A model generated the notes under the pieces. That model was not told the DNA's origin and did no database searches. It saw only the letters and a program-made list of their open reading frames with translations. A program made the position numbers and the translations under genes. This document shows, piece by piece, positions 1-64,000 of a DNA stretch of 64,000 nt. Location: the NCBI RefSeq assembly GCF_000020145.1, contig NC_010644.1, positions 558,001 to 622,000 of the forward strand, written 5' to 3'. This DNA comes from Elusimicrobium minutum Pei191 (GTDB lineage: Bacteria > Elusimicrobiota > Elusimicrobia > Elusimicrobiales > Elusimicrobiaceae). Numbering within the stretch: the first letter of the stretch is position 1; every line of letters begins with the position of its first letter.

Positions 1-2
1 GG

Positions 3-680
3 CGCGCGCTTGCTACTACAAAACTTTGGGCGGAACGCGCCGCTGCTCATTATAAAAAAATAGTGCCGGAGCAAAACATACAGCAAAATGAAGACGGTAG
101 TTTTAGCGTCGGACACAGTATTTTATTTGGTATTATACAAGGTTCAATTTACCCCGATTTGCGTGAAGAAGCCGCCAAGCATATGGCCCGGCAAGACGTG
201 CACGGTTTTTGTATCGGCGGTTTAAGCGTGGGCGAAACTTTGCAGGAAATGAATACCGCCGTTGAAGCCACCATACCGCATTTACCTGAAGGAAAACCGC
301 GCTACTTAATGGGGTTGGGCACGCCGATAGAAATTCTTGAATGTATTGAACGCGGCGTTGATATGTTTGACTGTGTTTGGCCTACAAGAGTTGCGCGCAA
401 CGGACAGGCCATGACCAGTGAAGGAAAGGTTAATATTAAAAATAACGCGCACAGACTTTCAGAGGAACCTTTGGATAAAAATTGCGATTGCTGGGTTTGC
501 AAACGTTATACAAGGGCGTATCTTTCGCACTTGTATAGAGCGGGCGAGCTTACCAGCCACAGGCTTATATCAATACATAATATAAGGTTCTTAATAAAGA
601 CTATGGAACGTGTAAGAGCGGCCATTTTAGACGGTACATTCAGACAGCTTAAAAAAGAAATTATTGAAAAATACAAATAG
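3..680 (+). CDS. tgt: tRNA-guanine transglycosylase (partial, 5' end outside window)
   Basis: Exchanges guanine at the wobble position of GUN-anticodon tRNAs for the queuosine precursor preQ1. The reading frame is open from base 3, and the residues before the first GTG already look like the family, so the gene starts upstream of the window. Visible marks are the substrate-loop motif GGLSVGE, the nucleophile-region motif MFDCVWPTR with its catalytic Asp, and the C-terminal zinc site CDCWVCKRYTRAYLSHL (three Cys plus His). About 226 residues remain of a protein normally near 370. Followed by a 140-bp gap with no recognisable terminator. Confidence 0.95.
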   Translation, partial: RALATTKLWAERAAAHYKKIVPEQNIQQNEDGSFSVGHSILFGIIQGSIYPDLREEAAKHMARQDVHGFCIGGLSVGETLQEMNTAVEATIPHLPEGKPRYLMGLGTPIEILECIERGVDMFDCVWPTRVARNGQAMTSEGKVNIKNNAHRLSEEPLDKNCDCWVCKRYTRAYLSHLYRAGELTSHRLISIHNIRFLIKTMERVRAAILDGTFRQLKKEIIEKYK

Positions 681-775
681 GTCTTTTGGGTACTTTTTAC
701 TTAGGCCTAAATTACCATTGGCTGGGTCTTGATAATTGTAATTTTTATTTATATCCTAATAGTATACAGATATAA

Positions 776-801
776 GCGGTTTATATAGGCGGTTTATATA
801 A
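776..801 (+). repeat. 13-bp tandem repeat, two copies
   Basis: GCGGTTTATATAG is followed directly by GCGGTTTATATAA, 12 of 13 bases identical, just upstream of the gene at 827. It may be a regulatory duplication or simple slippage; no function can be assigned. Confidence 0.5.
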
Positions 802-826
802 AATCCGTAAGATATGGAGAATGTTT

Positions 827-1474
827 ATGAAAAAAATAGCAGGTTTATTACTTGTCTTTTTACTTCCTATGGTTGTTTTTGCTCAGCTAACAGATGAGCA
901 AAAGTTTTATAATGCTAAACTCCCTTATGACAAGAAATTTGAAGATTATATTAAAAAGTACCATATAGATGAATATTTGGAAACGGTTCTTTTAGACCAC
1001 AATGATCTTTTAGCTGTTGCTAAAAGAGAAGGGTATAAACAATATTTTTTTGAATTGTTTAAAATAGATTCCTATAGTATAATTGAGAAAAAAGATATAA
1101 AAAGGTATAAAGTTAATAACGAATATGTTGATACTCCTTATAAGTACGCGGATTTTGAAAGAAAATATTTTAACATTACTCTTGATAAAACAGGAGGACT
1201 ACCCAGGCATTATAAGGATCAAATAGGATACGCAGTAATGCATTGGGCTTATAAGGAAATGTACGAAATATCTAGAAACTATGATACCACGGCAGACAGG
1301 ACGGCAGAGTACGCGGCTTATCATATGGCTATCTTTTATATGCTGCAAACAACCTATGAATATGAGGATTTTTTAAAAGAGAATAACTATCCCATTCCTA
1401 CATTTACCAAAGCGGAGCAAGATGTTATAGAGTTTTTCTTATTGGAAAAAAATGATATAGAAGAAGATTATTAG
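827..1474 (+). CDS. hypothetical secreted protein, 215 aa
   Basis: Not a family I recognise. The N-terminus MKKIAGLLLVFLLPMVVFAQ is a clear Sec signal peptide with a likely cut after VFA. The mature part is about 195 residues, rich in Tyr, Lys, Asp and Glu, probably helical and soluble, with no membrane segment or cysteine cluster. An ATG lies two codons upstream (821), but GGAGA at 816-820 is adjacent to it and sits six bases before the ATG at 827, so 827 is preferred. It is a single gene ending at a bidirectional terminator shared with RNase P RNA. Likely periplasmic or envelope-associated. Confidence 0.8.
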   Translation: MKKIAGLLLVFLLPMVVFAQLTDEQKFYNAKLPYDKKFEDYIKKYHIDEYLETVLLDHNDLLAVAKREGYKQYFFELFKIDSYSIIEKKDIKRYKVNNEYVDTPYKYADFERKYFNITLDKTGGLPRHYKDQIGYAVMHWAYKEMYEISRNYDTTADRTAEYAAYHMAIFYMLQTTYEYEDFLKENNYPIPTFTKAEQDVIEFFLLEKNDIEEDY

Positions 1475-1488
1475 TAAAAGTTTACAGT

Positions 1489-1522
1489 AAAAAATCCGCC
1501 GGTTTTACCGGCGGATTTTTTT
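1489..1522. terminator. bidirectional intrinsic terminator
   Basis: Stem CCGCCGGT/ACCGGCGG with a 3-base loop, flanked by A-run and T-run. It serves the secreted-protein gene on the plus strand and the RNase P RNA arriving on the minus strand. Confidence 0.85.
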
Positions 1523-1524
1523 GT

Positions 1525-1838
1525 TTGGCAATAATACCCCGAATTCTGTTTCCTCGGCGAACCTCGGATAAAGACCATTTCTCTAAGCGGCCTACTCTGT
1601 GTCTGATGCGGGCAGCATATGCACAAATTTGGCCTTGCTCCCTGCGGGGTTTGCATAGCCATCAGCGTTGCCGCTGATGCGGTGCGCTCTTACCACACCC
1701 TTTCACCCTTACCGTAAGCAAGCTTGCGGCGGTATACTTTCTGTTGCACTTTCCGTGGTTTGGATTTTAGCCCAAACCCCCGCCCTTTCAAGCGGCGCGG
1801 TGCCCTGTGGAGTTCGGAAGTTCCTCTATAATATTAAC
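1525..1838 (-). ncRNA. rnpB: RNase P RNA, bacterial class A
   Basis: Catalytic RNA that removes tRNA 5' leaders. Read on the minus strand it carries the universal blocks in order: GAGGAACTTCCGAACTCC followed by ACAGGGCA near the 5' end, GAAAGTGCAACAGAAAGTA, GGTAAGGGTGAAAGGGTG then GGTAAGAGCGCACCG, AGCAAGGCCAAAT, and the 3' block AGAATTCGGGGTATTA. The length of about 310 nt fits an ancestral type-A RNA. The ends are approximate because the P1 helix is AT-rich. Open frames overlapping it on both strands are spurious. It ends at the shared terminator at 1489-1522. Confidence 0.95.
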
Positions 1839-1964
1839 ATTACAGCGGCCTTTTAATTGCCAAATATATTGTATAAAATTTAACGCTTTTTACGTATTTT
1901 AAATATGTTTATAATAAGCGGTAACAAGTTTTTGTTTTAGAAAAAGTAAAGCTTGCTCATTTGA

Positions 1965-2927
1965 TTATAAAGCTTCAGTTTGTTTTAAAGGCAGTTCTAT
2001 AATAAATACCGTTCCGTGGCCTACGCCATTGCTTATAGCGCCGATATCGCCGTGGTGGGATTTAATAATTTCACATGATATTGCAAGGCCCAAGCCCCAA
2101 CCTTGCCTTCTGGATCGTTTGTCTAAAGAGGAGCTTTGGTGAAACTTTTCAAAAATTTTTTGCAGTTCCGAATGTTCAATGCCCGGGCCGTTATCTTTAA
2201 TAAAAACTTTGGCTACTGTATCTTCAAGATTAAATCTTATTTCAATTCGCCCGCCCTGCGGCGTAAATTTAATGGCGTTGCTTAGCAGGTTATTTAAAAC
2301 CTGCGAAATTCTAAACCTGTCGGCCTGTATTACAATGGGTTCCGGATAGTCATATCTTATTATGTTTATGCCTTTTTTTTGCGCGTTTATATGCTGCATG
2401 GCGTAAATATCGTTAATAAGGCCGTTAAGTTCAAACTCTTTAAAATCCATTTTAAATTTACCGGCTTCAATCATGCTGATGTCCATTAAGTCGCTCATCA
2501 GCATATTCATATTATCGGTGGCTTTTAAAATGTTATTTAATGCCTGCTGGTCGCCAACTCCGCCCCCGGCTACGCCGTCTAACATAAGTACGGACGTTAA
2601 ACCTTGTATAGAAGAAAGAGGCTGCTTTAAGTCATGCGCCACAATGGACATAAACTTTGATTTAATTTCGCTAAGGCGGTTAAGTTCCTGATTGGAAAGG
2701 GTGAGCTTTTCAACCATGTTTTCAAGCATTTCCACTTTTGTAGAAAGTTGCTGTTGCAAAGTTCCGATTTGCTGTTGGTAGTTATGTTCGGCTTTAACGA
2801 TTGTACGGTGCATTTTTTTAAGGGCTATTTTTTTTGTAAGAAAAACAGTTAAAAATACCGCCAGTCCTAATAAAATCAGAACGAGCACCCCTATAAAAAC
2901 AAAATCGTTAAGTATTGCGATGTCCAT
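1965..2927 (-). CDS. sensor histidine kinase without a periplasmic sensor domain
   Basis: Two-component kinase of 320 aa. Residues about 8-30 form one membrane helix, followed by a coiled coil (about 38-90). The HisKA dimerisation domain has the phospho-acceptor at H98 in AHDLKQPL. The HATPase domain shows the N box (NNLLSNAIKF), G1 (DNGPGIE) and G2 (GWGLGLA). No PAS, HAMP or extracellular domain is present, and no response regulator is encoded nearby, so it is an orphan here. Its ATG overlaps the stop of tsaC as TAATG, which implies translational coupling at the end of the rsmI-tsaC operon. The signal it senses is unknown; the coiled coil may transmit membrane or partner input. Confidence 0.9.
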   Translation of the reverse strand: MDIAILNDFVFIGVLVLILLGLAVFLTVFLTKKIALKKMHRTIVKAEHNYQQQIGTLQQQLSTKVEMLENMVEKLTLSNQELNRLSEIKSKFMSIVAHDLKQPLSSIQGLTSVLMLDGVAGGGVGDQQALNNILKATDNMNMLMSDLMDISMIEAGKFKMDFKEFELNGLINDIYAMQHINAQKKGINIIRYDYPEPIVIQADRFRISQVLNNLLSNAIKFTPQGGRIEIRFNLEDTVAKVFIKDNGPGIEHSELQKIFEKFHQSSSLDKRSRRQGWGLGLAISCEIIKSHHGDIGAISNGVGHGTVFIIELPLKQTEAL

Positions 2928-3562
2928 TAAAAGATATTAGCATTTTCAGCGAAAAAATTTAATACATCTTTTTCTTTAATGCCGCCCTCTCTAAAAATTT
3001 TAAAAGGTTCAAGGCTTAAAACCGTGGAAGACTCGCTGCTAAACTGACCGCCTGTAAAAATATAATCTACTTTACCGTTAAATTCTTTTATAAGTTCCTC
3101 TTGGCTGTTAATAACCGGTTTAGAATGCAAATTCGCGCTGCTTGCGGCCGCCACCCCGCCAAAAGCATTTAATAAATTAGCAATAAAATCATTTTTAGGT
3201 ACCCTTATGCCCAGGGTGTCAAAACCGCGCAGGTATTTTTTACCTTCTTTGCTGGGGGGAACTATTATCGTAAGCGGACCGGGCCAGTATTTTTCCGCCA
3301 GCAGCGTGGCCTTGGGTGAAAACAGCGCAATACGCTTAGCGTATTTTATGTCAGAGGCAAGATATTGTAAAGGCACATCTGAAGGCTTTTGTTTTATTTC
3401 GCACATTCTTTTAACAGCTTGGGGGTTAAGAGCGTCAGCCATAATGCCGTAAACGGTGTCTGTAGGCGCAATTATAACGGCACCGTTTTTTAAATCATTA
3501 ACGGCTTGAAGCATTATTTCTTTTGTAACCTCTTCAATTTTAAAAATCCGCGTCTTCATCAT
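2927..3562 (-). CDS. tsaC: L-threonylcarbamoyladenylate synthase (YrdC/Sua5 family)
   Basis: Makes threonylcarbamoyl-AMP from threonine, bicarbonate and ATP, the first step of t6A37 in ANN-decoding tRNAs. About 211 aa, a single YrdC domain without the C-terminal Sua5 extension. Family motifs include APTDTVYG, IKQKPSDVPL (basic substrate pocket), YWPGPLT, LGIRVP and ASSANLHSKP. A longer reading starts at 3586, but the MMKTRIF start at 3562 matches where family members begin. It overlaps the 3' end of rsmI by 23 bp, and its stop overlaps the kinase start, so all three genes are one transcript. Confidence 0.92.
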   Translation of the reverse strand: MMKTRIFKIEEVTKEIMLQAVNDLKNGAVIIAPTDTVYGIMADALNPQAVKRMCEIKQKPSDVPLQYLASDIKYAKRIALFSPKATLLAEKYWPGPLTIIVPPSKEGKKYLRGFDTLGIRVPKNDFIANLLNAFGGVAAASSANLHSKPVINSQEELIKEFNGKVDYIFTGGQFSSESSTVLSLEPFKIFREGGIKEKDVLNFFAENANIF

Positions 3563-4235
3563 TTTCTTCTTTTGCGGGGCGGTCAATTATTAAAACAAAT
3601 TCGCCCAAAATTTTATTTTTCTTGTTAAGCGCCGCTATAATTTCGCTTACCGGGCCTCTTAGCCATTCCTCATAAACTTTTGTAAGTTCTCTTGCCGCTA
3701 TTATCGGTGTTTGGGGGCCCAAAACACCGGAAATAATTTCTAAAAGTTTAACTATCCGGTATGGGGATTCGTAAATGACAATCGGTTTTTCAAGCTCATA
3801 AGCCGCGGCAATAAGTTTAGAAATTTTCCCCGTTTTTCTTGGCATAAAACCTAAAAATGTAAAAGCGCCGCCCGTTATACCGGCGCCTGACAGCGCGCAG
3901 GTTAAAGCGCTTGGTCCCGGCAGCGGCACCACCTTAATTCCTTTGGACAGACATTCTTTTACAAGCTTCCACCCCGGGTCTGAAATACAAGGTGTTCCGC
4001 CGTCGCATACAAGGGCGCAGTTTTTATGCATAGCCATATTTAAGCAGTGGCTGACGCTGTGCGGGTCATTTTCATTGTAACGTATTAAAGGTTTATCAAT
4101 TAAGAAATGCGAAAGAAGTGTTTTAGACCTTCTTGTATCTTCGGCGAAAACGACGTCAACGGTTTTAAGCGTTTCTAACGCGCGTAGTGTAATGTCGGCT
4201 AAATTGCCTATGGGGGTTGGAACAATATATAACAT
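3540..4235 (-). CDS. rsmI: 16S rRNA (cytidine-1402-2'-O)-methyltransferase
   Basis: SAM-dependent 2'-O-methylation of C1402 in the decoding centre. The start MLYIVPTPIGNLADIT is diagnostic, followed by FAEDTRRSKTLL, CDGGTPCISDPG and LPGPSALTCALS (tetrapyrrole-methylase fold) and IYESPYRI. At 231 aa it is about 50 residues shorter than the E. coli enzyme and lacks most of the C-terminal RsmI extension. First gene of the rsmI-tsaC-kinase operon. A TATATT lies 13 nt before the ATG and no Shine-Dalgarno is visible, so the transcript may be almost leaderless. Confidence 0.93.
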   Translation of the reverse strand: MLYIVPTPIGNLADITLRALETLKTVDVVFAEDTRRSKTLLSHFLIDKPLIRYNENDPHSVSHCLNMAMHKNCALVCDGGTPCISDPGWKLVKECLSKGIKVVPLPGPSALTCALSGAGITGGAFTFLGFMPRKTGKISKLIAAAYELEKPIVIYESPYRIVKLLEIISGVLGPQTPIIAARELTKVYEEWLRGPVSEIIAALNKKNKILGEFVLIIDRPAKEENDEDADF

Positions 4236-4253
4236 ATATACTAATATACAAAA

Positions 4254-4283
4254 AATAAGCGCGTCCGTATGGAGGCGCTTATT
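4254..4283 (-). terminator. intrinsic terminator of the small lipoprotein gene
   Basis: Stem AATAAGCGC/GCGCTTATT plus an inner TCC/GGA. On the minus strand it is followed by a T-run, 20 bases past the stop of the lipoprotein gene and just upstream of rsmI. Confidence 0.8.
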
Positions 4284-4301
4284 TTTTTTTGAAAATCTAA
4301 A

Positions 4302-4610
4302 CTACCAGGTTAAAGCTTCTTTCCAGGCTTTCTTTTCCGCTTCGGCTTGTTTTTTTGCTTCGTCAGCTTTTTGTTTGGCTGTTTCTTTTGCTGTCGCTGA
4401 AGCGTTTGAAGATGATGAGCTTGAGCTTGCGGCTGTTTTAGCCGTGTTATATGTTTCTTTTGCTTCGGTAACTTTATTTCTTGCGTCTGTAGAAGCCTGC
4501 TGTACATCAGCCGCTGTAACTACTTTTGCTGTGCCGTCAGGTTGTGTAGTTGTGCATGCGCAGAGTGATAAAACTGCCGCAGATACTGCTAATACTGCTA
4601 ATTTTTTCAT
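4302..4610 (-). CDS. small Ala/Lys-rich lipoprotein, 102 aa
   Basis: The signal sequence MKKLAVLAVSAAVLSLCAC gives a lipobox-like LCAC, so a diacylated Cys and membrane anchoring are likely. The mature chain is low-complexity: a TTT start, an Ala/Ser stretch with seven consecutive Ser, then a charged KQKADEAKKQAEAEKKA helix that may form a coiled coil. It resembles Lpp/OmpA-linker-like small lipoproteins only in composition. The start at 4610 is chosen for the strong GGAGG ten bases upstream; a longer in-frame extension to 4694 would lose the signal peptide. Monocistronic. Confidence 0.78.
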   Translation of the reverse strand: MKKLAVLAVSAAVLSLCACTTTQPDGTAKVVTAADVQQASTDARNKVTEAKETYNTAKTAASSSSSSSNASATAKETAKQKADEAKKQAEAEKKAWKEALTW

Positions 4611-4678
4611 GTTTAAATCCTCCAAAGGGTTTATAAATAAATTGTATAAAAAAAATAGGATTTTAGGTATGTAATTAT

Positions 4679-4714
4679 TATAAGTAGTTTGCAATAGTTA
4701 ATATAATTTGTAAA
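4679..4714 (+). promoter_or_regulatory. probable purine operon promoter
   Basis: A perfect -10 box TATAAT at 4702-4707, with only a weak -35. The predicted start near 4714 leaves about 13 nt of leader before purC, too short for a purine riboswitch. No PurR-type palindrome is evident. Confidence 0.5.
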
Positions 4715-4726
4715 ATAAATTTAAAG

Positions 4727-5605
4727 ATGAATAACAGCCAAATAAACCTTCCTTTACTAAAAAAAGGAAAAGTTAGAGACGTTTACGACGCAGGCAAAAT
4801 GCTTCTTATTGTCGCATCGGACCGTGTTTCCGTATTTGACTGTGTGCTTCCTTCACAGATTCCCGATAAAGGTAAAATACTTACTCAAATAAGCAATTTT
4901 TGGTTTGCAAAAACAATTTCTATTGTGCCGAATCATATGATTTCGTCGGATATTAATGAAATTAATATAATTTTAAAACTTGGTTTGGACCCACAGTACT
5001 ACAGCGGGCGCACCGTTTTGGTTAAAAAATGCGAAAGGATTGATTTTGAGTGTGTTGTAAGAGGGTATATAACAGGCTCAGCTTGGAAAGAATACCAAAA
5101 ATCAGGCACCGTCTGCGGCGAAAAAATAAAAGAAGGTCTCAAAGAGGCCCAAAAATTTCCAGAACCTATTTTTACCCCGGCAAGTAAAGCTGATACAGGA
5201 CATGATGAAAATGTTTCTTTTGCTTATATGCTGTCTCATATGGATAAAAACCTGGCATATAAAATTAAAGATACCAGCATTAAACTTTATAACTTCGCGG
5301 AAGAATATCTTAAAAATTGCGGAATAATTTTGGCCGACACTAAATTTGAATTCGGACTAATTGACGGCGATCTTATTTTGATTGATGAAATCCTTACGCC
5401 TGATTCCTCGCGTTTTTGGGACGCGGCGTTATATAAAACGGGCACAAACCCACCCGGTTTTGATAAACAATTTGTAAGAGATTATATGGAGCAGACAGGC
5501 TGGGATAAAAACCCGCCTCCGCCTGCCATGCCGCAGTCCATAGCGTTGGCTGCCGCAAAAAAATATAAAGAGGCTTTGTCTAGAATAGAAAAAGGCAGCG
5601 TATAA
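4727..5605 (+). CDS. purC: phosphoribosylaminoimidazole-succinocarboxamide synthase
   Basis: Condenses CAIR with aspartate using ATP to give SAICAR. 292 aa, closer in length to the longer eukaryotic-type enzyme than to the 237-aa E. coli form. Motifs are KKGKVRDVYDAG (N-terminal glycine-rich region), ASDRVSVFDCVLP, VKKCERIDFECVVRGYITG, LADTKFEFG and DEILTPDSSRFW. First gene of the purine operon although it acts late in the pathway. No good Shine-Dalgarno precedes the ATG. A terminator-shaped hairpin overlaps its stop codon. Confidence 0.95.
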   Translation: MNNSQINLPLLKKGKVRDVYDAGKMLLIVASDRVSVFDCVLPSQIPDKGKILTQISNFWFAKTISIVPNHMISSDINEINIILKLGLDPQYYSGRTVLVKKCERIDFECVVRGYITGSAWKEYQKSGTVCGEKIKEGLKEAQKFPEPIFTPASKADTGHDENVSFAYMLSHMDKNLAYKIKDTSIKLYNFAEEYLKNCGIILADTKFEFGLIDGDLILIDEILTPDSSRFWDAALYKTGTNPPGFDKQFVRDYMEQTGWDKNPPPPAMPQSIALAAAKKYKEALSRIEKGSV

Positions 5606-5620
5606 AATCGCTGCTTTTTT
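5591..5620 (+). terminator. terminator-like hairpin inside the purine operon
   Basis: GCAGCG (5595-5600), loop TATAAAAT, CGCTGC (5609-5614), then six T. A-T pairs can extend the stem to about ten. It spans the purC stop codon (TAA at 5603-5605), so ribosomes finishing purC could open it. It may set the ratio of purC to downstream transcripts. Confidence 0.55.
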
Positions 5621-5641
5621 ATTTGACTTTAAGGAGAGAAG

Positions 5642-6103
5642 ATGAAATATTTTGTAGAAGTTTTTCATAAACGTGATTACGGCAGTCATAAAGAAAACGG
5701 TATAAAAAACCGTTTGTCCAGCGTCGGCTTAAAAGGGATTGAGAATGTTAATTCTTATACCATATATTCTGTTGAAGGCGTTTACAGTAAAAAACAAATA
5801 GAAAGTATAGCTAAGGATTTGCTTTGCGATCCTGTGCTTGAAAAATATTCGGTTTCTTCCTCCAAGCCGCAAAAAGGCGTTTTTAAAATAGAAGTTTGGA
5901 TAAGGGATTCCTCTACCGACGTTGTGGGTGAAGGTGTAAAAGACGCCGTTGCCGCTTTAGGATTTGAAAAGCCCGCTTCCGTAAGGGTAGCGGCGGCTTT
6001 TAATATTTCCGGCAAATTTACCGAAAAAGAATTAGACGCGGCTGTTAAAAAAACATTCGTTAACCAGGTAGTAAACAAATATTTAATTACAAAGGGTGCT
6101 TAA
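5642..6103 (+). CDS. purS: FGAM synthase subunit PurS, tandem-duplicated
   Basis: PurS bridges PurL and PurQ in the three-part FGAM synthase. A normal PurS is about 80 aa; this protein is 153 aa and contains two PurS-like units. Unit 1 (about 2-72) runs from YFVEVFHKRD to PVLEKYSV. Unit 2 (about 80-151) runs from VFKIEVWIRD to QVVNKYLI. Both share the pattern EV, a basic residue, a mid-domain Gly, G-[YF]-[ST]-x-K and a closing KY. Since PurS acts as a dimer of small units, the fusion may fix the dimer. AAGGAGAG precedes the ATG; purL follows directly. Confidence 0.88.
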   Translation: MKYFVEVFHKRDYGSHKENGIKNRLSSVGLKGIENVNSYTIYSVEGVYSKKQIESIAKDLLCDPVLEKYSVSSSKPQKGVFKIEVWIRDSSTDVVGEGVKDAVAALGFEKPASVRVAAAFNISGKFTEKELDAAVKKTFVNQVVNKYLITKGA

Positions 6104-6104
6104 A

Positions 6105-8501
6105 ATGGAAGAAAATTTGAGAAATTTTGACAAGTTGTCTAAGAAAGAACTTTTTGATTTACAGGCCCGCGCGGGCTGGAGCCTTGTTACGGAAGAAATG
6201 GTAGCCGCGCAGGATTATTTTAAATCCATAGGCCGCGCTCCAACCCAGGCGGAGCTTGAAACAATAGCCCAAACCTGGTCCGAACATTGCAAGCACAAAA
6301 CTTTTAACGGCCCCGTTACAATGGTTAAAGACGGCAAAAAAGAAGTTATTAAAGACGGTCTTTTTAAAACAACAATTTATAAAGCCACTAAAAAATTAAA
6401 TAAGAAATGGTGCCTTTCCGTTTTTAAAGATAATGCCGGCGTAGTTGAATTCGGGCAAGGGAAAAAATGGGCTTTAGCTTTTAAGGCCGAAACGCACAAC
6501 CACCCTTGCGCGGTTGAGCCTTACGGCGGTGCGGAAACGGGCGTAGGCGGCGTTATACGTGATATTTTAGGCGTGGGCCTTGGCGCTAAACCTGTGGTTA
6601 ATACGGATATTTTTTGCTTTGCCGACCCTGATTATAAAGCTAAACTTCCCGCCGCAGCGCTGCACCCAAAGCGTATTTTCAGGGGGGTAGTTGACGGCGT
6701 AAGAGATTACGGCAACCGCATGGGTATACCTACCGCCTCAGGCGCTATTTGGTTTGACGACCGCTACGCCTTAAACCCTTTGGTTTTTGTAGGAACCATA
6801 GGCATTATGCCTACGTGGGCTATAGAAAAATCCGTTAAAGCGGGTGATTTGGTTGTGTCCATCGGCGGAAGGACCGGGCGCGACGGCTTACACGGAGCTA
6901 CGTTTTCCTCAGCTAATATTGAGGACGCGAGCGAAGTTTCCGCCGTGCAGATAGGCCACGCTATTAACGAGAAAAAAGTTTTAGATGCTATGCTCCGGCT
7001 TAGAGATAAACGTCTTTACAGAGGATGCACCGACTGCGGCGCGGGCGGGTTTTCTTCCGCCATAGGCGAACTTGGCGGGGAAACCGGCGTGCGTGTTGAC
7101 TTAAGCAAAGCTGTTTTAAAAGAAAGCAAAATAAAACCTTGGGAAATATGGGTGTCCGAATCACAGGAAAGAATGATACTCTCCGTCCCGCCCAAAAACT
7201 TAAAAGAAGTTAAAAAAATACTTGAGGCCGAGGATTGTGAGTATAGCGTAATGGGTGAATTTACAAATACCGGCAGGCTGGAAGTTTACTTCGGTAAGGA
7301 AAAAATTGTGGATCTTAGCAATGATTTTCTACACGGCGGCGTTCCTAAAATGATGAGAAAAGCCGTATGGAATACACCAAAAACAAAACCTTCCAGAATT
7401 AAAGAGATGAAAAACTACGGAGCGGTTTTACATAAAACTCTTGCCCATTTAAACACTTGCTCAAGGGAAGACGTTATAAGACAATATGACCATGAGGTGC
7501 AATCGGGTACAGTGGTAAAACCTTTACAAGGCGTTACGCATGACGGCCCGGGCGACGCTACCGTAATTTGGCCCGCCAGCGCCACGGGTAATTTAAAAGA
7601 TTATAACGGTTTTGCGGTAACGCATGGGCTTAACCCTGCTATAGGTAAAATTGACCCTTACCAAATGGCTCTTAACTGCTGTGACGAAGCGGTAAGGAAC
7701 CTGCTTTGCGTAGGCGCGGACATTAATAAAACCGCTTTCTTAGATAACTTTTGCTGGGGCAGCCCCGAAAACCCCAAACTTCTTGGGGAACTTGTGCTTT
7801 GCGCTAAAGGCTGTTATGACGGCGCCATGGCTTACTCGGCCCCTTTTATATCGGGTAAAGACAGTTTTTACAATCAAAGTAAAGACGCTAAAGGCAACGA
7901 TGTGGCCATACCCTCAACAATATTAATATCGGCTACAGCGCCTGTTCATGATATAAGAAAATCTGTTACCATGGACTTTAAGGAGGCTGCTTCAAGCGTT
8001 TATGTTGTGGGCGTAACTAAAGATGAGTTCGGCGGCAGCGTAACGGCCGATATTTTGGGACTTAAAAATATTGCGGCGCCAAAAGTTGACGCTAAAGCGG
8101 CTTTAAAAACTTACCAAAAAGTTTACAAAGTTATTTCGGGCGGTTTAGTAAACGCAGCGCATGATATCAGCCAGGGCGGCTTAGCCGCCGCGCTTTCGGA
8201 AATGTGTTTCAGCGGCGCTTATGGCGCTGAGATTAACCTTAAAAAGGTTTTAACCGAAGGCAAACTCTCCGACGGACAAATTTTATTTAGCGAATCGGCC
8301 TGCCGTTTGGTGCTTGAAGTTAACTCTGAAAATGAAAAAGCTTTTTTAAAGGCTTTAAAAGGCGTTAAGCTTTCTAAAATAGGGCAGACAAATTCAACCC
8401 CCAGCCTTATAATTAAAGGACAAAAAGGCGCGGAAGTTATTAGTGAAAAACTTTCCAAACTTAAAAAGAGCTGGCGCGATACTTTAAAAGGAGTTTTATA
8501 A
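6105..8501 (+). CDS. purL: FGAM synthase, small-type PurL synthetase subunit
   Basis: ATP-dependent conversion of FGAR to FGAM with ammonia channelled from PurQ. 798 aa, somewhat longer than the usual 720-740 aa small PurL. Motifs include QTWSEHCKHKTF, FKAETHNHPCAVEPYGGAET, GVGGVIRDILGVG, LGGETGVRVD and the second-half IAHDISQGGLA-type segment (NAAHDISQGGLAAAL). An upstream GTG at 6096 overlaps purS, but the ATG at 6105 sits eight bases after AAAGGG and is preferred. Works with purS and purQ of the same operon, the three-component arrangement. Confidence 0.95.
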   Translation: MEENLRNFDKLSKKELFDLQARAGWSLVTEEMVAAQDYFKSIGRAPTQAELETIAQTWSEHCKHKTFNGPVTMVKDGKKEVIKDGLFKTTIYKATKKLNKKWCLSVFKDNAGVVEFGQGKKWALAFKAETHNHPCAVEPYGGAETGVGGVIRDILGVGLGAKPVVNTDIFCFADPDYKAKLPAAALHPKRIFRGVVDGVRDYGNRMGIPTASGAIWFDDRYALNPLVFVGTIGIMPTWAIEKSVKAGDLVVSIGGRTGRDGLHGATFSSANIEDASEVSAVQIGHAINEKKVLDAMLRLRDKRLYRGCTDCGAGGFSSAIGELGGETGVRVDLSKAVLKESKIKPWEIWVSESQERMILSVPPKNLKEVKKILEAEDCEYSVMGEFTNTGRLEVYFGKEKIVDLSNDFLHGGVPKMMRKAVWNTPKTKPSRIKEMKNYGAVLHKTLAHLNTCSREDVIRQYDHEVQSGTVVKPLQGVTHDGPGDATVIWPASATGNLKDYNGFAVTHGLNPAIGKIDPYQMALNCCDEAVRNLLCVGADINKTAFLDNFCWGSPENPKLLGELVLCAKGCYDGAMAYSAPFISGKDSFYNQSKDAKGNDVAIPSTILISATAPVHDIRKSVTMDFKEAASSVYVVGVTKDEFGGSVTADILGLKNIAAPKVDAKAALKTYQKVYKVISGGLVNAAHDISQGGLAAALSEMCFSGAYGAEINLKKVLTEGKLSDGQILFSESACRLVLEVNSENEKAFLKALKGVKLSKIGQTNSTPSLIIKGQKGAEVISEKLSKLKKSWRDTLKGVL

Positions 8502-8503
8502 TT

Positions 8504-9109
8504 ATGAATAAAAAAATTATTTCTTTGTTTTTGTTTGCAACATTTACTGCTAATGTTTTTGCATTATCGTTGCCTGATTGCCAAACGGCGTTAAAAAACG
8601 CACAGGCTAACGCTGCTTTTAAGTTTGATTTTGAAGGCGATAAAAAGGAAGAGTTTTTCCTTTTATGTAAAGAGGACGAGCAGGTAAGCTCTAAAATAGT
8701 TAAAGGTAAAAAAGTTTTAAGCTCCGCTAAACTTAGTGTAAAAGACGGGCAGTTTGATATTGTCAAGGCTATACCTGTTAATTATGATTACGGCGCGGGT
8801 AAAAAAATTGTTATGGTTGAATTCGCTTACTTGGGCGTTTTGTGTAAGGAACAGCGTTCCATTTATCTTTTTGTAAATAAAGGTAAAATAGAAAGCCAAA
8901 TTTCCGCTCCGTATAACATAGGCTGCGTTAATGAAAAAACAGAATCACAGGTTATTTTTAACACTAACCAAAAAACTGTTATGGTTTACCAAACTTATGA
9001 AAAACACGCTCCGCTTGAAAATTCGGTAATACTTGCCGAGCAGTATAAAAAACTTCAGTCCGTGGCGGATTGGAATAAAGATTTTAAAATAGTTTTTGAG
9101 GGTAAATAA
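8504..9109 (+). CDS. hypothetical secreted protein inserted in the purine operon
   Basis: 201 aa, no family recognised. The N-terminus MNKKIISLFLFATFTANVFA is a signal peptide with cleavage expected after VFA. The mature part contains FDFEGDKKEEFFLLC and alternating hydrophobic strands, suggesting a beta-rich periplasmic domain; five cysteines (after cleavage) could form disulfides. It lies two bases after purL and one base before purQ, with AGGAG upstream, so it is co-transcribed and spaced like the enzymes around it. No role in purine synthesis is evident for an exported protein. It may be a recent insertion or a gene controlled with nucleotide demand. Confidence 0.8.
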   Translation: MNKKIISLFLFATFTANVFALSLPDCQTALKNAQANAAFKFDFEGDKKEEFFLLCKEDEQVSSKIVKGKKVLSSAKLSVKDGQFDIVKAIPVNYDYGAGKKIVMVEFAYLGVLCKEQRSIYLFVNKGKIESQISAPYNIGCVNEKTESQVIFNTNQKTVMVYQTYEKHAPLENSVILAEQYKKLQSVADWNKDFKIVFEGK

Positions 9110-9110
9110 A

Positions 9111-9857
9111 ATGAAGAAAAAAGCAAAAGCTATAGTTGTGCGCACAGCGGGCATAAACTGCGATATTGAAAGCGTTAACGCTTTGAAAATGGTGGGCGTG
9201 CAAACGGATTTAGCACACACTAATGAAATTGTGTCGGGCAAAGTAAAACTTACAAATTGTGATATTTTGGTTTTCCCCGGCGGGTTTTCTTACGGGGATG
9301 ATATCGCCGGTGGTAAAATATGGTCCGTTCACATGTCCAAAGTGTTTAAAGATATTTCTACGGTAATAGATTCCGGCCGTCCGGTTATGGGTATTTGTAA
9401 CGGTTTTCAAGTTTTAACAAAACTTGGGTTTTTGCCGACAAACAAGGAACATAAACAGGTTGCCAGTTTAACCTTTAACGACAGCGGCGTTTTTATAGAT
9501 AAATGGGTAAAACTTAAAGTTAATAAAAGCAGCCCGTGTATTTTTACCAAAGGGCTTGACGATGTTATTGAACTTCCCATAGCGCACGGCGAAGGTAAAA
9601 TTATTATTGACGATAAAAAGGTTTTGCAAAATATTGTCGCCGCCAACGCGGTTGCGCTTACTTATGAAGATAACCCCAACGGCAGTGTGCTTGATATAGC
9701 GGGGCTTTGCAATGATAAAGGAAACTGTTTCGGCCTTATGCCTCACCCCGAAAGATATGCCGAGCCTTTTCACCACCCCGCGTGGACAAGAAAAGAGATG
9801 CGAGACGCTAAAGCCGCGGGGCTTATGATATTTAAAAACGCTGTGAAATATTTGTAA
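9111..9857 (+). CDS. purQ: FGAM synthase glutaminase subunit PurQ
   Basis: Class I glutamine amidotransferase that releases ammonia for PurL. 248 aa. The triad is intact: the Cys of MGICNGFQ (residue 96) and the His and Glu of MPHPERY near the C-terminus. FPGGFSYGDDIAGG is the usual oxyanion-strand region. A TTG 15 bases upstream is in frame, but the ATG at 9111, eight bases after GAGGG, gives the normal N-terminus. The intact triad contrasts with the altered glutaminase site in PurF next door. Confidence 0.95.
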   Translation: MKKKAKAIVVRTAGINCDIESVNALKMVGVQTDLAHTNEIVSGKVKLTNCDILVFPGGFSYGDDIAGGKIWSVHMSKVFKDISTVIDSGRPVMGICNGFQVLTKLGFLPTNKEHKQVASLTFNDSGVFIDKWVKLKVNKSSPCIFTKGLDDVIELPIAHGEGKIIIDDKKVLQNIVAANAVALTYEDNPNGSVLDIAGLCNDKGNCFGLMPHPERYAEPFHHPAWTRKEMRDAKAAGLMIFKNAVKYL

Positions 9858-9884
9858 TTTTATAATAGAAAAGGAGAGTTTTTT

Positions 9885-11261
9885 ATGGGTGGAATTATAG
9901 GTTTGCAGGGAACGCAGGACGCGGCGCAAATGATACACGTTGGGCTTTTGACTCTTCAGCACAGAGGGCAGGAAAGCAGCGGCATAGCCGTTGAAAAAGA
10001 AGACGGGGATTTTTTTAATTATCATATGTCAGACGGGCTTGTAATGGGGAAATACACTCCCGCTATTTTAGAAACCCTAAAAGGCACTAGCGCGATAGGC
10101 CATGTCAGATATCCTACAACAGGTATAAAAAGCGGACTTACTGACGCACAACCGTTTTTATTTAAATGTGCCCACGGCAGCATAGCCATAGCTTTAAGCG
10201 GCAATATAGTTAATACTGAGGCTTTGCGCGCCAAATTAGCTAAAGAAGGCTCCATTTTCCAACATTCCTCCGAAACTGAACTTATAGTACACCTTATAGC
10301 GCGCGAAAAGTTACCCATTGAAAACGCCTTAAAAAAGGCTCTTAACAAAATAGAAGGCGGTTACGGCGGTATAATGCTTTTTAAAGGCAAATTAATAGCG
10401 TTCCGCGATCCGTACGGAATAAGGCCTTTGGTGCTTGGCAAAATAGGCAAAAATTTTATGGTAGCTTCCGAAACTTCCGCCATTGAAGTGCTTGGCGGTA
10501 AGTATATAAGAGATGTGGAACCAGCCGAAATCCTGGTTATAGAAAAAGGCAAACTTTCAAGCGGCTTTTTTACGCAGCCTAAAAAAGAAAATAATTGTAT
10601 TTTTGAGCAGGTCTATTTTTCCAGGCCGGACAGCATTGTAAGGGGATTTTCCGTGGCTGAGGCTAGAATGTCCATGGGACGCAAACTTGCGCAGCAAATG
10701 AAGGATATAAAGGCTGATATTGTTATGCCGGTGCCGGATTCGGGCTTTTTCGCGGCTTTGGGTTTTGCCAAAGAATCGGGCATTCCTTTTGAAATGGGTT
10801 TGGTAAGGAACCATTATATGGGGCGTTCCTTTATCAAATCAACACAGCATATGCGCGAAGTAGTGGCAAAGCTTAAATTATTTCCCATAGGCGGTATAGT
10901 AAAAGGTAAAAACATTATTTTAATAGACGATTCGATAGTGCGCGGCACAACGGCTAAAAAGATGATCAATATGCTTAAAGAGCACGGCGTTAAAAATATT
11001 CATTTTGCAGTAACGTCGCCTCCTATCATAGCGCCTTGCTTTTACGGTATAAATACACCAAGCAAAAGTGAGCTGATATATTGTAATATGTCTCATGAGC
11101 AGATTGTAAAAGAAATAGGCGTTACAAGCTTGCATTTAATAACAATTAAAAACGCGGCGGACGCCTGCGGCGGCATAAGCGGTTGCCAAGGCTTTTGCAG
11201 CGCTTGTTTTACGGACAAATATCCTACAAAAATATCAAAGTCAACAAGGGAGGCAAGATGA
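9885..11261 (+). CDS. purF: amidophosphoribosyltransferase with a degenerate glutaminase site
   Basis: First committed purine step: PRPP to phosphoribosylamine. 458 aa. The PRTase half is convincing (PVPDSGFFAALGFA, LVRNHYMGRSFI, IILIDDSIVRGTT), and C-terminal cysteines in GCQGFCSACFTDKYP match Fe-S-type PurF. The N-terminal nucleophile domain keeps LQHRGQESSG and GHVRYPTTG. However, the chain starts M-G-G-I-I-G where the family has the catalytic Cys (CGI), the oxyanion NG of HNGN is LSGN (S105), and the SDSE-type Asp is Glu (E130). This predicts an ammonia-dependent enzyme. A strong AAGGAGAG fixes the start and no upstream Cys start exists. Confidence 0.9.
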   Translation: MGGIIGLQGTQDAAQMIHVGLLTLQHRGQESSGIAVEKEDGDFFNYHMSDGLVMGKYTPAILETLKGTSAIGHVRYPTTGIKSGLTDAQPFLFKCAHGSIAIALSGNIVNTEALRAKLAKEGSIFQHSSETELIVHLIAREKLPIENALKKALNKIEGGYGGIMLFKGKLIAFRDPYGIRPLVLGKIGKNFMVASETSAIEVLGGKYIRDVEPAEILVIEKGKLSSGFFTQPKKENNCIFEQVYFSRPDSIVRGFSVAEARMSMGRKLAQQMKDIKADIVMPVPDSGFFAALGFAKESGIPFEMGLVRNHYMGRSFIKSTQHMREVVAKLKLFPIGGIVKGKNIILIDDSIVRGTTAKKMINMLKEHGVKNIHFAVTSPPIIAPCFYGINTPSKSELIYCNMSHEQIVKEIGVTSLHLITIKNAADACGGISGCQGFCSACFTDKYPTKISKSTREAR

Positions 11262-12505
11262 AAGTATTAGTCATAGGGTCAGGCGGACGAGAGCACGCCA
11301 TAGCGTGGAAACTCCTTAACAGTTTAAAAACTTCCGTAATATATTCCACCGTTCAGGCGGCGGAAGAAGGGAAAATACAATATGTTAAAGAAGATATTTC
11401 CGATAAAAATAAAATTTTAAATTTTTGTGAAAGTAAAAATATTGACCTTGTAGTTATCGGGCCCGAAGCTCCTTTAGCGGAAGGCTTGGCTGATTTATTA
11501 AGGGAAAATAATATTAAAGTTTTCGGTCCGGTGCTCGCCGGCGCTAAATTGGAAAACTCTAAAGAATTTTCCAAAGAGTTTATGGTTAAATATTCTATTC
11601 CCACGGCTAAATACACAGTTTGCAAAAGCTCGGAAGAGGCAAAAAAACTGGTGGCTGAACACCCGCTTCCTTTAGTTGTAAAGGCCGACGGCCTTGCCGC
11701 GGGTAAAGGCGTGCGCATTTGCATAACCCGTGAGGAAGCTGTTGAAGCCGTTGTTGATTTTATGGATAAAAAGATATTCGGCAACGCTGGATGCTGCGTT
11801 GTTATAGAAGAATATCTTTTAGGGCCCGAACTCAGCGTAATGGGTTTTGTTGACGGTGAACATTATCTTCTTATGCCTATAAGCCGTGATTACAAAAGGC
11901 TTGGCGAAGATAACCGCGGCCCCAACACAGGCGGCATGGGCGCGTATTGTCCCGTAACGGAAATTAAAAAAGAAGATATCGATTTTATTAAAAAGAATGT
12001 TTTTGATAAAGTTGTAACCGGTTTAAAAGCGGAAAAAATAGATTTTTGCGGCATTATTTACGCGGGCATAATGATAACGGCTGATGGCCCGAAAGTGCTT
12101 GAATTTAACTGCCGCTTAGGCGACCCGGAGGCAGAGGCTATTTTACCTATGATTAAAACAGATTTCTTGGATATTTTGCTTGCCTGCGTAGATAAAAAGC
12201 TTGACACTATTAAAATGGAAACCTTTGAAGGTTCCTCAATTTGCGTTATACTTGCCAGTGAAGGTTACCCCACTAACCCTAAAATAGGAAGGGAAATTAC
12301 CGGCCTTGAAAATGTAAAAGGCATTGTTTTTCACTCCGGCACAAGGGTTGAGGGTAATAAATATTACACTAACGGCGGACGTGTGTTAGCGGTAGTTGAA
12401 ACAGGTGCTAATTTAGAAGAAGTAAGAAACAAAGTTTATTATGAAATAGAAAAAATACGCTTTGAAGGCATGCAGTTTAGAAAAGATGTCGGGATTAAAA
12501 AATGA
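11258..12505 (+). CDS. purD: phosphoribosylamine-glycine ligase
   Basis: ATP-grasp enzyme joining glycine to phosphoribosylamine to give GAR. 415 aa. Start MKVLVIGSGGREHAIAWKL is typical; further motifs are GPEAPLAEGLAD, KADGLAAGKGV, GPELSVMGFVDG, NRGPNTGGMGAYCP and LEFNCRLGDPEAE (metal/ATP site). The ATG at 11258 overlaps the purF stop as ATGA, with GGGAGG before it, and is preferred to an in-frame ATG at 11183 inside purF. Confidence 0.96.
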   Translation: MKVLVIGSGGREHAIAWKLLNSLKTSVIYSTVQAAEEGKIQYVKEDISDKNKILNFCESKNIDLVVIGPEAPLAEGLADLLRENNIKVFGPVLAGAKLENSKEFSKEFMVKYSIPTAKYTVCKSSEEAKKLVAEHPLPLVVKADGLAAGKGVRICITREEAVEAVVDFMDKKIFGNAGCCVVIEEYLLGPELSVMGFVDGEHYLLMPISRDYKRLGEDNRGPNTGGMGAYCPVTEIKKEDIDFIKKNVFDKVVTGLKAEKIDFCGIIYAGIMITADGPKVLEFNCRLGDPEAEAILPMIKTDFLDILLACVDKKLDTIKMETFEGSSICVILASEGYPTNPKIGREITGLENVKGIVFHSGTRVEGNKYYTNGGRVLAVVETGANLEEVRNKVYYEIEKIRFEGMQFRKDVGIKK

Positions 12506-12978
12506 CAAAAGTCCTTATTTTAATGGGCAGCCAGAGCGATTTAAAAACTATGCAAAAAGCATCAGACTTTCTTAAGGAGTTTGGAGTTAAGCACTCCCTT
12601 AAGATATGTTCGGCGCACCGTTCGCCAAAATACTTGCACAAATTAATGGAAGAATATGAAGAGGCTGATGTTTTTATAGCCGGCGCCGGTATGGCGGCCC
12701 ATTTAGCGGGCGTTGTTGCTAGTTTAACCGTTAAACCCGTTATAGGCGTGCCTTTAAGCGGCGGGGCGTTAAACGGCATTGACGCTTTATATTCCACGGT
12801 TCAAATGCCGCCGGGTATGCCGGTAGCCACGGTAGCGGTGGACGGGGCTAAAAACGCGGCCGTGCTGGCGGTACAAATTTTAGCTCTTAAGGATAAGGCT
12901 TTAAACGAAAAACTTGTGCAGGGCAGGATTTTGCAGGAAAAAGAAATTATTGAAAAAAATAAACAGGATAAAAAATGA
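12502..12978 (+). CDS. purE: phosphoribosylaminoimidazole carboxylase PurE
   Basis: Produces CAIR. 158 aa with LILMGSQSDLKTM, CSAHRSPKYL and AGAGMAAHLAGVVA (substrate loops) and STVQMPPGMPVATVAV. No purK lies in the operon. Either PurK is elsewhere (class I) or this is a class II PurE that uses CO2 and AIR directly; the sequence alone does not settle this for me. Overlaps purD (4 bp) and purM (4 bp). Confidence 0.94.
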   Translation: MTKVLILMGSQSDLKTMQKASDFLKEFGVKHSLKICSAHRSPKYLHKLMEEYEEADVFIAGAGMAAHLAGVVASLTVKPVIGVPLSGGALNGIDALYSTVQMPPGMPVATVAVDGAKNAAVLAVQILALKDKALNEKLVQGRILQEKEIIEKNKQDKK

Positions 12979-13934
12979 GCACGTATAAAAAAGCAGGCGT
13001 TGATATCGTAGCAGGTGATAAGTTTGTTGATTTTATAGCCACAAAAACAAAAGGCATAGGCGGTTTTGCGGGACTTATGAAAAACCCCGCCAACAAAGAA
13101 TACAGCATGGTAGCTTCTACGGACGGTGTAGGAACAAAGCTTAAACTTGCTTTTATGTTAGGCAAGCATGATACAATAGGGATTGACCTTGTTGCCATGT
13201 GCGTTAACGACCTTGTGGTTTGCGGCGCTACTCCTTTATTTTTCTTAGATTATTATGCTACAGGTAAAATAGATTTAAAAACATCCAAACAAATTATTGA
13301 AGGTATTTTAGAAGGCTGCAGGCAGGCGAACTGCGCTCTTTTAGGGGGCGAAACCGCCGAAATGCCGGGCTTTTATCAAGCGGGCGAATATGACCTGGCC
13401 GGGTTTTCGGTAGGCATGGTAAAAAATAAAGAAATTATTGACGGCAAAAAAATTAAAGAAGGCGATATTTTGCTTGCTCTTCCTTCAAGCGGCTTTCATT
13501 CAAACGGATATTCTTTGGTGCGTCACATTTTTGGCAAAGAGCTTAAAAAATACGCTGAGCAGCTTTTAACGCCTACCAAAATTTACGTTCAGGAAGTTTT
13601 AAAACTTAAAACCGCGCTTGAAAAAGCCAAAATGCCCATATTGGGAATGGCGCATATTACGGGCAGCGGCCTTCCGGGCAATGTGCCTAGGTTTTTGCCC
13701 TCGGGTGTTGGCGCTTATTTAGACACAAGCAAATGGCAAGTGCCCGAGATAATGAATATTTTGCAAAAAAAGGGCAAAATTTCCGCAAAAGAAATGTATA
13801 ACACGTTTAATATGGGGCTTGGCATGGTTATTTGCGTTCGCCCGCAGGCTGTTAAAGCCGCTAAAAAAGCGTTGCCGCAATTATTAGAAGTAGGCGTTAT
13901 TGTTAAAGGCGGCGATAAGGTTATTTTAGATTAA
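12975..13934 (+). CDS. purM: phosphoribosylformylglycinamidine cyclo-ligase
   Basis: Closes FGAM to AIR with ATP. 319 aa. MSTYKKAGVDIVAGD is the classic start, followed by STDGVGTKLKLA, GIDLVAMCVNDLVVCGA, LLGGETAEMPGFYQ and HITGSGLPGNVPR. It overlaps purE as ATGA. A 42-bp gap separates it from purN, the largest spacing in this half of the operon. Confidence 0.96.
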   Translation: MSTYKKAGVDIVAGDKFVDFIATKTKGIGGFAGLMKNPANKEYSMVASTDGVGTKLKLAFMLGKHDTIGIDLVAMCVNDLVVCGATPLFFLDYYATGKIDLKTSKQIIEGILEGCRQANCALLGGETAEMPGFYQAGEYDLAGFSVGMVKNKEIIDGKKIKEGDILLALPSSGFHSNGYSLVRHIFGKELKKYAEQLLTPTKIYVQEVLKLKTALEKAKMPILGMAHITGSGLPGNVPRFLPSGVGAYLDTSKWQVPEIMNILQKKGKISAKEMYNTFNMGLGMVICVRPQAVKAAKKALPQLLEVGVIVKGGDKVILD

Positions 13935-13976
13935 ACATCAAATCTTGTTTTTAATTATTCTGATTTTGGAGCAGGT

Positions 13977-14540
13977 ATGAGCGGTAAAAAAATTGTTGTG
14001 TTTGCCAGCGGCGGAGGTAGTAATTTTCAAGCTCTTTACTACGCGTCCCAAAACAAAATTTTTAACGCGGATATTGTGCTTTTAGTAGCTTCCAAAGAAG
14101 GTATTGGAGCGGTTGAAAAAGCAAAAAAAATGGGGATAGACGTTTTTGTAGAAAATCAAAACACTTCCACGGCGTCCGTTATTAAAAAATATAAGCCTGA
14201 TTTAATATGTCTGGCGGGTTATCTTAAAATGATACCGCAGGAAATTTTAGATATTTGCCCGGTTATAAATATTCACCCCGCGCTTTTGCCTGAGTTCGGC
14301 GGCAAAGGCATGTACGGACACCATGTACATGAGGCGGTTATAAAAGCGGGTGCGGCAAAAAGCGGCGCGACGGTGCATTTTGTAAACGCTGAATATGATG
14401 ACGGCCCCATAATTTTGCAGGAAAATATTTTGGTTGAAAAAAATATGGACGCTAAGGCTTTAGCGTCCGCTGTTTTAAAAGTTGAGCATAAAATTTACCC
14501 GCTTGCGGTTAAGAAATTTTTTGAGGAGAATATAACGTGA
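13977..14540 (+). CDS. purN: phosphoribosylglycinamide formyltransferase
   Basis: Transfers formyl from 10-formyl-THF to GAR. 187 aa, normal length. Motifs are VFASGGGSNFQAL (GAR phosphate loop), LICLAGYLKMIP, INIHPALLPEFGGKGMYG (catalytic Asn/His), GATVHFVNAEYDDGPIILQ (catalytic Asp). GGAG precedes the ATG. Overlaps purH by 4 bp (GTGA). Confidence 0.95.
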   Translation: MSGKKIVVFASGGGSNFQALYYASQNKIFNADIVLLVASKEGIGAVEKAKKMGIDVFVENQNTSTASVIKKYKPDLICLAGYLKMIPQEILDICPVINIHPALLPEFGGKGMYGHHVHEAVIKAGAAKSGATVHFVNAEYDDGPIILQENILVEKNMDAKALASAVLKVEHKIYPLAVKKFFEENIT

Positions 14541-16090
14541 CTCAGGAACGCAAAATTAAAAGGGCTTTAATTTCAGTATCAGATAAAACAGGGCTTGAGG
14601 TTTTTGCTAAAGGCCTTCATAAATTAGGCGTTGAACTTGTTTCAACGAGCGGCACGGCTAAATTTTTAAAAGCCGCGGGCCTTCCCGTTCGTGATTTAAG
14701 CGACCTTACCGGATTTCCCGAAATATTAGACGGACGTGTTAAAACCCTTCATCCCCGTGTTCACGGCGCTATTTTATATAAACGGGACGATGATGCCCAT
14801 TGCAAGGTAATTAAAGATATGGGCATTGAAGATATTGATATGCTTGTTGTTAATCTCTATCCTTTTAGGGAAACCGCCGCTAAAGCCAAACACAGTTTTG
14901 ACGCCGAGGTTATTGAAAATATTGATATAGGCGGGCCTTCAATGTTAAGAAGCGCGGCTAAAAATTTTGCCCACGTGGCGGTACTTTGCCGTCCCAAAGA
15001 TTATGAAGTAGTTTTAAGTGAGATGGCGGCTTCTCAGGGGGCGCTTTCTTACGCTACAAGGCAGCGTCTTTGCGTGGAAGCTTTTACCCATACGGCTGAG
15101 TATGACGCCGCCATAAGCGAAGAATTTAAAAAAGGCTTAAATCATGAATTTCCCGAAAGTAAAATTGTTGTTTTACATAAAACACAGGATTTGAGATACG
15201 GCGAAAATCCGCACCAGAAAGCGGTCCTTTATTCACAAAAAAAAGATTTTTCTTTCGAACAATTGCATGGCAAAGAACTTTCTTATAATAATATTTTAGA
15301 CGCTTTTGGCACTTGGGACGCTGTTTGCGATTTTGATTTGCCCGCCTGCGTTATATTTAAACACGTTACGCCTTGCGGCATAGGAACGGGGAAAGTTTTA
15401 ACCGAAGCCTTTAATAACGCCTGGGCGTGTGATCCTAAATCCGCCTTTGGCGGTATTATAGCTTTAAATAAACCTATGCAGCGTGATATAGCAGAGGCTA
15501 TAAGCAAAGTGTTTATTGAGGCTGTCTGCGCGCCAGATTACGACTTGGAATCTTTGGAAATTTTAAAACAGAAAAAGAATATCCGCATATTAAAAAGAAA
15601 CTCACCTTTAAGCGCGGCTTACCAGCTTAAATCGGTTGGCGACGAAGTGCTTTTACAGCAGCCCGACAGAACGCTTCTTCTTGACAACAAATGGGACTGC
15701 GTTACAAAACGTAAACCCACCGAGGAAGAGGATAAGGCTTTAAAATTCGCCTGGGCCTCGGTAAAACACGTTAAATCAAACGCTGTTATTTTAACTTCCG
15801 AAAGCGCCTCCGTAGGTATCGGCGCGGGGCAGATGAGCAGGGTGGACAGCGTTAAAATGGCCGGTATGAAATTTGAAGAATATTTGCAGGAAAATAAGAA
15901 GCCTAAAGTTTTAGTAATAGGGTCGGACGCGTTTTTCCCATTCCGGGACGGCGTTGACGCGGCCGCCAAACTTGGAGTAAGCGCAATAGTTCAGCCCGGC
16001 GGATCAGTACGGGACGAGGAAGCCATTGCCGCTGCCGATGAGCACGGCATAGCCATGATTTTTACTGGCTTAAGGCACTTTAGACATTAA
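14537..16090 (+). CDS. purH: bifunctional AICAR formyltransferase / IMP cyclohydrolase
   Basis: Last two steps to IMP. 517 aa. The N-terminal cyclohydrolase domain shows [39 protein letters not shown] and VVNLYPF. The C-terminal transformylase domain shows [21 protein letters not shown] (Lys-His pair, usually KHANPCG), [11 protein letters not shown] and the end [11 protein letters not shown] start overlapping purN. Last gene of the operon. purA and purB are not in the window. Confidence 0.96.
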
Positions 16091-16170
16091 TAAAAGTTTA
16101 GGAATTTTTTTGAATTTTAGTAAAAGATATCTATGCTTTTTAAACATAATAAGAATAAGCGAAAGGAAAA

Positions 16171-16646
16171 GTTGTTGTATTGGTTATAGGAATTTTGGCT
16201 GCCATAGCTTTACCGCAGTATCAGCGGGCTGTTATTAAGTTCCGCACTTCTCAGGCAGTTGTTATGTTAAATAAAAGACGCACAAGAAAGATATTATTTG
16301 GAAACAGGCGCTTACACAGCCAATATAGCGGATTTGGATATTGAAGTCCCTTCCGGGCTAATAGCCTCAACGTGGGTCGGAACGAACAGATAGAGGCCGA
16401 ATGTTTATTTATTTTTTTGTCGGTCTACGCCAACCAAAAAAACCTGCGTGGCTAATGCTCACAGTACAAACATGCTTATTGTGGAATTTACTATGTATCA
16501 TAATCAAGCCGCGCCCGGAAAACTGTGGTGTGAAATTTACAAATAAAAGCGCCGATGCGGCAGCAGTTTGCAGGTCTTTAGGCAAACAGGAAGGCAATAA
16601 CTCTAATTTAGGGTCGCTTTACGCCAACTATTATTTAATGAATTAA
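16171..16646 (+). pseudogene. degenerate type IV pilin gene
   Basis: Reading from 16171 gives [19 protein letters not shown], the hydrophobic helix of a type IV pilin, but the [11 protein letters not shown] leader is absent. After about 33 codons the frame shifts, and KDAQERYYLETGAYTANIADL continues in another frame, then ends at a stop. A third segment (C-terminal, SADAAAVCRSLGKQEGNN to YYLMN) is in yet another frame. It therefore has a missing 5' end plus at least two frameshifts. It is closest in plan to the pilins at 17651 and 62511 (DLDIEVP motif). Lies between purH and smpB. Confidence 0.88.
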
Positions 16647-16650
16647 AAGA

Positions 16651-17124
16651 TTAAAACTTTATTTTATTTTTAAAATCTTTTTCCATTTCTCTTGATAAAT
16701 CACGCTTTTTAATAGCGTCTCTTTTATCAAAAAGTTGTTTGCCTTTGCCAAGCCCCACTTTTATTTTAGCCCAGCCGTTTTTAAAATATACTTCCAAAGG
16801 GATAATAGTGTGTCCTTTAATTTCCGCGTGGCCTTTAAGTTTGTTTATTTCTTTTTTGTTAAGCAACAGCCTTCTTTGGCGTAAAGGTTCAACCTCGGTA
16901 ACGGTATTATATTTGTAAGGGTTGATATGCATATTAAAGACATAGGCCTGCATGCCTTCAATACGCACAAAAGCGCCGTCCAGGCTTACTTCCTTTTTCC
17001 GTATGGATTTAACCTCGCTGCCTAAAAGTTCTATACCCGCTTCATAAGTATCCAAGATATGATAGTTGTGATAAGCTTTGCGGTTTGTAGCGGCCACCAA
17101 AGGCCCGTTGTCTTTTTTTGCCAT
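16651..17124 (-). CDS. smpB: SsrA-binding protein SmpB
   Basis: Binds tmRNA and delivers it to stalled ribosomes. 157 aa, usual length. Motifs are NRKAYHNYHILDTYEAGIEL, GSEVKSIRKKEVSL, MHINPY, RRLLLNKKEI, PLEVYFKNGWAK and a basic tail. The start MAKKDNG at 17124 gives the family N-terminus; the frame stays open to 17292 but that extension is not SmpB-like. TAAAAT lies 11 nt before this ATG without a Shine-Dalgarno, so the transcript may be leaderless. Divergent from the DtxR-type regulator. Confidence 0.95.
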   Translation of the reverse strand: MAKKDNGPLVAATNRKAYHNYHILDTYEAGIELLGSEVKSIRKKEVSLDGAFVRIEGMQAYVFNMHINPYKYNTVTEVEPLRQRRLLLNKKEINKLKGHAEIKGHTIIPLEVYFKNGWAKIKVGLGKGKQLFDKRDAIKKRDLSREMEKDFKNKIKF

Positions 17125-17167
17125 AATATATTTTAACTTATTTGCGGTCTGTTTACCCCTAAAAAAC

Positions 17168-17202
17168 TTGACAAAACTTAAAAAGTTAGGTTTACTGAAC
17201 TT
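17168..17202 (+). promoter_or_regulatory. promoter and candidate DtxR-type operator of the regulator gene
   Basis: TTGACA at 17168-17173, 17 bp, then TTTACT at 17191-17196. An imperfect dyad AAGTTAGGTTTACTGAACTT (17183-17202) lies over the -10 and start site. Its left half, AAGTTAGGTTTA, is identical over 12 bases to the operator-like site at 19865-19854 on the minus strand, and TTAGGTT resembles the DtxR/IdeR half-site. Suggests autoregulation. Confidence 0.5.
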
Positions 17203-17625
17203 ATGAACAAAGAAAATCTTATTAATAAAGAACATCTTACAATGAGTATGGAAGATTATTTGGAAGCCATTTCGATAGCTTCCAAACAGCACGGCGTAGC
17301 CAGGGTAAAGGACATAAGGGATTTAATGAATGTTAAAACCCCCAGTGTTACAGGCGCGCTTACGGTGCTTGCTAAAATGGGTTATGTATTGCATGAAAAA
17401 TACGGTTATGTGGAGCTTACTCCAAAAGGTGTAAAAGCGGCCGATGAAGTTAAACAGCGCCATGTTCTTTTAACGCAGTTTTTAACGGATATTTTGGGCG
17501 TTTCGCAAAGCGCCGCGGATATTGACGCTTGCAAAATGGAGCACGTTATCAGCAAAGAAACTTTTGACAAACTTACCAATTTTGTAAAAAAACAAAAAGC
17601 CGCGGTTAAGAAAAAAGCTAAATGA
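17203..17625 (+). CDS. DtxR/MntR-family metal-dependent transcriptional regulator
   Basis: 140 aa. Winged-helix domain starting LTMSMEDYLEAI, then ARVKDIRDLMNVKTPSVTGAL as the recognition helix, followed by the dimerisation domain RHVLLTQFLTDILGV and CKMEHVIS. The D and E of MEDYLE, the His of RH and the E and H of MEH match MntR/DtxR metal ligands. No SH3-like third domain, so it is MntR-sized. Expected to repress when iron or manganese is plentiful. The predicted transcription start coincides with the ATG and there is no Shine-Dalgarno, so it may be leaderless; starts at 17242 or 17248 would cut the conserved N-terminus. Confidence 0.88.
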   Translation: MNKENLINKEHLTMSMEDYLEAISIASKQHGVARVKDIRDLMNVKTPSVTGALTVLAKMGYVLHEKYGYVELTPKGVKAADEVKQRHVLLTQFLTDILGVSQSAADIDACKMEHVISKETFDKLTNFVKKQKAAVKKKAK

Positions 17626-17650
17626 GGCTGATTAAATTTTTATGACATAA

Positions 17651-18163
17651 ATATTTAGGAAAAAAGGGTTTACGTTAATTGAATTATTGGTAGTTGTTTT
17701 GATTATAGGCATACTTGCCGCTATCGCTTTGCCGCAATATACAAACGCGGTAAATAAAAGCCGCGCCGTTCAATTATATTTAGTTGCAAAAGATATGCGC
17801 CAAGCGCAAGACCGTTACTTTTTGCAGCACGGGATTTATTCCGACAGTTTTGATAACTTTGATATTGATATCCCCGGCTCAAATATTGCTTGTACGGACG
17901 GCGCCTCCGAATGCAGAAAAGACGGACGCTACCTTTATAGGATTTGGGGGCCTTCAAGCTTGGTGCAAGCTACTCTTTTGTCAAACTCTAACAACGATGG
18001 AAGCGGAGCAAACAGAATTATTACATTAGAATTTTATCCCGCGGGTTATACTCATGAAAAGAATTGTGTAACTGATGGACCCGACAAAACCCAAGCAAGA
18101 AAGCTGTGTCTTTCTTTAGGGGGTAAAGAGCGCAGTGACGCTCCGGGTTATTTTAAACTTTAA
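17651..18163 (+). CDS. type IV pilin, no canonical start codon
   Basis: The frame reads AUA-UUU-AGG-AAA-AAA then [20 protein letters not shown], a perfect prepilin cleavage site and helix with Glu5. No ATG, GTG or TTG lies in frame between the upstream stop (17648-17650) and the cleavage site. An internal TTG at 17687 would remove the leader peptide. The position where related genes have ATG is ATA (17651). The rest is intact: about 165 residues with [15 protein letters not shown], a C-terminal [11 protein letters not shown] segment and a normal stop before a strong terminator. Either it is silent through start loss or it uses a very weak AUA start. Confidence 0.75.
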
Positions 18164-18210
18164 GATAAATTATTTAGCCGTCTTATAAAGCTATTATAAT
18201 CAGAAGCATA

Positions 18211-18248
18211 AAAAAGCCCCGCTCAGTTAAAGAGCGGGGCTTTTTTTG
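18211..18248. terminator. bidirectional intrinsic terminator
   Basis: Nine-base GC-rich stem GCCCCGCTC/GAGCGGGGC with loop AGTTAAA and A/T runs on both sides. Shared by the pilin (plus) and gdhA (minus). Confidence 0.93.
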
Positions 18249-18254
18249 TGTACA

Positions 18255-19607
18255 TTAAACTAAACCTTGCTCAATCATAGCGGTGGCGACTTTCTTAAAG
18301 CCAGCTATATTAGCGCCCGCTACATAATTGCCTTTCATGCCGTATTCAGCGGCGGCGGCTAAAGCAGTGTCATGAATATTTTTCATGATTTTTTGAAGTT
18401 CGGCGTCCACCTGCTCTCTAGGCCAATAAAGCCTTACGCTGTTTTGGGACATTTCCAAACCTGATACGGAAACTCCGCCCGCGTTAGCGGCTTTGCCGGG
18501 GGCGTATAAAATGCCCGCTTTTTCAAAAGCGGATACAGCTTCCGGCGTGCAAGGCATGTTGGCTCCTTCCGAAACGCATTCGCAGCCGTTTTTAAGTAAT
18601 GTCTTCGCGTCTGTAACGTCAAGTTCGTTTTCGGCTGCTGTTGGGAAAGCTGCAAAACAAGGTATATCCCATGTTTTTTTACCTGAGGGTAAAACAACCG
18701 CTTTTGAATATTTTTTAGCGTATTCCGTAATAGCTCCTCTTTTTACGAATACTAAATCTTTTAAGTAATTTAACTTCTCATCATCAACACCATCTTTGTC
18801 GTGGATAGCTGCTTCGGCCGTGGCGAAAGCCACTACTTTGCCGCCTAAATGGTTGATTTTTTCAATAGCGTAAATACCTACGTTGCCCGCCCCGGATATT
18901 ACGCAGGTTTTTGATTTTAAAGAATCACCTTTTGTGGCAAGCATGTTTTGGGCAAAGTATACAGTTCCGTAGCCCGTAGCTTCCGGGCGCACTAAACTTC
19001 CGCCCCAGGTAATGGATTTACCTGTAAAAGTACCCGTAAACTCATTTGTTAATCTTTTATATTGCCCGTAAAGATAACCTATTTCCCTTGCGCCTACGCC
19101 AAGGTCACCCGCAGGAACGTCCGTATTAGGGCCGATGTGCCTAAAAAGTTCCGTCATGAAGGACTGGCAAAAACGCATAACCTCAGCGTCGCTTTTGCCT
19201 TTAACGTCAAAGTCCGAGCCGCCCTTTCCACCACCCATGGGAAGGGTTGTTAAGGCGTTTTTAAAGGTTTGTTCAAAACCTAAAAACTTAAGCATGCCTA
19301 CTGAAACGTTGGGTCTGAACCTTAAACCGCCTTTATAAGGGCCTATGGCGCTGTTAAACTGTACCCTTATGCCTCTGTTAACGTGCACTTCACCTTTGTC
19401 GTCTTGCCAGGGCACGCGGAAAGTTATAAGCCTTTCCGGCTCTATCATTCTTTCTAAAATTTTTTGTTTAATGTATTCTGGATTTCTTTCCAAAACCGGG
19501 GTGAGAGAGTGTGCTACTTCCGCCACGGCTTGATGGAATGTAAGCTGGTCAGGATCTTTTGCTACAACATTGGCCACGATCTGGTCAATGTGATTTTTGA
19601 TGTTCAT
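18255..19607 (-). CDS. gdhA: glutamate dehydrogenase, NADP-type family
   Basis: Assimilates ammonium onto 2-oxoglutarate. 450 aa, the size of the hexameric NADP enzyme of bacteria. Motifs are GPYKGGLRF, LTTLPMGGGKGGSDFD (catalytic Lys region), PAGDLGVGAREIGYLYGQYKR, TGYGTVYF and SGAGNVGIYA (Rossmann loop). GGAGG precedes the ATG, and a canonical promoter lies 40 bp further upstream. Two minus-strand terminators separate it from upstream transcription. Fits ammonia as the main nitrogen source, in line with the altered PurF. Confidence 0.96.
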   Translation of the reverse strand: MNIKNHIDQIVANVVAKDPDQLTFHQAVAEVAHSLTPVLERNPEYIKQKILERMIEPERLITFRVPWQDDKGEVHVNRGIRVQFNSAIGPYKGGLRFRPNVSVGMLKFLGFEQTFKNALTTLPMGGGKGGSDFDVKGKSDAEVMRFCQSFMTELFRHIGPNTDVPAGDLGVGAREIGYLYGQYKRLTNEFTGTFTGKSITWGGSLVRPEATGYGTVYFAQNMLATKGDSLKSKTCVISGAGNVGIYAIEKINHLGGKVVAFATAEAAIHDKDGVDDEKLNYLKDLVFVKRGAITEYAKKYSKAVVLPSGKKTWDIPCFAAFPTAAENELDVTDAKTLLKNGCECVSEGANMPCTPEAVSAFEKAGILYAPGKAANAGGVSVSGLEMSQNSVRLYWPREQVDAELQKIMKNIHDTALAAAAEYGMKGNYVAGANIAGFKKVATAMIEQGLV

Positions 19608-19645
19608 AAAAAAGCCTCCGGAATATATGTTAATTCATTAAAATA

Positions 19646-19674
19646 AGTCTATCAAAGCAATGTGCAAGTGTCAA
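19646..19674 (-). promoter_or_regulatory. gdhA promoter
   Basis: On the minus strand, TTGACA (19674-19669), exactly 17 bp, then TAGACT (19651-19646). Near-consensus sigma-70 promoter placed about 40 bp before the gdhA ATG and just past a terminator hairpin. Confidence 0.85.
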
Positions 19675-19678
19675 TTTT

Positions 19679-19710
19679 AAAAAAGGCCTAACGGTATTAT
19701 ACCGGGGGCC
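19679..19710 (-). terminator. imperfect terminator hairpin insulating gdhA
   Basis: On the minus strand, GGCC, an inner CGGTA/TACCG pair around TAA, GGCC, then six T. It lies directly upstream of the gdhA -35 box and would stop read-through from the small-RNA unit or ftcD. Confidence 0.55.
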
Positions 19711-19741
19711 GAACAGCGTTTTTGCGCCATAGTCGTAAAAT

Positions 19742-19866
19742 AAAAAAAGGACCCCTCATTTCTGTGCGGAGAAATGAGGGGGGAGAGTTTGGGCGTTTTT
19801 GCCCGAGTTTGTGTAGATAAAATTTGTAGTAAGGTTTGGTTAATAAAATTAGTTAAACCTAACTTT
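19742..19866 (-). ncRNA. candidate small RNA, about 125 nt, C-rich loop
   Basis: A complete transcription unit without a plausible ORF in the ftcD-gdhA gap. It begins at a sigma-70 promoter (-35 19901-19896, -10 19878-19873) and ends at a 12-bp hairpin CCCCTCATTTCT/AGAAATGAGGGG followed by seven T. A GGTTT...AAACC hairpin forms near the 5' end, a GGGC/GCCC hairpin in the middle, and a single-stranded stretch AACTCTCCCCCC precedes the terminator. That stretch is complementary to Shine-Dalgarno sequences, as in some iron-sparing regulatory RNAs. Alternatively this hairpin merely terminates ftcD. Expression is inferred, not shown. Confidence 0.55.
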
Positions 19867-19901
19867 ATTAATATGATATAACTTTTTTTATGTTTTGTAA
19901 A
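19847..19901 (-). promoter_or_regulatory. small-RNA promoter with overlapping DtxR-type operator
   Basis: TTTACA (19901-19896), 17 bp, TATCAT (19878-19873). The operator-like AAGTTAGGTTTAACTAATT occupies 19865-19847, positions about +1 to +19. It contains a TTAG/CTAA dyad and shares 12 consecutive bases with the site upstream of the DtxR/MntR-type gene at 17183. The position predicts steric repression. Confidence 0.55.
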
Positions 19902-19933
19902 GTCTTTTTTTTATTCTTTTTTTACGACGTGAG

Positions 19934-20893
19934 TTATATTATTTTTTTGGAATAGTCAAAGTCCGCGTGCAAATCCAAGCCTAAAAATTTAACGGCGTTT
20001 TGCAGCTTTTCAGATTCTGAAAACTTTTCGCATCCGCAAGCCGTTTGTGAGTAAAAATCGCCGGCTTGCATAAGCGCTTCTTTAGGTATAAGGCCTATAA
20101 GTTCGCTTCCTTTGACTTCAATATTCATAAGGCCCGCTTCATGCTTAACTGTTTCAAACACGGTGTGGACGGACGTTTTGTGAAAATTTGTTATGTTGCA
20201 AGATACCTGCGCCGCCTCATACGCGGGAAGATACCAGCCTATGGCTTTTACTCCCGGCAGTTTGCGGCCGCCGCCCGATTGCCTTATTTTTCTAGCCAAA
20301 ATTTCGGCCAATTTGGCGGATTTTGTGTTAAGCGTTATATTATAAGCTATTAAAAATTCCCTCGCACCTATTGTTATTGCGCCGCCTTTTTTTACTTTGG
20401 GAGTGATTTCATGAGGGCCGAAATCAGGGGGAAGGTTTTTAAGTTTTTCTTCCAAAGTTTCATAGCCGCCTTTTCTTATTACGGCTAAGTTGCGGCGGGA
20501 TTCGTCGGCCGCGCTGTTTTCATATAAATAAACGGGCAGGCCTAAGTTGCACGCTACTTTTTTAGCAGTTGATTTTGAAATGTCCACACAGTCTTGCATT
20601 GTGGCGCCCGAAAGCGGAATAAAAGGGCAGACGTCCACAACGCCTTGGCGCGGATGTCTGCCCTTATGTTTTGACATATCAATAAGTTCGTAAGCTTTTT
20701 CTATGCAGGCGTAAGCAGCCGCGCCTATATTTTCTTTAAGCCCCGCGAATGTAATTACGGTACGGTTTGCGTCCTCGCCCGGTTCAACGCTCAGTATTTT
20801 AACATTATGTTTTTTAACGGCTTCTGTTATTTGATAGATAACAGCCTCATTTTTGCCTTCTGATATGTTGGGCACGCATTCTATCATAGCCAT
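19934..20893 (-). CDS. ftcD: glutamate formimidoyltransferase
   Basis: Transfers the formimino group of formiminoglutamate to tetrahydrofolate; some homologues also handle 5-formyl-THF. 319 aa, the transferase domain only, without the cyclodeaminase domain of the mammalian fusion. Motifs are CVPNISEGK at the N-terminus, GRHPRQGVVDVCPFIP with the catalytic His, LYENSA and GAREFLIAYN. No histidine-degradation genes accompany it, so a role in folate one-carbon supply for purine synthesis is possible. Starts seven bases after the pepT stop, so it is co-transcribed with pepT. Confidence 0.88.
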   Translation of the reverse strand: MAMIECVPNISEGKNEAVIYQITEAVKKHNVKILSVEPGEDANRTVITFAGLKENIGAAAYACIEKAYELIDMSKHKGRHPRQGVVDVCPFIPLSGATMQDCVDISKSTAKKVACNLGLPVYLYENSAADESRRNLAVIRKGGYETLEEKLKNLPPDFGPHEITPKVKKGGAITIGAREFLIAYNITLNTKSAKLAEILARKIRQSGGGRKLPGVKAIGWYLPAYEAAQVSCNITNFHKTSVHTVFETVKHEAGLMNIEVKGSELIGLIPKEALMQAGDFYSQTACGCEKFSESEKLQNAVKFLGLDLHADFDYSKKII

Positions 20894-20899
20894 ACCGTA

Positions 20900-22126
20900 C
20901 TATTTTACTTCGACTATCTTTAATATAAACTTGCAAGCTATAGCCATAGCGTCTAAAGAAGCCCATTCATACGGTCCGTGCGGCTGTGAATAGCCGGCAA
21001 AAATATTTGGCGTCGGCAAACCCATAAAAGAAAGCCTGGCCCCGTCGGTGCCGCCCCTTATTTGGCTTATTTTATATTTAATACCCATATCTTCTAAAGC
21101 GCTTAAAAGTTTATTCATGGCTTCGGGGTTTTTTGCAAGTACGTCTTTCATATTTCTGTATTGCTCGCTTATTGTTAACTTAATCTGCGCTCCTTTAAAT
21201 TTAGCTTTAGTATCTTCAATAATTTTTTTAAGAGAGTCTTCTAAATCCGTAAGTTTTTTTAAATCATGCTCCCTTATAATACCGCCTATTTCGGTTTTTT
21301 CGATATTCCCTTTTAATGTGTTAAAAAGTATAAAGCCTTCCTCTCCTTCCGTGGTTTCAGGCAGTTTGCTTTCAGGCCAGCGGTTTATTAAATCAGCCGC
21401 TACTCTCACGGGGTTGACCATAACGTCTTTAGCCGTGCCGGGGTGGCAGTTAACGCCGGTTATTTCAATTTTAAACTTATCGGCGTTAAAGTTGCCGTTT
21501 TCTATTTCACCCATAACGCTGCCGTCAACGGTGTAAGCGAAGTCAGCCTTAAAGTCCGCGACATCAAAATCCAAAATGCCCGTGCCTATTTCCTCATCAG
21601 GTGTAAAAGCTATTTTTACGGGTCCGTGTTTAAAGGATGGATTATTCTTTAAATATTGGGCCATTGTCATTATAATAGCTATACCCGCTTTATCATCCGC
21701 GCCTAAAAGGCTATTTCCATCGGTTGTTATAATGTCGTGGCCTGTTACGTCATTAAGAATTTTGTCCATTTCAGGCGAAATTGACATATTTTTATCTTTA
21801 TTTATAACAATAGCTCCGCCCGCGTAATTTTTATGTATTTGCGGATTAACGTTTTTACCGTTAAAATCGGGGGATGTATCTATATGCGCTATAAACCCTA
21901 TTGTAGGCGCTTTGGCGTCATTATTTGCGGGTATGGAACCGGTTAAATGCCCTGTTTTAGATATTTTTATATCTTTAATACCCAGGGTTTCCATTTCTTT
22001 GGCAAGTACAGCCGCGAATTCAAGCTGGGTTTTTGTTGAAGGTTTTGATGATGATTCCGTATCGGAAGTGGTTTCTGTTTTTACATATCTCAAAAATTTC
22101 TCTAAAATATTTTGTTTAAAGTCCAT
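20900..22126 (-). CDS. pepT: peptidase T (tripeptide aminopeptidase)
   Basis: M20 family zinc aminopeptidase that releases the N-terminal residue of tripeptides in the cytosol. 408 aa, the expected length. Metal and catalytic motifs are GFIAHIDTSPDF (His, Asp), LLGADDKAGIA (bridging Asp), FTPDEEIGTG (catalytic Glu pair), GEIENGNFNAD and RGGTDGARLSFMGLPTPN. GGAGA precedes the ATG. Upstream of and apparently co-transcribed with ftcD, suggesting amino-acid and peptide catabolism. Confidence 0.94.
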   Translation of the reverse strand: MDFKQNILEKFLRYVKTETTSDTESSSKPSTKTQLEFAAVLAKEMETLGIKDIKISKTGHLTGSIPANNDAKAPTIGFIAHIDTSPDFNGKNVNPQIHKNYAGGAIVINKDKNMSISPEMDKILNDVTGHDIITTDGNSLLGADDKAGIAIIMTMAQYLKNNPSFKHGPVKIAFTPDEEIGTGILDFDVADFKADFAYTVDGSVMGEIENGNFNADKFKIEITGVNCHPGTAKDVMVNPVRVAADLINRWPESKLPETTEGEEGFILFNTLKGNIEKTEIGGIIREHDLKKLTDLEDSLKKIIEDTKAKFKGAQIKLTISEQYRNMKDVLAKNPEAMNKLLSALEDMGIKYKISQIRGGTDGARLSFMGLPTPNIFAGYSQPHGPYEWASLDAMAIACKFILKIVEVK

Positions 22127-22199
22127 TGTATTCTCCTTAATAGTATAGGCATTTTCTTCTGTTAATTTTATTATAGAACTTTTTTAGAGAAGTTTTTAG

Positions 22200-22211
22200 T
22201 ATAATATTTGC
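22200..22211 (+). promoter_or_regulatory. leaderless-type promoter
   Basis: TATAAT at 22200-22205 starts exactly 12 nt before the ATG at 22212, so transcription would begin at or next to the start codon. No Shine-Dalgarno is present. Confidence 0.55.
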
Positions 22212-22673
22212 ATGAATAAAAAGTTAGTTATTTTAATTTCCTTATTAATCTTTTCTTTCGCTTGCACCGGCCTTCAGGAAAACTACAATATGGTCAAGTG
22301 CAAGTACGACCTTGTTAAGGTGGAACCTGCGGATTTTAATATAAACACAATCAGCATGAATGTGGCTATTTCAATCCAAAACACAAGCAGGACGACGGCT
22401 GCAGCTATTAAAAGGTTTGACGGCAACTTTTATGTAAACGATAACAGCGTGTCTGAAATCGTTTTTAAGGATGTGCGCGTTGAACCGGGCGAAACAAAAA
22501 CCGCGAAATCTACTTTAGAAATACCTATTAATAAATTGGGTAAAACGTTAACCGGTCTTGTAAGCATGGGCAGCGTTTCAGTGGATTACCAGGTAAGGGG
22601 TACAATGTATTTTGAAACGCCCCTTGGCGACATCCCGTTTCCTGTTACTATTTACCAAAGCAAAAAATTTTAA
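22212..22673 (+). CDS. LEA14-like (WHy-type) lipoprotein
   Basis: 153 aa. MNKKLVILISLLIFSFAC is a lipoprotein signal (SFAC in place of a strict lipobox). The mature part resembles the water-stress/hypersensitive-response LEA type 2 fold: KYDLVKVEPADFNINTISMNVAISIQN, a long beta strand with N-T-S-R, then FYVNDN, EPGETKTAKSTLEIP and a closing YFETPLGDIPFPV strand. Such proteins in bacteria are envelope-associated and mostly uncharacterised. Monocistronic between pepT (divergent) and hydC, with its own terminator. Confidence 0.8.
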   Translation: MNKKLVILISLLIFSFACTGLQENYNMVKCKYDLVKVEPADFNINTISMNVAISIQNTSRTTAAAIKRFDGNFYVNDNSVSEIVFKDVRVEPGETKTAKSTLEIPINKLGKTLTGLVSMGSVSVDYQVRGTMYFETPLGDIPFPVTIYQSKKF

Positions 22674-22676
22674 AAT

Positions 22677-22703
22677 AGAGCCCCTTAAGGGGTCTTTTTT
22701 TTA
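22677..22703 (+). terminator. intrinsic terminator
   Basis: GAGCCCC TTAA GGGGTC followed by eight T, directly after the LEA14-like gene. GACCCC-type stem with a tight four-base loop. Confidence 0.85.
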
Positions 22704-22768
22704 GGCAAGACTAACATTGGGATTTTATATCTTAATGTGCTTTTGCAATATATAAAGGAGAATGTTTT

Positions 22769-23260
22769 ATGTCAGACACTGTCAACACCGCAGCGCCGAA
22801 AATTGATTTAAAAAAAATTACGGACAAATGGCAGGGAAAACAAGGCAGTCTTATCATGATTTTGCATGAGATACAAGACACCTTGGGCTATGTTCCCAGA
22901 GAGATTTCCTTAGAACTGTCACAGCTTATAAATGTGCCTTTAGCGCAGATATATGAAGTACTTTCGTTTTATCACTTTTTTAAACTTACGCCGCCCGCTA
23001 AATACAGAATATCCGTTTGCACGGGTACGGCCTGTTATTTAAAAGGTGCTCCTGAAATTATTAAAGAGTTTACAAGACTTTTAGGTATAAAAGAAGGGGA
23101 GCAGACCAAAGACAGCAACTTTTCCCTTACAGGGGTACGTTGTGTGGGATGCTGCGGTTTAGCGCCGGTGGTATCCGTTAACGGCAAAATTTTTGGGGCT
23201 GTGAAAGCCACTGAAGTTAAGAATATCGTTCAGGAATACAAGGGGCAAAATAATGGCTAA
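22769..23260 (+). CDS. hydC: [FeFe] hydrogenase NuoE-like subunit (HydC)
   Basis: 163 aa, thioredoxin-fold [2Fe-2S] subunit. The four ligands are in CTGTAC and CVGCCG (CxxxxC and CxxxC). The N-terminal helical bundle (DKWQGKQGSLIMILHEIQ, LGYVPREISLELSQ) matches the NuoE/24-kDa family. AAAGGAG precedes the ATG. First gene of hydC-hydB-hydA, the layout of trimeric hydrogenases that couple NADH and reduced ferredoxin to hydrogen evolution. Overlaps hydB by 8 bp. Confidence 0.93.
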   Translation: MSDTVNTAAPKIDLKKITDKWQGKQGSLIMILHEIQDTLGYVPREISLELSQLINVPLAQIYEVLSFYHFFKLTPPAKYRISVCTGTACYLKGAPEIIKEFTRLLGIKEGEQTKDSNFSLTGVRCVGCCGLAPVVSVNGKIFGAVKATEVKNIVQEYKGQNNG

Positions 23261-25115
23261 AATTAACATTGAGGCTGTTTCAGCCAAATATAAAGAAAAT
23301 TATAAAAACATTAACCAGCGTATTATAGTTTGCGGCGGTACAGGCTGTATAGCGGGCGGTTCATTAGAAGTTTTGGAAGCGTTTAAAAAAGAACTTTCCG
23401 CCAAAGGTCTTAACGTGTGCACGCAAATTACCGACGGTTGCCGCGGCACATATTTAAGCAAAAGCGGCTGCCAAGGTTTTTGCGCGGCAGGCCCGTTGGT
23501 CAGCGTAGGTGATATCTTTTACACCAAAGTAAAAGAGTCCGACGTTTCTGAAATTGTTGAAAAAACCGTTATTGCCGGCGAAATTGTTGAAAGGCTTTTA
23601 TACACAGATCCCGGACACGGGCAGAAATGCAAAACAATTAATGACGTTCCTTTTTACAGAAAACAGCACAGAATTTTACTTAAAGACTGCGGTAAAATTA
23701 ACCCCGAAGATATTAATGAATATATTTCACACGGCGGTTACAGCGCTTTGGCCAAATGTCTTAATGAACTTAAAGAAGAAGGTACTATTGAAGAAATTAA
23801 GAAAAGCGGCCTCAGAGGCAGAGGGGGCGGAGGTTTTCCAACAGGTTTGAAATGGCAGTTTACAAGGGCCAGTAAAGGCAAACAAAAATATATGATTTGT
23901 AACGGCGACGAGGGTGACCCGGGCGCGTATATGGACCGTTCTTTATTAGAAGGCAACCCGCACGCTGTTATCGAAGGCATGATTATCGGCGGTTTTGCCA
24001 CCGGCGCAAGCAAAGGCTTGTTTTATATCAGGGCGGAATATCCGTTGGCTATTTCCCGCGTGCAGGCCGCTATTGATGCCGCTTATAAGGCAGGGCTGCT
24101 CGGTAAAAATATTTTAGGCTCAAAATTCAGCTATGATTTGGAAATCAGATACGGCGCGGGCGCTTTTGTATGCGGTGAGGAAACCGCTTTAATGCGCTCT
24201 ATTGAAGGCCAGCGCGGCACACCTACTCCAAAACCTCCTTTCCCGTCTGTAAAAGGTTTGTGGGGCTGTCCTACTTCTATTAACAACGTTGAAACTTTGG
24301 CCAATATACCTTTAATTATTTATAACGGAAGTGAATGGTTTAGCAAAATAGGTTCGGGCAAAAGCACTGGCACAAAAGTGTTTGCCATGACGGGTAAGGT
24401 TAAATCGTCAGGCCTTATTGAAGTGCCTATGGGCATAACAATTAAAGAAGTTGTTTTTGATATTGGCGAAGGCGCTTACGACGGCCGCGTTATTAAAGCG
24501 GTGCAGACAGGGGGCCCCAGCGGCGGTGTTATCCCGGCGGAAAAATTTGACATGCCTATTACTTATGAATCTTTAATTGAAGCGGGTTCAATGATGGGCT
24601 CAGGCGGATTAATTGTTATGGATAACAGCGATTGTATGGTTGATATCGCTAAATTTTATCTTGAGTTCTGCGTAGAGGAGTCCTGCGGTAAATGCGTTCC
24701 TTGCAGAATCGGTGGTTACCAGCTTTTAAAAATTCTTAAAGATATCAGCGAAGGTAAAGAGGTTGGCGATTATAAAGAGAAAATCGGCAATCTTGCGCTC
24801 ACAATGCAAAAAGCATCGCTTTGCGCTTTAGGGCAAACGGCGCCTAACCCGGTGTTGTCATGTTTAAAAAGTTTCGGGCATGAGTTCGATGAACATGTTA
24901 AAGAAAAGCATTGCCCCACAGGCAAATGCAGTTCTTTAGTGCGTTACAGCGTTATTGAAGAAAAATGCGTGGGCTGCACCGCGTGTAAACGCGCCTGCCC
25001 CGTCGGTGCTATCACAGGGGAAGTTAAACAAAAGCATTTTGTACACCAGGAAAAATGTATTAAGTGCGGACAGTGCTTTAGCGCTTGTAAATTTTCTGCG
25101 ATTAAAAAGGATTAG
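23253..25115 (+). CDS. hydB: [FeFe] hydrogenase NuoF-like subunit (HydB)
   Basis: 620 aa, the NADH-binding subunit. Order: N-terminal thioredoxin-like [2Fe-2S] domain (IIVCGGTGCIAGG, then GCRGTY and SGCQGFC); FMN/NADH domain with GLRGRGGGGFPTGLKW, CNGDEGDPGAYMDR, FVCGEETALMRSIEG; SLBB; the [4Fe-4S] motif CGKCVPCRIGG; and a C-terminal two-cluster ferredoxin (CVGCTACKRACPVGAI, CIKCGQCFSACKFSAI). This matches HydB of Thermotoga-type bifurcating enzymes. ATG overlaps hydC; hydA follows after 5 bases. Confidence 0.95.
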   Translation: MAKINIEAVSAKYKENYKNINQRIIVCGGTGCIAGGSLEVLEAFKKELSAKGLNVCTQITDGCRGTYLSKSGCQGFCAAGPLVSVGDIFYTKVKESDVSEIVEKTVIAGEIVERLLYTDPGHGQKCKTINDVPFYRKQHRILLKDCGKINPEDINEYISHGGYSALAKCLNELKEEGTIEEIKKSGLRGRGGGGFPTGLKWQFTRASKGKQKYMICNGDEGDPGAYMDRSLLEGNPHAVIEGMIIGGFATGASKGLFYIRAEYPLAISRVQAAIDAAYKAGLLGKNILGSKFSYDLEIRYGAGAFVCGEETALMRSIEGQRGTPTPKPPFPSVKGLWGCPTSINNVETLANIPLIIYNGSEWFSKIGSGKSTGTKVFAMTGKVKSSGLIEVPMGITIKEVVFDIGEGAYDGRVIKAVQTGGPSGGVIPAEKFDMPITYESLIEAGSMMGSGGLIVMDNSDCMVDIAKFYLEFCVEESCGKCVPCRIGGYQLLKILKDISEGKEVGDYKEKIGNLALTMQKASLCALGQTAPNPVLSCLKSFGHEFDEHVKEKHCPTGKCSSLVRYSVIEEKCVGCTACKRACPVGAITGEVKQKHFVHQEKCIKCGQCFSACKFSAIKKD

Positions 25116-25120
25116 TGATT

Positions 25121-26869
25121 ATGGTAAAAGCTATTATTAACGGTACGGAAATTCAGGTAAAAGAAGGAACCACGATATTAGAGGCCGCCAGGCTTGTTAA
25201 TATAAATATTCCTACTCTTTGCAAACATCCCGATTTAGTCGCTGACGCGGGCTGTGGCATTTGTGTGGTAAGGGTACAGGGCACAGGCAAAATGTTAAGA
25301 GCATGCTGCACTGCTTTGGAAGAAGGTATGAAAATTACCACCCACGATCCCGAAATTGTTAAAGTGCGCAAAAACGTGCTTGAACTTATTTTATCTAACC
25401 ACCCGAAGGATTGTTTAATATGCGCCAGAAACAATGACTGTGAGCTTCAAAGGCTTTCTTCCGAGTTTGGCATAAGAGACGCCTACTATCCTTTAATTGT
25501 CGGCAGAAAGAAACATAAGCATGATGAATCAACCAAAACTATAGATATTGAAGGTTCAAAATGTATTTTGTGCGGACGCTGTGTGCAGGTCTGCCAGAAA
25601 AACCAAAATGTTTGGGCGTTATCTTTCTTAGGCCGCGGTATTAATACGGTGCTTTCCCCCGCGGGCGAAATTGAACTTAATGATTCACCCTGCGTGAAAT
25701 GCGGGCAGTGTTCCAACCATTGTCCCGTGGGAGCTATAGTAGAACATGACGAAACCCAAAAAGTTTGGGACGCGTTAAGCAACCCCGATCTTTTTCCCGT
25801 GGTGCAAATCGCGCCTGCGGTACGCGTTTCAATAGGGGAAGCATTCGGCTACCCTATAGGAACAAATCTTACGGGTAAACTTATAAGCTCTTTAAAGAAA
25901 CTTGGGTTTAAAGGCGTTTTTGACACAAACATGGGCGCCGACATGACTATTATGGAAGAAGGCAACGAGTTTGTGCATCGCTTTAAGAAAAAAGACAATA
26001 TGCCTTTGATAACATCTTGTTGCCCTGCCTGGGTTGACTTTTTGGAAAAGTTCCACTCCGATATGCTTGATAACTTTTCAACATGCAAAAGCCCGCATGA
26101 AATAATAGGAGTTTTGTCCAAAACATATTACGCTAAAAAGCATAATGTTGACCCTTCTAAAATTTTTATGGTTTCAATTATGCCTTGCACGGCTAAAAAA
26201 TATGAAATCCACAGAAGTGAGGAAATGTTTGCTTCAGGACACCAGGATATTGACATTTCGCTCACAACGCGCGAACTTGCCCGCATGATTAAACAAAGCG
26301 GTATTGATTTTAAAAATATTGAGGACCAGAAAGCCGATTCAATACTTGGCGCCTATTCCGGGGCAGGCACCATTTTTGGCGCTACCGGCGGAGTTATGGA
26401 AGCCGCTTTGAGAACCGCCTACCATGTTATTACCGGCAAAGAACTCTCTAAAGTGGAGTTTAAGCAAGTACGTGGCCTTAAAGGTATTAAAGAAGCCAAT
26501 ATTGATATAGATGGTACAACAGTAAGAGTTGCCATAGCGCACGGTCTTGCCAATGTTGACCATCTTTTAAAAGAGATTGAAAAAACCAAAGCAGAAGGAA
26601 AGCCTTCGCCATATGATTTCGTTGAAGTTATGGCTTGCGAGGGCGGCTGCGTAGGCGGCGGCGGGCAGCCTTACGGCGTTACGGACGAGCTTCGCAAAAA
26701 ACGAGCGGCGGGTTTATATAAAGATGACGAAAGCTCCAAAGTGCGTTGTTCTCATTTAAATCCCGCGGTCATACAGGTTTATAAAGAGTTTGTAGGCGAA
26801 CCTTTAGGCCCGCAGGCTCATAAGCTGTTCCATAACAAATACACTAAGAGAAAGACTTACAAAAAATAA
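25121..26869 (+). CDS. hydA: [FeFe] hydrogenase catalytic subunit (HydA)
   Basis: 582 aa. N-terminal plant-type [2Fe-2S] (C34, C45, C48, C62), a His-Cys [4Fe-4S] module (SNHPKDCLICARNNDC), two [4Fe-4S] clusters (CILCGRCVQVC, CVKCGQCSNHC), and the H-cluster domain with L1 TSCCPAW, L2 MPCTAKKYE and L3 MACEGGCVGGGGQP, then the small-subunit-like tail. All H-cluster cysteines are present, so it should be active given HydEFG maturases, which are not in this window. A GTG at 25115 is in frame, but the ATG at 25121 gives the usual MVKAIING start. Cytosolic; reoxidises NADH and ferredoxin in fermentation. Confidence 0.96.
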   Translation: MVKAIINGTEIQVKEGTTILEAARLVNINIPTLCKHPDLVADAGCGICVVRVQGTGKMLRACCTALEEGMKITTHDPEIVKVRKNVLELILSNHPKDCLICARNNDCELQRLSSEFGIRDAYYPLIVGRKKHKHDESTKTIDIEGSKCILCGRCVQVCQKNQNVWALSFLGRGINTVLSPAGEIELNDSPCVKCGQCSNHCPVGAIVEHDETQKVWDALSNPDLFPVVQIAPAVRVSIGEAFGYPIGTNLTGKLISSLKKLGFKGVFDTNMGADMTIMEEGNEFVHRFKKKDNMPLITSCCPAWVDFLEKFHSDMLDNFSTCKSPHEIIGVLSKTYYAKKHNVDPSKIFMVSIMPCTAKKYEIHRSEEMFASGHQDIDISLTTRELARMIKQSGIDFKNIEDQKADSILGAYSGAGTIFGATGGVMEAALRTAYHVITGKELSKVEFKQVRGLKGIKEANIDIDGTTVRVAIAHGLANVDHLLKEIEKTKAEGKPSPYDFVEVMACEGGCVGGGGQPYGVTDELRKKRAAGLYKDDESSKVRCSHLNPAVIQVYKEFVGEPLGPQAHKLFHNKYTKRKTYKK

Positions 26870-26872
26870 CCA

Positions 26873-26902
26873 AAAACCCCGCCGTACGGCGGGGTTTTTT
26901 AT
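26873..26902 (+). terminator. intrinsic terminator of the hyd operon
   Basis: AAAACCCCGCCGTACGGCGGGGTTTTTT, a near-perfect palindrome with a T-run, four bases past the hydA stop. Confidence 0.93.
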
Positions 26903-27014
26903 TTAATGGTTATTTAGAAAAGTCCTATTTAAGACCTATATGCCGAGTAGGACTTTAGACCCTGGTTCTTTAAAATATATTTCAATAAAATATAAGTAAC
27001 GGAGATTTAATAAT

Positions 27015-27692
27015 ATGAAAAAAATAATTATAGCCATAATGTTTATTGCTTTAACGGCGCCGGCGGTTTTGGCGCAAGAGCCTTTTGCTTCAAATGATAT
27101 TGATAAACTCATTAAAGAGTCCAAAGGTACAAAAAAGGCGGCGTTAATTGCCGCTAAAATCGGTGCGAATGCGGCAAATTACGCGCTTAACGTAAAAAAA
27201 GTTACTTTAGTTAAAGATTATAAAAAGGAAGCCGAAAAAACAAAAAGAGATTTTGATAATATCGGACAAGCGGCGGTTTACAACAAAATATTTGATAAAG
27301 AAATGCTTAAAAACCTTGACACTAAGAAAACTTTTGTAGTTGCCGAACAGGCAATTGAAACAAAAGTGATGGAAGATTTAGTAGGCGGAAACTGTTCTTT
27401 TGACCTTAAAGTTGAATATTATAACGCTAAAAAATATACAAAATTTCCAGAACCTGAGGTGGAAGACGAATCTTGGCAGCCTGTTTTAGAAAACTATGAT
27501 AAGGCTGTTATTACAGTCAGCTCTCCTTCTGTTAAACACGTCGGTCAGAAACCTTGCGAACACCTTGGTATTTCAAATGTTACAAGAGGGGAAGTAAAAG
27601 CTGATTTCTTTTACTCTATTAAACCGTCATTAACTGCAATGGTTACGGCTTATACCGGCGCGGACACGGACAATTTTGTAACTATAGATTAA
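27015..27692 (+). CDS. hypothetical secreted protein, 225 aa
   Basis: Family not recognised. MKKIIIAIMFIALTAPAVLAQ is a signal peptide with cleavage after VLA. The mature part begins with a Lys/Ala-rich helical stretch (AALIAAKIGANAANYALNVKK) and then a likely beta-rich half with two cysteines (GNCSFDL and QKPCEHL) that could form a disulfide. GGAG lies ten bases before the ATG. It stands alone between the hyd operon and the repeat pilins, with its own terminator. Probably periplasmic or surface-exposed. Confidence 0.78.
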   Translation: MKKIIIAIMFIALTAPAVLAQEPFASNDIDKLIKESKGTKKAALIAAKIGANAANYALNVKKVTLVKDYKKEAEKTKRDFDNIGQAAVYNKIFDKEMLKNLDTKKTFVVAEQAIETKVMEDLVGGNCSFDLKVEYYNAKKYTKFPEPEVEDESWQPVLENYDKAVITVSSPSVKHVGQKPCEHLGISNVTRGEVKADFFYSIKPSLTAMVTAYTGADTDNFVTID

Positions 27693-27712
27693 AATAATTT
27701 CTATTCAGTTCC

Positions 27713-27745
27713 GGCTCCCGGCGAAAAGCCGGGGCCCCTTTTTAT
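27713..27745 (+). terminator. intrinsic terminator
   Basis: CCCGGC, loop GAAAA, GCCGGG, with flanking GGCTC/GGCCCC partial pairing, then five T. Ends the secreted-protein gene. Confidence 0.8.
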
Positions 27746-27830
27746 TATTACAATCATTATTGACACTAGAAGTCATAAATTATATCGTATAAATTAGTTT
27801 TTTTATATTATGTGTAAAGGAATAAAAGAG

Positions 27831-29735
27831 ATGAAAAAAGGGTTCACCTTAATAGAAATAGCTGTGGTAGTTTTAGTAATAGCTATTTTAGCGGCTATAG
27901 CTTTGCCGCAGTACAGAAAGTCGTTAGAACGCTCAAGAGCTGCCGAAGCTTTTGACATCCTTACAGAGATAAGGAACAAACAAGAAGCAAGAGACTTGCT
28001 TGGCACCGGCACCGCCAAAGGCTATACTATAAAGTTTAGCGATTTGGGGGAAGTAATAGCGGGCAAAACCTCCACAACAAACACGTTAGACACAAAACTT
28101 TTTTCATATGTTCTTTCAGACAACCCCTACCCTCAGGCGTACGCCAAAAGAAAAGATTTAGATTATTCAATAGTTCAAACCAAAGGCTACCAAGACAGCG
28201 CATTGTGTTGTATAGGTAAAGACTGCGATATGGTAGATAATGTTTTAAAAGGGTGTGAGAAGACAGCGTGTCCTACAACATGCGCGGCTGGATATAAAAG
28301 AACAGGGTACTTTTTTTCAGAAGACGGGCCTTGCTGTGAAGCCAAAACGTCGTGCCCGACAACATGTCCTACGGGACAAAAAAGAAGCAGCGTGCAGTAT
28401 ACGGAAGATGGAGCGTGCTGCGTAGCCAAAACATCATGCCCGACAACATGTCCTACAGGCCAGCAGAGGACAAGCGTACAATATAGTGAAGACGGAGCAT
28501 GCTGCGTATCAAAAACGTCGTGTCCCGCAACATGTCCTACAGGTCAAAAGAGGACAAGCGTACAATACAGTGAAGACGGAGCATGTTGCACGGCTAAAAC
28601 GGCTTGTCCCGCATCATGTCCTGCCGGAGAAGAAAGAACAAGCGTGCAATACAGTGAAGACGGAGCGTGTTGCACAGCTGTAAAATGTGCTGATGATAAT
28701 AAAAGTCTTTACTTAAACTCTTCAAACGGTTTTTGGTCTGATACACTTTGTAAAGGTATTTGCTGCGGGGTGGGGTATTATCCCGTTGATAAAGGAACAT
28801 ATTTAACTTGTTATAACGGAGTTATGTACGGCAGTGAGGCGGTTTGCGAAGATAACCCAATACCTTGCGGCAGCGGGCAAATACTTGTTGGTGGAGTGTG
28901 TAAAACGGCGTGCCCTTCTACGTGTCCCACAGGCCAAAAGAGAACAAGTTCCCAGTATTCTGAAGACGGAGCGTGCTGCGTGGCTAAAACAGCGTGTCCC
29001 GCCACATGTCCCACGGGCCAGGAAAGAACAAGCGTGCAATACAGTGAAGACGGAGCGTGCTGCCAAACAAAAGCATGTCCCACAGGACAAACCCTTGTTG
29101 GGGGAGTATGCAAAACAGCGTGTCCTGCGACATGTCCTACGGGCCAGGAAAGAACATCCATGCAATACAGTGAAGACGGAGCGTGCTGCCAAACAAAAAC
29201 ATGTCCCACAGGACAAACCCTTGTTGGTGGAGTATGTAAAACAGCGTGTCCCGCCACATGTCCCACGGGCCAGGAAAGGACATCCGCGCAATACAGTGAA
29301 GACGGAGCGTGCTGCAAAGCAAAAACATGTCCCACAGGGCAAACGCTTGTCGGAACTGTTTGTAAAACCAATTGCCCGTCAGCCTGTCCGACAGGTTATG
29401 CAAGAAGTTTGGTTAATTATACTGAAGACGGCGCCTGCTGTAAGCCTCAGGTAGTGGCATATAATTGCCAACCTGTTCCGGGAGCCGGTTTAACTGGCGG
29501 ACCCGGTGACATTTGGATAGGAGCCACTATGGCAAACAATGGAACAGCTACTTCAAGTCATGTTGTTTCAACCAGAGTTGATTACCAAACAGGCTCCGGT
29601 TATTCAGGCTCAGCATATCAGGATATTGTAATACCCCAGGGAGCTAAGTACGGAATTTTGGAATTTTCTGCTTACACGCCTTCAGGAGACACGGGTGTTA
29701 CAAATTGTACAGTTACTGTGATTTCAGTTAACTAG
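27831..29735 (+). CDS. modular prepilin with ten four-Cys repeats
   Basis: 634 aa. Residues 1-30 are a perfect prepilin leader and helix ([20 protein letters not shown]; cleavage G|F, Glu5). A globular pilin domain follows to about 145. Then come ten 28-residue units of the form CP-x-TCP-x-GQ-x-R-(T/S)S-x-QY-x-EDGACC, four Cys each, interrupted by one 74-residue Cys-rich segment and by CPTGQTLVGGVCKT spacers. A 94-residue C-terminal domain ends it (IWIGATMANNG, Gly/Ser/Thr-rich). Normal pilins here are 147-170 aa. Start at 27831 because seven extra upstream codons are not pilin-like. Probably a minor tip pilin carrying a stalk and head; unlike anything I can name. Confidence 0.85.
   Translation: MKKGFTLIEIAVVVLVIAILAAIALPQYRKSLERSRAAEAFDILTEIRNKQEARDLLGTGTAKGYTIKFSDLGEVIAGKTSTTNTLDTKLFSYVLSDNPYPQAYAKRKDLDYSIVQTKGYQDSALCCIGKDCDMVDNVLKGCEKTACPTTCAAGYKRTGYFFSEDGPCCEAKTSCPTTCPTGQKRSSVQYTEDGACCVAKTSCPTTCPTGQQRTSVQYSEDGACCVSKTSCPATCPTGQKRTSVQYSEDGACCTAKTACPASCPAGEERTSVQYSEDGACCTAVKCADDNKSLYLNSSNGFWSDTLCKGICCGVGYYPVDKGTYLTCYNGVMYGSEAVCEDNPIPCGSGQILVGGVCKTACPSTCPTGQKRTSSQYSEDGACCVAKTACPATCPTGQERTSVQYSEDGACCQTKACPTGQTLVGGVCKTACPATCPTGQERTSMQYSEDGACCQTKTCPTGQTLVGGVCKTACPATCPTGQERTSAQYSEDGACCKAKTCPTGQTLVGTVCKTNCPSACPTGYARSLVNYTEDGACCKPQVVAYNCQPVPGAGLTGGPGDIWIGATMANNGTATSSHVVSTRVDYQTGSGYSGSAYQDIVIPQGAKYGILEFSAYTPSGDTGVTNCTVTVISVN
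28266..29450 (+). repeat. array of about 84-bp coding repeats (10 units)
   Basis: In-frame tandem repeats encoding the four-Cys unit. Units 1-5 are contiguous; units 6-10 are spaced by 45-bp CPTGQ(T)LVGGVCKT spacers. Sequence such as AGTGAAGACGGAGCGTGCTG recurs almost unchanged, so the repeats are recombinogenic at DNA level. The same units recur at 30581-31249. Confidence 0.93.
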
Positions 29736-29746
29736 TTTATTTTTTA

Positions 29747-29784
29747 AAACACCGCCTGCTTTTAATGAGCGGGCGGTGTTTTTT
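29747..29784 (+). terminator. intrinsic terminator
   Basis: AACACCGCC(T)GC, loop, GC(G)GGCGGTGTT, then six T. Ends the ten-repeat pilin and lies just upstream of the structured repeat. Confidence 0.88.
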
Positions 29785-29796
29785 ATGAACACCTCA

Positions 29797-29945
29797 CGCC
29801 ATGCGTAAGCCGGGAAAAAGATATTTTCTTGATTTCACAACGTCTCTGCAGTACAAGGCGGAGGCGTTATTGTTTGTTGTTAAGTGAAATCGAAAAGCGA
29901 AGCTTTGAAACAAAAGAAATCCCGGGCGTGAGCTTGGGGAGTTTC
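29797..29945 (+). repeat. structured intergenic repeat, copy A
   Basis: About 150 bp, matching 62281-62425 over most of its length (blocks TTGATTTCA, AACG.CTCTGC, TGTTTGTTG, GTGAAATCG, TTTGAAACAAAAGAAA, CCCGGG.GTGAGC). It folds as nested helices: outer CCGGGA 29810-29815 with TCCCGG 29920-29925; middle GATTTCAC 29831-29838 with GTGAAATC 29884-29891; inner AACGTCTCTGC 29839-29849 with GCGGAGGCGTT 29858-29868; side hairpin AAAGC GAA GCTTT 29894-29906. Non-coding. Could be a structured RNA, a MITE or a REP-like element. It fills most of the gap between the two repeat pilins. Confidence 0.8.
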
Positions 29946-29961
29946 CTTGCGTCTTATAGTA

Positions 29962-29988
29962 TTGACATTATTAAAAAGAAGATATAAA
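29962..29988 (+). promoter_or_regulatory. possible promoter for the seven-repeat pilin
   Basis: TTGACA at 29962-29967 and TATAAA at 29983-29988, spacer 15 bp (short). The paralogous upstream region at 27758 also has ATTGACA. The leader to the ATG would be about 150 nt. Confidence 0.4.
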
Positions 29989-30142
29989 CTTCAAAGCAAG
30001 GAGTATATTTTGCTTTTTTCGCTTCTAAATATCTCACGCTTTAATACCAATACTAAGTAGAAATTATTTTTTTACGGCAACCTTTCTAGCATATTTGCAT
30101 AAAGCAAAATATAGCCTTATTTTTAAAACGGAAAGGTAAAAA

Positions 30143-31744
30143 ATGAAGAAACGAGGATTCACCTTAATAGAAATAGCTGTAGTAGTTTTAGTAATAGCTA
30201 TTTTAGCTGCGGCAGCTTTGCCGCAGTACAGAAAGTCGTTAGAACGCTCAAGAGCTGCCGAAGCTTTTGACATCCTTACAGAGATAAGGAATAAACAAGA
30301 AGCCAGGGATTTACTTGGCACGGGGACGGCCAAAGGCTATACTGTAAAGTTTAGCGATTTGGGGGAAGTAATAGCGGGTAAAAATTCCACAACAAACACA
30401 TTAGACACAAGCCTGTTTACTTATACGCTTTCAAATAACCCATATCCGCAGGCATATGCCAAAAGGAAGGATATGGATTATTCGATAGTTCAGACAAAGG
30501 GGTATCAAGACAGTGCGTTATGTTGTTTGGGAAGGGATTGTAAAGTTGTAGACAGCGTTTTAAAAGGGTGTGAGAAGACAGCGTGCCTTACAACATGCGC
30601 AACGGGATATAAAAAAACGGGGTACTTTTTTTCGGAGGACGGGCCTTGCTGTGAAGCAAAAACGTCGTGTCCGACAACATGTCCCGCAGGGCAGCAGAGA
30701 ACAAGTGCACAATATAGCGAAGACGGAGCGTGTTGCGTATCAAAAACGTCGTGTCCCGCAACATGTCCTACGGGGCAGAAGAGGACAAGCGTACAATATT
30801 ATGAAGACGGAGCTTGTTGCACGGGTAAAACAGCCTGTCCTACAACGTGTCCTACAGGCCAGCAGAGGACAAGCGTACAATATAGTGAAGATGGAGCCTG
30901 CTGCGTAACAAAAACAGCGTGTCCTGCCACATGTCCCACAGGTCAGGAAAGAACATCCATGCAATACAGTGAAGACGGAGCGTGCTGTCAGTCAAAATCT
31001 TGCGGTAGCGGACAAACCCTTGTAGGCGGGGTATGTAAAACAGCGTGTCCCGCAACATGCCCTTCCGGTCAGGAAAGAACCTCAAGCGGGTATTCTGAAG
31101 ACGGCGTTTGTTGCCAAACAAAAACATGTACCACTGGTCAGACGCTTGTTAACGGAGTATGTAAAACAGCGTGTCCCGCAACATGCCCCTCCGGTCAGGA
31201 AAGAACCTCAAGCGGATATTCTGAGGACGGAGCGTGCTGTAAAACAAAATCATGTCCTTCTGGCCAATATTTAACAAACGGTATATGCTGTCTTAACGCA
31301 CAGGTGTCTAAAGACGGTAAAACATGTATATATCTTTATAAACCCGAGGTTATTAAAGTGGGTATACTGGTTGACTGTCATAACAATTACAGCTTTGTAG
31401 ATAAAAAGAAAACACAATGTTACAGGACTGGGGCCCCCAGATACTTTGAGGGGGGGAAATTGCCGTACGTAGCCGCAGGCGGCGGATGCACCGCTCATTA
31501 TTCATACTATAATGGCGGTAATTGGTGGGAAGGCGGAATAGCGCACGGTACGCCGTCAGACTGTAATAACAGTATTTCCGACCAACAGGCTTGCGATAAT
31601 AACTGCAAAGGCGCGACATGTTCCTTTAAATGTATTAAAACCAAGTCTTACGGGGACAGGTGCGGCACATATAAATGTTCCAACGGTATGCATTGCGATA
31701 ATGCGGAAGGTTCGGGTACTATGCTAAGGTGTGTAAGGAAATAA
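30143..31744 (+). CDS. modular prepilin with seven four-Cys repeats and a distinct head
   Basis: 533 aa. MKKRGFTLIEIAVVVLVIAIL again gives the prepilin leader and Glu5. Residues up to about 146 are nearly identical to the paralogue at 27831. Seven four-Cys repeats follow (about 147-369), the last three separated by GQTLV.GVCKT spacers. The C-terminal domain (about 370-533) is unrelated to that of its neighbour: Cys-, Gly- and Tyr-rich, with GGNWWEGGIAHG, DNNCKGATCSFKC and a closing Cys-rich knot. AACGGAAAGG precedes the ATG. The common base with different heads suggests alternative pilus-tip adhesins. Extracellular, disulfide-stabilised; needs prepilin peptidase (not in the window). Confidence 0.85.
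   Translation: MKKRGFTLIEIAVVVLVIAILAAAALPQYRKSLERSRAAEAFDILTEIRNKQEARDLLGTGTAKGYTVKFSDLGEVIAGKNSTTNTLDTSLFTYTLSNNPYPQAYAKRKDMDYSIVQTKGYQDSALCCLGRDCKVVDSVLKGCEKTACLTTCATGYKKTGYFFSEDGPCCEAKTSCPTTCPAGQQRTSAQYSEDGACCVSKTSCPATCPTGQKRTSVQYYEDGACCTGKTACPTTCPTGQQRTSVQYSEDGACCVTKTACPATCPTGQERTSMQYSEDGACCQSKSCGSGQTLVGGVCKTACPATCPSGQERTSSGYSEDGVCCQTKTCTTGQTLVNGVCKTACPATCPSGQERTSSGYSEDGACCKTKSCPSGQYLTNGICCLNAQVSKDGKTCIYLYKPEVIKVGILVDCHNNYSFVDKKKTQCYRTGAPRYFEGGKLPYVAAGGGCTAHYSYYNGGNWWEGGIAHGTPSDCNNSISDQQACDNNCKGATCSFKCIKTKSYGDRCGTYKCSNGMHCDNAEGSGTMLRCVRK
30581..31249 (+). repeat. array of about 84-bp coding repeats (7 units)
   Basis: Same unit as 28266-29450. Units 1-4 are contiguous, units 5-7 are spaced by 45-bp spacers. 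Several units are nearly identical to units of the upstream gene at nucleotide level, consistent with recent duplication or ongoing exchange. Confidence 0.92.
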
Positions 31745-31765
31745 AAAGTATTTTTATGTGTAATG

Positions 31766-31797
31766 AAAAATCCCCCGTAATAAGCGGGGGATTTTTA
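31766..31797. terminator. bidirectional intrinsic terminator
   Basis: AAAAATCCCCCG, loop TAATAA, (G)CGGGGGATTTTT. Ends the seven-repeat pilin on the plus strand and the tRNA transcript on the minus strand. Confidence 0.9.
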
Positions 31798-31806
31798 TAA
31801 AAAGAA

Positions 31807-31879
31807 AGCCGAGAATGGGAGTCGAACCCACGACCTACCGCTTACGAAGCGGTTGCTCTACCAGCTGAGCTATCTCGGC
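31807..31879 (-). tRNA. tRNA-Thr (anticodon CGU)
   Basis: The minus strand reads GCCGAGA acceptor, D arm AGCTCAGCTGGTAGAGC, anticodon stem ACCGC, loop TTCGTAA, stem GCGGT, and T arm GTGGGTTCGACTCCCAT, closing TCTCGGC. Anticodon CGU decodes ACG threonine. CCA is not encoded. Flanked by the terminator at 31766-31797. Confidence 0.96.
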
Positions 31880-31959
31880 AAAAAACAATCAGATAAATAA
31901 TTATAGCAATTTTGTTTAAATATTGGTATATTATCTCTTAAAATTTACGTCTAAAATGT

Positions 31960-31971
31960 TATAATAATACC
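31960..31971 (+). promoter_or_regulatory. leaderless-type promoter
   Basis: TATAAT at 31960-31965, first T exactly 12 nt before the ATG at 31972; no Shine-Dalgarno. Confidence 0.55.
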
Positions 31972-32121
31972 ATGGAAAATAATAAAACAGGCACCTATAA
32001 ATATGACGCCAAAACAGGTAAAGTTATAAAAATTTCTTCCGATATTCCTAAAAAGAATAATACTGAAGAAGGCTTTTCCTGCCCGCACGCGCATGTTTGC
32101 GGCTCGCATTGTAAGCATTAA
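31972..32121 (+). CDS. 49-aa Cys/His-rich small protein
   Basis: Too short for routine gene calling. Translated, it is hydrophilic (KTGTYKYDAKTGKVIKIS) and ends with a dense metal-site motif CPHAHVCGSHCKH: three Cys and four His within 13 residues. The spacing resembles small zinc or copper binding modules, but I recognise no family. Support: a clean ATG, a consensus -10 box 12 nt upstream, no rare codons, and the next gene starting six bases after its stop, so it heads the operon with the membrane protein at 32127. Confidence 0.65.
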   Translation: MENNKTGTYKYDAKTGKVIKISSDIPKKNNTEEGFSCPHAHVCGSHCKH

Positions 32122-32126
32122 CGCGT

Positions 32127-32828
32127 ATGGCAGAATTACAAGTTAAAAACGGGGCGGGCAATTCAAATACCCCAAACAAACTGTTTAACGTAGTTCCCGT
32201 TTTCGCAAGCCATTTGGCTTCTGTGATTTTACCCTACACTATAGGTGCCGCAGGCATTTTTTTTATTACTTTTTATATTGTTTCAAACTCAGGCGGGGTT
32301 AACGCCATTCCTCACTTTTTTATATTTGCTTTTCTGTTTTTGTTTTTTGGGCCGTTTTTATTTATTTACAGTTTGCTTATTGCCGGAGTGCACACACTAA
32401 AAACATTAGCCGGCGTTATAGAGGATTTTGTAAATGAATTCGCGGACGAAGTTAAATCTTCCGCAGAAAAGCGTGTAAACTCTATGGAAGAAGGACTTCC
32501 TAAGACGCAGGCTAAAATAATTTTAAACGCAAGTATAAAGGAAGTTTCCGCAGCTTATAAAGAAAACAGAAAAAGCTCATTGGCTAAGGCGTTTGCGGTA
32601 TTTATTCTTTCTTTTGTTGTTTACGCGGCAAGAATAGTGCTTTTTGGTAAAGTAAAAAACGCTTCCGGCGTGGAGATATCTTTAAGCACTGTTTTTGGCG
32701 GTAAAGCGGCTCTTGCGGGCGTTATATTTTTTAATTTAAAATTGATAATGACAATTCTTTTGACTTTGGGCTATATATTGGGTTTAATACTATTAGCGGC
32801 ACAAATAGCTTTTATGGTTTGGTTATAA
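32127..32828 (+). CDS. hypothetical integral membrane protein, 233 aa
   Basis: Not recognised. Four probable membrane helices: about 27-50, 58-85, 150-172 and 193-230. Between helices 2 and 3 lies a charged cytosolic or periplasmic loop (EDFVNEFADEVKSSAEKRVN) that looks helical. No signal peptide and no catalytic motif. The stop overlaps the region of the next gene start (TPR protein at 32831, two bases later), so it is in one operon with the Cys/His peptide, TPR protein and ftsQAZ. Confidence 0.75.
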   Translation: MAELQVKNGAGNSNTPNKLFNVVPVFASHLASVILPYTIGAAGIFFITFYIVSNSGGVNAIPHFFIFAFLFLFFGPFLFIYSLLIAGVHTLKTLAGVIEDFVNEFADEVKSSAEKRVNSMEEGLPKTQAKIILNASIKEVSAAYKENRKSSLAKAFAVFILSFVVYAARIVLFGKVKNASGVEISLSTVFGGKAALAGVIFFNLKLIMTILLTLGYILGLILLAAQIAFMVWL

Positions 32829-32830
32829 TT

Positions 32831-34000
32831 ATGAAAAAGTGGTTACTGGTTTTAATTGTTGTTTTGCTTTCTTCACAGGCGCTTTTTGCCCAGAAGGCGG
32901 CCGTTACCGCGTTTAACCAGGGCCGAAAAGCTAAAGATAATACGGAAAAACTTAAGTATTTTGACCGCGCTGTTTTACTTAAAAACAACTATGCGGACGC
33001 TTACCATTACCGTGGCGACGTTTATAAAGAAATGAATAAAATAAGCCGCGCCACGGCAGACTATACCAAGGCCATAAAATTTGCGCCGAAAGACCCTTTT
33101 AAATATTACAGCAGAGCTGTTTTGTATATAGATCAGAAAAAATATCTGCCTGCTATTGACGACCTTACAAAAGCGATTTCCCTTAAGCCTGATTTTTTAG
33201 ATTTTTATCTGAAGCGGGGCCAGGTGTATTTAAAGCGCGATAATTTTGATTTGGCGGTAAAGGATTTTGAAAAATACTCTTCCAAAAGAAAAAAGCCCAA
33301 CAGCTTTTACCTTGAGTTAGGGCGTTCTTATTTGGGGAATTATAATTATGACAAGGCCCACAAACAATTTGAAACATTTATAGCCTTAGAACCGAAAAAC
33401 CATGAAGGCTACTTTTATTTAGGAAGGGTTGAGTACGCCAGGGGAAATTATGACGAAGCGATTTCTCTTTTCAGTAAAGCCGTAAACCGTAACGAAAACT
33501 ACGCTCCGGCCTACAGACTCCGCGGTACGGTTTTTAAAGATATTGGGGATTTCGAATCCGCGGTGGAAGATTTTACAAAACTTATTGAACTGCTGCCTGA
33601 TTATTCTTATTACAACAGGCGCGGCCTTGTTTATGAAGAGCTTGGCAATCTGAAAGCCGCCGCGGAGGATTACGGTAAGACTATTGAACTTAACCCCAAA
33701 TGGGCCGTAGCTTATAATAACAGGGGATTTGTATATTTAAAACTAAAAGAATATGCTTTAGCCAGAGCAGATTTGGAAACAGCCATTAAGTTAGAACCGC
33801 AGATGTTTTTGCCTTATGTTAATATTGCCGGCGGCTATTGGCTTAATAAAAAAGACAAAAAGAACGCGCTTGATAATTTAGATAAAGCCGTAAAACGCGG
33901 GTTTAAAGACTTTGAAAGCCTTTACGACGAACATAAAAAAGGCTGGATGTTTAAGAATCTCAATAATACCTCTGAATTCAGGGCTATTATTTATAATTGA
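32831..34000 (+). CDS. exported TPR-repeat protein
   Basis: 389 aa. MKKWLLVLIVVLLSSQALFAQ is a signal peptide cut after LFA. About nine tetratricopeptide repeats follow, visible as recurring ADAYHYRGDVY, YYSRAVLYID, GYFYLGRVEYARGNYDEAI, APAYRLRGTVF and AVAYNNRGFVYLKLKEYALA. A protein-protein scaffold in the periplasm. Directly before ftsQAZ; related TPR proteins can take part in envelope or pilus assembly (e.g. PilF-type), but nothing here identifies the partner. A TTG at 32819 is in frame but would disturb the signal peptide. Confidence 0.85.
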   Translation: MKKWLLVLIVVLLSSQALFAQKAAVTAFNQGRKAKDNTEKLKYFDRAVLLKNNYADAYHYRGDVYKEMNKISRATADYTKAIKFAPKDPFKYYSRAVLYIDQKKYLPAIDDLTKAISLKPDFLDFYLKRGQVYLKRDNFDLAVKDFEKYSSKRKKPNSFYLELGRSYLGNYNYDKAHKQFETFIALEPKNHEGYFYLGRVEYARGNYDEAISLFSKAVNRNENYAPAYRLRGTVFKDIGDFESAVEDFTKLIELLPDYSYYNRRGLVYEELGNLKAAAEDYGKTIELNPKWAVAYNNRGFVYLKLKEYALARADLETAIKLEPQMFLPYVNIAGGYWLNKKDKKNALDNLDKAVKRGFKDFESLYDEHKKGWMFKNLNNTSEFRAIIYN

Positions 34001-34002
34001 AA

Positions 34003-34851
34003 ATGAGAAATAAAAATCTTGTATATTATAAAAAAACACAGCCTCCCGAGGTTAAACGCAAAAGGACAAATCGTCCTAATATTATCCGTCCGGTAATAAT
34101 ACTTGTCGTTTTATTTTTGCTGGCAGGATCTGTGTGTTACACCGTGTATAAGGCGGCGCCTCGCGTCAAAGCTAAAATAATAAATTTTCAGGTGGAAGGC
34201 TATTCAAACTGGCATTATAAAACGCTTGAGGTTTCCGGTCTGGACGCGGCACATGCCGCTTTATTTACCGACGCGGTTTCTTTTAAGGCGGGCGATAAAG
34301 TCAGTACCGACGACTGCCGTAAACTGGAAAAAAGGCTTTCTAATTTATTTGTTGACGTTAAAGACATAAAGGTAAAAAGAGGTTTGTTTACCGGCAAATT
34401 AAGGATTTCAGCTAAACAAAGAAAGGGTGTTGCTGTTTTATCAGGCCCGTGGGCTGTTTTGAAAGTAATAGCTTCCGACGGTATGGTTTACCCCGTTTTT
34501 GAGGCGCAGTCAGCCGCTTCTTTGCCCGTGGTTGTTATACCCGATATAAACGAAGGAGAAGACCTTTCAAAAGTAAGCAAAGAATTTGTACAATTAGTAG
34601 ACGGCATAAACGCCGTTAAGAAAGATATAGATTTTAAAACTCTTTATATTGATAAAGAAGCGCGGAGCGCGAAGGTTCTTTTAGAAGGCGGTAATATTAT
34701 TGATTTCGGCAAGGCTGATAACCTGGCTGAAAAAGCAAAAATATCTTCTAAAATACTTGATTATGGCAATGGTAAAGTTAAAGGGCCTTTTACAGTAAAT
34801 TTAGAATATTATTCCGGCGGGAAAGCATATTTGGTCCCGCAAAAAAATTAA
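34003..34851 (+). CDS. ftsQ: cell division protein FtsQ-like
   Basis: 282 aa, bitopic: basic cytosolic segment (KRKRTNRPN), one membrane helix at about 32-52 (VIILVVLFLLAGSVCYTVY), then a POTRA-like beta domain (VEGYSNWHYKTLEVSG, KLEKRLSNLFVDVKDIKVKRGLFTGKLRIS). Sequence similarity to FtsQ is weak by eye; the call rests on topology and on the position immediately upstream of ftsA and ftsZ. ATG at 34003 is two codons inside a longer TTG-initiated reading. Confidence 0.78.
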   Translation: MRNKNLVYYKKTQPPEVKRKRTNRPNIIRPVIILVVLFLLAGSVCYTVYKAAPRVKAKIINFQVEGYSNWHYKTLEVSGLDAAHAALFTDAVSFKAGDKVSTDDCRKLEKRLSNLFVDVKDIKVKRGLFTGKLRISAKQRKGVAVLSGPWAVLKVIASDGMVYPVFEAQSAASLPVVVIPDINEGEDLSKVSKEFVQLVDGINAVKKDIDFKTLYIDKEARSAKVLLEGGNIIDFGKADNLAEKAKISSKILDYGNGKVKGPFTVNLEYYSGGKAYLVPQKN

Positions 34852-34866
34852 TTTTGGCAGGTAACT

Positions 34867-36117
34867 ATGTCTAAGACAAATATTATAGCAGGGCTTGACG
34901 TCGGCAGCGGTAAAATGACTTGCGTGGCTGCCGTACAGGATTTTGAAACAAATACATTAAGGGTTGAGGCGGCAAATTCCATTTCCTGTAAAGGATTAAG
35001 GGCCGGCGTTGTTTTAGATATACGCGAAACTTCCGCCGCCGCGGTTTCTTTGCTTACCGGTTTGGAAAGAGAATGCGGCAAAGATATAGGCGCTTTATTT
35101 TTAGGCGTGCGAGGCAGCCATTTGGAAAGTTTTACAAACCACGGCACTTACAATATTTCCCGCGCGGATAAAGAAATTACTATTAACGACATGCAGCTTG
35201 CCATTGAAAACGCCAAAGCCATACCGATAAAAAACGATAACGAAATTATTAACGTAATACCGCAAAGTTTCGCTATCGATAAAGAAAAAGGCATTATTAA
35301 CCCGGAAGGAATGGAAGGCTCTTTATTAGAGGTTGACGTTCACGTTACCACGGGTTCTTCCACACATTTAAACAATTTAGTCAAATCAATACAAAAGCCG
35401 GGTTTTAGAATAGACGGAACTTTTTACGGGCTTGTTCCTTTAGCGGATATGGTTCTTACCCAGGAAGAAAAGGAAATAGGCTCCATGCTTATCGATTTAG
35501 GCGGCGAAACAATGAGTGTCGGTATTTATATTGACGGTGTGCTCAGATTTTCGCGCGACATTCCTTTCGGCTGTGATTTAATTACTTCCGATTTGGCAAG
35601 GCTTTTACACACGCCCAGGCAAAGCGCTAAAGAAATTAAGGAACGTTATGGCGTGGCTTTCCCCACGTTTTTAGAGGACGAGGGTGAAATACCCGTGCCT
35701 ACTTTAGACGGGCGTTCCATGCATAATGTTAAAAAAAGTTTTATTTTAGACATAATACAACCCCGTGTTGAGGAGCTTTTTGAAGAAGTTAAAAAAGTTG
35801 TTGACCGCTCGGGCTATAAAGATTTTCCTGTCGTGGGCGTATTAAGCGGCGGCGGCAGTTTAATGCCGGGCGTTACAAACGTTTGCGTTAATACCTTGGG
35901 CCTTAGGGAAGTAAGGACAGGCATGGTGTCAAGGGAAGCCATTATAGGCGACGAACAGTTTTTTGACCCCAAATACAGTACAGCCCTTGCTTTAGTCGCT
36001 TATGCTTCCCAGCGCGGTATGTATGAGGAATACAACAGGGCCAGTTTTGAACAAAAAACAGGGCTTTTTAGCAAAATAGGAAAGATTTTTAAAGGCGTTG
36101 ATATCTTTGGCAGCTAA
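34867..36117 (+). CDS. ftsA: cell division protein FtsA
   Basis: Actin-like ATPase that tethers FtsZ to the membrane. 416 aa. Motifs are GLDVGSGKMTCV (phosphate 1), the 1C domain region GVRGSHLESF, MLIDLGGETMSVGIY (phosphate 2) and GVLSGGGSLMPG (adenosine). The C-terminus FSKIGKIFKGVDIFG is an amphipathic membrane-targeting helix. Lies 15 bp after ftsQ and 20 bp before ftsZ. Confidence 0.96.
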   Translation: MSKTNIIAGLDVGSGKMTCVAAVQDFETNTLRVEAANSISCKGLRAGVVLDIRETSAAAVSLLTGLERECGKDIGALFLGVRGSHLESFTNHGTYNISRADKEITINDMQLAIENAKAIPIKNDNEIINVIPQSFAIDKEKGIINPEGMEGSLLEVDVHVTTGSSTHLNNLVKSIQKPGFRIDGTFYGLVPLADMVLTQEEKEIGSMLIDLGGETMSVGIYIDGVLRFSRDIPFGCDLITSDLARLLHTPRQSAKEIKERYGVAFPTFLEDEGEIPVPTLDGRSMHNVKKSFILDIIQPRVEELFEEVKKVVDRSGYKDFPVVGVLSGGGSLMPGVTNVCVNTLGLREVRTGMVSREAIIGDEQFFDPKYSTALALVAYASQRGMYEEYNRASFEQKTGLFSKIGKIFKGVDIFGS

Positions 36118-36137
36118 ACGATTTTAGAGGATTTTTT

Positions 36138-37283
36138 ATGACAATGGACGATATTTTTGCCTCGGCCGAAAGCTTTGAAACCAAAAAAGCAAAAATAAAG
36201 GTTGTGGGCGTTGGCGGCGGCGGCGGCAACGCTATTAACCACATGGTTGAAGCGGGCATAGAAGACGTGGATTTCGTTGCTATTAATACCGACGCGCAGG
36301 ATTTAAAACGCAATAAAGCCCCGTATCTCGTGCAGGTGGGCGAGCGTACCACCGGCGGTTTGGGTGTTGGCGGCGACCCTAAAAGAGGTAAAGAAGCCGC
36401 TAAAGAAAGCGCGGAAAAACTTAAGCATATTATCGCCGATACCGATTTGCTTTTTATCACAGCGGGCATGGGCGGCGGCACAGGCACCGGCGTGGCGCCT
36501 ACTCTAGCCAGGCTGGCTAAAGAAACATACGGTAATGATATTTTAGTTATAGGTGTTGTTACAAGGCCTTTTAGCTTTGAAGGTTTTGTGCGTGAGAAGC
36601 AAGCCGACGAAGGCATAAAAGAACTGCAAGACGCCGTAGACTCAATGATTATTATCCCTAACGACAGGCTTTTTGAAACAATAGATGCGCAGACCTCTTC
36701 AAAAGAGGCGTATAAAAGAGTAGACGACGTTTTGCTTCAGGCCGTAAAAGGTATTTCGGAAGTTATTACAAAACCGGGTGAAGTAAATATCGATTTTAAC
36801 GATGTAAAAAAAGTTATGGCGGGCAGCGGACGTGCTTTGATAGGTATTGGCGAAGGCAGCGGCCACGGCAGGCATTTAACGGCGGTAAGGCAGGCAATTT
36901 CTTCACCGCTTTTAGAAAATGCCGATATAACCGGAGCAAAAGGTTTTATAGTCCATTTTTTAGCCGGTGAAGGCCTTACCCTTTTAGAACAAGGCGAAGT
37001 TATGAATCTTGTTAAGCAATACGGCAGTAAAGATTCAATAGTAATGTTCGGGCATACTTACGATAAAAGCCTTGATAACACAATAAAAGTTACCGTGATA
37101 GCGACAGGCTTTTCTAAAGAGAAGGGGCATCTGGCGTCCCGTAAACCGGCGTTCAGGCCGCAAGATACTAAATCAGAAGGCAAACAAAATCCAAAAAATA
37201 TTTTGTTTAACGCGGTTGATGAAGAGTCTGAAGATAATATTTTAATTCCCGCGTATTTAAGAAGAAAAAAAAATAATTTATAA
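36138..37283 (+). CDS. ftsZ: cell division protein FtsZ
   Basis: Tubulin-like GTPase forming the division ring. 381 aa. N-terminal VVGVGGGGGNAINHM, the signature GMGGGTGTGVAPTLA, the T7 loop NIDFNDVKKVM with catalytic acidic residues, a short variable linker and the conserved C-terminal peptide IPAYLRRKK that binds FtsA. AGAGGA precedes the ATG; a second ATG two codons in is possible. Third gene of ftsQAZ. Confidence 0.97.
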   Translation: MTMDDIFASAESFETKKAKIKVVGVGGGGGNAINHMVEAGIEDVDFVAINTDAQDLKRNKAPYLVQVGERTTGGLGVGGDPKRGKEAAKESAEKLKHIIADTDLLFITAGMGGGTGTGVAPTLARLAKETYGNDILVIGVVTRPFSFEGFVREKQADEGIKELQDAVDSMIIIPNDRLFETIDAQTSSKEAYKRVDDVLLQAVKGISEVITKPGEVNIDFNDVKKVMAGSGRALIGIGEGSGHGRHLTAVRQAISSPLLENADITGAKGFIVHFLAGEGLTLLEQGEVMNLVKQYGSKDSIVMFGHTYDKSLDNTIKVTVIATGFSKEKGHLASRKPAFRPQDTKSEGKQNPKNILFNAVDEESEDNILIPAYLRRKKNNL

Positions 37284-37394
37284 TTGTCCTCCGCGTTTAA
37301 AAGCGGCGGGCTGTATTTGATTTTAATACGGCGGGAAAGACGCAAAATAGCAGCGTAATTATTGTATATTTCCAATTAAGAGCGAGGTGTTTTT

Positions 37395-38483
37395 ATGGCG
37401 GTAGGGTTAACCAGTTTACTTAAAACGGTTGTTGATAACAAAGCCAGCGGTTTACATTTGAGGGGAAATTCCTTTTCCTTCGTGCGTTTAAACAGGCAAA
37501 TAAAGCAAATTGAAGACAGCTTTTTATCTAACGACGAAGTCCGTAAAATAGCTTACGCTTGCATGAGCGACAGGGAAAAAAAGATTTTTGAGGAAAACGG
37601 CACCGTTGACTTTTCCTTAGACGCTAAAGAAAACGGGCGTTTCCGTTTTAACGTATACCGCCAAAGCGGCAAAGTTTGTATTTCTATAAGACATATTCCC
37701 CTTAAAATACCCACATTTGCAGATCTTAACCTGCCCGGCGACGTGCTTGAAAAAATTACCGAAAACAGAAGAGGTTTAGTTCTTGTTACAGGTATGACAG
37801 GGTCAGGCAAAAGCAGCACCTTGGCAGCAATGCTTGGTTATATTAACCGCGCAAGAAGAGGCCACATTCTAACTATTGAAGACCCTATAGAATTTGTTCA
37901 CACTGAAGAAAAATGTATTGTCAGCCAGTTGGCCTTGGGTTTAGATACGCATTCTTATATGGCGGCTTTAAGGGCGTCAATGCGCCAAGATCCCGACGTT
38001 ATTATGATAGGCGAGTTAAGAGACTCCGACGTTGTGCGCGCTGCTATTGCCGCGGCTGAAACGGGCCACTTAGTTTTTACAACCGTACATACGGTTGACG
38101 CAGTTCAAACCTTAAACAGGCTTATACAGTCTTTTCCTTTTGAGCAGCAGGCGCAGGTAAAAGTGCAGCTTGCCGAATTAATTAAGGGCATAGTTTCGCA
38201 GCGTTTACTGCCTGATTTAAAAGGCGGCATGATACCCGCTGTTGAAGTTATGGTAGACACTCCTCAAATTAAAAAACTTATTACCGACGGTAAAATTGAC
38301 GAGGTCTCCAGGCATATCGGTATGGGTGAATATTACGGCATGCAGACATTTGACCAGTCTTTAGTAGAACTTTACAGAGCCGGCAAAGCGGGGCTTGAGG
38401 AAATAATTGCCTATTCCACCAGTCCGGACACAATTATGCTTGCTCTTAAAGGTATAGGCGAAGACAGAAAGGGGCTTGAATAA
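37395..38483 (+). CDS. pilT: type IV pilus retraction ATPase PilT
   Basis: Hexameric motor that depolymerises pili for twitching and uptake. 362 aa, PilT-sized. Walker A VTGMTGSGKSSTLAAML, Asp box LTIEDPIEFVH, Walker B DPDVIMIGELRD, His box AAETGHLVFTTVHT. AIRNLIRE is not evident, but the C-terminal region EYYGMQTFDQSLVELYRAGK is typical. It supports functional, retractable pili for the pilin genes in this window. GAGGTG precedes the ATG; its stop overlaps the cmk start (TAATG). Confidence 0.94.
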   Translation: MAVGLTSLLKTVVDNKASGLHLRGNSFSFVRLNRQIKQIEDSFLSNDEVRKIAYACMSDREKKIFEENGTVDFSLDAKENGRFRFNVYRQSGKVCISIRHIPLKIPTFADLNLPGDVLEKITENRRGLVLVTGMTGSGKSSTLAAMLGYINRARRGHILTIEDPIEFVHTEEKCIVSQLALGLDTHSYMAALRASMRQDPDVIMIGELRDSDVVRAAIAAAETGHLVFTTVHTVDAVQTLNRLIQSFPFEQQAQVKVQLAELIKGIVSQRLLPDLKGGMIPAVEVMVDTPQIKKLITDGKIDEVSRHIGMGEYYGMQTFDQSLVELYRAGKAGLEEIIAYSTSPDTIMLALKGIGEDRKGLE

Positions 38484-39172
38484 TGCGGGCTAAAGGATTG
38501 CTCATAGCTATGGACGGTACTGCGGGTACGGGCAAAAGCTCGGTAGGAATGCTTGCCGCCAAAGAGCTGGGCTACGATTTTTTAAGCACCGGTGAAATGT
38601 ACCGCGCTTTGGGTTATAAAACCATTGAAAAAAAGATAGCTGTGGACGACGTCCAAAAAGTAACCGAAATTGCAAAAAATATAAAATTTACCTTTGAACG
38701 CGGCACAGACGCCTCTCTAAAAATGTTTGTAGACGGGGAATATTTGGGCAACAAACTTCACTCGGAAAAAGTTGGCGAAGCGGCAAGTAAAACATCAGCA
38801 ATTCCTTCTGCCCGCGCGGTATTAACGGATAAAATGCGTGAAATAGGGCGCGGCGGCGGTATTATAATGGAAGGGCGTGATATCGGCACCGTTGTGTTTC
38901 CCGACGCGGAAATAAAATTTTACATTGACGCTACTCCTGAAGAAAGGGCTAAAAGGCGTTTTAACCAATTAATCCAACGCGGCGAAAAAGCTGATTATGA
39001 AACTATTTTAGAATGTATACGAGCACGTGATTTGCGAGATAGCACCCGCACGGTAGCTCCTTTAAAACCCGCCGAGGACGCTTTTATTATTGACACTTCT
39101 TCTATGGCGCTTGAGCAGGTTGTCGAGCATATTTTATCCGTAATAAAAGAAAAAATAAAAAATAATTTTTAA
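38483..39172 (+). CDS. cmk: cytidylate kinase
   Basis: Phosphorylates CMP and dCMP. 229 aa. P-loop DGTAGTGKSSVG, FLSTGEMYRALGYK, MEGRDIGTVVFPDAEIKF (nucleotide-binding) and RDLRDSTRTVAPL. Translationally coupled to pilT and followed 14 bp later by plsC; cmk-plsC-rpsA is a common bacterial neighbourhood. Confidence 0.95.
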   Translation: MRAKGLLIAMDGTAGTGKSSVGMLAAKELGYDFLSTGEMYRALGYKTIEKKIAVDDVQKVTEIAKNIKFTFERGTDASLKMFVDGEYLGNKLHSEKVGEAASKTSAIPSARAVLTDKMREIGRGGGIIMEGRDIGTVVFPDAEIKFYIDATPEERAKRRFNQLIQRGEKADYETILECIRARDLRDSTRTVAPLKPAEDAFIIDTSSMALEQVVEHILSVIKEKIKNNF

Positions 39173-39186
39173 GGAATGTAACAAAG

Positions 39187-39774
39187 ATGCTTCTTAATTT
39201 GATAAAATTTACTTTCAGATGGTTCTTGATAATTTTTTATAACGCGAAAGTCGAAGGTTTGGAAAATATTCCCAAAACAGGCCGGCTTATAATAGTAAGC
39301 AATCACCGCTCTAATGTAGATCCGCCGCTTTTAGGCGGTTTCGCCGGGTTGGTAAGGGATTCGAGGTACGTTATAAAAAAACAGCTTATGAGTTTACCTT
39401 TATTGGGCAGGTTGTTTAAGTCATACGGGTTTATTCCGGTAGACCGTCAGGCCGGCAAAGACATGGGCGCTTTTAAGGCTATTATGTCCTCGCTTAAGAA
39501 AGAAGAAAGCGTAGTCATTTTTCCCGAAGGCACCAGATCAAAAACCGGTAAGCCTTTAAAACCGAAAGCGGGCGTAAGTTTTGTGGCTCATAAAACAAAT
39601 TCGCCAGTTTTAATATGCAGGGTTTTTAATACGTTTGGTTTTCCCTGGGTAAGAAATTTACGTGTGGTATATTCACACACAATCAAATTTGAAGAAGTGG
39701 AAGGTGTTGATCTTAAAGTTCAATACCAGCAGTTTGCAGATAAAATAATGTCGGAAATTGAAAAAGTTAAATAA
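39187..39774 (+). CDS. plsC: 1-acyl-sn-glycerol-3-phosphate acyltransferase
   Basis: Makes phosphatidic acid from lysophosphatidic acid at the inner membrane. 195 aa. Block I NHRSNVD (HX4D), block III VIFPEGTRSKTG, FIPVDRQAGKD, and an N-terminal hydrophobic segment (LIKFTFRWFLIIFY). AAGGAATG precedes the ATG. Between cmk and rpsA. Confidence 0.93.
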   Translation: MLLNLIKFTFRWFLIIFYNAKVEGLENIPKTGRLIIVSNHRSNVDPPLLGGFAGLVRDSRYVIKKQLMSLPLLGRLFKSYGFIPVDRQAGKDMGAFKAIMSSLKKEESVVIFPEGTRSKTGKPLKPKAGVSFVAHKTNSPVLICRVFNTFGFPWVRNLRVVYSHTIKFEEVEGVDLKVQYQQFADKIMSEIEKVK

Positions 39775-39791
39775 TCGGAGGATTACGCAGT

Positions 39792-39827
39792 ATGGCTTTA
39801 GGCCTTACTGTAATAAGCTATTTATGA
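39792..39827 (+). CDS. 11-residue leader ORF coupled to rpsA
   Basis: ATG with GGAGG ten bases upstream encodes MALGLTVISYL, and its stop overlaps the rpsA ATG as ATGA. rpsA itself has no Shine-Dalgarno, so ribosomes probably load here and re-initiate. May take part in autogenous control of S1. Confidence 0.55.
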   Translation: MALGLTVISYL

Positions 39828-41023
39828 CCAACGCAGAAGAAAATAAAATTGATTCAAAGCAAGAAGCAATTCAAGTTGAGGCGGCGCCCGAGCAGGAAAT
39901 GACGATGGACCAGCTTTTTGCCGAGCAGGAAGAATTAGTAAACAAACTTAATAAAAGGGAAATAGTGCAAGTTACCGTAGTGCAGGTTGGTAAGGATAGC
40001 GTGCTCGTTGACACGGGCGACAAGAAGGAAGGATACATTCCTTTATCTGATTTTGAGGGAAAAGCCGTTCCTGAAGCGGGGGAAAAGGTTTCCGCGGTAT
40101 TAGTTAAAAAAGGTTCTGATGAAAGACACGCTGTTTTATCTTTCAAAAAAGCCCAGGAATATTTGGGTTGGGAAATAGCCAAAAAAGCTTTTGATAATAA
40201 AGAAAGAGTGCGCGGTACAATAGTGTCTTGCGTAAAGGGCGGTTATATTGTTGACGTTTTCGGCGTTAGCGGTTTTATGCCTTTATCTCTTTCAGAACTT
40301 CATACGGCCTACAAGCATTATCTTCCCGCAGGCGCCAAGGTAAAATGCGTTGTGGTTGAATTTTCCAAAGAAAAAAACAAACTTATAGTTTCACGCAAAC
40401 AGGTTTTGGAAGAAGATGAAGCCGTAAGAAGAGACGGCGTTTTAGCCCAGGTAAAAGAGGGTGAAGTTTTAAGAGTTGTTGTCGCCAAAGCCGATAAAGA
40501 CAAACTTTATTTACGCTTCCACGGCATTGAAGGCGTTGTTACTTTAGATAACGTAGCCTGGCAAGACACTGAAAAAGCGATTACTTCTTTTAGAAGAGGG
40601 CAAAGACTTAAAGCTAAATTACTTAAAATTGATAAAGAAACAGGTAAACTTGAATTTGGCTTAAAACAGCTTTTCTTAAACCCGGCTGACGCTTTAAGAA
40701 GGAAATTCCCTTATAAAAGCACAACAAAAGGCAAAATTGTTGCTATTACCGAAGAAGGCGTTGAAGTTTCTTTAGGTAAAAATAATACAAAAGGTTTTAT
40801 AAGCCAATTTGAAATGGGCAGAGATTTTGATGGTAATGTTGACGACGTTATTAACGTTATGGTTATCGGCATTAATCCGGATGACTGCAGCGTCAACTTA
40901 TCAGTTAAAAAGTATGACCAGGTTCAAAACAAAAAATTTGTTGCCCAGTATATGAAGCAAGCCCCCAGACCCACTTTGGGACAGCTTTTGCAAGACTCGT
41001 TGGAAGAATCTGAAAATAAATAA
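39824..41023 (+). CDS. rpsA: 30S ribosomal protein S1
   Basis: 399 aa with an acidic N-terminal segment (MTMDQLFAEQEELVNKL) and four S1 domains at about 40-115, 130-200, 212-285 and 298-370; each shows the beta-barrel pattern (e.g. GKDSVLVDTGDKKEGYIPL, VKGGYIVDVFGVSGFMPLS). Shorter than the six-domain E. coli protein, within the range of other phyla. It binds mRNA leaders. A longer frame to 39758 overlaps plsC and is not S1-like. The 11-codon ORF just upstream appears to supply its ribosomes. Confidence 0.93.
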   Translation: MTNAEENKIDSKQEAIQVEAAPEQEMTMDQLFAEQEELVNKLNKREIVQVTVVQVGKDSVLVDTGDKKEGYIPLSDFEGKAVPEAGEKVSAVLVKKGSDERHAVLSFKKAQEYLGWEIAKKAFDNKERVRGTIVSCVKGGYIVDVFGVSGFMPLSLSELHTAYKHYLPAGAKVKCVVVEFSKEKNKLIVSRKQVLEEDEAVRRDGVLAQVKEGEVLRVVVAKADKDKLYLRFHGIEGVVTLDNVAWQDTEKAITSFRRGQRLKAKLLKIDKETGKLEFGLKQLFLNPADALRRKFPYKSTTKGKIVAITEEGVEVSLGKNNTKGFISQFEMGRDFDGNVDDVINVMVIGINPDDCSVNLSVKKYDQVQNKKFVAQYMKQAPRPTLGQLLQDSLEESENK

Positions 41024-41040
41024 GATAATTATTTAATTTT

Positions 41041-41073
41041 AAAAGCCGCGGTTTACACCGCGGCTTTTTTTTA
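41041..41073 (+). terminator. intrinsic terminator of the rpsA transcript
   Basis: AAAAGCCGCGGT, loop TTAC, ACCGCGGCTTTT with a long T-run; 18 bases after the stop. Confidence 0.92.
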
Positions 41074-41149
41074 TAAAAAATTGTTTTTTATTCTTAAAAA
41101 AATTCTACAATAAAAATGTAATGTTAAACTTAACTTAAAGGAGACAGTA

Positions 41150-42358
41150 ATGAAGAAATTACTTGGATTACTTCTGGTCCTTGCTTTAGTAGTACCTGCT
41201 AAAGCAGATATACTTAAAAACTTAAAATCAACCGGTGAGATACAAGTCATCGGCGATTCCGTTAACAGAGAATTTATGGGCCCCGGCGGTTCATACAGCA
41301 ATATTACACTCAGAGTTCTCTATGGTCTTAATTTTGACCTGGCTGAAGATGTTAAAGCTAACTTAACAATGGCATACTACAATATGTGGGGCCAAAACAC
41401 GGGCAATGGTTTTATGAGTACATACCATACAGGCCGCCCGTTTCAGGATTATCTTAACGAAGTTGACCTTATTGAAGCAAATGTCGTTTTAAGCAACCTT
41501 TTTGACTGTTTGGAAGCCAAGGTAGGCCGCCAGTTTTATGGTGATGAAGACAGCGCCATAATATATTTGGGTCCTAATCACTACAATACAAGACAGTTGG
41601 ATTACAGGCAGGCTAAGTCAGTTGACGCGGCTGTAATCTCCTACGCGGGTGAAATGGTGTCATGGGGCTTTATCTATTCTAAAGTTAATGAATTAGATAC
41701 TGCTGCGAATTTGGACGCTACCATTCTCGGTTTAGATGTGAAAGCAAACGTAAATGATAACTTTAAAGCCCAAGGTTACTTTTATAATTTCAGAAATGAC
41801 GATAGCTCTAGCTTTAGCAGTGGTACTACTGAAAAATATTTAGGCATTTACGGCGCGAAAGGCACATTTAACGCTGATATATTCACCTTATCAGCGGAAT
41901 ACGCCAGAAACGTAGGCGGGGAAGATGCTTTTGATCATGATAAAGGCAGCTTACTTAAAATTGATGCTTCCGTTGATCTCGGCGCGTTTACGCCCAGAGG
42001 CACAATCGTTCGTGCTGAAAACTTCAGATCATACGGTAACTACAGACCTGGTATTATTGTAGGCCAGGAAATTGAAAGCACTACTACAATGCCACAGGAT
42101 TTATTTTTTGAAGATATTTTTGTAGGCAACTTAGGCGTTGACATGAAATTCGCGGCTTTAGATAAATTTGTATTCTCGATAGACGGTTTTGCTTTTAATG
42201 ACAGAAATATTAAAGACTCAACCTCCTATGAAGCGAATGCTATGGCGAAATACAATATGAACCCTAACGTTGAACTTCATGTAGCTGTAGGCGGCTTCCA
42301 TGAACATTCAATAGATAATGTTTATAAAGCGCAAGGCGGCATGCTGATAAGATTCTAA
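41150..42358 (+). CDS. outer-membrane beta-barrel (porin-like) protein
   Basis: 402 aa. Signal peptide MKKLLGLLLVLALVVPAKA, then repeating amphipathic strands (NITLRVLYGLNFDL, ANLTMAYYNMWGQ, VKANVNDNFKAQGYFYNFR), about 16 strands plausible, and a C-terminal Phe in GGMLIRF, the signature recognised by BAM. GRQFYGDEDS is a possible constriction loop. Strong AAAGGAG and isolated between terminators, in the style of an abundant envelope protein. The precise family is not certain; similar in plan to alginate-export or OprD-like barrels. Confidence 0.83.
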   Translation: MKKLLGLLLVLALVVPAKADILKNLKSTGEIQVIGDSVNREFMGPGGSYSNITLRVLYGLNFDLAEDVKANLTMAYYNMWGQNTGNGFMSTYHTGRPFQDYLNEVDLIEANVVLSNLFDCLEAKVGRQFYGDEDSAIIYLGPNHYNTRQLDYRQAKSVDAAVISYAGEMVSWGFIYSKVNELDTAANLDATILGLDVKANVNDNFKAQGYFYNFRNDDSSSFSSGTTEKYLGIYGAKGTFNADIFTLSAEYARNVGGEDAFDHDKGSLLKIDASVDLGAFTPRGTIVRAENFRSYGNYRPGIIVGQEIESTTTMPQDLFFEDIFVGNLGVDMKFAALDKFVFSIDGFAFNDRNIKDSTSYEANAMAKYNMNPNVELHVAVGGFHEHSIDNVYKAQGGMLIRF

Positions 42359-42380
42359 TTTTAGCTTAAGTTTTAAAACT

Positions 42381-42410
42381 AAAGCCCGTTTCTCAGAAAC
42401 GGGCTTTTTA
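42381..42410 (+). terminator. intrinsic terminator
   Basis: AAAGCCCGTTTC TCA GAAACGGGCTTT plus T-run after the porin-like gene; perfect 12-bp stem with a three-base loop. Confidence 0.93.
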
Positions 42411-42760
42411 TAGTCATCGTTTGGGTATTTGGCTTTATTAAAATAACAACCTTCAGTAAAACATCCGTTTACCTATATCTGCAATATTGTCAGCGCGGCA
42501 AAATACGGTTTATGCTAAAGTTTTAATGTAGCCGTTTTCAAATAACGTTAATGTTTATGTAAAATGTTTAACATAACCTGCAAACTTTAATACGCAATGT
42601 TTTGTGGTATATCAATACCTAATACCAGTATTGGGAAAAACTCAAATAATCTTTTAAAGTGTATGCCTATGAGATAATATGATAATCCTAATTATTGCAA
42701 TATAAATTATTTACAATAAATAGTATAATTATTTTAAATCAGTTGATAAAAGGTGAAATA
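42411..42760 (+). other. 350-bp AT-rich intergenic region
   Basis: No ORF with coding character and no RNA I recognise. It holds one good -10 box, TATAAT at 42723-42728, about 33 nt before the pilin start and probably its promoter, and a small dyad GGTATATCAATACC near 42607. The rest shows nothing. Confidence 0.5.
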
Positions 42761-43270
42761 ATGAAAAAAGGGTTTACTTTAATAGAGTTGTTAGTAGTGG
42801 TTTTAATTATAGGGATACTTGCGGCAATAGCTTTACCCCAATATACGAGAAGTGTGGAAAAAGCGAAAGCGAGCCGAATACTTCCTATAATGTCTTCTTT
42901 AAAGCAAGCTGTTAGAGTTTGTCTTATGGAAACAGGCGGCGTACAGTGTGATATTGATCAACTAAATATTACTATTAATAACGCCAGCGGCACTCCTATC
43001 ACCAGAGCTAATGTTTCAACAAGCAATCAAACTCCTACTCCTATAAATAACGAATGGGGTATAGCTTATAATCATGCTTCAGGGGAAATTTTTCTTGTCC
43101 GTATTCCTTACGCAGGCAAATTCTTTTGGGATATTATTTTAAGCACAAAAGACGGCAGTTGCTATGTGCGCGGCAACACAAGTCATCCCGACGGTATGAA
43201 AGTGATAGAAAGTTTAGGTTTTACAAAAAGCGCCGGAACCAGCGGCTGGATAACTTACAGATGCGACTGA
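42761..43270 (+). CDS. type IV pilin
   Basis: 169 aa. [20 protein letters not shown] leader and helix with cleavage G|F and Glu5, IALPQYTRSVEKAKASRI (alpha-1 spine), then a globular domain with cysteines at VRVCLMETGGVQCD, GSCYVRG and a terminal YRCD, giving a D-loop-like disulfide. AAGGTG precedes the ATG; 22 codons of open frame upstream are excluded as non-pilin. Own promoter and terminator. Could be the major or a minor pilin. Confidence 0.9.
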   Translation: MKKGFTLIELLVVVLIIGILAAIALPQYTRSVEKAKASRILPIMSSLKQAVRVCLMETGGVQCDIDQLNITINNASGTPITRANVSTSNQTPTPINNEWGIAYNHASGEIFLVRIPYAGKFFWDIILSTKDGSCYVRGNTSHPDGMKVIESLGFTKSAGTSGWITYRCD

Positions 43271-43296
43271 TAAGCATTTTTCATCAGCAACTTATA

Positions 43297-43331
43297 ATAA
43301 CACCCCTATCGTAAGATATGGGTGTTATTTG
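43297..43331. terminator. intrinsic terminator
   Basis: ATAACACCC(C)TATC, loop, (G)ATATGGGTGTTAT with modest T-rich flank; between the pilin and the convergent methyltransferase. Confidence 0.7.
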
Positions 43332-43356
43332 TTATGTATTTTTAGCGTAAAATATT

Positions 43357-44124
43357 TTAAGTTTTTTGTAACAGGAATAAAACGCCAGTAATATTTTGTT
43401 CTAAATCGGCTTGTTTGTTTTGAATGTTTTGTATGTAAGAGTCAAGCAATTCCTTTTTTTGAGGGTGTTTTACCAAAATCTCGGCCGCTCGCGTTTTAAT
43501 AAGGGCAAAATTGTCTGCAAATTTAATATCGGTTTTTGTTTCAACCGGTTTAAGCCCTTCAAGCGTAAATAATGTTTTCCATGAGGAAAGTGATATATAA
43601 TCATTTTTAAATTTAATATCGTTTAAATCGGACGAAGGGTTTAGGTAAGCGTCGCCTATAATTATAAGCCCGCCCGTTACTATTGTTTGTTTAAGCTTTG
43701 GAACGGATTGCACGGGGTTACCTAAAACGCCGCCCGCCCAGTCAAGTATAACGCAGTTGTACCCTTTGTGTGTGTTTACGGAAGTGTTAATGTCATTGAC
43801 TTCAAAAGCGCACAAATCCCCAACGTTGTTCTCAACCGCTTTCTTTTTGGCGTAATCAATAAACTGCGGCATAATATCTATGCCTTTGACGTTTAAGCCC
43901 AGTTCTTTTGCAATTTTTACGGCGGCGGCGCCTTTTCCGCAGGCAAGGTCAAGTATTTTAGCTTCGCCGGGCAGGCGGTCTTTTAAAAGCTGCGCGATAT
44001 CCGCGCACGGGCTGCCCAGTTCCCAAATATCCTGAAGCAGATAGGGAAGAAACATATTAAGTTCTTCGGTTTGAGCTGTAAGTGATTTGGCTAAATTATC
44101 TTTTATTTTTTGATTATCAATCAT
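43357..44124 (-). CDS. SAM-dependent methyltransferase, class I
   Basis: 255 aa. Motif I KILDLACGKGAAAVKIA and acidic motif II VKGIDIMPQFIDYAKKK, then FEVNDIN and CVILDWAGGVLG (motif IV region). The substrate is unknown; the organisation resembles small-molecule methyltransferases of the UbiE/COQ5-like type. Divergent from trpR with 88 bp between them. TAGAAT lies 14 nt before the ATG and no Shine-Dalgarno is seen, suggesting a very short leader. Confidence 0.85.
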   Translation of the reverse strand: MIDNQKIKDNLAKSLTAQTEELNMFLPYLLQDIWELGSPCADIAQLLKDRLPGEAKILDLACGKGAAAVKIAKELGLNVKGIDIMPQFIDYAKKKAVENNVGDLCAFEVNDINTSVNTHKGYNCVILDWAGGVLGNPVQSVPKLKQTIVTGGLIIIGDAYLNPSSDLNDIKFKNDYISLSSWKTLFTLEGLKPVETKTDIKFADNFALIKTRAAEILVKHPQKKELLDSYIQNIQNKQADLEQNITGVLFLLQKT

Positions 44125-44151
44125 ATAAAATTATTCTACAAAAAATAACCT

Positions 44152-44197
44152 TTGACAAAACAAAAAGAAAAATGCTATTGTTTCTATATGTAGAAAC
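44152..44197 (+). promoter_or_regulatory. trpR promoter and Trp operator
   Basis: TTGACA (44152-44157), then TATTGT (44176-44181, spacer 18). The perfect dyad GTTTCTA-TATG-TAGAAAC covers 44180-44197, overlapping the -10 end and start site, the expected place for a repressor site. It predicts autorepression by TrpR bound to tryptophan. Confidence 0.75.
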
Positions 44198-44212
44198 ACC
44201 AAGGGGTTATAT

Positions 44213-44563
44213 ATGTCAAAATTTACTTCTAAGATGCAACGCCAGAGCGTAAAGTCTTTCGCTAATTCCGTTCTTACCATTAAGGACGGGGAACGCGCGC
44301 GATTGTTTTTAGAAGAAATATTTACTCCCGCGGAAATTAAAAAAATCTCTCTTCGTTGGCGACTCGTGGAAATGCTCTCTGCCGGCCATAGTCAGAGGAG
44401 TATAGCAAACCATCTTGGTATAAGTTTATGCAAGATAACGCGTGGCGCCAAAATATTAAACAAAAAAAATTCAATAACAAAACAATTATTAGAAGAGAGA
44501 GGCTTTTATGACAATGTTAAACCCAAAAAAACAGATATCAAAACCCAACACATTAATTCCTAA
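44213..44563 (+). CDS. trpR: Trp operon repressor
   Basis: 116 aa, all-helical. The helix-turn-helix [25 protein letters not shown] closely follows E. coli TrpR, including the ITRG segment. [24 protein letters not shown] corresponds to the corepressor-binding and dimer region. Strong AAGGGG before the ATG. It heads a two-gene operon with trpB, overlapping it by 56 bp. The C-terminal tail ([14 protein letters not shown]) lies in the overlap. Confidence 0.9.
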
Positions 44564-45746
44564 CGAACACGGTTTTTACGGCATTTACGGCGGCGTGTTT
44601 GTGCCTAAAGAACTTATCGTCCCGCTTGCCGAAATAGCGGACTGCTTTAACAACACAGCTTTTACCAAAGAATTTCAAGACGAACTTTTTTATTACTATA
44701 AAAACTATGTGGGGCGGCCTTCTCCTTTATATTACGCGGCTAATATTTCTTGCGGCGGCGCTAAAATATATTTAAAAAGGGAAGATCTTAACCACACGGG
44801 CGCGCATAAAATAAACCATTGCATAGGAGAGGTATTGCTAGCCAAAAAAATGGGTAAAAAAAGAGTTATAGCTGAAACGGGCGCCGGGCAGCATGGCATA
44901 GCCATTGCAACGGCGGCGGCCTTATTAGGTATTGAGTGTGTAATTTATATGGGCGAGCAGGATGTTAAAAAAGAATATCCCAATGTGCTTAAAATAAAAA
45001 CCTTGGGAGCTAAAGTTGTTTGCGTAGGCTCAGGCGCTAAAGGATTAAAAGAAGCTGTCGACGCCGCTTTTGATGACTATTTAAAAGATCCCGAAACACA
45101 AATGTACGCTATAGGCTCCGTTGTGGGGCCGCACCCTTTTCCTTTAATGGTGGCGTCTTTCCAAAGCATTGTCGGTAAAGAAGCCAGAGAGCAGTTTTTA
45201 GAGCAGGAAGGAAGGCTGCCCGATAATGTTGTGGCGTGTGTAGGGGGGGGGTCTAACTCAATGGGTATTTTCAGTGGGTTTTTTGCTGATAAAACCGTAA
45301 AACTTACAGGCGTAGAGCCCGCGGGTAAAGGTTTGGAAACAGGCCTTCACGCGGCGCCGCTTGCCAAAGGCAGGGTTGGCGTAGTGCACGGTTTTAAATG
45401 CTATTTTATGCAAGATGATAAAGGTAACCCCATGGGTACGCACAGCGTAGCAAGCGGACTTGATTACCTGGGTGTCGGGCCGCAGCATTGTTATTTAAAA
45501 GACTCGGGCCGGGTTACTTACCGGTCCGCTTGTGATGATGAGGCTGTTGACGCGTTTTTTATGCTTTCAAGAAAGGAAGGCATTATACCCGCTTTGGAAA
45601 GCGCGCACGCCGTTGCTTACGCTTTAAAACTTTCCAAAGAATTAGGCAAAGACAAATCAATTCTTGTTAATCTTTCCGGCAGGGGGGAAAAGGATTTGGA
45701 TTATGTATTATCTCTTTACGGCAAAAAATACGGCGTTGATATATAA
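44508..45746 (+). CDS. trpB: tryptophan synthase beta chain
   Basis: PLP enzyme joining indole and serine to tryptophan. 412 aa, TrpB1 type. Motifs are [30 protein letters not shown] (Schiff-base Lys), [11 protein letters not shown] (catalytic Glu), [13 protein letters not shown] (phosphate pocket). GAGAGG upstream. No trpA or other trp gene is adjacent, so it probably salvages external indole, as in trpRBA of some chlamydiae. The start lies inside the trpR coding region and there is no later in-frame ATG before the conserved core. Confidence 0.95.
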
Positions 45747-45805
45747 TCAATACCTCCGGCTCAGACAAGTAAAATAAGTGAAAAATATAAAAATAAAACA
45801 AATAA

Positions 45806-45841
45806 AAAACGCCCCGTTCATATGAACGGGGCGTTTTTTAT
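45806..45841. terminator. bidirectional intrinsic terminator
   Basis: Perfect palindrome around CGCCCCGTTCATATGAACG with A/T runs on both sides. Ends trpB (plus) and the GT9 gene (minus). Confidence 0.95.
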
Positions 45842-45845
45842 TTGT

Positions 45846-47396
45846 TTAAGCTATCACCTTATGCTCTTGCAGCATTTCTTTTGCGTTTTTAAATACTTCA
45901 TCAACGCTTATGTCATTCATGCATTTGAAATGGCCGGCAGGGCATCTTTTACCCCCGTGTAAAGCGCACGGGCGGCATTTAAGGTCCTTTACCTCAATAA
46001 CTCTGTGTCCTTTACCATAAGGGAAAAAGCCCAATTCTTTTGTTGTGGGGCCGAATATGGCAAGCGTGGGAACGCTGTAAGCCGTTGCTATATGCATTGG
46101 ACCTGAATCGTTTGTAATAAAAAGTTTAAAGTTAGGCATTAAAGACATGAGGTCTGTTAAACTGGTTTTACCGGCTAAATTAGCTGTTGTGCCTTTAGAT
46201 ACGCGGCGTATCCTTTCGCCCAGTTCGCTGTCTTTCGCGCCGCCTACTAAAACGCAGGTCACGCTAAGCTCGTTTTGCAGTTTGCTTATAAGCTCGGTAA
46301 ACTTTTCCTCGGGCCAGCATTTTGTGGCCCAGGCTGAACCGGGGTGAATACCTATAAGGGTTTTGCCTTCAAGGTGGTATTCCTTCATAAGTCTTGCTAT
46401 ATTTTCAGCGGGAGTAGGAACCGATTTAAGGTTAAGTTCCTCGGCCTGAAAATTTTCCTTAACAATGCCGTGAAGCAGGTTTAAGTTGCGTTCCGCGTCG
46501 TGAATCATCCATGAGAAAGGCACGGTTTTGGTATATAAAAACCAACCTTCGCTTGAGGAAAACCCTATTCTTATAGGAACTTTGCTTAACCAGGCTATTA
46601 AGGCGCTTCTGAAACTTCTGTGCGGAACCAAAAGTATATCAATGCCGCTTTGTTTAATTTCTTTGGCTGTTTTAAAAATACCTGTTATTTTTTTAAGCCC
46701 CTTCTTTTCATTTAAAATAATTTGGGAAACTTCCGGCATGTGTTTAAAAATTGATTCGGTTTCCGGGCGTGTGATAACAACTATTTTTGCGTCAGGAAAC
46801 ATTTTTGCCGTTTTGGATACAAGCGGCGTTGTTAAAACGCTGTCACCTATAAAGGAAGTTTGGAATATGCCTATTTTTCTTATTTTCTTTTTATCCGCAG
46901 CGCCGTCTGAAGTGTTGTAACACCAATCGCCCAGCTGGGGTTCTTTATAAATTATGGGTACGTCCCAAGAGGTTAAAGCGTCAAGATATTTTTCCAAAGT
47001 ATGCTTTTCAAGTTCGGGGCTTTGGCGGCGGTATTTAACAAACATTCGCCTTGCCACGGAGCTTTTGTTGTATTTAACTTTGTTGGGTATGCCGGATAAA
47101 GCTGTTATTATTATGCTTCTAGAATTGGAGTGCAGGTCAAGTAAGTGGGTAAAGTTCCTGCTTTTAATTTCATGCACCGTTTCTAAATTTGTTCTCTTTA
47201 AGGTAAGGATTTCATCTATATCCGGATGGCAGGAAAGCACGTCGGCAAATTGTTTTTTTACAAGCAATGTTATATGGCAGTTTGGCCATTTTGCTTTAAG
47301 GTTTTTGTATACCGGGGAGGAAAGAACTATATCGCCTAAAGAAGAAAGTCTTATAACTAAAATCTTAGGGGACTTTTCCGAATTTTCATTGTTCAT
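45846..47396 (-). CDS. GT9 heptosyltransferase-family protein with an extra N-terminal domain
   Basis: 516 aa against about 350 for a normal ADP-heptose transferase. Residues 11-165 are a GT9-like N-terminal Rossmann domain (ILVIRLSSLGDIVLSSP) without its catalytic partner. Residues 172-510 are a complete GT9: IGIFQTSFIGDSVLTTP, GIHPGSAWATKCWP (sugar-nucleotide site), TNDSGPMHIA, ending in a Cys cluster (LKCRPCALHGGKRCP). Acts on LPS core at the inner membrane. Overlaps kdtA by 11 bp, so core assembly genes are co-transcribed. Confidence 0.88.
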   Translation of the reverse strand: MNNENSEKSPKILVIRLSSLGDIVLSSPVYKNLKAKWPNCHITLLVKKQFADVLSCHPDIDEILTLKRTNLETVHEIKSRNFTHLLDLHSNSRSIIITALSGIPNKVKYNKSSVARRMFVKYRRQSPELEKHTLEKYLDALTSWDVPIIYKEPQLGDWCYNTSDGAADKKKIRKIGIFQTSFIGDSVLTTPLVSKTAKMFPDAKIVVITRPETESIFKHMPEVSQIILNEKKGLKKITGIFKTAKEIKQSGIDILLVPHRSFRSALIAWLSKVPIRIGFSSSEGWFLYTKTVPFSWMIHDAERNLNLLHGIVKENFQAEELNLKSVPTPAENIARLMKEYHLEGKTLIGIHPGSAWATKCWPEEKFTELISKLQNELSVTCVLVGGAKDSELGERIRRVSKGTTANLAGKTSLTDLMSLMPNFKLFITNDSGPMHIATAYSVPTLAIFGPTTKELGFFPYGKGHRVIEVKDLKCRPCALHGGKRCPAGHFKCMNDISVDEVFKNAKEMLQEHKVIA

Positions 47397-48657
47397 ACTT
47401 TTTTATTAACTCCATTATTTTTCCGGTCGCACCTTGGAAAGAGACTGCGGTTTTCTTGGCTGCTGCTGACATTCCGCTAATTTTCTGCTTATCCTTAGAT
47501 AAACCGGTAATCACTTCTGCAAAATTGTTTTTGTTAACGCTTATACCGCCGTTATTTTTAATAAGTTCTTCCGCCGTGTCGGGCGTATTATAAACATAAG
47601 GGCCGAATATCACGGGCTTGGCTAAAATAGCGGGTTCAAGTAAATTGTGTCCGCCTTTTTTGGCTATTGTGCCGCCTACAAAAGCTATATCTCCCGCGTT
47701 ATAAAACGAAGTAAGCCAACCCATTGAGTCTGCAAACAAAATTTCCGGATCTTTAATATTTAAAGGATGGCTTGAAATGGTAGAGCTTACTTTGTTTCTA
47801 TTAAGGTCCTGGATGATGGCCGATTTCCTTTCCAAATGTCTGGGGGCTATAACTATGCGTATGTTTTCTTTATAAAGTTGTTTGGCGCAGGCCATAAGCA
47901 TAGATTCTTCCTCAATATGCGTGCTGCCGCAGACTAAAACGGTTTTGCCTTCCCAGCCGAGCTTTTTAAATAAATCTTTAACTTCTTCTGTACGGGGGGG
48001 ATTGGTTTTAAGGCTATCATACTTAACGTTGCCTGGCACGAAGGCGGTTTCCGCTCTAAGGCCTAAGGAAAGATACCTTTGTTTAATTTCCTCGCTCTGC
48101 AAAGCGGCAAAGGAAACATTTTTAAAAATTAAACTGAAAAGAGAATAAAGCAGACGGTATTTTTTTGCGCTTCTTTCAGACATACGTCCGTTTATTATGC
48201 AAACGGGTACGCCGTTATTTATGCAGGCCATAATATTGTTGGGCCAGGTTTCGCCCTCCACAATAAACATGCGGTGCGGTTTAACCAAACGTACGAATTT
48301 ACGGGTAAAAGGATAAAAATCAAAAGGAAGTAAAAGCGCGTTATCCACATGAGGGTTTTTAAAAGCGGCTGTTCTGCCCGCCCAGGTGTTTGTTGTTACT
48401 AAAACGGGTTTTTGGTACAGATCTTTAAGCTGGGGTATAAGGCCCGCCATGGAATTTACTTCGCCTACGCTGGCGCAATGTATCCAGATAGGGTTAGTTA
48501 AAAGTTCAGTATACGGGTATAATACAAAACGTTCCCGCAATTCTTCTTTTAATTTTTTTAGGAGTTTTCTTCTGGGAGATAGGAAAAAAAATATAAGCAC
48601 GGCAAGCGCGCCTATAGGGGAAAGACAATTTATAATAAACAGCAAAAAGTAGCCCAT
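47386..48657 (-). CDS. kdtA: 3-deoxy-D-manno-octulosonic acid transferase (KdtA/WaaA)
   Basis: Adds KDO to the lipid A precursor. 423 aa. N-terminal membrane anchor (YFLLFIINCLSPIGALAVLIF), WIHCASVGEVNS with the catalytic Glu, VEGETWPNN, CGSTHIEEE, APRHLERK and GGHNLLEPA. TATAAT at 48669-48664 starts 12 nt before the ATG and there is no Shine-Dalgarno, so the mRNA is probably leaderless. First gene of kdtA-GT9. Demonstrates an LPS-bearing outer membrane. Confidence 0.94.
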   Translation of the reverse strand: MGYFLLFIINCLSPIGALAVLIFFFLSPRRKLLKKLKEELRERFVLYPYTELLTNPIWIHCASVGEVNSMAGLIPQLKDLYQKPVLVTTNTWAGRTAAFKNPHVDNALLLPFDFYPFTRKFVRLVKPHRMFIVEGETWPNNIMACINNGVPVCIINGRMSERSAKKYRLLYSLFSLIFKNVSFAALQSEEIKQRYLSLGLRAETAFVPGNVKYDSLKTNPPRTEEVKDLFKKLGWEGKTVLVCGSTHIEEESMLMACAKQLYKENIRIVIAPRHLERKSAIIQDLNRNKVSSTISSHPLNIKDPEILFADSMGWLTSFYNAGDIAFVGGTIAKKGGHNLLEPAILAKPVIFGPYVYNTPDTAEELIKNNGGISVNKNNFAEVITGLSKDKQKISGMSAAAKKTAVSFQGATGKIMELIKKYEQ

Positions 48658-48669
48658 GTATTAATTATA
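48658..48669 (-). promoter_or_regulatory. leaderless-type promoter of kdtA
   Basis: Minus-strand TATAAT (48669-48664), first T exactly 12 nt before the ATG; TTGCAT lies 18 bp further upstream. Confidence 0.55.
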
Positions 48670-48712
48670 TAATTTAAATATATATCTATGCAAATGCCGC
48701 ATAGAGAACAAG

Positions 48713-49138
48713 TTAATGTTTTCCCGTGCTGCCAAAGCCGCCCGCCCCGCGCGATGTTTCGCAAAGCTCGGCAGATTCTTCAAAACCGGGGTAAAAAGTA
48801 GGCATAATCACAAGCTGCGCTACTTTTTGGCCCTTTTCAAAAATAAAAGGCGTTTCATTTAAGTTATACATGCAAATTATAATTTCGCCCCTGTAAGGAT
48901 GGTCGATAAGGCCGGCCATAACTTTAACGCCGCCGCTTTCAACGGAGCTTTTGCCCCAGATTAAGCCTGAAGTGTTATCAGGCAATTCCACGGCAATTCC
49001 CGTACGCACTTTCGCTATACCGCGGGGGGGGAGCACAGTTTTTTCTAAGGCAAATAAATCAGCCCCTGAATCGGTGGAGTGCGCTCGGCATGGAAGTTTA
49101 GCGTCAGTATGAAGCTTTTTTACTTTAATGTTTTGCAT
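48713..49138 (-). CDS. dut: dUTP diphosphatase
   Basis: Trimeric dUTPase, hydrolyses dUTP to dUMP. 141 aa. Five motifs: HSTDSGADLFA, WGKSSVESGG (Lys replaces the usual Arg of GRSS), GLIDHPYRGEI, KGQKVAQLVI and the C-terminal arm RGAGGFGSTG. AAAGGA precedes the ATG. It follows the MgtE-like gene after 3 bp, so the two are an operon. Confidence 0.95.
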   Translation of the reverse strand: MQNIKVKKLHTDAKLPCRAHSTDSGADLFALEKTVLPPRGIAKVRTGIAVELPDNTSGLIWGKSSVESGGVKVMAGLIDHPYRGEIIICMYNLNETPFIFEKGQKVAQLVIMPTFYPGFEESAELCETSRGAGGFGSTGKH

Positions 49139-49141
49139 AAA

Positions 49142-49900
49142 TTATCCTTTATTAAAAATCGAGAAGATATTTTTTTTATCTTTTGGAGAGTTTTTTGTCT
49201 GTTGCGTAATTACACCTATTAAAATATTTTTTTCGTTAATTACGGGCAGCTCCGTTAAAGAACTGTTGTGTAAAATTTCTAAAGCTTGTTCGGCTTTTTC
49301 ACCGGGATTTGTTTTGTCAAAATCTGTTTGCATTATTGAGCCTGCCATAGCTTCCTGCTGGTAAAAAACCAAATCTATTGTTCTTATTACCCCTGCCAGC
49401 CTGCCTGACTTATCCAAAACATAGGTTTGCATGGGAACTTTTTTGCGAGGCATATTTTTAAATTTTTTGACTATTGATTCTACGGAGGAATCTGTTTTAA
49501 AAACAGTAAAATCACTTGTCATTATCTCTCCCGCGCTGCCTTTAGGATAGCTGAGCGCGTCCTTAAGTTCCTGGGCGAAAGCCTTTGGTAATTCATTTTC
49601 AATTTTAGATTTGTGGTGCGGCGGCAATGCTGCAAGCGCGCGCGCGGCAAAGTTTATGTTAAAAGAACTTGTTATATGGGCAGCTTGTTTCAAAGGCAGT
49701 CTGCGCAAAATAGGCGCGGCTTTTGCCGGCTCCATATTTTCAAGAACAATGGTTATATGCTGGGCCTTAAGGCCGCTTAAAAACTGCAGCGTTTCATGCG
49801 TGGCAAGCGTTTCAAAAAACTTAGCTGCCTGTTCCGGAGCCGCGGCAATAAATTTTTCAGCCATATTTAAAGTAACTTGTTCTTTTGCCTGTATGTACAT
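49142..49900 (-). CDS. MgtE-like N-domain plus CBS-pair protein lacking the channel
   Basis: 252 aa. Residues about 12-125 are the helical MgtE N superhelix (repeated LPLKQAAHITSS, LAALPPHH patterns). Residues about 130-240 are two CBS domains (GEIMTSDFTVFKTDSSVESI; GSIMQTDFDKTNPGEKAEQAL, LPVINEKNILIGVITQ). No membrane helices follow, unlike the Mg2+ channel MgtE, so this is a cytosolic regulator or a remnant. It ends cleanly with its own stop before dut. Leaderless-type promoter: TATAAT starts 12 nt before the ATG. Confidence 0.82.
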   Translation of the reverse strand: MYIQAKEQVTLNMAEKFIAAAPEQAAKFFETLATHETLQFLSGLKAQHITIVLENMEPAKAAPILRRLPLKQAAHITSSFNINFAARALAALPPHHKSKIENELPKAFAQELKDALSYPKGSAGEIMTSDFTVFKTDSSVESIVKKFKNMPRKKVPMQTYVLDKSGRLAGVIRTIDLVFYQQEAMAGSIMQTDFDKTNPGEKAEQALEILHNSSLTELPVINEKNILIGVITQQTKNSPKDKKNIFSIFNKG

Positions 49901-49912
49901 GTTTTTATTATA
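49901..49912 (-). promoter_or_regulatory. leaderless-type promoter of the MgtE-like/dut operon
   Basis: Minus-strand TATAAT (49912-49907), first T 12 nt before the ATG at 49900; AAAAAC spacer, no Shine-Dalgarno. Confidence 0.55.
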
Positions 49913-50134
49913 GTAATTTTCAAGCCCGGTAAAAAATGATAATGAGATTAATCATTTTTTTAGGTAGTTTTTTTGTTTATGCCAGAATCGGAATAAAAAT
50001 CATTTCATAATTATTTTTAATTATTTTAAAATAGGTCTAAAAATATATTTGTATAGGTCTTTTAGCCCTTGTAAAATAAACTTCAAAAGAATATACTTAA
50101 AATAATAAAGATATTCTGTTACAGAGGTAAAAAA

Positions 50135-50974
50135 ATGAAAAAAATAATACTTTTTGTTGTTTCTATTTTTGCTTTTAACGCGTTTTCTTTTGCGCAGAGC
50201 GACGCAGATAACGTTTTTAACCTGAGAAAGGCGTTAAGCAATGTTTTGTTGAGTTTAGGCCATTCCGATACCAATAAGGGCGGCGCCGGGCTTTTGGGTA
50301 AAAGTGAAATTTGTAATGTAGCTTTAGTATCACAGTCTTGCGTAGTATTACCTAAAAATTGCAACCCTTCACACACTAAACCTAATTCTTACCGTTTTGT
50401 AGACGCAGTGTATACTTTTAACAAGGTGGAAGACGGCAAAGTAAAATCCGTAAAGGTTTTAAGAGATTATCAAAATTACTGGCACACGGGTCAGATAACG
50501 CCTGTAGAAGAAGGTGATAAAAACTTTGAATATTTGGTTATGAATTTGCAAGCCAAAGACAAAGGCTCCGTTCCTAACGCGCCTGTAAAAATAATGGTGT
50601 TTAATGATGATTCCAGAAAAGACGCTTTCTTAAAAAATTATGCCGGCGAAGTTAGTGAAAAAGAATATGGCGTTACTATAAAAGGCAAAAACAATGAGGT
50701 AGTAATAGTTGCGCTTAATACTTATGAAAAAGGCAGCGCGAAAAATAAATATAAAGTAAGCCACGTTTCAAAAGCTTTGGCCTATAAACTTCAGGAAAAT
50801 TGCGGTGTTAAGCTGGTGGGCACGTCATTAAATGAGGTTAAAGTTGTTACGGAAGATTATAAAAACTATTATATGGCTGACCCTAAGACAGGCAAAAAAG
50901 TTCTTGCACAAAACGAAGAATACGATAAATATAAAAATGATATCACGCTTGATGTTGACAGGCTTATTTCTTAA
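50135..50974 (+). CDS. hypothetical secreted protein, 279 aa
   Basis: Not recognised. MKKIILFVVSIFAFNAFSFAQ is a signal peptide cut after SFA. The mature part has an N-terminal pilin-like-sized block with three Cys (EICNVALVSQSCVVLPKNC), mixed alpha/beta sequence (FEYLVMNLQAKDKGS, VKIMVFNDDSRKDAF) and a fourth Cys at QENCGVKLVG. AGAGG before the ATG. Monocistronic with a terminator. One of several unrelated exported proteins of this genome. Confidence 0.78.
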   Translation: MKKIILFVVSIFAFNAFSFAQSDADNVFNLRKALSNVLLSLGHSDTNKGGAGLLGKSEICNVALVSQSCVVLPKNCNPSHTKPNSYRFVDAVYTFNKVEDGKVKSVKVLRDYQNYWHTGQITPVEEGDKNFEYLVMNLQAKDKGSVPNAPVKIMVFNDDSRKDAFLKNYAGEVSEKEYGVTIKGKNNEVVIVALNTYEKGSAKNKYKVSHVSKALAYKLQENCGVKLVGTSLNEVKVVTEDYKNYYMADPKTGKKVLAQNEEYDKYKNDITLDVDRLIS

Positions 50975-50995
50975 AAGAAAACTGTGTTAAATTTA

Positions 50996-51030
50996 AAAGC
51001 CTTCCCTTTTTAAAAGGGAAGGCTTTTTTA
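50996..51030 (+). terminator. intrinsic terminator
   Basis: AAAAGCCTTCCCTTTT T AAAAGGGAAGGCTTTT, 16-bp stem with T-run. Confidence 0.93.
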
Positions 51031-51163
51031 ATAAATAACAAAAACTTTTAGTGCGCGGAACTTTCTTAATATAATACCGCGCGTATAAACAATTAAGACA
51101 TTGCGCGTTTTCTTTTTATTTATTACATTAAAGAGGTAGCCGTGCGGCGGCAAGGGGTAATAA

Positions 51164-52246
51164 ATGTTGTTTAATAAACCTATTCACGAAATAACTTTTG
51201 AAGACGTAGTTAAATTTTGCGAGAAAATGGTTCCCGAGGGAAAACAACTCGACTATAAATATTTCCTTCCTAAAAATAATGAAAAATTCGCAAAAAGTAT
51301 AGCTTCTTTTGCCAATGCTATGGGCGGAACTATTATTATAGGCGTTAAAGACGATAAAAATGATTCGCCCACGCCGCCTTTTACCGGAATTCCTTTTCAA
51401 TATAAAATAAGAAATAAAATTGAAGATATTATTCAGACTTATATAGACCCGGTTGTATTTGTGGATATTAATGTTTGTGGCAATTCGCACGGGCAGATGT
51501 TTGTTGTGGTTAATATACCGCAAAGTAATTTAACGCCGCACCTTGTCGGCAAAATGAAGCGGGCCTATATAAGAACGGGGCAGAGCTCAAGGCCAGAAAT
51601 AATAGTCCACCCCGATAAACTTCCCTGGCTTTTGGACCACCGTAAAAAATCTGAAGCGTTGCGTCATATATTATTAGATAAGGCGGGCAAACATTTTGAT
51701 AACTACATCAAATCTTTAAGCTTACGTTCCGACAGCCAAAAAGCGGTTTTAGCCGTTTCTTTAATCCCAATGTACCCGCAGGAACCTTTGCTTGATTATC
51801 ATGATTTGCGCCCTGTCATGGAAGGCTTATTCCCGGGAGGGCAAACCAAAACTGTGCAAGACGGTATAACAAAGCTGGGTGATAAAGATATAAGCATGCT
51901 GGAACTTAACTCCTACGGGTTAATATATTTTAAAAAAGTGCTTGTGCCCAACGCGGATAACGCCGTTTTAAATTTTGCTGATTTAGAACAAGATATAAGA
52001 GTTTTTTTTAAAACGGCGACCAATTTTAACAGGCATATTGCTTTTGGCGGACCGTTGAGTTTTAGGTTTACAATTACCAATGCCCGCGGTGTCGAAGTGT
52101 TTTATAATGATAAACGCGCCAGCGTGCTTGAGGATTTTATAAGAACGGACTGCATATACACATCTTCAAAGATAGAACTTGATATGGATAATATTTCCGA
52201 ACAAATACTAAACAAGACAGCCTGGGCCCTTGATATAGGCAAATAA
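51164..52246 (+). CDS. AlbA_2 (Schlafen-type) domain protein
   Basis: 360 aa. The N-terminal domain (about 20-150) matches the AlbA_2/divergent AAA-4 fold: EGKQLDYKYF, FAKSIASFANAMGGTIIIGVKDD, and RAYIRTGQSSRPE. The C-terminal 200 residues are unassigned, alpha/beta, without a clear winged helix. Members are nucleic-acid associated, often annotated as transcriptional regulators or in defence contexts; no partner lies beside it. AAGGGG precedes the ATG. Single gene. Confidence 0.78.
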   Translation: MLFNKPIHEITFEDVVKFCEKMVPEGKQLDYKYFLPKNNEKFAKSIASFANAMGGTIIIGVKDDKNDSPTPPFTGIPFQYKIRNKIEDIIQTYIDPVVFVDINVCGNSHGQMFVVVNIPQSNLTPHLVGKMKRAYIRTGQSSRPEIIVHPDKLPWLLDHRKKSEALRHILLDKAGKHFDNYIKSLSLRSDSQKAVLAVSLIPMYPQEPLLDYHDLRPVMEGLFPGGQTKTVQDGITKLGDKDISMLELNSYGLIYFKKVLVPNADNAVLNFADLEQDIRVFFKTATNFNRHIAFGGPLSFRFTITNARGVEVFYNDKRASVLEDFIRTDCIYTSSKIELDMDNISEQILNKTAWALDIGK

Positions 52247-52362
52247 CTCACTTAATATAAAAATTTTTAAGACATATCCTTCCTAAAATTCTATAATGTA
52301 TATTAGAAGAATTTGAGTTTATTTACTGCCGTTTGCTTTTTTATTATACCAGAGGGAGAAAT

Positions 52363-53784
52363 ATGTCCAGTCTTAAAAATAAAGGTTTTTGTAAAATTGT
52401 AGCAACATTAGGTCCTAACACAAGCACAGAAGAAATGATTGACCGTTTAGTAATGTCAGGCGTATCTGTTTTCCGTTTTAACTGCAGCCATGGCTCACTT
52501 GAGGAATACCAGCAAAGAATAAAGGGTATAAGAGCGGCTGAAAAAAAATATAACTGTAATATCGGTATTTTGTTTGACCTTCAGGGGCCTAAACTCCGTA
52601 TCGGAAGATTTAAAGACAGTGCCGTTATAACGCTTAAAGAAGGCGATAAATTTAGAGTTGATTTATCACCCGAACCCGGGGATAAAACCAGGGTATCGCT
52701 TCCGCATCCCGAAATATTTCAGGCAATGCAGGAAGGGCTTGAACTTTTAATTAACGACGGTATTGTAAGAGTCCGTGTTGATTCTTTTACCGCTGACAGC
52801 GCCGAAACAACCGTTATAGCCGGCGGTCAAATATCCGACCGTAAAGGCGTTAACGTTCCCGGCGCCCACTTGCCTATTTCAGCTTTAACCGAAAAAGATT
52901 TAAAAGATTTAAAAATGGCTGAAGACCTTGGTGCTGATTTTGTAGCTTTGTCATTTGTTCAAAAAGCTGAAGATATTATTTATTTAAGAAGTTTAATGCG
53001 CTCGCAAGCGGGTGTAATCGCTAAAATCGAAAAACCTAAAGCTGTTGAAGATTTAGATAAAATTTTAGAAGTAACGGACGTTATTATGGTTGCCCGCGGC
53101 GATCTTGGCGTTGAAATGAATTCCGAACGCGTGCCCGTTATACAAAGAAGAATGATAAACGCCTGCCGCAAAGCCGGCAAGCCTGTTATCGTTGCAACGC
53201 AGATGTTAGAATCAATGGTAAATAATGTAACCCCTACCCGCGCGGAAGCGTCCGACGTTGCTACCGCTGTTTATGAAGGGGCCGACGCTGTTATGTTATC
53301 AGCCGAAACTGCTAACGGTAAACATCCTATTGAAGCGGTTTCAACAATGAGGCGTATTATAACAACCGTGGAACGTGAAATTAAAATACAGGAACCGCCC
53401 GTTTCTTTCAAAGTGGCGGACAATCCCGAACAGGCCATCATAGCGGCTGCAGGTATGTCCGCAAAAACAATGGCTATGGCAAGCTTAATTATTAACTTTA
53501 CTGATTCCGGCACTACAACAAAAAGGACAGCTAAAGAAAGACCTTATGTTCCGATACTTTCTTTAACGCCCTATGAGGATATTGCAAGACGCATGACTTT
53601 GGTTTGGGGCGTTACGTCCATGAAAGTAAAAAACCTTGAGTCTTTTGACGATATTTTAAGAGAAGCCCGCGCTGCGGCTTTAGCTTCCGGTATGGCTAAA
53701 GAAGGCGACAAAGCTGTTATTACTGCGGGTGTTCCTTTCGGACACTCCGGCGATACAAACCTGCTTTATATAGTTTCAATATAA
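52363..53784 (+). CDS. pyk: pyruvate kinase
   Basis: PEP + ADP to pyruvate + ATP. 473 aa. KIVATLGPNTSTEEM, FRFNCSHGS, LFDLQGPKLRIG, IAKIEKPKAVE (catalytic Lys), VARGDLGVEM (Mg site), TQMLESMVNN, and the regulatory C domain ending GHSGDTNLLYI. GAGGGAG precedes the ATG; ten further upstream codons are non-conserved. No extra C-terminal PEPut domain. Own terminator. Confidence 0.96.
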   Translation: MSSLKNKGFCKIVATLGPNTSTEEMIDRLVMSGVSVFRFNCSHGSLEEYQQRIKGIRAAEKKYNCNIGILFDLQGPKLRIGRFKDSAVITLKEGDKFRVDLSPEPGDKTRVSLPHPEIFQAMQEGLELLINDGIVRVRVDSFTADSAETTVIAGGQISDRKGVNVPGAHLPISALTEKDLKDLKMAEDLGADFVALSFVQKAEDIIYLRSLMRSQAGVIAKIEKPKAVEDLDKILEVTDVIMVARGDLGVEMNSERVPVIQRRMINACRKAGKPVIVATQMLESMVNNVTPTRAEASDVATAVYEGADAVMLSAETANGKHPIEAVSTMRRIITTVEREIKIQEPPVSFKVADNPEQAIIAAAGMSAKTMAMASLIINFTDSGTTTKRTAKERPYVPILSLTPYEDIARRMTLVWGVTSMKVKNLESFDDILREARAAALASGMAKEGDKAVITAGVPFGHSGDTNLLYIVSI

Positions 53785-53805
53785 AAAGTTATTTATTAAA
53801 AAATA

Positions 53806-53836
53806 AAAAAGCCCTCGATTTTGAGGGCTTTTTTGC
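53806..53836 (+). terminator. intrinsic terminator
   Basis: AAAAAGCCCTC, loop GATTT(T), GAGGGCTTTTTT, right after pyk. Confidence 0.92.
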
Positions 53837-53862
53837 GTAGACTTATAATATAGGAAAAAATT

Positions 53863-54395
53863 ATGAGAAAAGGTTTTACTCTAATTGAACTTTTGGTTGC
53901 AGTTCTTTAGGGATATTGGCTGCGATTGCTGTTCCGCAATACAATGCTGCTGTTATGAAAGCCAGGTGCAGCAAAGCCATTATTTGGACAAAACGCGTTA
54001 AAGACACAATGGAAAAATATTATATGGCGCATGACGTTTACGCCACTGATTTTAGCCAGCTTGACGTTGAAATATCTAATGTAAAACCCTGCGGGATAAA
54101 CGCTATCTTTGATATTTATGAAGGAGGAAAATCTGTCGGGGATATATGGTATTTTTCTTCAGTCGGAAGGATGTTGGAAATGTTTTTTACCGAAGATACG
54201 CGTTTTGGTGAATTACAATATTATATGATGTTAGATAACTCCGATTATAAAGGAGAAAGATATTGCGGTTTTTACGGAAATACTACTGCCGCTAAAGAAA
54301 AAGCGGGTAAAATTTTTAGCACAAGTTTAGGCGGTAAACCCGCGCCGGCTATTGCGGGTTATTCAACTTTGCATGTAAGATATTTATTACCTTAA
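53863..54395 (+). pseudogene. type IV pilin with frameshift in the helix
   Basis: ATG at 53863 (AGGA upstream, TATAAT at 53847) gives [15 protein letters not shown] then a stop. The helix GILAAIAVPQYNAAV continues in another frame to a normal end at 54395. Comparing with the intact pilins, four bases are missing where they have CTTATTATAGGG and this gene has CTTTAGGG, a deletion between short TTA repeats. All else, including promoter, ribosome site, Cys pattern (ERYCGFYG) and terminator, looks intact, so the loss appears recent or reversible. Confidence 0.88.
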
Positions 54396-54403
54396 TAAAC
54401 AAG

Positions 54404-54460
54404 TAAAAACCTCCGCTAAACCTTATAATAAACAATAAGTTTTAGCGGAGGTTTTTACTG
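54404..54460. terminator. bidirectional intrinsic terminator
   Basis: AAAAACCTCCGCTAAA, about 20-base loop, TTTTAGCGGAGGTTTTT; between the broken pilin and the convergent acyltransferase. Confidence 0.85.
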
Positions 54461-54534
54461 TATGATTGAAGTTTTTTTTATTAAAATATTGCAGTTCTTT
54501 TTAACTTTTTATACCTTGTGTTAAGGATAAAAGC

Positions 54535-55212
54535 TTAAGAAACCAGTTGCTCCGCTTTTAATGTAGCGGCGTTAAGTTCAAGTTCAAGTTTTAATTTAAT
54601 TTGCGCTTTATCATCTTCTTTCGAAACATGAATCATGTTGCCGTAAACTAACGCGCATTTTCCGAACGGGAGGGGGATTCTCATTTTATCCCAGGATCTG
54701 ACCGTAAATTTGTTGCTGAGGCCTGCGCCTACCGGCACAATGGGAAGACCTGTTTTTAAAGCCAGGTAAATTACGCCCTGCTGCACTTTGTAAATGGGGC
54801 CTCTGGGACCGTCGGGCGTTATCATCGGGTGGTAGCCTGCCTGTGATAAATCTATTAAGTTTCTTAAAGCGTTGGCGCCGCCTTTGCTTGTGGAACCTCG
54901 TACAGCTTTCATTTTAAATTTAGGAAGCACTCTTGCAATATATTCCCCATCTTTACTAAGGCTTATAAGCACGCAAATTCTTTGCCCTCTGTAAGGGTAT
55001 AAAAGAAAGGCCTGTTGGTTATGCCAAATAGCGTAAATATAATTCTTGCCCGATTTGTCCCACTCTTCAAATTCTTTTGTTTTGTGAAATTTTGTTCTGG
55101 TAGTCCAACCCATAAAACAGGAAGCTAAATAAATGAAATAAGATACAATTACATATTTCATCGAGCGATGGGGGCTTTTTATAGATGTTTTTGTGGAGCT
55201 TATTTTTCTCAT
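54535..55212 (-). CDS. DUF374-type lysophospholipid/lipid A acyltransferase-like protein
   Basis: 225 aa. N-terminal hydrophobic helix (MKYVIVSYFIYLASCFMGW). Motif IYAIWHNQQAFLL replaces the classic HX4D, and ITPDGPRGPIYKVQQGVIYLA is the signature of the DUF374 group of LPLAT enzymes, with LPIVPVGAGLS following. Likely acylates lipid A or phospholipid at the inner membrane. Not obviously in an operon with the gene upstream (62 bp gap). A weak AAGAGA precedes the ATG. Confidence 0.83.
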   Translation of the reverse strand: MRKISSTKTSIKSPHRSMKYVIVSYFIYLASCFMGWTTRTKFHKTKEFEEWDKSGKNYIYAIWHNQQAFLLYPYRGQRICVLISLSKDGEYIARVLPKFKMKAVRGSTSKGGANALRNLIDLSQAGYHPMITPDGPRGPIYKVQQGVIYLALKTGLPIVPVGAGLSNKFTVRSWDKMRIPLPFGKCALVYGNMIHVSKEDDKAQIKLKLELELNAATLKAEQLVS

Positions 55213-55274
55213 GCGAGTCTCTTTTTAATTAAATTGTTATTTATTGTACTATTAACAGGAAAAAAAGTATAGGA

Positions 55275-55907
55275 TTATTTTCTTTTTTTCTTTTTCTTGT
55301 TCCACGGTACTAAAAAAGCGACTGTTGCTTTAGGAGTTATAATGCCTTCTTCAAATTTTACGCCTATTTTTTCAGTATTAAGGGAGTTAAATATTACAGG
55401 TATCGCTTTAAGCGCGATATCACGGTCTATCCTGGGAGCTTCCTGTAAAAATTTAGGCTCTTGGGCATAGGCGAAAATGGGTGTGTATAAAACTTCTATA
55501 CCTTGAGTTTCAAACTCTTCTTTTTCGGCTTGCTCTTTAATTAGGTCATTAACAAACTGTACTGCGTTTTTTAAAAATTCAAATAAAACGATGTTTGCGG
55601 CCGTGGTAAGCGTTATATTATCGTCAAATTCCTTAATTTTTTCCTCAATAACGGGGCCTAAGTTTACAACACAGGCCGAAAACATATCTTTATGTTCAAT
55701 TCCAATACTTTCAAGTTCTAAAGATTTTTCTTCAAAAAGTTTATAAACGACCCCCGGGTTGAGGGCGGCATATAAACGGACAATAAACTTGTCCAGTTCA
55801 AATTCGTCGGAAATCCCCGCCGCTTTAAGATCCAGGTTGGACCTTAAAATTCGGCGGGCAATTTCTTTACGTCTTAAAGATATTTTGAACTTTTTAATTT
55901 TGTTCAT
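55275..55907 (-). CDS. hypothetical protein downstream of secF
   Basis: 210 aa, unrecognised. Very basic ends (MNKIKKFKISLRRKEIARRILR at the start, KKKKKRK at the end), otherwise a helical acidic middle (EFELDKFIVRL, EEKIKEFDDNITLTT) and a final beta-rich part (TPKATVAFLVPWN). No signal peptide or membrane helix: cytosolic. It begins two bases after the secF stop, so it is the last gene of yajC-secD-secF and could act in export or ribosome/RNA binding given its charge. Confidence 0.72.
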   Translation of the reverse strand: MNKIKKFKISLRRKEIARRILRSNLDLKAAGISDEFELDKFIVRLYAALNPGVVYKLFEEKSLELESIGIEHKDMFSACVVNLGPVIEEKIKEFDDNITLTTAANIVLFEFLKNAVQFVNDLIKEQAEKEEFETQGIEVLYTPIFAYAQEPKFLQEAPRIDRDIALKAIPVIFNSLNTEKIGVKFEEGIITPKATVAFLVPWNKKKKKRK

Positions 55908-55909
55908 TC

Positions 55910-58293
<2,384 letters not shown>

Positions 58294-58307
58294 CTGGAAC
58301 TCCTTGG

Positions 58308-58589
58308 TTATTTGTTGATTGCTTTTACAATGCTTGTTTTAAGCACCGTTATTTTATTAGTTTCCGAAAGTTTTACTTCAACCATATCGTCTTTAAATCC
58401 GGCTATGGTTCCCACAATACCGCCAAAGATAACAACTTTATCGTCTTTTTTAAGGGCGTCAATCATTTCTCTTTGGACCTGGGCTCTTTTTTTATCGCCG
58501 CGGCTTGACATTACCATCATAATAAGAAATAACGCCGCCACAAAAATCATTATTAAGTTTAGTGCGCTTCCTCCGCCTGCTGCTTCCAT
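58308..58589 (-). CDS. yajC: preprotein translocase accessory subunit YajC
   Basis: 93 aa. One membrane helix (LIMIFVAALFLIMMVMSS), then the conserved KRAQVQREMIDALKKDDKVVIFGGIVGTI and a short beta domain. First of yajC-secD-secF. GGAGGAGC precedes the ATG. Confidence 0.93.
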   Translation of the reverse strand: MEAAGGGSALNLIMIFVAALFLIMMVMSSRGDKKRAQVQREMIDALKKDDKVVIFGGIVGTIAGFKDDMVEVKLSETNKITVLKTSIVKAINK

Positions 58590-58636
58590 ATTTGCTCCTC
58601 CGTTTAACTTCAGATTAACATTTTAATTTTAACATA

Positions 58637-60382
58637 TTAGGGAGCTGTTGGCTCCAAAAAAGTATTAACAAGCGCGGTGATACCGCTTCTTTCATCATTT
58701 TTTATAGGGTATAAATTAGTTTCTTCCGGCGTTTTTACGATAATATAATCTTCTTTTATATCAAATGCTGCGCGGGGGGCTTCCTCAAACAGGCTTTTAC
58801 CGAACATTCCTTTTGGGATATCAAAACCCGTAAGAGCAAGCACCGTAGGCGCAATATCTATTTGTGAAGCTAAAGGATTTTCAGTTAAAGGCGCTTTAAT
58901 CGGTTTTTTTGAAATCAGTAAAAAAGGTAAATTGTTAAAATCATCTTTAAAAGGCGTTACAAGGCTTGTAAAACTTATGTTTGAAAAAAACGGATGGTCG
59001 CCCGAAACGATAAGCAAAGTTCTATCGTCAAAAAGGCCTTCTTTTTCTAACTTTTTAACAAACAAACCAAGGTCGTGGTCATGCTTCCAAAAAGCGCGCA
59101 CCATATTGGGGGAGCGGTAAAGATGGTTGTCCGGCTCGCCGGGATATTCTTGGCCCAGATAATCTTCCCTGCCTTTAGGTACGTGTGTGTCAACAGTAAG
59201 CATTTGAATAAAAACTTTTTTGTCTTTATTTTCTTTTAAATATTCCACTGCAAAATCAAAAAGTTTGCGGTCCGTAAGGCCCCACCATTCGATGTCGCCT
59301 TTATATTTTGGCAGTTTTGAAAAGTGGTTCGCGCCGTAAACTTCCTCAAAGCCGGCCTGGTTAAACAAAACATTTTCATCCATATAAAATTCATTTGCGC
59401 CGCGTATAAAAGCGGTTTTAAAGCCGTTTTCTTTTAATATCCGCACAAAGGAAATGGGGTATTTATTTTCAAAACTTAATTTTGCGTTCGGATGGCCTGA
59501 AAATATAATGCTTAGCCCGTATAGTGTGGAAAGCGCCCCCGCCTGTAAAGAAGCGTAAGGGTATTTTGCTATTAAAGAGTCAAGCGAAGGGGAAGCGTCC
59601 GCCGGTAAATTAGGATTTCGGGCGCGTATAAATTTGTTTGATAAAGATTCCGTTGAAAGGAAAATAACACGGTCAAACTTAGGCAGGTCTTTTTGTTGGG
59701 AATGTTCAAATAAATTATATTTTTTTGCCAGTTCTTCCGTTTTTGGAGTAAGCTTGGGTATGACATTTTGTTTTTTAGCCAAAAGACCTTTAATTATATA
59801 AATAGGCGTGGGGGTAAGAAGATATTTTGAGTAAAAAGTTTTTTGCGCAGGCAGCAAATTATAAAAAGGTATAAATAAAAAAAGTAAAAATAAAATAAAG
59901 GCTTTCCAAATTCTGTCGGCCGCCTGAGGTTTGGAAACAGGCTTTAAAAGTTTTAACACAGCCGTCACGGAATAGATTATTAAAAATAAAACATAACCGA
60001 TTACGCGGTAATCCGTCATAAAACCGTAATCCGCGCCTTCAACGGTTTGAAGATATTTCGCGCCAAAGCGTTCCTTAAAATACATAAGGAGCGTAATATC
60101 GCAGGAAACTATTACAAAATAAAGAAATAAAACAACTATGTAAAACCATTTTTTGCGTATGCCTATTAAATGGAAAAAATATAAAAATATAGCGAGGAAA
60201 AAGAATTCGACGGCGAATTTTTGCAACCCGCCTATAATAACAGTGCCGGGGCTTAAAACGCCAAGTTGGTAAAATCCGTATAAGGAAACAAAAAGCCCAA
60301 GTATTGATATTACTGCCAAAAAAGCAAAATCACGTTTAAAGGAAAGATAAAAATCTTCAAATATAAGTTTTATTGTCTTCAT
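58637..60382 (-). CDS. sulfatase-fold membrane enzyme (LtaS/phosphoethanolamine-transferase-like)
   Basis: 581 aa. Five N-terminal membrane helices (within about 15-165), then an extracytoplasmic alkaline-phosphatase/sulfatase domain: VIFLSTESLSNKFI (metal Glu), GALSTLYGLSIIFSG (likely nucleophile Thr/Ser), FIRGANEFYMDENV, VDTHVPKG and VSGDHPFF (metal Asp/His). Such enzymes transfer phosphoglycerol or phosphoethanolamine to glycans or lipid A; the substrate here is not determinable. Monocistronic, divergent from thrS. Confidence 0.85.
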   Translation of the reverse strand: MKTIKLIFEDFYLSFKRDFAFLAVISILGLFVSLYGFYQLGVLSPGTVIIGGLQKFAVEFFFLAIFLYFFHLIGIRKKWFYIVVLFLYFVIVSCDITLLMYFKERFGAKYLQTVEGADYGFMTDYRVIGYVLFLIIYSVTAVLKLLKPVSKPQAADRIWKAFILFLLFLFIPFYNLLPAQKTFYSKYLLTPTPIYIIKGLLAKKQNVIPKLTPKTEELAKKYNLFEHSQQKDLPKFDRVIFLSTESLSNKFIRARNPNLPADASPSLDSLIAKYPYASLQAGALSTLYGLSIIFSGHPNAKLSFENKYPISFVRILKENGFKTAFIRGANEFYMDENVLFNQAGFEEVYGANHFSKLPKYKGDIEWWGLTDRKLFDFAVEYLKENKDKKVFIQMLTVDTHVPKGREDYLGQEYPGEPDNHLYRSPNMVRAFWKHDHDLGLFVKKLEKEGLFDDRTLLIVSGDHPFFSNISFTSLVTPFKDDFNNLPFLLISKKPIKAPLTENPLASQIDIAPTVLALTGFDIPKGMFGKSLFEEAPRAAFDIKEDYIIVKTPEETNLYPIKNDERSGITALVNTFLEPTAP

Positions 60383-60458
60383 TTTTGCAGGTTTTCACAT
60401 TATTTAATTTGATATAATTTATTATATCTTTTTTGCTTAAGTTACAGAGGAACTTTTT

Positions 60459-62210
60459 ATGTCAAATACTGATTTGCAAACCGCAAGGCACTCGCTTTCC
60501 CATATTATGGCTCAGGCCGTGCAGGAATTATTTCCGGGCACGCGTTTAGGCATAGGTCCCGCGATTGAAAATGGGTTTTATTATGATTTTGAGTCGGACC
60601 ATAAATTTGTGCCCGAGGATTTAAAAGCCATTGAAGCTAAAATGAAGGAAATTATTAAAGCCAAACAGCCGTTTGCTTGTAAAAACATGCCAAAGGCTGA
60701 GGCGGTTAAATTCTTTTCAGACAAGGGCGAACACTTTAAAGTAGAACTTATTAACGAACTTGAGGACGGCAGCATTTCCGTTTATACAAACGGGGATTTT
60801 GTTGACCTCTGCAAAGGCCCGCACGTTGAGCACACGGGTAAAATAAACAATTTTAAACTTACCCATATCGCAGGAGCTTACTGGAAAGGCGATGAAAAAC
60901 GCCCCATGCTTCAGCGCATTTACGGCCTTGCTTTTGAAACTAAAGACAAGCTTAACGAATATATTAAACAACAAGAAGAAGCCGCCAAACGCGACCACCG
61001 CAAATTAGGCATTGAACTTGATTTGTTCAGCATCAGTGAAGACATAGGCCCCGGTTTAATTTTAATGCATCCTAAAGGTGGTATGTTAAGAAAGGTTGTT
61101 GAAGACTGGATTAGAGACGAAAATATTAAACACGGTTATGACTTGGTTTATTCGCCCCATATCGCAAGGCTGCACCTTTGGCAAAAAAGCGGACACGCCA
61201 ATTTCTATTCCGAAAATATGTTTCAGCCTATAGAAGTTGACGACCAGCAGTACCAGCTTAAACCTATGAACTGTCCTTTCCATATAGCTATTTATGAGTC
61301 GCACTTAAGGTCATACCGTGATTTACCAGTAAGGCTTGCCGAACTGGGTACGGTTTACAGATATGAACGCAGCGGCGTTGTTCACGGTCTTTTGCGTGTA
61401 AGAGGTTTTACGCAAGACGACGCGCACATTTTCTGCACTCCCGAACAAATGAACGGCGAAATTGAGGATTGCTTTAACTTTGCCATGTTGGTTATGAAAA
61501 CATTTGGTTTTGAAAAATTCTCGGTAGAGCTTTCCACCTGGGATGAAACCAAACCTGAAAATTACACCGGTGGCAAAAAAGACTGGGAGGAGGCGCAAAA
61601 CGCCCTTGAAAGCGTGTTAAAGAAGAACAATGTGCCTTTTACCGTACATGCGGGTGAAGCTGCTTTTTACGGTCCCAAAATCGATATTAAAGTTATGGAC
61701 GCTATAGGAAGATATTGGCAGCTTTCCACAATTCAGTTTGACTTTAACCTGCCCCAGAAATTTGAGCTTGAATATGTTTCGCCCGAAGGCAGAAAAAGAC
61801 CTCTTATGGTGCACAGGGCTTTACTAGGCTCAATTGAAAGGTTTTTAGGCGTTTTAATTGAACATTACGCGGGCTTATTTCCGTTATGGCTTGCGCCTGT
61901 GCAGGTAAAACTTTTAACTCTTACGGACGACCAGTTTGACTTTGCCAAAGACGTTGTTAAACAAATGAAGCTTGCAGGTTTAAGGGCAGAGCTTGACTCC
62001 AGGCCTGAAAAACTTGGCCTTAAAATAAGGGAGGCGCATGTTGAAAAGATACCCTACTCCATAGTGATAGGCGCTAAAGAAGCGGAAAACAAAACGCTTA
62101 CACTTAGGTTAAGAAGCGGCAAAAATGTTGAAGGCCTTAGCGTTGGGGATGTTATAGCAAAACTTAAGGAAGAGGCCGATACAAAGAGTTTAAAACCTTT
62201 GTTTGAATAA
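60459..62210 (+). CDS. thrS: threonyl-tRNA synthetase lacking the TGS domain
   Basis: Charges tRNA-Thr (one such tRNA lies at 31807). 583 aa against about 640 in E. coli. The chain begins at the N2 editing domain (ARHSLSHIMAQAVQELFPG with HxxxH; Cys of DLCKGPHV), so the N-terminal TGS domain is absent. The catalytic core has the three zinc ligands in MKPMNCPFHIA, TQDDAHIFC and VHRALLGSIERF, followed by the anticodon domain. AGAGGAAC before the ATG; only a short leader, no T-box. Confidence 0.95.
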   Translation: MSNTDLQTARHSLSHIMAQAVQELFPGTRLGIGPAIENGFYYDFESDHKFVPEDLKAIEAKMKEIIKAKQPFACKNMPKAEAVKFFSDKGEHFKVELINELEDGSISVYTNGDFVDLCKGPHVEHTGKINNFKLTHIAGAYWKGDEKRPMLQRIYGLAFETKDKLNEYIKQQEEAAKRDHRKLGIELDLFSISEDIGPGLILMHPKGGMLRKVVEDWIRDENIKHGYDLVYSPHIARLHLWQKSGHANFYSENMFQPIEVDDQQYQLKPMNCPFHIAIYESHLRSYRDLPVRLAELGTVYRYERSGVVHGLLRVRGFTQDDAHIFCTPEQMNGEIEDCFNFAMLVMKTFGFEKFSVELSTWDETKPENYTGGKKDWEEAQNALESVLKKNNVPFTVHAGEAAFYGPKIDIKVMDAIGRYWQLSTIQFDFNLPQKFELEYVSPEGRKRPLMVHRALLGSIERFLGVLIEHYAGLFPLWLAPVQVKLLTLTDDQFDFAKDVVKQMKLAGLRAELDSRPEKLGLKIREAHVEKIPYSIVIGAKEAENKTLTLRLRSGKNVEGLSVGDVIAKLKEEADTKSLKPLFE

Positions 62211-62230
62211 TTAAAGATATAAAGTATTTA

Positions 62231-62263
62231 AAAAAATTCCCGCTTTAAGGCGGGAATTTTTTT
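62231..62263 (+). terminator. intrinsic terminator of thrS
   Basis: AAAATTCCCGC TTTAAG GCGGGAATTTTTTT, 20 bases after the stop. Confidence 0.92.
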
Positions 62264-62280
62264 ATGAGAGTGCAAAGCAC

Positions 62281-62425
62281 CGCCAGTGTGAGCCGGGGGA
62301 CGGATAGTATCTTGATTTCATAACGCCTCTGCTTTACTGGCGCGGAGAGGTTGCTGTTTGTTGTTGGGTGAAATCGCCAAGCGAGGCTTTGAAACAAAAG
62401 AAACCCCGGGTGTGAGCCTGGAAAG
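62281..62425 (+). repeat. structured intergenic repeat, copy B
   Basis: Matches 29797-29945. Outer helix CCGGGG 62293-62298 with CCCCGG 62404-62409: an A-U pair of copy A is a G-C pair here, a compensatory change. Middle GATTTCAT 62314-62321 with GTGAAATC 62368-62375; inner AACGCCTCTGC 62322-62332 with GCGGAGAGGTT 62342-62352 (two mismatches). Side hairpin AAGC/GCTT. It lies directly after a terminator and 86 bp before a pilin gene, like copy A. Confidence 0.8.
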
Positions 62426-62510
62426 TTTTGTTTTTCTAATTTTAAAAAAATACAAATTTATTATAATTTTATATACTATAAACCAATATAATTTATATAA
62501 AGGACTTTAT

Positions 62511-62954
62511 ATGAAAAAAGGATTTACTTTAATAGAATTACTTGTAGTTGTTCTTATTATAGGCATACTTGCCGCTATAGCGTTGCCTCAATATACCAAA
62601 GCGGTTGAAAAAAGCCGTTGGTCTGAGGCAAAGATAATGGTAAAAGCTTTAAAGGACGCGCAGGACAGATATTTTTTGGCGACAGGCGAGTATACCTCCA
62701 ACCTTACTGATTTAGATATTGAAGTCCCCTCATCAACAAAATATTTTACCTATATTATGCACACTTCTCCGTTACTACATATTGAGGCTAATCGTACGGG
62801 GCAAAGCATATGGATGGTAAAATACGCCGGCACTGAGGAAATATTTTGCGCCGCGGCAAACGGCTCGGAAGAAAACAAAAAACTGTGTAAAACAATAACA
62901 AGCAGAGAAGGCATTGCCTGCCCGGAGCCGGGATATACCTGTTTCCCGATATAA
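62511..62954 (+). CDS. type IV pilin
   Basis: 147 aa. [22 protein letters not shown] helix, cleavage G|F, Glu5; spine IALPQYTKAVEKSRWSEAKI; QDRYFLATGEYTSNLTDLDIEVP is shared with the broken pilin at 16171. C-terminal cysteines (EEIFCAAANG, KKLCKT, IACPEPGYTCF) give probable disulfides. AAAGGA precedes the ATG at 62511; the 51-codon open frame upstream overlaps the structured repeat and is not real coding. Candidate major pilin by size. Confidence 0.91.
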   Translation: MKKGFTLIELLVVVLIIGILAAIALPQYTKAVEKSRWSEAKIMVKALKDAQDRYFLATGEYTSNLTDLDIEVPSSTKYFTYIMHTSPLLHIEANRTGQSIWMVKYAGTEEIFCAAANGSEENKKLCKTITSREGIACPEPGYTCFPI

Positions 62955-63053
62955 AAATAAAATAAATTTCGCGAAACTGCGGGGATTGTTTGAATATTTA
63001 CAGAAGATAGTATTTTTTCGTTTTTGATTCGCCCGTCGCGTGTAAATTTTATA

Positions 63054-63770
63054 CTATTGCAGTCTTAAAAAGTATTTTACAAATCCTAAAACTTCAACAT
63101 CTTCAAGATTTGCTTTTATTTCTTTTTTTCCGCTTTTTAGTACTATTTCCTTATCGTTAAAAATAATTTTTTTTATACAATATTTTTTGTTAAATTTTAC
63201 AAGAGCGGTTTTCCCGGTTATAGCTTTATCGGCAGGCATAATTACGGCGTATTCGCCTTCTTTAGCGTATGCGTAAACCTCTCCGCTTTCTATTTTTAAT
63301 GCAAAAGGCGTTTTATCATCAGGGCTGTCTATAAGCATGGGCAAATACTCATCTACCGAAGAATAGCTTGGGTAAATAAAAAATTCTTCTTTCGCCTCTC
63401 CCGTAACGGCTATATGTTTTGGCATAAAAACGTCTATTTTTGTTTTATTTGATAAAGAGCTGGTAGAATACTCTTCCTGTTCGTCGCTGACGCCAAAACT
63501 CATTTTTTTTGTAATACTTTCTATGGCGTATAAAAGCGCGCGGGTTTTTTCTTCTAAATTTTCACCGGTTTCAATGTCATCATCAAGCTCTTGGACGGTT
63601 ATTCCGAATTCTGAGGCAAGTTTTTCCAAATTTTCCGGTAAGGGCCTGGTTTTTCCTTTTACCCACTGTGATATAGCGCTTGAATCCGAAATCCCTATTC
63701 TTTCTGCAAGTTTAACTTTTGTTATTTTCAGCCTTTTGATATTAGCGGCTATTTTTTCTCCCATTTTCAT
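63054..63770 (-). CDS. CI-like repressor (HTH plus S24-like C-domain)
   Basis: 238 aa. N-terminal Xre-type helix-turn-helix (KLAERIGISDSSAISQWVKGK, PLPENLEKLASEFGI). C-terminal LexA/CI-like beta domain (YLPMLIDSPDD, FALKIESGEVYAYAKEGEYAVIMPADKAITGKTALVKFN), without an obvious Ala-Gly cleavage site and Ser/Lys pair, so autocleavage is uncertain. AGGAG six bases before the ATG at 63770 decides the start over 63797. Divergent from a strong promoter covered by an operator, the usual lysogeny-switch layout. The regulated genes lie beyond the window. Confidence 0.85.
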   Translation of the reverse strand: MKMGEKIAANIKRLKITKVKLAERIGISDSSAISQWVKGKTRPLPENLEKLASEFGITVQELDDDIETGENLEEKTRALLYAIESITKKMSFGVSDEQEEYSTSSLSNKTKIDVFMPKHIAVTGEAKEEFFIYPSYSSVDEYLPMLIDSPDDKTPFALKIESGEVYAYAKEGEYAVIMPADKAITGKTALVKFNKKYCIKKIIFNDKEIVLKSGKKEIKANLEDVEVLGFVKYFLRLQ

Positions 63771-63810
63771 AGAAGCTCCTGGTTTTTTATATGGCACATT
63801 AATCTCTGCT

Positions 63811-63896
63811 TAATCAAATCGTATCAATATTTTAGCATATTTTAGGTCTGAAAATTGACAATTTAAGACAAATCTGATACAATCGTATCAGATTTG
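63811..63896 (+). promoter_or_regulatory. divergent promoter with two CI-like operators
   Basis: TTGACA (63855-63860), 17 bp, TACAAT (63778+100, i.e. 63878-63883). A perfect 12-bp-arm dyad CAAATCTGATAC-AATC-GTATCAGATTTG covers 63869-63896, over the -10 and start. A second, weaker site with an identical right half (AATCGTATCA) lies at 63811-63826 near the repressor's own start. Rightward transcription runs off the window; 63897-64000 shows only a small TCAGCT/AGCTGA hairpin. Confidence 0.8.
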
Positions 63897-64000
63897 ATTC
63901 AGCTAAAAGCTGATATTCAAGTTAAATCAAAGGGTCTTTTGCAGGCCAAGCTGTTATAAAGCAAATTTATACCGGCGAGACGGCTCTCCTAACCTCCGGG

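What the first reader, a model, noticed from the sequence alone, without database searches (positions are those of the whole stretch)
19742..19901. Candidate metal-regulated small RNA with a C-rich seed
Seen: a complete minus-strand unit (-35 TTTACA, 17 bp, -10 TATCAT, strong hairpin plus T7) in the ftcD-gdhA gap with no ORF. A DtxR-like half-site lies at +1, and an unpaired CTCCCCCC stretch complementary to Shine-Dalgarno sequences precedes the terminator. Known: Fur/DtxR-repressed RNAs with C-rich regions (e.g. FsrA of Bacillus) silence iron-protein mRNAs. Inferred: this RNA may spare iron, for instance from hydABC or purF.
Basis: partly seen in the sequence, partly recalled or inferred. Interest (0 to 1): 0.75.

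Follow-up and report, generated by a model that had tools for sequence, protein, structure and literature searches.

The report
Iron-regulated small RNA gene, Elusimicrobium

Summary
The sequence observation holds: a promoter-like pair, a strong terminator and no ORF lie in the 326-nt ftcD-gdhA gap. Two details change. The "DtxR half-site" is a full 18-bp operator (AAAGTTAGGTTTAACTAA), and only AAACUCUCC is unpaired, because four of the six C sit in the terminator stem. The operator claim was tested independently. A consensus made only from dtxR and feoAB promoters of three congeners (AAGTTAGGYWYRVY) matches this genome exactly at four places: dtxR, twice at the ferredoxin-feoAB locus, and at +1 of this unit. 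Similar sites precede dtxR in two further genera. Control by the DtxR/MntR-like repressor encoded 2.2 kb away is therefore likely, and iron is the likelier metal. Target evidence is suggestive: ribosome-binding sites with GGAGAG, the seed complement, belong to purF, two rubrerythrins, desulfoferrodoxin, ferritin, NifU, PFOR and others (6/20 versus 5/204 for other GGAG sites in a spaced sample). That test was post hoc, and a relative without the RNA shows some of the same. No Hfq was found. The unit is absent from the two held congeners. Function resembles FsrA, IsrR and MrsI, without homology. A second, unrelated C-rich-loop RNA near feo, conserved across the family, was also found.

The parts
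19896..19901 (-). -35 element TTTACA
19873..19878 (-). -10 element TATCAT, 17-bp spacer
   Evidence: pairs of this quality are as frequent as expected by chance, so weak alone
19849..19866 (-). Predicted DtxR-family operator AAAGTTAGGTTTAACTAA covering the predicted +1
   Evidence: 13-mer AAAGTTAGGTTTA has only two exact copies in the genome, here and in the dtxR promoter; consensus from dtxR and feo sites matches here; same motif before dtxR in other genera
19745..19866 (-). Predicted small RNA, about 122 nt
   Evidence: promoter, operator and terminator layout; fold z = -7.7; no ORF
19782..19790 (-). Unpaired putative seed AAACUCUCC
   Evidence: unpaired probability 0.96-1.0; complement GGAGAGTTT at the RBS of purF and of a [2Fe-2S] protein
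19752..19781 (-). Intrinsic terminator hairpin (12 bp, 6-nt loop) followed by U7; may also end ftcD transcripts
17203..17622 (+). DtxR/MntR-family metal-dependent repressor gene, presumed regulator (likely start at 17203 or 17242)
   Evidence: Pfam Fe_dep_repress and Fe_dep_repr_C; nearest solved relatives are MntR
17182..17199 (+). Operator in the dtxR promoter (AAAGTTAGGTTTACTGAA), implying autoregulation
9873..9881 (+). Candidate target site GGAGAGTTT, the Shine-Dalgarno sequence of purF (9885-11261)
   Evidence: the Cys residues aligned with those I recall as Fe-S ligands of Bacillus PurF are kept
19646..19674 (-). Separate promoter-like site of gdhA (TTGACA-17-TAGACT with TG before -10)
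19684..19709 (-). Second terminator-like hairpin between the unit and the gdhA promoter

Best explanation
19866-19745 (minus strand) encodes a free-standing trans-acting small RNA of about 122 nt. When metal (most likely Fe2+) is ample, the DtxR/MntR-like repressor encoded at 17203-17622 binds the operator over +1 and silences it, together with feoAB and its own gene. When iron is scarce the RNA is made, ends at the 19781-19752 terminator, and its unpaired AAACUCUCC pairs with GGAGAG-type Shine-Dalgarno sequences, lowering translation of a subset of iron proteins (purF, rubrerythrins, desulfoferrodoxin, ferritin, NifU, PFOR) without Hfq. Shown: gene layout, operator identity and its sharing with dtxR and feoAB, seed accessibility in the predicted fold, matches at target RBSs. 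Inferred: transcription, repression by this protein, iron as effector, pairing and its effect.
For: Only two exact AAAGTTAGGTTTA copies in 1.64 Mb: the dtxR promoter and here. AAGTTAGGYWYRVY, fixed by the dtxR and feo sites of G000, G001 and G002 without using this site, matches G000 exactly at four places: dtxR, here, and two at ferredoxin-feoAB; 0.10 expected per 64 kb in shuffles, 2 found in the window. dtxR promoters of other genera carry AAAGTTAGGCAAACTAA or close variants. In the neighbouring family dtxR homologues lie next to feoB. Fold z = -7.7; seed unpaired 0.96-1.0. Iron proteins: 6 of 20 GGAGAG-RBS genes against 5 of 204 other GGAG genes, Fisher p = 8e-5 (6e-4 without one ambiguous call); identities from Pfam. 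GGAGAG is not kept at G001 purF, ferritin, Fe-ADH or the NifU_N-like gene, and G001 lacks the RNA.
Against: No transcript data. The unit is absent from the two held congeners (gaps of 75 and 88 nt against 326) and has no homologue elsewhere, so there is no covariation or conservation. The target test was post hoc, with the GGAGAG genes already seen. Among 18 sampled genes with Fe-S-type Cys motifs only one has GGAGAG. In G001, without the RNA, 3 of 13 GGAGAG genes also look iron-related, including PFOR and a HydC-like gene. Pairing is only 6-9 bp. The repressor is closest to MntR by sequence, so manganese is possible.
Confidence: 0.62

Rival explanations
1. There is no separate RNA. The hairpin is the terminator of ftcD and the stretch is its 3' UTR.
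For: No other terminator stands between the ftcD stop (19934) and this hairpin; the promoter hexamers are at chance frequency.
Against: A full repressor operator sits exactly over the predicted +1, and its only other exact sites in the genome are at dtxR and feo. A UTR does not explain that. Both can be true, since the terminator can serve ftcD as well.
Confidence: 0.13
2. The unit is a metal-responsive leader or attenuator controlling the downstream gdhA.
For: Same strand, directly upstream of gdhA; folded RNA with a terminator.
Against: A second terminator-like hairpin and a separate gdhA promoter-like site lie between. Congeners have gdhA without this leader. No Rfam riboswitch reaches threshold.
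Confidence: 0.07
3. A real repressor-controlled small RNA, but the physiological metal is manganese or its targets are not iron proteins.
For: The repressor's nearest solved relatives are MntR proteins and it keeps the MED-Y-x-E motif. The target enrichment is post hoc and partly present in G001, which lacks the RNA.
Against: The operator serves feoAB, an Fe2+ transporter; the residue aligned with MntR Glu99 is Cys, as in iron-sensing DtxR (recalled); strong iron-protein bias of GGAGAG RBSs.
Confidence: 0.18

Closest known systems
MrsI of Mycobacterium
   Same: Predicted to be repressed by a DtxR-family regulator (IdeR); iron-sparing; host without Hfq (PMC9410917).
   Different: No sequence or synteny relation known; [quoted passage not shown]
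FsrA of Bacillus subtilis
   Same: Iron-repressed; binds Shine-Dalgarno sequences through a C-rich motif; silences iron enzymes (PMC9410917).
   Different: FsrA is under Fur and needs FbpA, FbpB and FbpC. Here the regulator is DtxR/MntR-like, and Fbp proteins were not looked for.
IsrR of Staphylococcus
   Same: Iron-repressed RNA with single-stranded C-rich regions aimed at RBSs of iron-enzyme mRNAs (PMC9410917).
   Different: Fur-controlled; three C-rich regions conserved across the genus. Here one short seed, found in one species only.
RyhB and PrrF
   Same: Same logic: a metal repressor silences an iron-sparing RNA.
   Different: Fur and Hfq dependent, different seeds; no Hfq found in this genome.

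Membership tests
Iron-sparing regulatory RNA (functional class) | Own promoter and intrinsic terminator, non-coding | tested here: met
   Sequence layout, fold and no ORF; transcription not shown
Iron-sparing regulatory RNA (functional class) | Promoter carries the operator of the cell's iron repressor | tested here: met
   Operator shared with dtxR and feoAB, exact genome-wide matches only there; that the metal is iron is inferred
Iron-sparing regulatory RNA (functional class) | RNA rises on iron starvation | not testable with these tools
   Needs northern blot or RNA-seq
Iron-sparing regulatory RNA (functional class) | Seed complementary to mRNAs of iron proteins beyond chance | tested here: inconclusive
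   6/20 versus 5/204, p = 8e-5, but post hoc, few Fe-S-motif genes carry it, and partly seen in G001, which lacks the RNA
FsrA, IsrR, MrsI or RyhB as homologous families | Sequence or structure homology (Rfam) | tested here: not met
   No Rfam hit at gathering score at this locus; best weak hits to unrelated families
Hfq-dependent small RNA | Hfq encoded in the genome | tested here: not met
   PF17209 absent; 5 of 14 control genomes ring, among them E. coli and B. subtilis
DtxR/MntR-family regulator (the presumed repressor) | N-terminal DNA-binding domain and C-terminal metal-binding/dimerisation domain | tested here: met
   PF01325 E = 4e-15 and PF02742 E = 2e-17; MntR chains E = 9e-16

The most novel reading that the evidence does not exclude
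A recently arisen, species-specific iron-sparing RNA in the little-studied phylum Elusimicrobiota, under a DtxR/MntR-like repressor and without Hfq, whose targets have acquired GGAGAG Shine-Dalgarno sequences to come under its control. It would be a case of a small-RNA regulon caught forming.
Probability: 0.25. Interest if true: 0.75.

Novelty: new member of a known kind. Interest (0 to 1): 0.55.

Why it matters
Searches of the held open-access papers found none describing a regulatory RNA in Elusimicrobiota (most subscription papers are not held). If correct, it extends RNA-based iron sparing to another phylum, pairs it with a DtxR/MntR-type repressor in a cell without Hfq (as suggested for MrsI), and gives a defined operator and regulon (dtxR, ferredoxin-feoAB, this RNA) for a common gut lineage. 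Its absence from close relatives makes it a tractable case of a new small RNA joining an existing regulon.

Tried and rejected
Riboswitch or known RNA: no Rfam hit at gathering score; weak PyrR and other hits at E above 1. Homologues: no match in phages. BLASTN in 60 relatives gave only short, mostly A+T-rich fragments. The 20-mer AAACTCTCCCCCCTCATTTC found one unrelated Campylobacteraceae MAG contig in genome contigs, about the chance rate. FtcD as bait found nothing in genome contigs. Exact TTAGGTTTAACTAA at genome position 626414 lies in a longer coding-like stretch, so it was not pursued. One-mismatch operator hits shown in context look intragenic. A shared CTTTACAAAACATA with a cupin-gene promoter has no operator and was set aside as probable chance. 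The idea that the feo-adjacent RNA is a paralogue was rejected: different layout and loops. GGGTAAA-type RBSs, complementary to that other RNA, show no clear iron-protein bias by eye.

Full report
WHERE IT IS. The window is positions 558001-622000 of a single 1,643,562-bp contig. By size and content this is Elusimicrobium minutum Pei191 (identification from my own knowledge of the genome size, not from a record title). The unit lies in the 326-nt gap between ftcD (19934-20893, minus) and gdhA (18255-19607, minus).

OBSERVATION. On the minus strand the sequence reads TTTACA, 17 bp, TATCAT, then ATTAATAAAGTTAGGTTTAACTAATTTTATTAACC, and ends in a 12-bp hairpin and T7. No reading frame of note is present. 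The hexamer pair is no better than chance (24 found against 21.6 expected in 10 kb), but the terminator is the strongest of the region. The RNA from 19866 to 19745 folds at -33.7 kcal/mol, z = -7.7.

OPERATOR. The window also holds a DtxR/MntR-family gene at 17203-17622. Its own promoter reads TTGACAAAACTTAAAAAGTTAGGTTTACTGAACTT. The 13-mer AAAGTTAGGTTTA occurs exactly twice in the genome: there, and at +1 of this unit. The feoAB promoter carries AAAGTTAGGCATAACTTA. The two congeners carry AAGTTAGGTTTACTTAA before dtxR, and AAGTTAGGCTTGGCTTA or AAGTTAGGTTCAACTTA before feoAB. The consensus of those six sites, AAGTTAGGYWYRVY, did not use the finding. It matches G000 exactly at four places: dtxR, this unit, and two at ferredoxin-feoAB; each congener has only its dtxR and feo sites. 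Shuffles of the window give 0.10 matches on average against 2 observed. In further genera dtxR promoters carry AAAGTTAGGCAAACTAA, AAAGTTAGTTTTACTTA and similar. In the neighbouring family dtxR homologues sit beside feoB. This is the firmest result here: the unit's start point bears the operator of the feo/dtxR regulon.

METAL. The repressor resembles MntR most (E = 9e-16) but has Cys where MntR has Glu99 (alignment). From my own knowledge, Cys at that place is typical of iron-sensing DtxR. With feoAB in the regulon, iron is the likelier signal, but manganese is not excluded.

TARGETS. The seed complement GGAGAGTTT occurs 21 times in the genome, four times at a ribosome-binding site: purF, a thioredoxin-like [2Fe-2S] protein, a secreted protein and a membrane protein. 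The Cys residues that align with the Bacillus PurF cluster ligands (positions recalled, not looked up) are conserved. Genes with GGAGAG before ATG further include two rubrerythrins, desulfoferrodoxin, ferritin, NifU, a NifU_N-like protein, iron alcohol dehydrogenase, PFOR and a serine-dehydratase-type protein (Pfam). As a control, 40 spaced 20-kb stretches plus the window gave 224 genes with a GGAG Shine-Dalgarno sequence. I read them in shuffled order without the site shown. Iron proteins were 6 of 20 for GGAGAG and 5 of 204 for the other GGAGNN classes, p = 8e-5; 6e-4 without one ambiguous call, and 1e-5 to 3e-3 when the whole sample is used with 15 to 60 further iron proteins assumed.

CAVEATS ON TARGETS. 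The idea came from the same data, I had already seen the GGAGAG genes, and classification was by eye. Only 1 of 18 sampled genes with Fe-S-type Cys motifs has GGAGAG. In congener G001, which lacks the unit, the orthologues of purF, ferritin, iron alcohol dehydrogenase and the NifU_N-like gene do not have GGAGAG, which fits co-evolution; but PFOR keeps it, and 3 of 13 GGAGAG genes there look iron-related, which does not. I treat the target evidence as suggestive.

CONSERVATION. Gene order around ftcD-gdhA is kept in G001 and G002, but the gap is 75 and 88 nt and holds no unit. Both are incomplete MAGs (66% and 88%), though the junction itself is intact in each. No homologue turned up elsewhere. 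So the RNA is either young or lost in relatives, and structure cannot be tested by covariation.

COMPARISON. It works like FsrA, IsrR and MrsI: a metal repressor silences an RNA that silences iron proteins. [quoted passage not shown] No Hfq was found here either. It is not a member of any of those families by sequence.

SIDE FINDING. Beside feoAB, on the plus strand at genome 1167310-1167408, lies another RNA with two hairpins, C-rich loops (UUUACCCCCC and CUUUCCCCC) and a terminator. A model built from three congeners finds it at E <= 1e-3 in over 50 genomes of the family, mostly near feoB where contigs allow. Thirty sequences share a nearly invariant first loop, and the terminator stem shows compensatory changes. 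No Rfam family matches. Its promoter lacks the operator. It deserves its own study.

Noticed in passing
Genome C1:1167310-1167408 (+), L196; also L194, L195, L197-L223: RNA family of about 95 nt without an Rfam match: two hairpins with C-rich loops plus terminator, often near feoB, in most Elusimicrobiaceae genomes searched. Loop UUUACCCCCC nearly invariant.
   Followed up: partly
Genome C1:1167446-1167459 (-), L154: A second exact operator lies between that RNA and the ferredoxin gene, upstream of the ferredoxin -10; its role is unclear.
   Followed up: no
L067-L088 (genera g2 and g6): dtxR promoters across genera share AAAGTTAG followed by a short spacer and (A)CTAA or ACTTA, and in genus g6 dtxR is often divergent from gdhA, so dtxR and gdhA are old neighbours.
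   Followed up: partly
window 17203-17622: The DtxR/MntR-like repressor mixes MntR-type N-terminal ligands (MED-Y-x-E) with a DtxR-type Cys in the C-terminal site (DACKMEHV); its metal preference is worth testing.
   Followed up: no
Genome C1:1088902-1088942 (-), L059: A cupin-like gene promoter shares CTTTACAAAACATA and nearby bases with this unit's promoter (83% over 41 nt), without the operator.
   Followed up: no
window 17687-18163 and many sampled loci: Many paralogous type IV pilin-like genes ([25 protein letters not shown]) across the genome.
   Followed up: no
Genome C1:599123-599364, 1032476-1032717, 1033984-1034225: Repeated element with paired AAGTTAGCTTTAAC and AAGTTAAGTTTAAC motifs 228 bp apart, at least three copies.
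   Followed up: no

What the first reader, a model, noticed from the sequence alone, without database searches (positions are those of the whole stretch)
29797..29945. Structured repeat upstream of pilin genes, with compensatory change
Seen: about 150 bp at 29797 recurs at 62281. Both copies follow a terminator and precede a pilin gene. Nested helices are conserved, and the outer helix changes from A-U to G-C between copies (29815/29920 versus 62298/62404), which argues for selection on RNA or cruciform structure. Inferred: a pilin-associated cis RNA, a small RNA, or a mobile MITE/REP element.
Basis: seen in the sequence. Interest (0 to 1): 0.7.

Follow-up and report, generated by a model that had tools for sequence, protein, structure and literature searches.

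The report
Fossil mobile repeat behind gene terminators
The repeat next to two pilin genes is one of about 31-42 scattered copies of a small jumping DNA element that lost its own transposase gene and lands just behind the stop signals of genes; the pilins are mostly a coincidence.

Summary
The repeat is real, but it is not a pilin RNA. Only 3 of 42 sit in front of a co-oriented pilin. Each copy is about 165 nt: a left hairpin, a central palindrome, a small GCGAAGC-type hairpin and a right terminator-like hairpin. A script finds a host terminator ending at the left border in 32 of 42 copies (75 of 3000 random positions). 33 of 42 lie between convergent genes, and 35 of 42 are oriented with the replication fork. 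Related copies occur in a sister genus. There the same ends flank an intact IS200-type Y1 transposase gene, and an orthologous site is empty in four relatives. Best reading: a non-autonomous IS200/IS605-family element (PATE/MITE type), spread in a burst by single-strand transposition into the lagging-strand template behind intrinsic terminators, now decaying without a partner transposase. The A-U/G-C 'compensation' is in the letters but does not exceed shuffles over 31 copies. This is a new family of a known kind. The terminator preference, shared by three Y1 lineages here, is the least ordinary part.

The parts
29748..29780 (+). host intrinsic-terminator-like hairpin of the upstream pilin-like gene (27810-29735): the insertion target of copy 1
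   Evidence: read (AACACCGCCTGC..GCGGGCGGTGTT then T tract); same arrangement at 32 of 42 copies
29780..29786 (+). TTTTTAT: T tract and TTAT flank, proposed left cleavage/target site
   Evidence: TTAT or TTGT in the first 10 nt of 38 of 42 copies
29787..29947 (+). element copy 1 (non-autonomous IS200/IS605-type element)
   Evidence: model R1 match 29780-29949, 165 bits, E 1.1e-27; R1 was built from a set that includes this copy
29798..29814 (+). left subterminal hairpin (P2), decayed in this copy
   Evidence: alignment and consensus fold
29831..29891 (+). central palindrome (P3); its loop is inverted relative to most copies
   Evidence: 7 of 31 copies have the inverted loop
29894..29906 (+). 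small hairpin AAAGC-GAA-GCTTT (P4)
29920..29939 (+). right subterminal, terminator-like hairpin (P5)
   Evidence: terminator-like site; the right-end profile matches the IS right end
62232..62263 (+). host terminator behind the tRNA-synthetase gene (60459-62210), target of copy 2
62266..62431 (+). element copy 2
   Evidence: model R1 match 62259-62433, 183 bits, E 5.9e-31
62280..62303 (+). left subterminal hairpin (P2) of copy 2
62314..62375 (+). central palindrome (P3) of copy 2
62376..62391 (+). small hairpin (P4) of copy 2
62406..62421 (+). right subterminal, terminator-like hairpin (P5) of copy 2

Best explanation
The repeat is a non-autonomous transposable element of the IS200/IS605 type (PATE/MITE-like). 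Its two ends carry subterminal hairpins. A Y1 (HUH) TnpA supplied in trans would cut it as single strand and paste the top strand into the lagging-strand template, 3' to a TTAT/TTGT site lying directly behind the hairpin and T tract of an intrinsic terminator. It amplified in one burst in the ancestor of this genome, whose partner transposase is now gone, and the copies have decayed independently. Copies that survive mostly fill convergent intergenic gaps, where their right-end hairpin can act as a second, bidirectional terminator. Shown: copy number, architecture, terminator and convergent siting, fork orientation, presence/absence in relatives, and shared ends with an IS200-type tnpA element in relatives. 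Inferred: the single-strand chemistry, the guide pairing, the burst, and the terminator role.
For: 31-42 scattered copies on both strands. Star-like tree, mean divergence from consensus 17.9%. Sister-genus copies with the same architecture (profile against these copies E down to 5.8e-16). In relatives an intact tnpA (NCBIfam IS200/IS605 transposase, 111.5 and 113.3 bits against a cut-off of 55; ISHp608 transposase in PDB, E 1.4e-16) is flanked by the same ends. The right-end profile from this genome's copies hits the IS right end at E 2.3e-11 and 1.2e-10; the sister-genus left-end profile hits the IS left end at 1e-9. Site of L110 empty in 4 relatives. Terminator at the left border 32 of 42 against 75 of 3000 random. 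Fork orientation 35 of 42, p=1.5e-5; 26 of 31, p=1.9e-4; within convergent gaps 27 of 33, p=3.2e-4.
Against: No matching tnpA in the own genome, so the partner is seen only in relatives. This genome's own left-end profile does not find the IS left end significantly (best at the L137 left end 5.6 bits, E 0.84); the left-end link runs through the sister-genus copies. Generic GC-rich hairpins also score against the right-end profile (L042 at 7.7e-6). No exact base-level empty site was found, so 'no target duplication' is not proven. The tnpA genes do not co-occur neatly with the short copies (6 of 16 genomes with any Y1).
Confidence: 0.88

Rival explanations
1. A functional structured RNA (3'-UTR element, sRNA or bidirectional terminator module) kept by selection in convergent gaps; mobility is ancient or incidental.
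For: Strong folding (mean z -3.2 over 31 strong copies; -7.4 for the L032 copy). The central stem has different but complementary sequence in sister-genus subfamilies. One pair in the central stem covaries (GC 9, AU 7, CG 2). Right-end hairpin kept in old copies.
Against: Pairing over 31 copies is 82.7% against 81.5% in shuffles. Single transitions give G-U 173 and A-C 117; by my subtraction about 134:117 without the two pairs whose commonest state is G-U, so little RNA-level selection. No Rfam match for the window at gathering thresholds, and no match over a family's gathering score at the element in six loci tried. No R1 hit in either congener.
Confidence: 0.07
2. REP/REPIN-type element mobilised by the genome's only Y1 gene, a RAYT-like protein at about genome 650,458-651,240.
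For: It is the only Y1 gene found in the genome, and it also sits right behind a terminator.
Against: That gene is framed by its own inverted repeat (TTTTGGGACAAGGGGCC...), unlike the element ends. It scores 71.1 bits, below the RAYT cut-off of 80. No GTAG-type motif stands 5' of the hairpins: the commonest states are AACA on the left (8 of 31) and GAAA on the right (15 of 31).
Confidence: 0.04
3. Pilin-associated cis-regulatory RNA.
For: Both window copies precede pilins. 9 of 42 copies lie within 600 bp of a pilin start (2.5 expected by rotation, p=0.0015).
Against: Only 3 of 42 precede a co-oriented pilin, and most of the rest converge on unrelated genes. At 29962-29990 a promoter-like site lies between copy 1 and the pilin, so the element would be outside its transcript (a consensus match only; none was found for copy 2).
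Confidence: 0.01

Closest known systems
PATEs (palindrome-associated transposable elements) of Haloquadratum and Halanaerobium
   Same: Short, no transposase gene, palindromes near both ends that match those of IS605-type elements; no long terminal inverted repeats (PMC3119063 and PMC7290912, passages read).
   Different: Different sequences and host phylum; inserted behind intrinsic terminators; a conserved central palindrome of its own; no partner gene left in the genome.
IS200-group insertion sequences (tnpA only)
   Same: The same ends flank an IS200-type tnpA in relatives. Insertion 3' to a fixed tetranucleotide, subterminal hairpins and lagging-strand orientation are described for the family (PMC6006769, PMC7290912 and PMC5371812, passages read).
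   Different: The copies here carry no gene.
REP/BIME/REPIN with TnpA_REP
   Same: Many intergenic palindromic copies tied to Y1 transposases (PMC6006769 and PMC8266576, passages read).
   Different: No GTAG guide, two unlike hairpins at the ends, and a link to IS200-type rather than REP-type TnpA.
Group IIC introns (recalled)
   Same: Also insert behind terminators (recalled, not tested).
   Different: RNA/reverse-transcriptase mechanism; no RVT_1 match in the genome.

Membership tests
IS200/IS605-family non-autonomous element (PATE) | subterminal palindromes at both ends | tested here: met
   P2 and P5 in the consensus fold and in sister-genus copies
IS200/IS605-family non-autonomous element (PATE) | ends shared with an element that encodes a Y1 (HUH) IS200-type TnpA | tested here: met
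   in relatives: L136, L137; not in the own genome
IS200/IS605-family non-autonomous element (PATE) | insertion 3' to a fixed tetra/pentanucleotide | tested here: met
   TTAT 31 and TTGT 7 of 42 copies at the left border
IS200/IS605-family non-autonomous element (PATE) | no target-site duplication, no long terminal inverted repeats | tested here: inconclusive
   none visible in flanks or at the L110 site, but no exact empty site; ends are complementary over about 6 nt only
IS200/IS605-family non-autonomous element (PATE) | orientation follows replication (top strand in the lagging-strand template) | tested here: met
   35 of 42 and 26 of 31; GC-skew switch between about 800 and 872 kb
IS200/IS605-family non-autonomous element (PATE) | guide tetranucleotide 5' of each hairpin pairs with the cleavage site | tested here: inconclusive
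   commonest left AACA (8 of 31) and right GAAA (15 of 31) with TTAT and TCAT/TTAT ends; suggestive, pairing rules partly recalled
IS200/IS605-family non-autonomous element (PATE) | excision and insertion by TnpA in trans | not testable with these tools
   needs biochemistry
REP/REPIN with RAYT | GTAG/GGAG-type tetranucleotide 5' of the palindrome; copies flanking the RAYT gene | tested here: not met
classical MITE of a DDE transposon | terminal inverted repeats and target duplication | tested here: not met
   no long terminal inverted repeats or visible duplications in 42 copies read by eye
pilin cis-regulatory RNA | copies mainly upstream of pilin genes | tested here: not met
   3 of 42 (plus copy 2 where the ORF caller missed the pilin)
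pilin cis-regulatory RNA | covariation of the proposed helix | tested here: not met
any Rfam family | covariance-model match over gathering score | tested here: not met

The most novel reading that the evidence does not exclude
Y1 transposases of this bacterial family choose intrinsic terminators as targets by structure: the terminator hairpin, extruded on the lagging-strand template and followed by T tract plus TTAT, is part of what the transpososome reads. If so, three Y1 lineages (this element with its IS, a second IS200 clade, and a RAYT-like gene) share a 'safe-site' targeting rule that gives them harmless landing sites and hands the host spare bidirectional terminators.
Probability: 0.25. 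Interest if true: 0.55.

Novelty: new member of a known kind. Interest (0 to 1): 0.35.

Why it matters
It explains a repeat in a little-studied phylum without invoking pilin regulation, and links it to an IS200-type transposase in relatives. It also suggests that single-strand transposons here land right behind intrinsic terminators and mostly survive between convergent genes, which could explain how many bidirectional terminators arise. My literature searches (PMC open-licence library only) listed no paper describing this targeting for IS200/IS605 elements or this family in Elusimicrobiota; I judged that from listings and abstracts and read passages of five papers only.

Tried and rejected
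Rejected: pilin cis RNA (3 of 42 copies); known RNA family; group II intron derivative (no RVT_1); mobilisation by the resident RAYT-like gene (own, different ends); classical MITE. Integron attC was considered from the scattered positions and ruled out by inspection only.

Led nowhere: RNAalifold on the 25-copy alignment gave only 6 pairs and no covariation. The exact empty-site search at the secG-like site of L136 showed terminators without the IS in several relatives, but flanks too diverged for a base-level junction. A tree without the loop columns was too poorly supported to say whether the inverted loop arose once or often. Partial tnpA hits in G060 were contig-end truncations, not deletion intermediates. 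The 11 weak copies (E 9e-11 to 0.002) may include false hits; results are given for 31 and 42 where both were computed.

Correction to a script count: one search reports 34 of 42 convergent; it missed the pilin after copy 2, so I use 33 of 42 (recount). The 11 of 84 pilin-neighbour count is my hand count plus that pilin; the gene total (1,529) in its test is recalled. The G-U:A-C figure 134:117 is my subtraction.

Full report
What was checked. The two copies are real (80% identity over about 148 nt, E 1.7e-30), each behind a terminator-like hairpin and in front of a pilin-like ORF. The window is bases 558,001-622,000 of a single-contig genome of 1,643,562 bases. I recall this size as that of Elusimicrobium minutum Pei191; no call names it.

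Copy number. BLAST with copy 1 gave 25 matches at E<1e-10. A covariance model from those 25 (R1; nearly sequence-only, 6 pairs) found 31 copies at E<=1e-15 and 42 at E<=0.002 in the genome. The strongest 31 align end to end. Their tree is star-like with long tips, and mean divergence from consensus is 17.9% (range 11.5-30.2%): a burst followed by independent decay. The 11 weaker copies keep both ends while the middle is unlike.

Anatomy. The consensus folds into four hairpins in a row: P2 (left), P3 (central palindrome with a T-rich bulge), P4 (AAAGC-GAA-GCTTT) and P5 (right, terminator-like). Folding is stronger than in shuffles (mean z -3.2 over 31 copies, -1.5 over the 11 weak ones). In 7 of 31 copies the P3 loop is inverted.

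Is it RNA-level selection? Over 31 copies 82.7% of cells form standard pairs against 81.5% in shuffles; 40 cells change on both sides against 27.7, 9 of them in a single pair. Shuffles seldom reach the overall covariation score (0 of 500) or the number of two-sided cells (2 of 500), so a weak signal exists, but the count of pairs with two-sided change is ordinary (119 of 500). G-U and A-C single transitions are 173 and 117, about 134:117 by my subtraction of two pairs whose commonest state is G-U. Palindromes kept by ssDNA function at the time of spread, with inter-arm template switching, explain this as well as RNA would; that step is inference.

Neighbourhood. A script finds a hairpin plus T tract ending at the left border in 32 of 42 copies, against 75 of 3000 random positions. 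The upstream gene is co-oriented in 40 of 42. 33 of 42 copies lie between convergent genes (34 by script; one corrected after one search confirmed a missed pilin). Among terminators without a copy in the same stretches, 23 of 58 face an antiparallel gene; 33 of 40 against 23 of 58 gives Fisher p=2.7e-5. Copies 308,921(-) and 309,125(+) flank one terminator on its two sides. GC skew of the fetched pieces changes sign between about 800 and 872 kb. 35 of 42 copies (26 of 31) point away from the inferred origin, p=1.5e-5 (1.9e-4); inside convergent gaps, where gene direction cannot dictate it, 27 of 33 (p=3.2e-4). This puts the top strand in the lagging-strand template, as reviewed for IS200/IS605 elements (PMC5371812, passages).

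Pilins. The genome has 76 N_methyl matches over cut-off. 9 of 42 copies lie within 600 bp of one (2.5 expected by rotation, p=0.0015), and pilins are 11 of 84 neighbours (p=0.003 with a recalled gene total). Only 3 copies precede a co-oriented pilin. I infer that pilins, often single-gene units, simply offer many terminators.

Relatives. DNA search in 40 genomes found the element only in the own genome and, weakly, in one of a sister genus. R1 found it in 16 of 90 family genomes: the own one and 15 of genus g6, none in the two congeners. The g6 copies share order and ends, but the central stem has other, still complementary sequence.

The partner. Y1_Tnp (PF01797) search of 16 relatives hit 6. 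In L137 (G043), L136 (G086) and less clearly L135 (G002, same genus) a tnpA of about 143 aa (split by a stop codon in L137's copy) stands between the element's ends. L137's left end is nearly identical to that of the short copy L110. With end profiles, this genome's right end hits L136 and L137 at 2.3e-11 and 1.2e-10, in L136 directly behind the stop codon. The g6 left end hits L137 at 1e-9, while this genome's own left-end profile finds no significant left end (at the L137 left end 5.6 bits, E 0.84). A plain terminator in L042 also reached 7.7e-6 with the right-end profile, so the hairpin alone gives part of the score. L136 and L135 are IS200/IS605 transposases by NCBIfam (111.5 and 113.3 bits, cut-off 55) and L136 matches the ISHp608 transposase in PDB (E 1.4e-16). 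Matches to the L136 protein at E<=1e-10, which include the second clade at about 32-36% identity, occur in 18 of 90 family genomes, not in the own one. By eye, 7 of the 9 autonomous copies that I inspected lie directly behind a terminator (exceptions L135 and L174), as do 5 of 5 of a second Y1 clade with other ends (L130-L134) and the RAYT-like gene here.

Empty sites. For L110 in G047, 10 loci of relatives were inspected. Four had both flanks on one locus, and all four (G060, G066, G064, G049) have the same convergent gene pair with a terminator and no element. Divergence prevents a base-level junction.

Border sequence. TTAT (31) or TTGT (7) of 42 at the left border; right end TTAT, TCAT or TTGT in 34 of 42; base motifs 5' of the hairpins AACA (8 of 31) and GAAA (15 of 31). 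IS200/IS605 elements insert 3' to a fixed tetra/pentanucleotide read by a guide 5' of the hairpin (PMC6006769 and PMC7290912, passages). The pattern fits; the pairing was not tested.

Judgement. The element works like, and by the tests possible here belongs with, the transposase-less IS200/IS605 derivatives called PATEs (PMC3119063, passages). What is new is the family, its host group and its siting. Whether siting is targeting or survival is open: border-exact placement behind the hairpin argues for targeting, convergent enrichment for survival.

Noticed in passing
about genome 650,458-651,240 (L042:4459-5241): The genome's only Y1 gene found is a RAYT-like ORF framed by TTTTGGGACAAGGGGCC.../inverted copy, inserted directly behind an intrinsic terminator.
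   Followed up: partly
L130-L134 (relatives): A second IS200-type clade with different ends (GGCTAGGCCGGTGG...) also sits right behind terminators in 5 of 5 copies seen.
   Followed up: partly
29831-29891 and 6 other copies: The loop of the central palindrome is inverted in 7 of 31 copies, scattered on a poorly supported tree made without the loop: possible repeated template-switch inversion.
   Followed up: partly
genome 894,881-895,047 (copy 27): A partial tandem duplication of the element's left end lies just upstream of this copy.
   Followed up: no
genome 308,921-309,278 (L078): Two copies in opposite orientation flank one bidirectional terminator.
   Followed up: partly
27810-29735 and 30143-31744: Two long pilin-like ORFs (641 and 533 aa) with N_methyl heads lie side by side; the DNA of the second repeats a Cys-rich module.
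   Followed up: no
G060 (L177, L189, L192, L194): G060 appears to carry several near-identical autonomous IS copies broken at contig ends; a good place to look for active transposition.
   Followed up: no

What the first reader, a model, noticed from the sequence alone, without database searches (positions are those of the whole stretch)
31960..31974. Consensus -10 box exactly 12 nt before ATG at four genes: leaderless mRNAs
Seen: TATAAT starts 12 nt before ATG at 22212(+), 31972(+), 48657(-) and 49900(-), each without a Shine-Dalgarno; smpB (11 nt), rsmI (13 nt) and the DtxR-type gene (12 nt, TTTACT) are near cases. Four exact matches among roughly 60 starts is far above chance for a fixed hexamer. 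Known: leaderless transcripts start at or next to ATG, with the -10 about this distance upstream. Inferred: a leaderless class exists in this organism.
Basis: partly seen in the sequence, partly recalled or inferred. Interest (0 to 1): 0.6.

Follow-up and report, generated by a model that had tools for sequence, protein, structure and literature searches.

The report
Promoters abutting start codons: leaderless genes
In this bacterium and its relatives about one gene in twenty has its promoter so close to the start codon that the messenger RNA must begin at, or within a few bases of, the first codon; genes of this kind are known from other bacteria, and here they are found through a little-studied class.

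Summary
TATAAT-N6-ATG occurs four times in the window, at the stated places, all at called gene starts. Over 751 starts called without looking upstream (half the genome), TATAAT begins 17 times at -12 and 7 times at -13, against about 2 per position elsewhere; ATGs inside genes show no peak. Nearly all of the excess is at genes that can head a transcript. The peak recurs clearly in four of five relatives, weakly in the fifth. Across 149 genomes of the phylum, TGnTATAAT-N6-ATG beats a spacing control 11-fold in the family, about 3-fold in the rest of the order and class, 1.1- to 1.3-fold outside the class. At waaA, 12 of 12 orthologues from two genera keep TATAAT 12-15 nt before ATG although sequence 10-40 bases further up is at chance identity; 0 of 18 from other genera have it. 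The focal 49-codon ORF is a conserved gene and keeps the element in 4 of 5 checkable relatives. Best reading: sigma-70-type promoters whose transcripts begin at or within a few bases of the start codon, a known kind (Zheng 2011). I found no description for Elusimicrobiota in the held library. No transcript 5' end was measured, and the missing Shine-Dalgarno is not independent evidence.

The parts
31960..31965 (+). -10 hexamer TATAAT, 6-nt discriminator, then ATG at 31972 (focal case)
   Evidence: orthologue ATG coordinates coincide with TGnTATAAT-N6-ATG in G013, G015, G017, G023, not in G009
31972..32121 (+). leaderless 49-codon gene, Cys/His-rich C-terminus, family unnamed
   Evidence: match in 33 of 40 genomes, own included; no Pfam or NCBIfam match at E 0.001
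22200..22205 (+). -10 hexamer TATAAT at -12 of the gene at 22212
22212..22673 (+). leaderless gene, LEA_2-domain protein, 153 aa (lipoprotein-like N-terminus, by eye)
   Evidence: PF03168
48664..48669 (-). -10 hexamer TATAAT at -12 of waaA
   Evidence: exact TATAAT at -12 to -15 in 12 of 12 orthologues of two genera, 0 of 18 of others
47386..48657 (-). leaderless gene waaA/kdtA (Kdo transferase), 423 aa
   Evidence: PF04413; NCBIfam matches below their cut-offs
49907..49912 (-). -10 hexamer TATAAT at -12 of the gene at 49900
49142..49900 (-). leaderless gene, MgtE_N plus CBS domains, 252 aa; first of the run MgtE_N-CBS / dUTPase / waaA / glycosyltransferase
   Evidence: order
4243..4248 (-). 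near case: TATATT at -13 of rsmI (ATG at 4235); the same-genus orthologue in G001 has TATAAT at -12
   Evidence: TIGR00096
17130..17135 (-). near case: TAAAAT at -11 of smpB (ATG at 17124)
17168..17196 (+). near case: TTGACA, 17-bp spacer, TTTACT at -12 of the DtxR-type gene (ATG at 17203)
   Evidence: sequence; family

Best explanation
These are sigma-70-type promoters, often with an extended -10 (TGn) and with a weak -35 or none, placed so that the -10 hexamer covers -12 to -7 relative to the A of ATG. With a 6-nt discriminator RNA polymerase starts at that A (pyrimidine at -1, A at +1); with 7 nt it starts there or one base before. The mRNA is leaderless or nearly so (0-3 nt), cannot carry a Shine-Dalgarno, and is read by the ribosome recognising the 5'-terminal AUG with initiator tRNA. 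The class covers roughly 3-7% of genes in the six Elusimicrobiales genomes sampled, almost all at heads of transcription units in the own genome. Shown: motif, fixed position, link to operon heads, conservation. Inferred: transcription start and mode of translation.
For: Peak of TATAAT at -12/-13 over 751 starts: 17 and 7, against 2.16 per position at -50..-20; P about 2e-10 for -12. 10,932 ATGs inside genes: no peak (3 at -12, mean 6.7 at -30..-16). Operon heads 23 of 410 (background 1.87 per position), internal 1 of 330 (background 0.23). Against 75 other genes with an A/T-only hexamer at -12..-7, the 44 candidates have more heads (41 of 44 vs 47 of 75), more TGn (15 of 44 vs 5 of 75; 3 of 47 among head controls) and more pyrimidine at -1 (41 of 44 vs 50 of 75; 35 of 47 among head controls). 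Peak in relatives. Pattern counts in 149 genomes. waaA: 12 of 12, with 25-27% identity in the bases 10-40 upstream of the hexamer. Orthologue test: candidates 7 of 12 keep a -10 at -11..-14, other heads 11 of 69, internal genes 3 of 110. Start codons supported by conserved N-termini in waaA and rplU.
Against: No transcript 5' ends. SD absence is not independent: 2 of 47 A/T-hexamer head controls have an SD, like 1 of 41 candidate heads. By background about 4 of the 24 exact and 8 of the 20 one-mismatch candidates are chance. -35 little above shuffles: 25 of 122 with at most 2 mismatches against 13%. G008 shows no exact peak at -12 (2 at -12, 3 at -13, also 3 at -17; background 0.74), only a one-mismatch one (8 and 6, background 2.8), and in G008 and G035 only 3 of 5 and 1 of 3 exact cases start with ATG. 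Only G001 gives a significant orthologue result on its own. rplU also has a distal TATAAT or TATTAT, so it may be made in leadered form too. Three of 44 candidates sit inside apparent operons, aspS among them. Four of the 18 waaA loci without TATAAT show no long ORF just upstream either, so a head without this element is possible there.
Confidence: 0.92

Rival explanations
1. The A/T-rich hexamer is a translation signal (an AU-rich, S1-type standby site in place of a Shine-Dalgarno) on leadered mRNAs, not a promoter.
For: SD-less starts are common: 425 of 751 lack the core. An S1-like protein exists at about window 39824-41023. A/T-only hexamers occur at the same place in 75 other genes.
Against: The exact hexamer at a fixed distance is almost only at transcript heads (23 of 410 vs 1 of 330). 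TGn enrichment is a promoter feature. waaA lacks it in the 14 loci where a long ORF ends at or just before its ATG, where a translation signal would still be needed.
Confidence: 0.04
2. Real promoters, but the true translation start lies downstream, so the mRNA has a short leader and the ATG is not used.
For: Starts were chosen by coding score alone; a few genes may be miscalled. Two waaA orthologues have the hexamer at -15, so 0-3 nt leaders are likely.
Against: waaA and rplU orthologues begin at the same Met with conserved N-termini. A fixed -12 spacing to a non-start ATG would not be expected; internal ATGs show no peak.
Confidence: 0.03
3. Chance in an A+T-rich genome.
For: TATAAT is frequent (113 in the window); genome-wide TATAATN6ATG is only 62 against 40 for the reversed pattern.
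Against: Start-anchored peak, P about 2e-10; peak also in genomes of 47% and 50% G+C and, with small counts, 52% and 63%; orthologue conservation.
Confidence: 0.01

Closest known systems
TA-led (leaderless) genes of Zheng et al. 2011 (PMC3160421)
   Same: TAtaaT-like signal about 12 bp before the start codon, TG peak before it in several low-GC genomes, minority of genes (passages and section 7 seen).
   Different: 'elusimicrob' and 'termite' do not occur in the main text; the row 'Other Bacteria' (8 of 20 genomes) is not broken down. Supplement not seen.
-10-motif adjacent to ORFs in Deinococcus-Thermus (PMC12340547)
   Same: -10 motif 6-7 bp before the ORF, taken as promoter of leaderless mRNA (outline with short abstract, and section 7 seen).
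   Different: There nearly one-third of genes of D. radiodurans and TANNNT, most often TACACT; here about 5% and close to TATAAT.
Leaderless transcriptome of Mycobacterium tuberculosis (PMC3898074)
   Same: Title reports an extensive leaderless transcriptome (listing and start of abstract seen); -10 placed next to the start codon is recalled.

Membership tests
Leaderless (TA-led) genes | sigma-70 -10-like hexamer about 12 nt before the start codon, above chance | tested here: met
Leaderless (TA-led) genes | no Shine-Dalgarno upstream | tested here: met
   1 of 44 has the core; true but not independent of the hexamer
Leaderless (TA-led) genes | gene heads a transcription unit | tested here: met
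   41 of 44 by gap over 40 bp or divergence; 23 of 410 vs 1 of 330. Operons inferred from gaps only
Leaderless (TA-led) genes | transcript 5' end at or within a few nt of the start codon | not testable with these tools
   no RNA data; geometry only
Leaderless (TA-led) genes | translation from the 5'-terminal AUG | not testable with these tools
   inference
Deinococcus-type -10-motif | present in about a third of genes | tested here: not met
   about 4-7% in five of six genomes, 3% in G008 (my arithmetic, at most one mismatch)

The most novel reading that the evidence does not exclude
The leaderless class in Elusimicrobia works as a coordinated group: its candidates hold both fmt and def, which make and remove the formyl group of the initiator methionine, beside tRNA and ribosome genes (mnmA, miaA, rplU; near cases smpB, rsmI). 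Its translation could then respond to initiator-tRNA formylation and feed back on it. Membership of single genes turns over within a family (rplU, waaA), so natural pairs exist to test it. fmt and def are one-mismatch candidates (TAAAAT behind TG), so their own membership is less sure.
Probability: 0.08. Interest if true: 0.65.

Novelty: new member of a known kind. Interest (0 to 1): 0.36.

Why it matters
It places a leaderless class in a bacterial class for which I found no such report in the held library, shows how far it reaches in the phylum, and gives sets of orthologous genes with and without the start-abutting promoter. It also warns that start prediction that leans on Shine-Dalgarno sites may misplace these starts, and that short genes such as the 49-codon ORF gain support from the signal.

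Tried and rejected
Shine-Dalgarno absence as independent evidence: dropped after the A/T-hexamer control. T at -1 alone: dropped, since 192 of 325 SD genes have it too; pyrimidine at -1 kept. A -35 rule: no clear enrichment. rplU as the clean example: dropped, since all 17 loci with the proximal -10 also hold a distal TATAAT or TATTAT. Rfam for the rplU region: 13 of 30 loci searched (11 leadered, 2 not), nothing reached a gathering score. A first orthologue test by reciprocal best hits with the same called start gave 5 of 8 candidates against 5 of 67 others in G001, and in the other four genomes no candidate pair that kept it (0 of 0, 0 of 1, 0 of 2, 0 of 0); one search loosened it. Naming the organism by a genome-contig scan with waaA: no relative found; Elusimicrobium minutum Pei191 rests on recall of the genome length 1,643,562. 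Function enrichment of the class was not tested: 20 proteins were scanned for names, 19 of the 44 candidates plus smpB (three again in 60); all 20 have an NCBIfam match, several below the family's cut-off; the four window genes were scanned.

Full report
What is there. TATAAT followed by six bases and ATG occurs four times in the window, at the stated places. Shuffled sequence gives 0.86 on average. All four ATGs are gene starts according to a coding-potential caller that I wrote to ignore everything upstream of the start. The genes encode an LEA_2-domain protein (22212), a 49-residue protein (31972), the Kdo transferase WaaA (48657) and an MgtE_N-CBS protein (49900). The window is G000:C1:558001-622000 of a 1,643,562-base genome; from that length I recall Elusimicrobium minutum, which no call confirms.

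Is it more than chance? I took 39 evenly spaced 20-kb stretches of the same genome; with the window this is 844 kb, 786 called genes, 751 usable starts (starts cut off by a stretch end or with under 60 bases upstream were dropped). TATAAT begins 17 times at -12 and 7 times at -13; the other positions from -45 to -4 hold 0 to 6, mean 2.16 at -50..-20. Leaving the window out, 13 and 7 of 691 starts. The 10,932 ATGs inside genes show no peak. Nearly all the excess is at genes that can head a transcript: 23 of 410 (background 1.87 per position), against 1 of 330 internal genes (background 0.23).

What goes with it. I kept 44 candidates: 24 exact at -12/-13 and 20 with one mismatch at -12. From the background about 12 of these are chance. 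All 44 start with ATG, and 1 has a Shine-Dalgarno core against 325 of 707 other genes. That last contrast is largely mechanical: genes with any other A/T-only hexamer at the same place lack it as well (heads: 2 of 47 against 1 of 41). Three things survive that control: heads 41 of 44 against 47 of 75, TGn before the hexamer 15 of 44 against 5 of 75, and pyrimidine at -1 in 41 of 44 against 50 of 75. A -35 box is weak or missing (25 of 122 against 13% in shuffles, six genomes), though the DtxR-type gene has a perfect TTGACA 17 bp from its TTTACT.

How far it reaches. I ran the same caller on 169 to 369 starts from each of five relatives. Exact TATAAT at -13/-12 is 0/15 (G001), 2/8 (G015), 3/2 (G008), 1/2 (G035, G+C 63%) and 1/3 (G026), against backgrounds of 0.84, 0.87, 0.74, 0.39 and 0.03 per position; with one mismatch allowed it is 3/28, 8/19, 6/8, 6/10 and 5/4 against 3.2, 2.9, 2.8, 1.3 and 0.7. 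So G001 and G015 are clear, G035 and G026 clear with small counts, G008 weak. With one mismatch allowed and background removed, the class is about 4% of starts in G000 and 3 to 7% in the others (my arithmetic). Counting TGnTATAAT-N6-ATG in 149 genomes of the phylum, against the same with N10 and against the reversed pattern: own family 558, 49, 28 (43 genomes); the other family of the order 114, 33, 6 (14); rest of the class 50, 18, 1 (14); family f10 227, 171, 57 (51; N6 above N10 in 26 genomes, below in 14); other families 112, 102, 39 (27). The reversed pattern is the poorer control, since N10 exceeds it too in most groups. So the class is strong in the family, clear in the order and class, doubtful in f10, and not seen in the rest. 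This search sees only the extended, exact form, and stretches from outside the order could not be fetched.

Conservation at single genes. waaA matched in 40 of 40 genomes and the 30 best loci were fetched. All 12 from the genera g1 and g6 have TATAAT, starting at -12 (4), -13 (6) or -15 (2). The bases 10-40 upstream of the hexamer have 25-27% mean identity, the 10 next to it 58-67%, the discriminator 42%. None of the 18 from other genera has TATAAT within 70 bases; in 14 of those a same-strand open frame of over 200 codons ends within 30 bases of the ATG, in 4 it does not; in two of the 18 (L090, L093) the aligned first codon is not a start codon. The focal 49-codon ORF has a match in 33 of 40 genomes, own included. 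The list of places was cut; among the genomes it lists, five have a match to this protein, and in G013, G015, G017 and G023 its ATG is the ATG of a TGnTATAAT-N6-ATG, in G009 it is not. A wider test on the stretches held: 7 of 12 orthologues of candidates keep a -10 at -11..-14, 11 of 69 orthologues of other heads, 3 of 110 of internal genes; p = 0.004, carried by G001 (6 of 8 against 6 of 30) (alignments starting after residue 4, under 35% identity, without a start codon or with under 60 bases upstream were dropped). Candidates whose G001 orthologue lacks it, such as a lolC/E-type gene, show turnover or chance members.

rplU (L21) is the caution. Of the 30 loci fetched from 145 genomes with a match, 17 have a -10-like hexamer at -12 (one at -15) behind TGn, 10 of them exact TATAAT; 13 do not. 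All 17 also have a distal TATAAT or TATTAT about 98-115 bp up, and the 13 have a TATAAT at -52 to -93 before a leader that by eye looks structured. On a tree of these loci the label changes at least 3 times, 2 forced by well-supported branches. rplU may thus be made from two promoters.

Mechanism. A sigma-70-type -10 covers -12 to -7 relative to the transcription start (established knowledge). A hexamer at -12 of ATG puts the start on the A; one at -13 or -15 gives at most a few bases of leader. Such an mRNA has no room for a Shine-Dalgarno and would be read from its 5'-terminal AUG. Transcription start and translation mode are inferred.

Known or new. The kind is known: Zheng et al. 2011 report TA-like signals about 12 bp before starts, leaderless genes in 207 of 953 bacterial genomes, and a TG peak in several low-GC ones (PMC3160421, passages and section 7). 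PMC12340547 treats such motifs in Deinococcus-Thermus (outline and section 7). Elusimicrobia are not named in the main text of the former, whose 'Other Bacteria' row is not broken down, so the genome may be in its supplement. Searches for Elusimicrobia with leaderless, with Shine-Dalgarno, and for E. minutum with promoter and transcription start gave 2, 5 and 1 papers; none of the listed titles or abstract starts describes this; of these I opened only PMC10783764, for passages, where the name stands in a table of anti-SD types. Hence a new member of a known kind.

Noticed in passing
L140-L169, about 120 bases upstream of rplU: rplU of the family has leaders that by eye look structured behind a distal TATAAT; some lineages have a second -10 right before ATG, others do not. 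No Rfam family reached its gathering score (13 of 30 loci searched). May be an undescribed L21 leader.
   Followed up: partly
window 31972-32121 (+): A 49-codon protein with a Cys/His-rich C-terminus has matches in 33 of 40 genomes over two families of the order, without a Pfam or NCBIfam name.
   Followed up: partly
candidate list (L049 fmt, L054 def, L059 miaA, L033 mnmA and rplU): Translation and tRNA genes, fmt and def among them, seem frequent in the class, whereas Zheng 2011 found translation genes less often leaderless. Not tested for enrichment.
   Followed up: no
window 39824-41023 (+): S1-domain protein (rpsA model, E 1.9e-58, 197 bits, below the cut-off of 577, which only 2 of 14 control genomes pass) of about 399 aa, shorter than the 516-position model.
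   Followed up: no
window 30143-31744 (+): Pilin-like N-terminus followed by many Cys-rich repeats of the type CPxTCPxGQ (read by eye from the translation).
   Followed up: no
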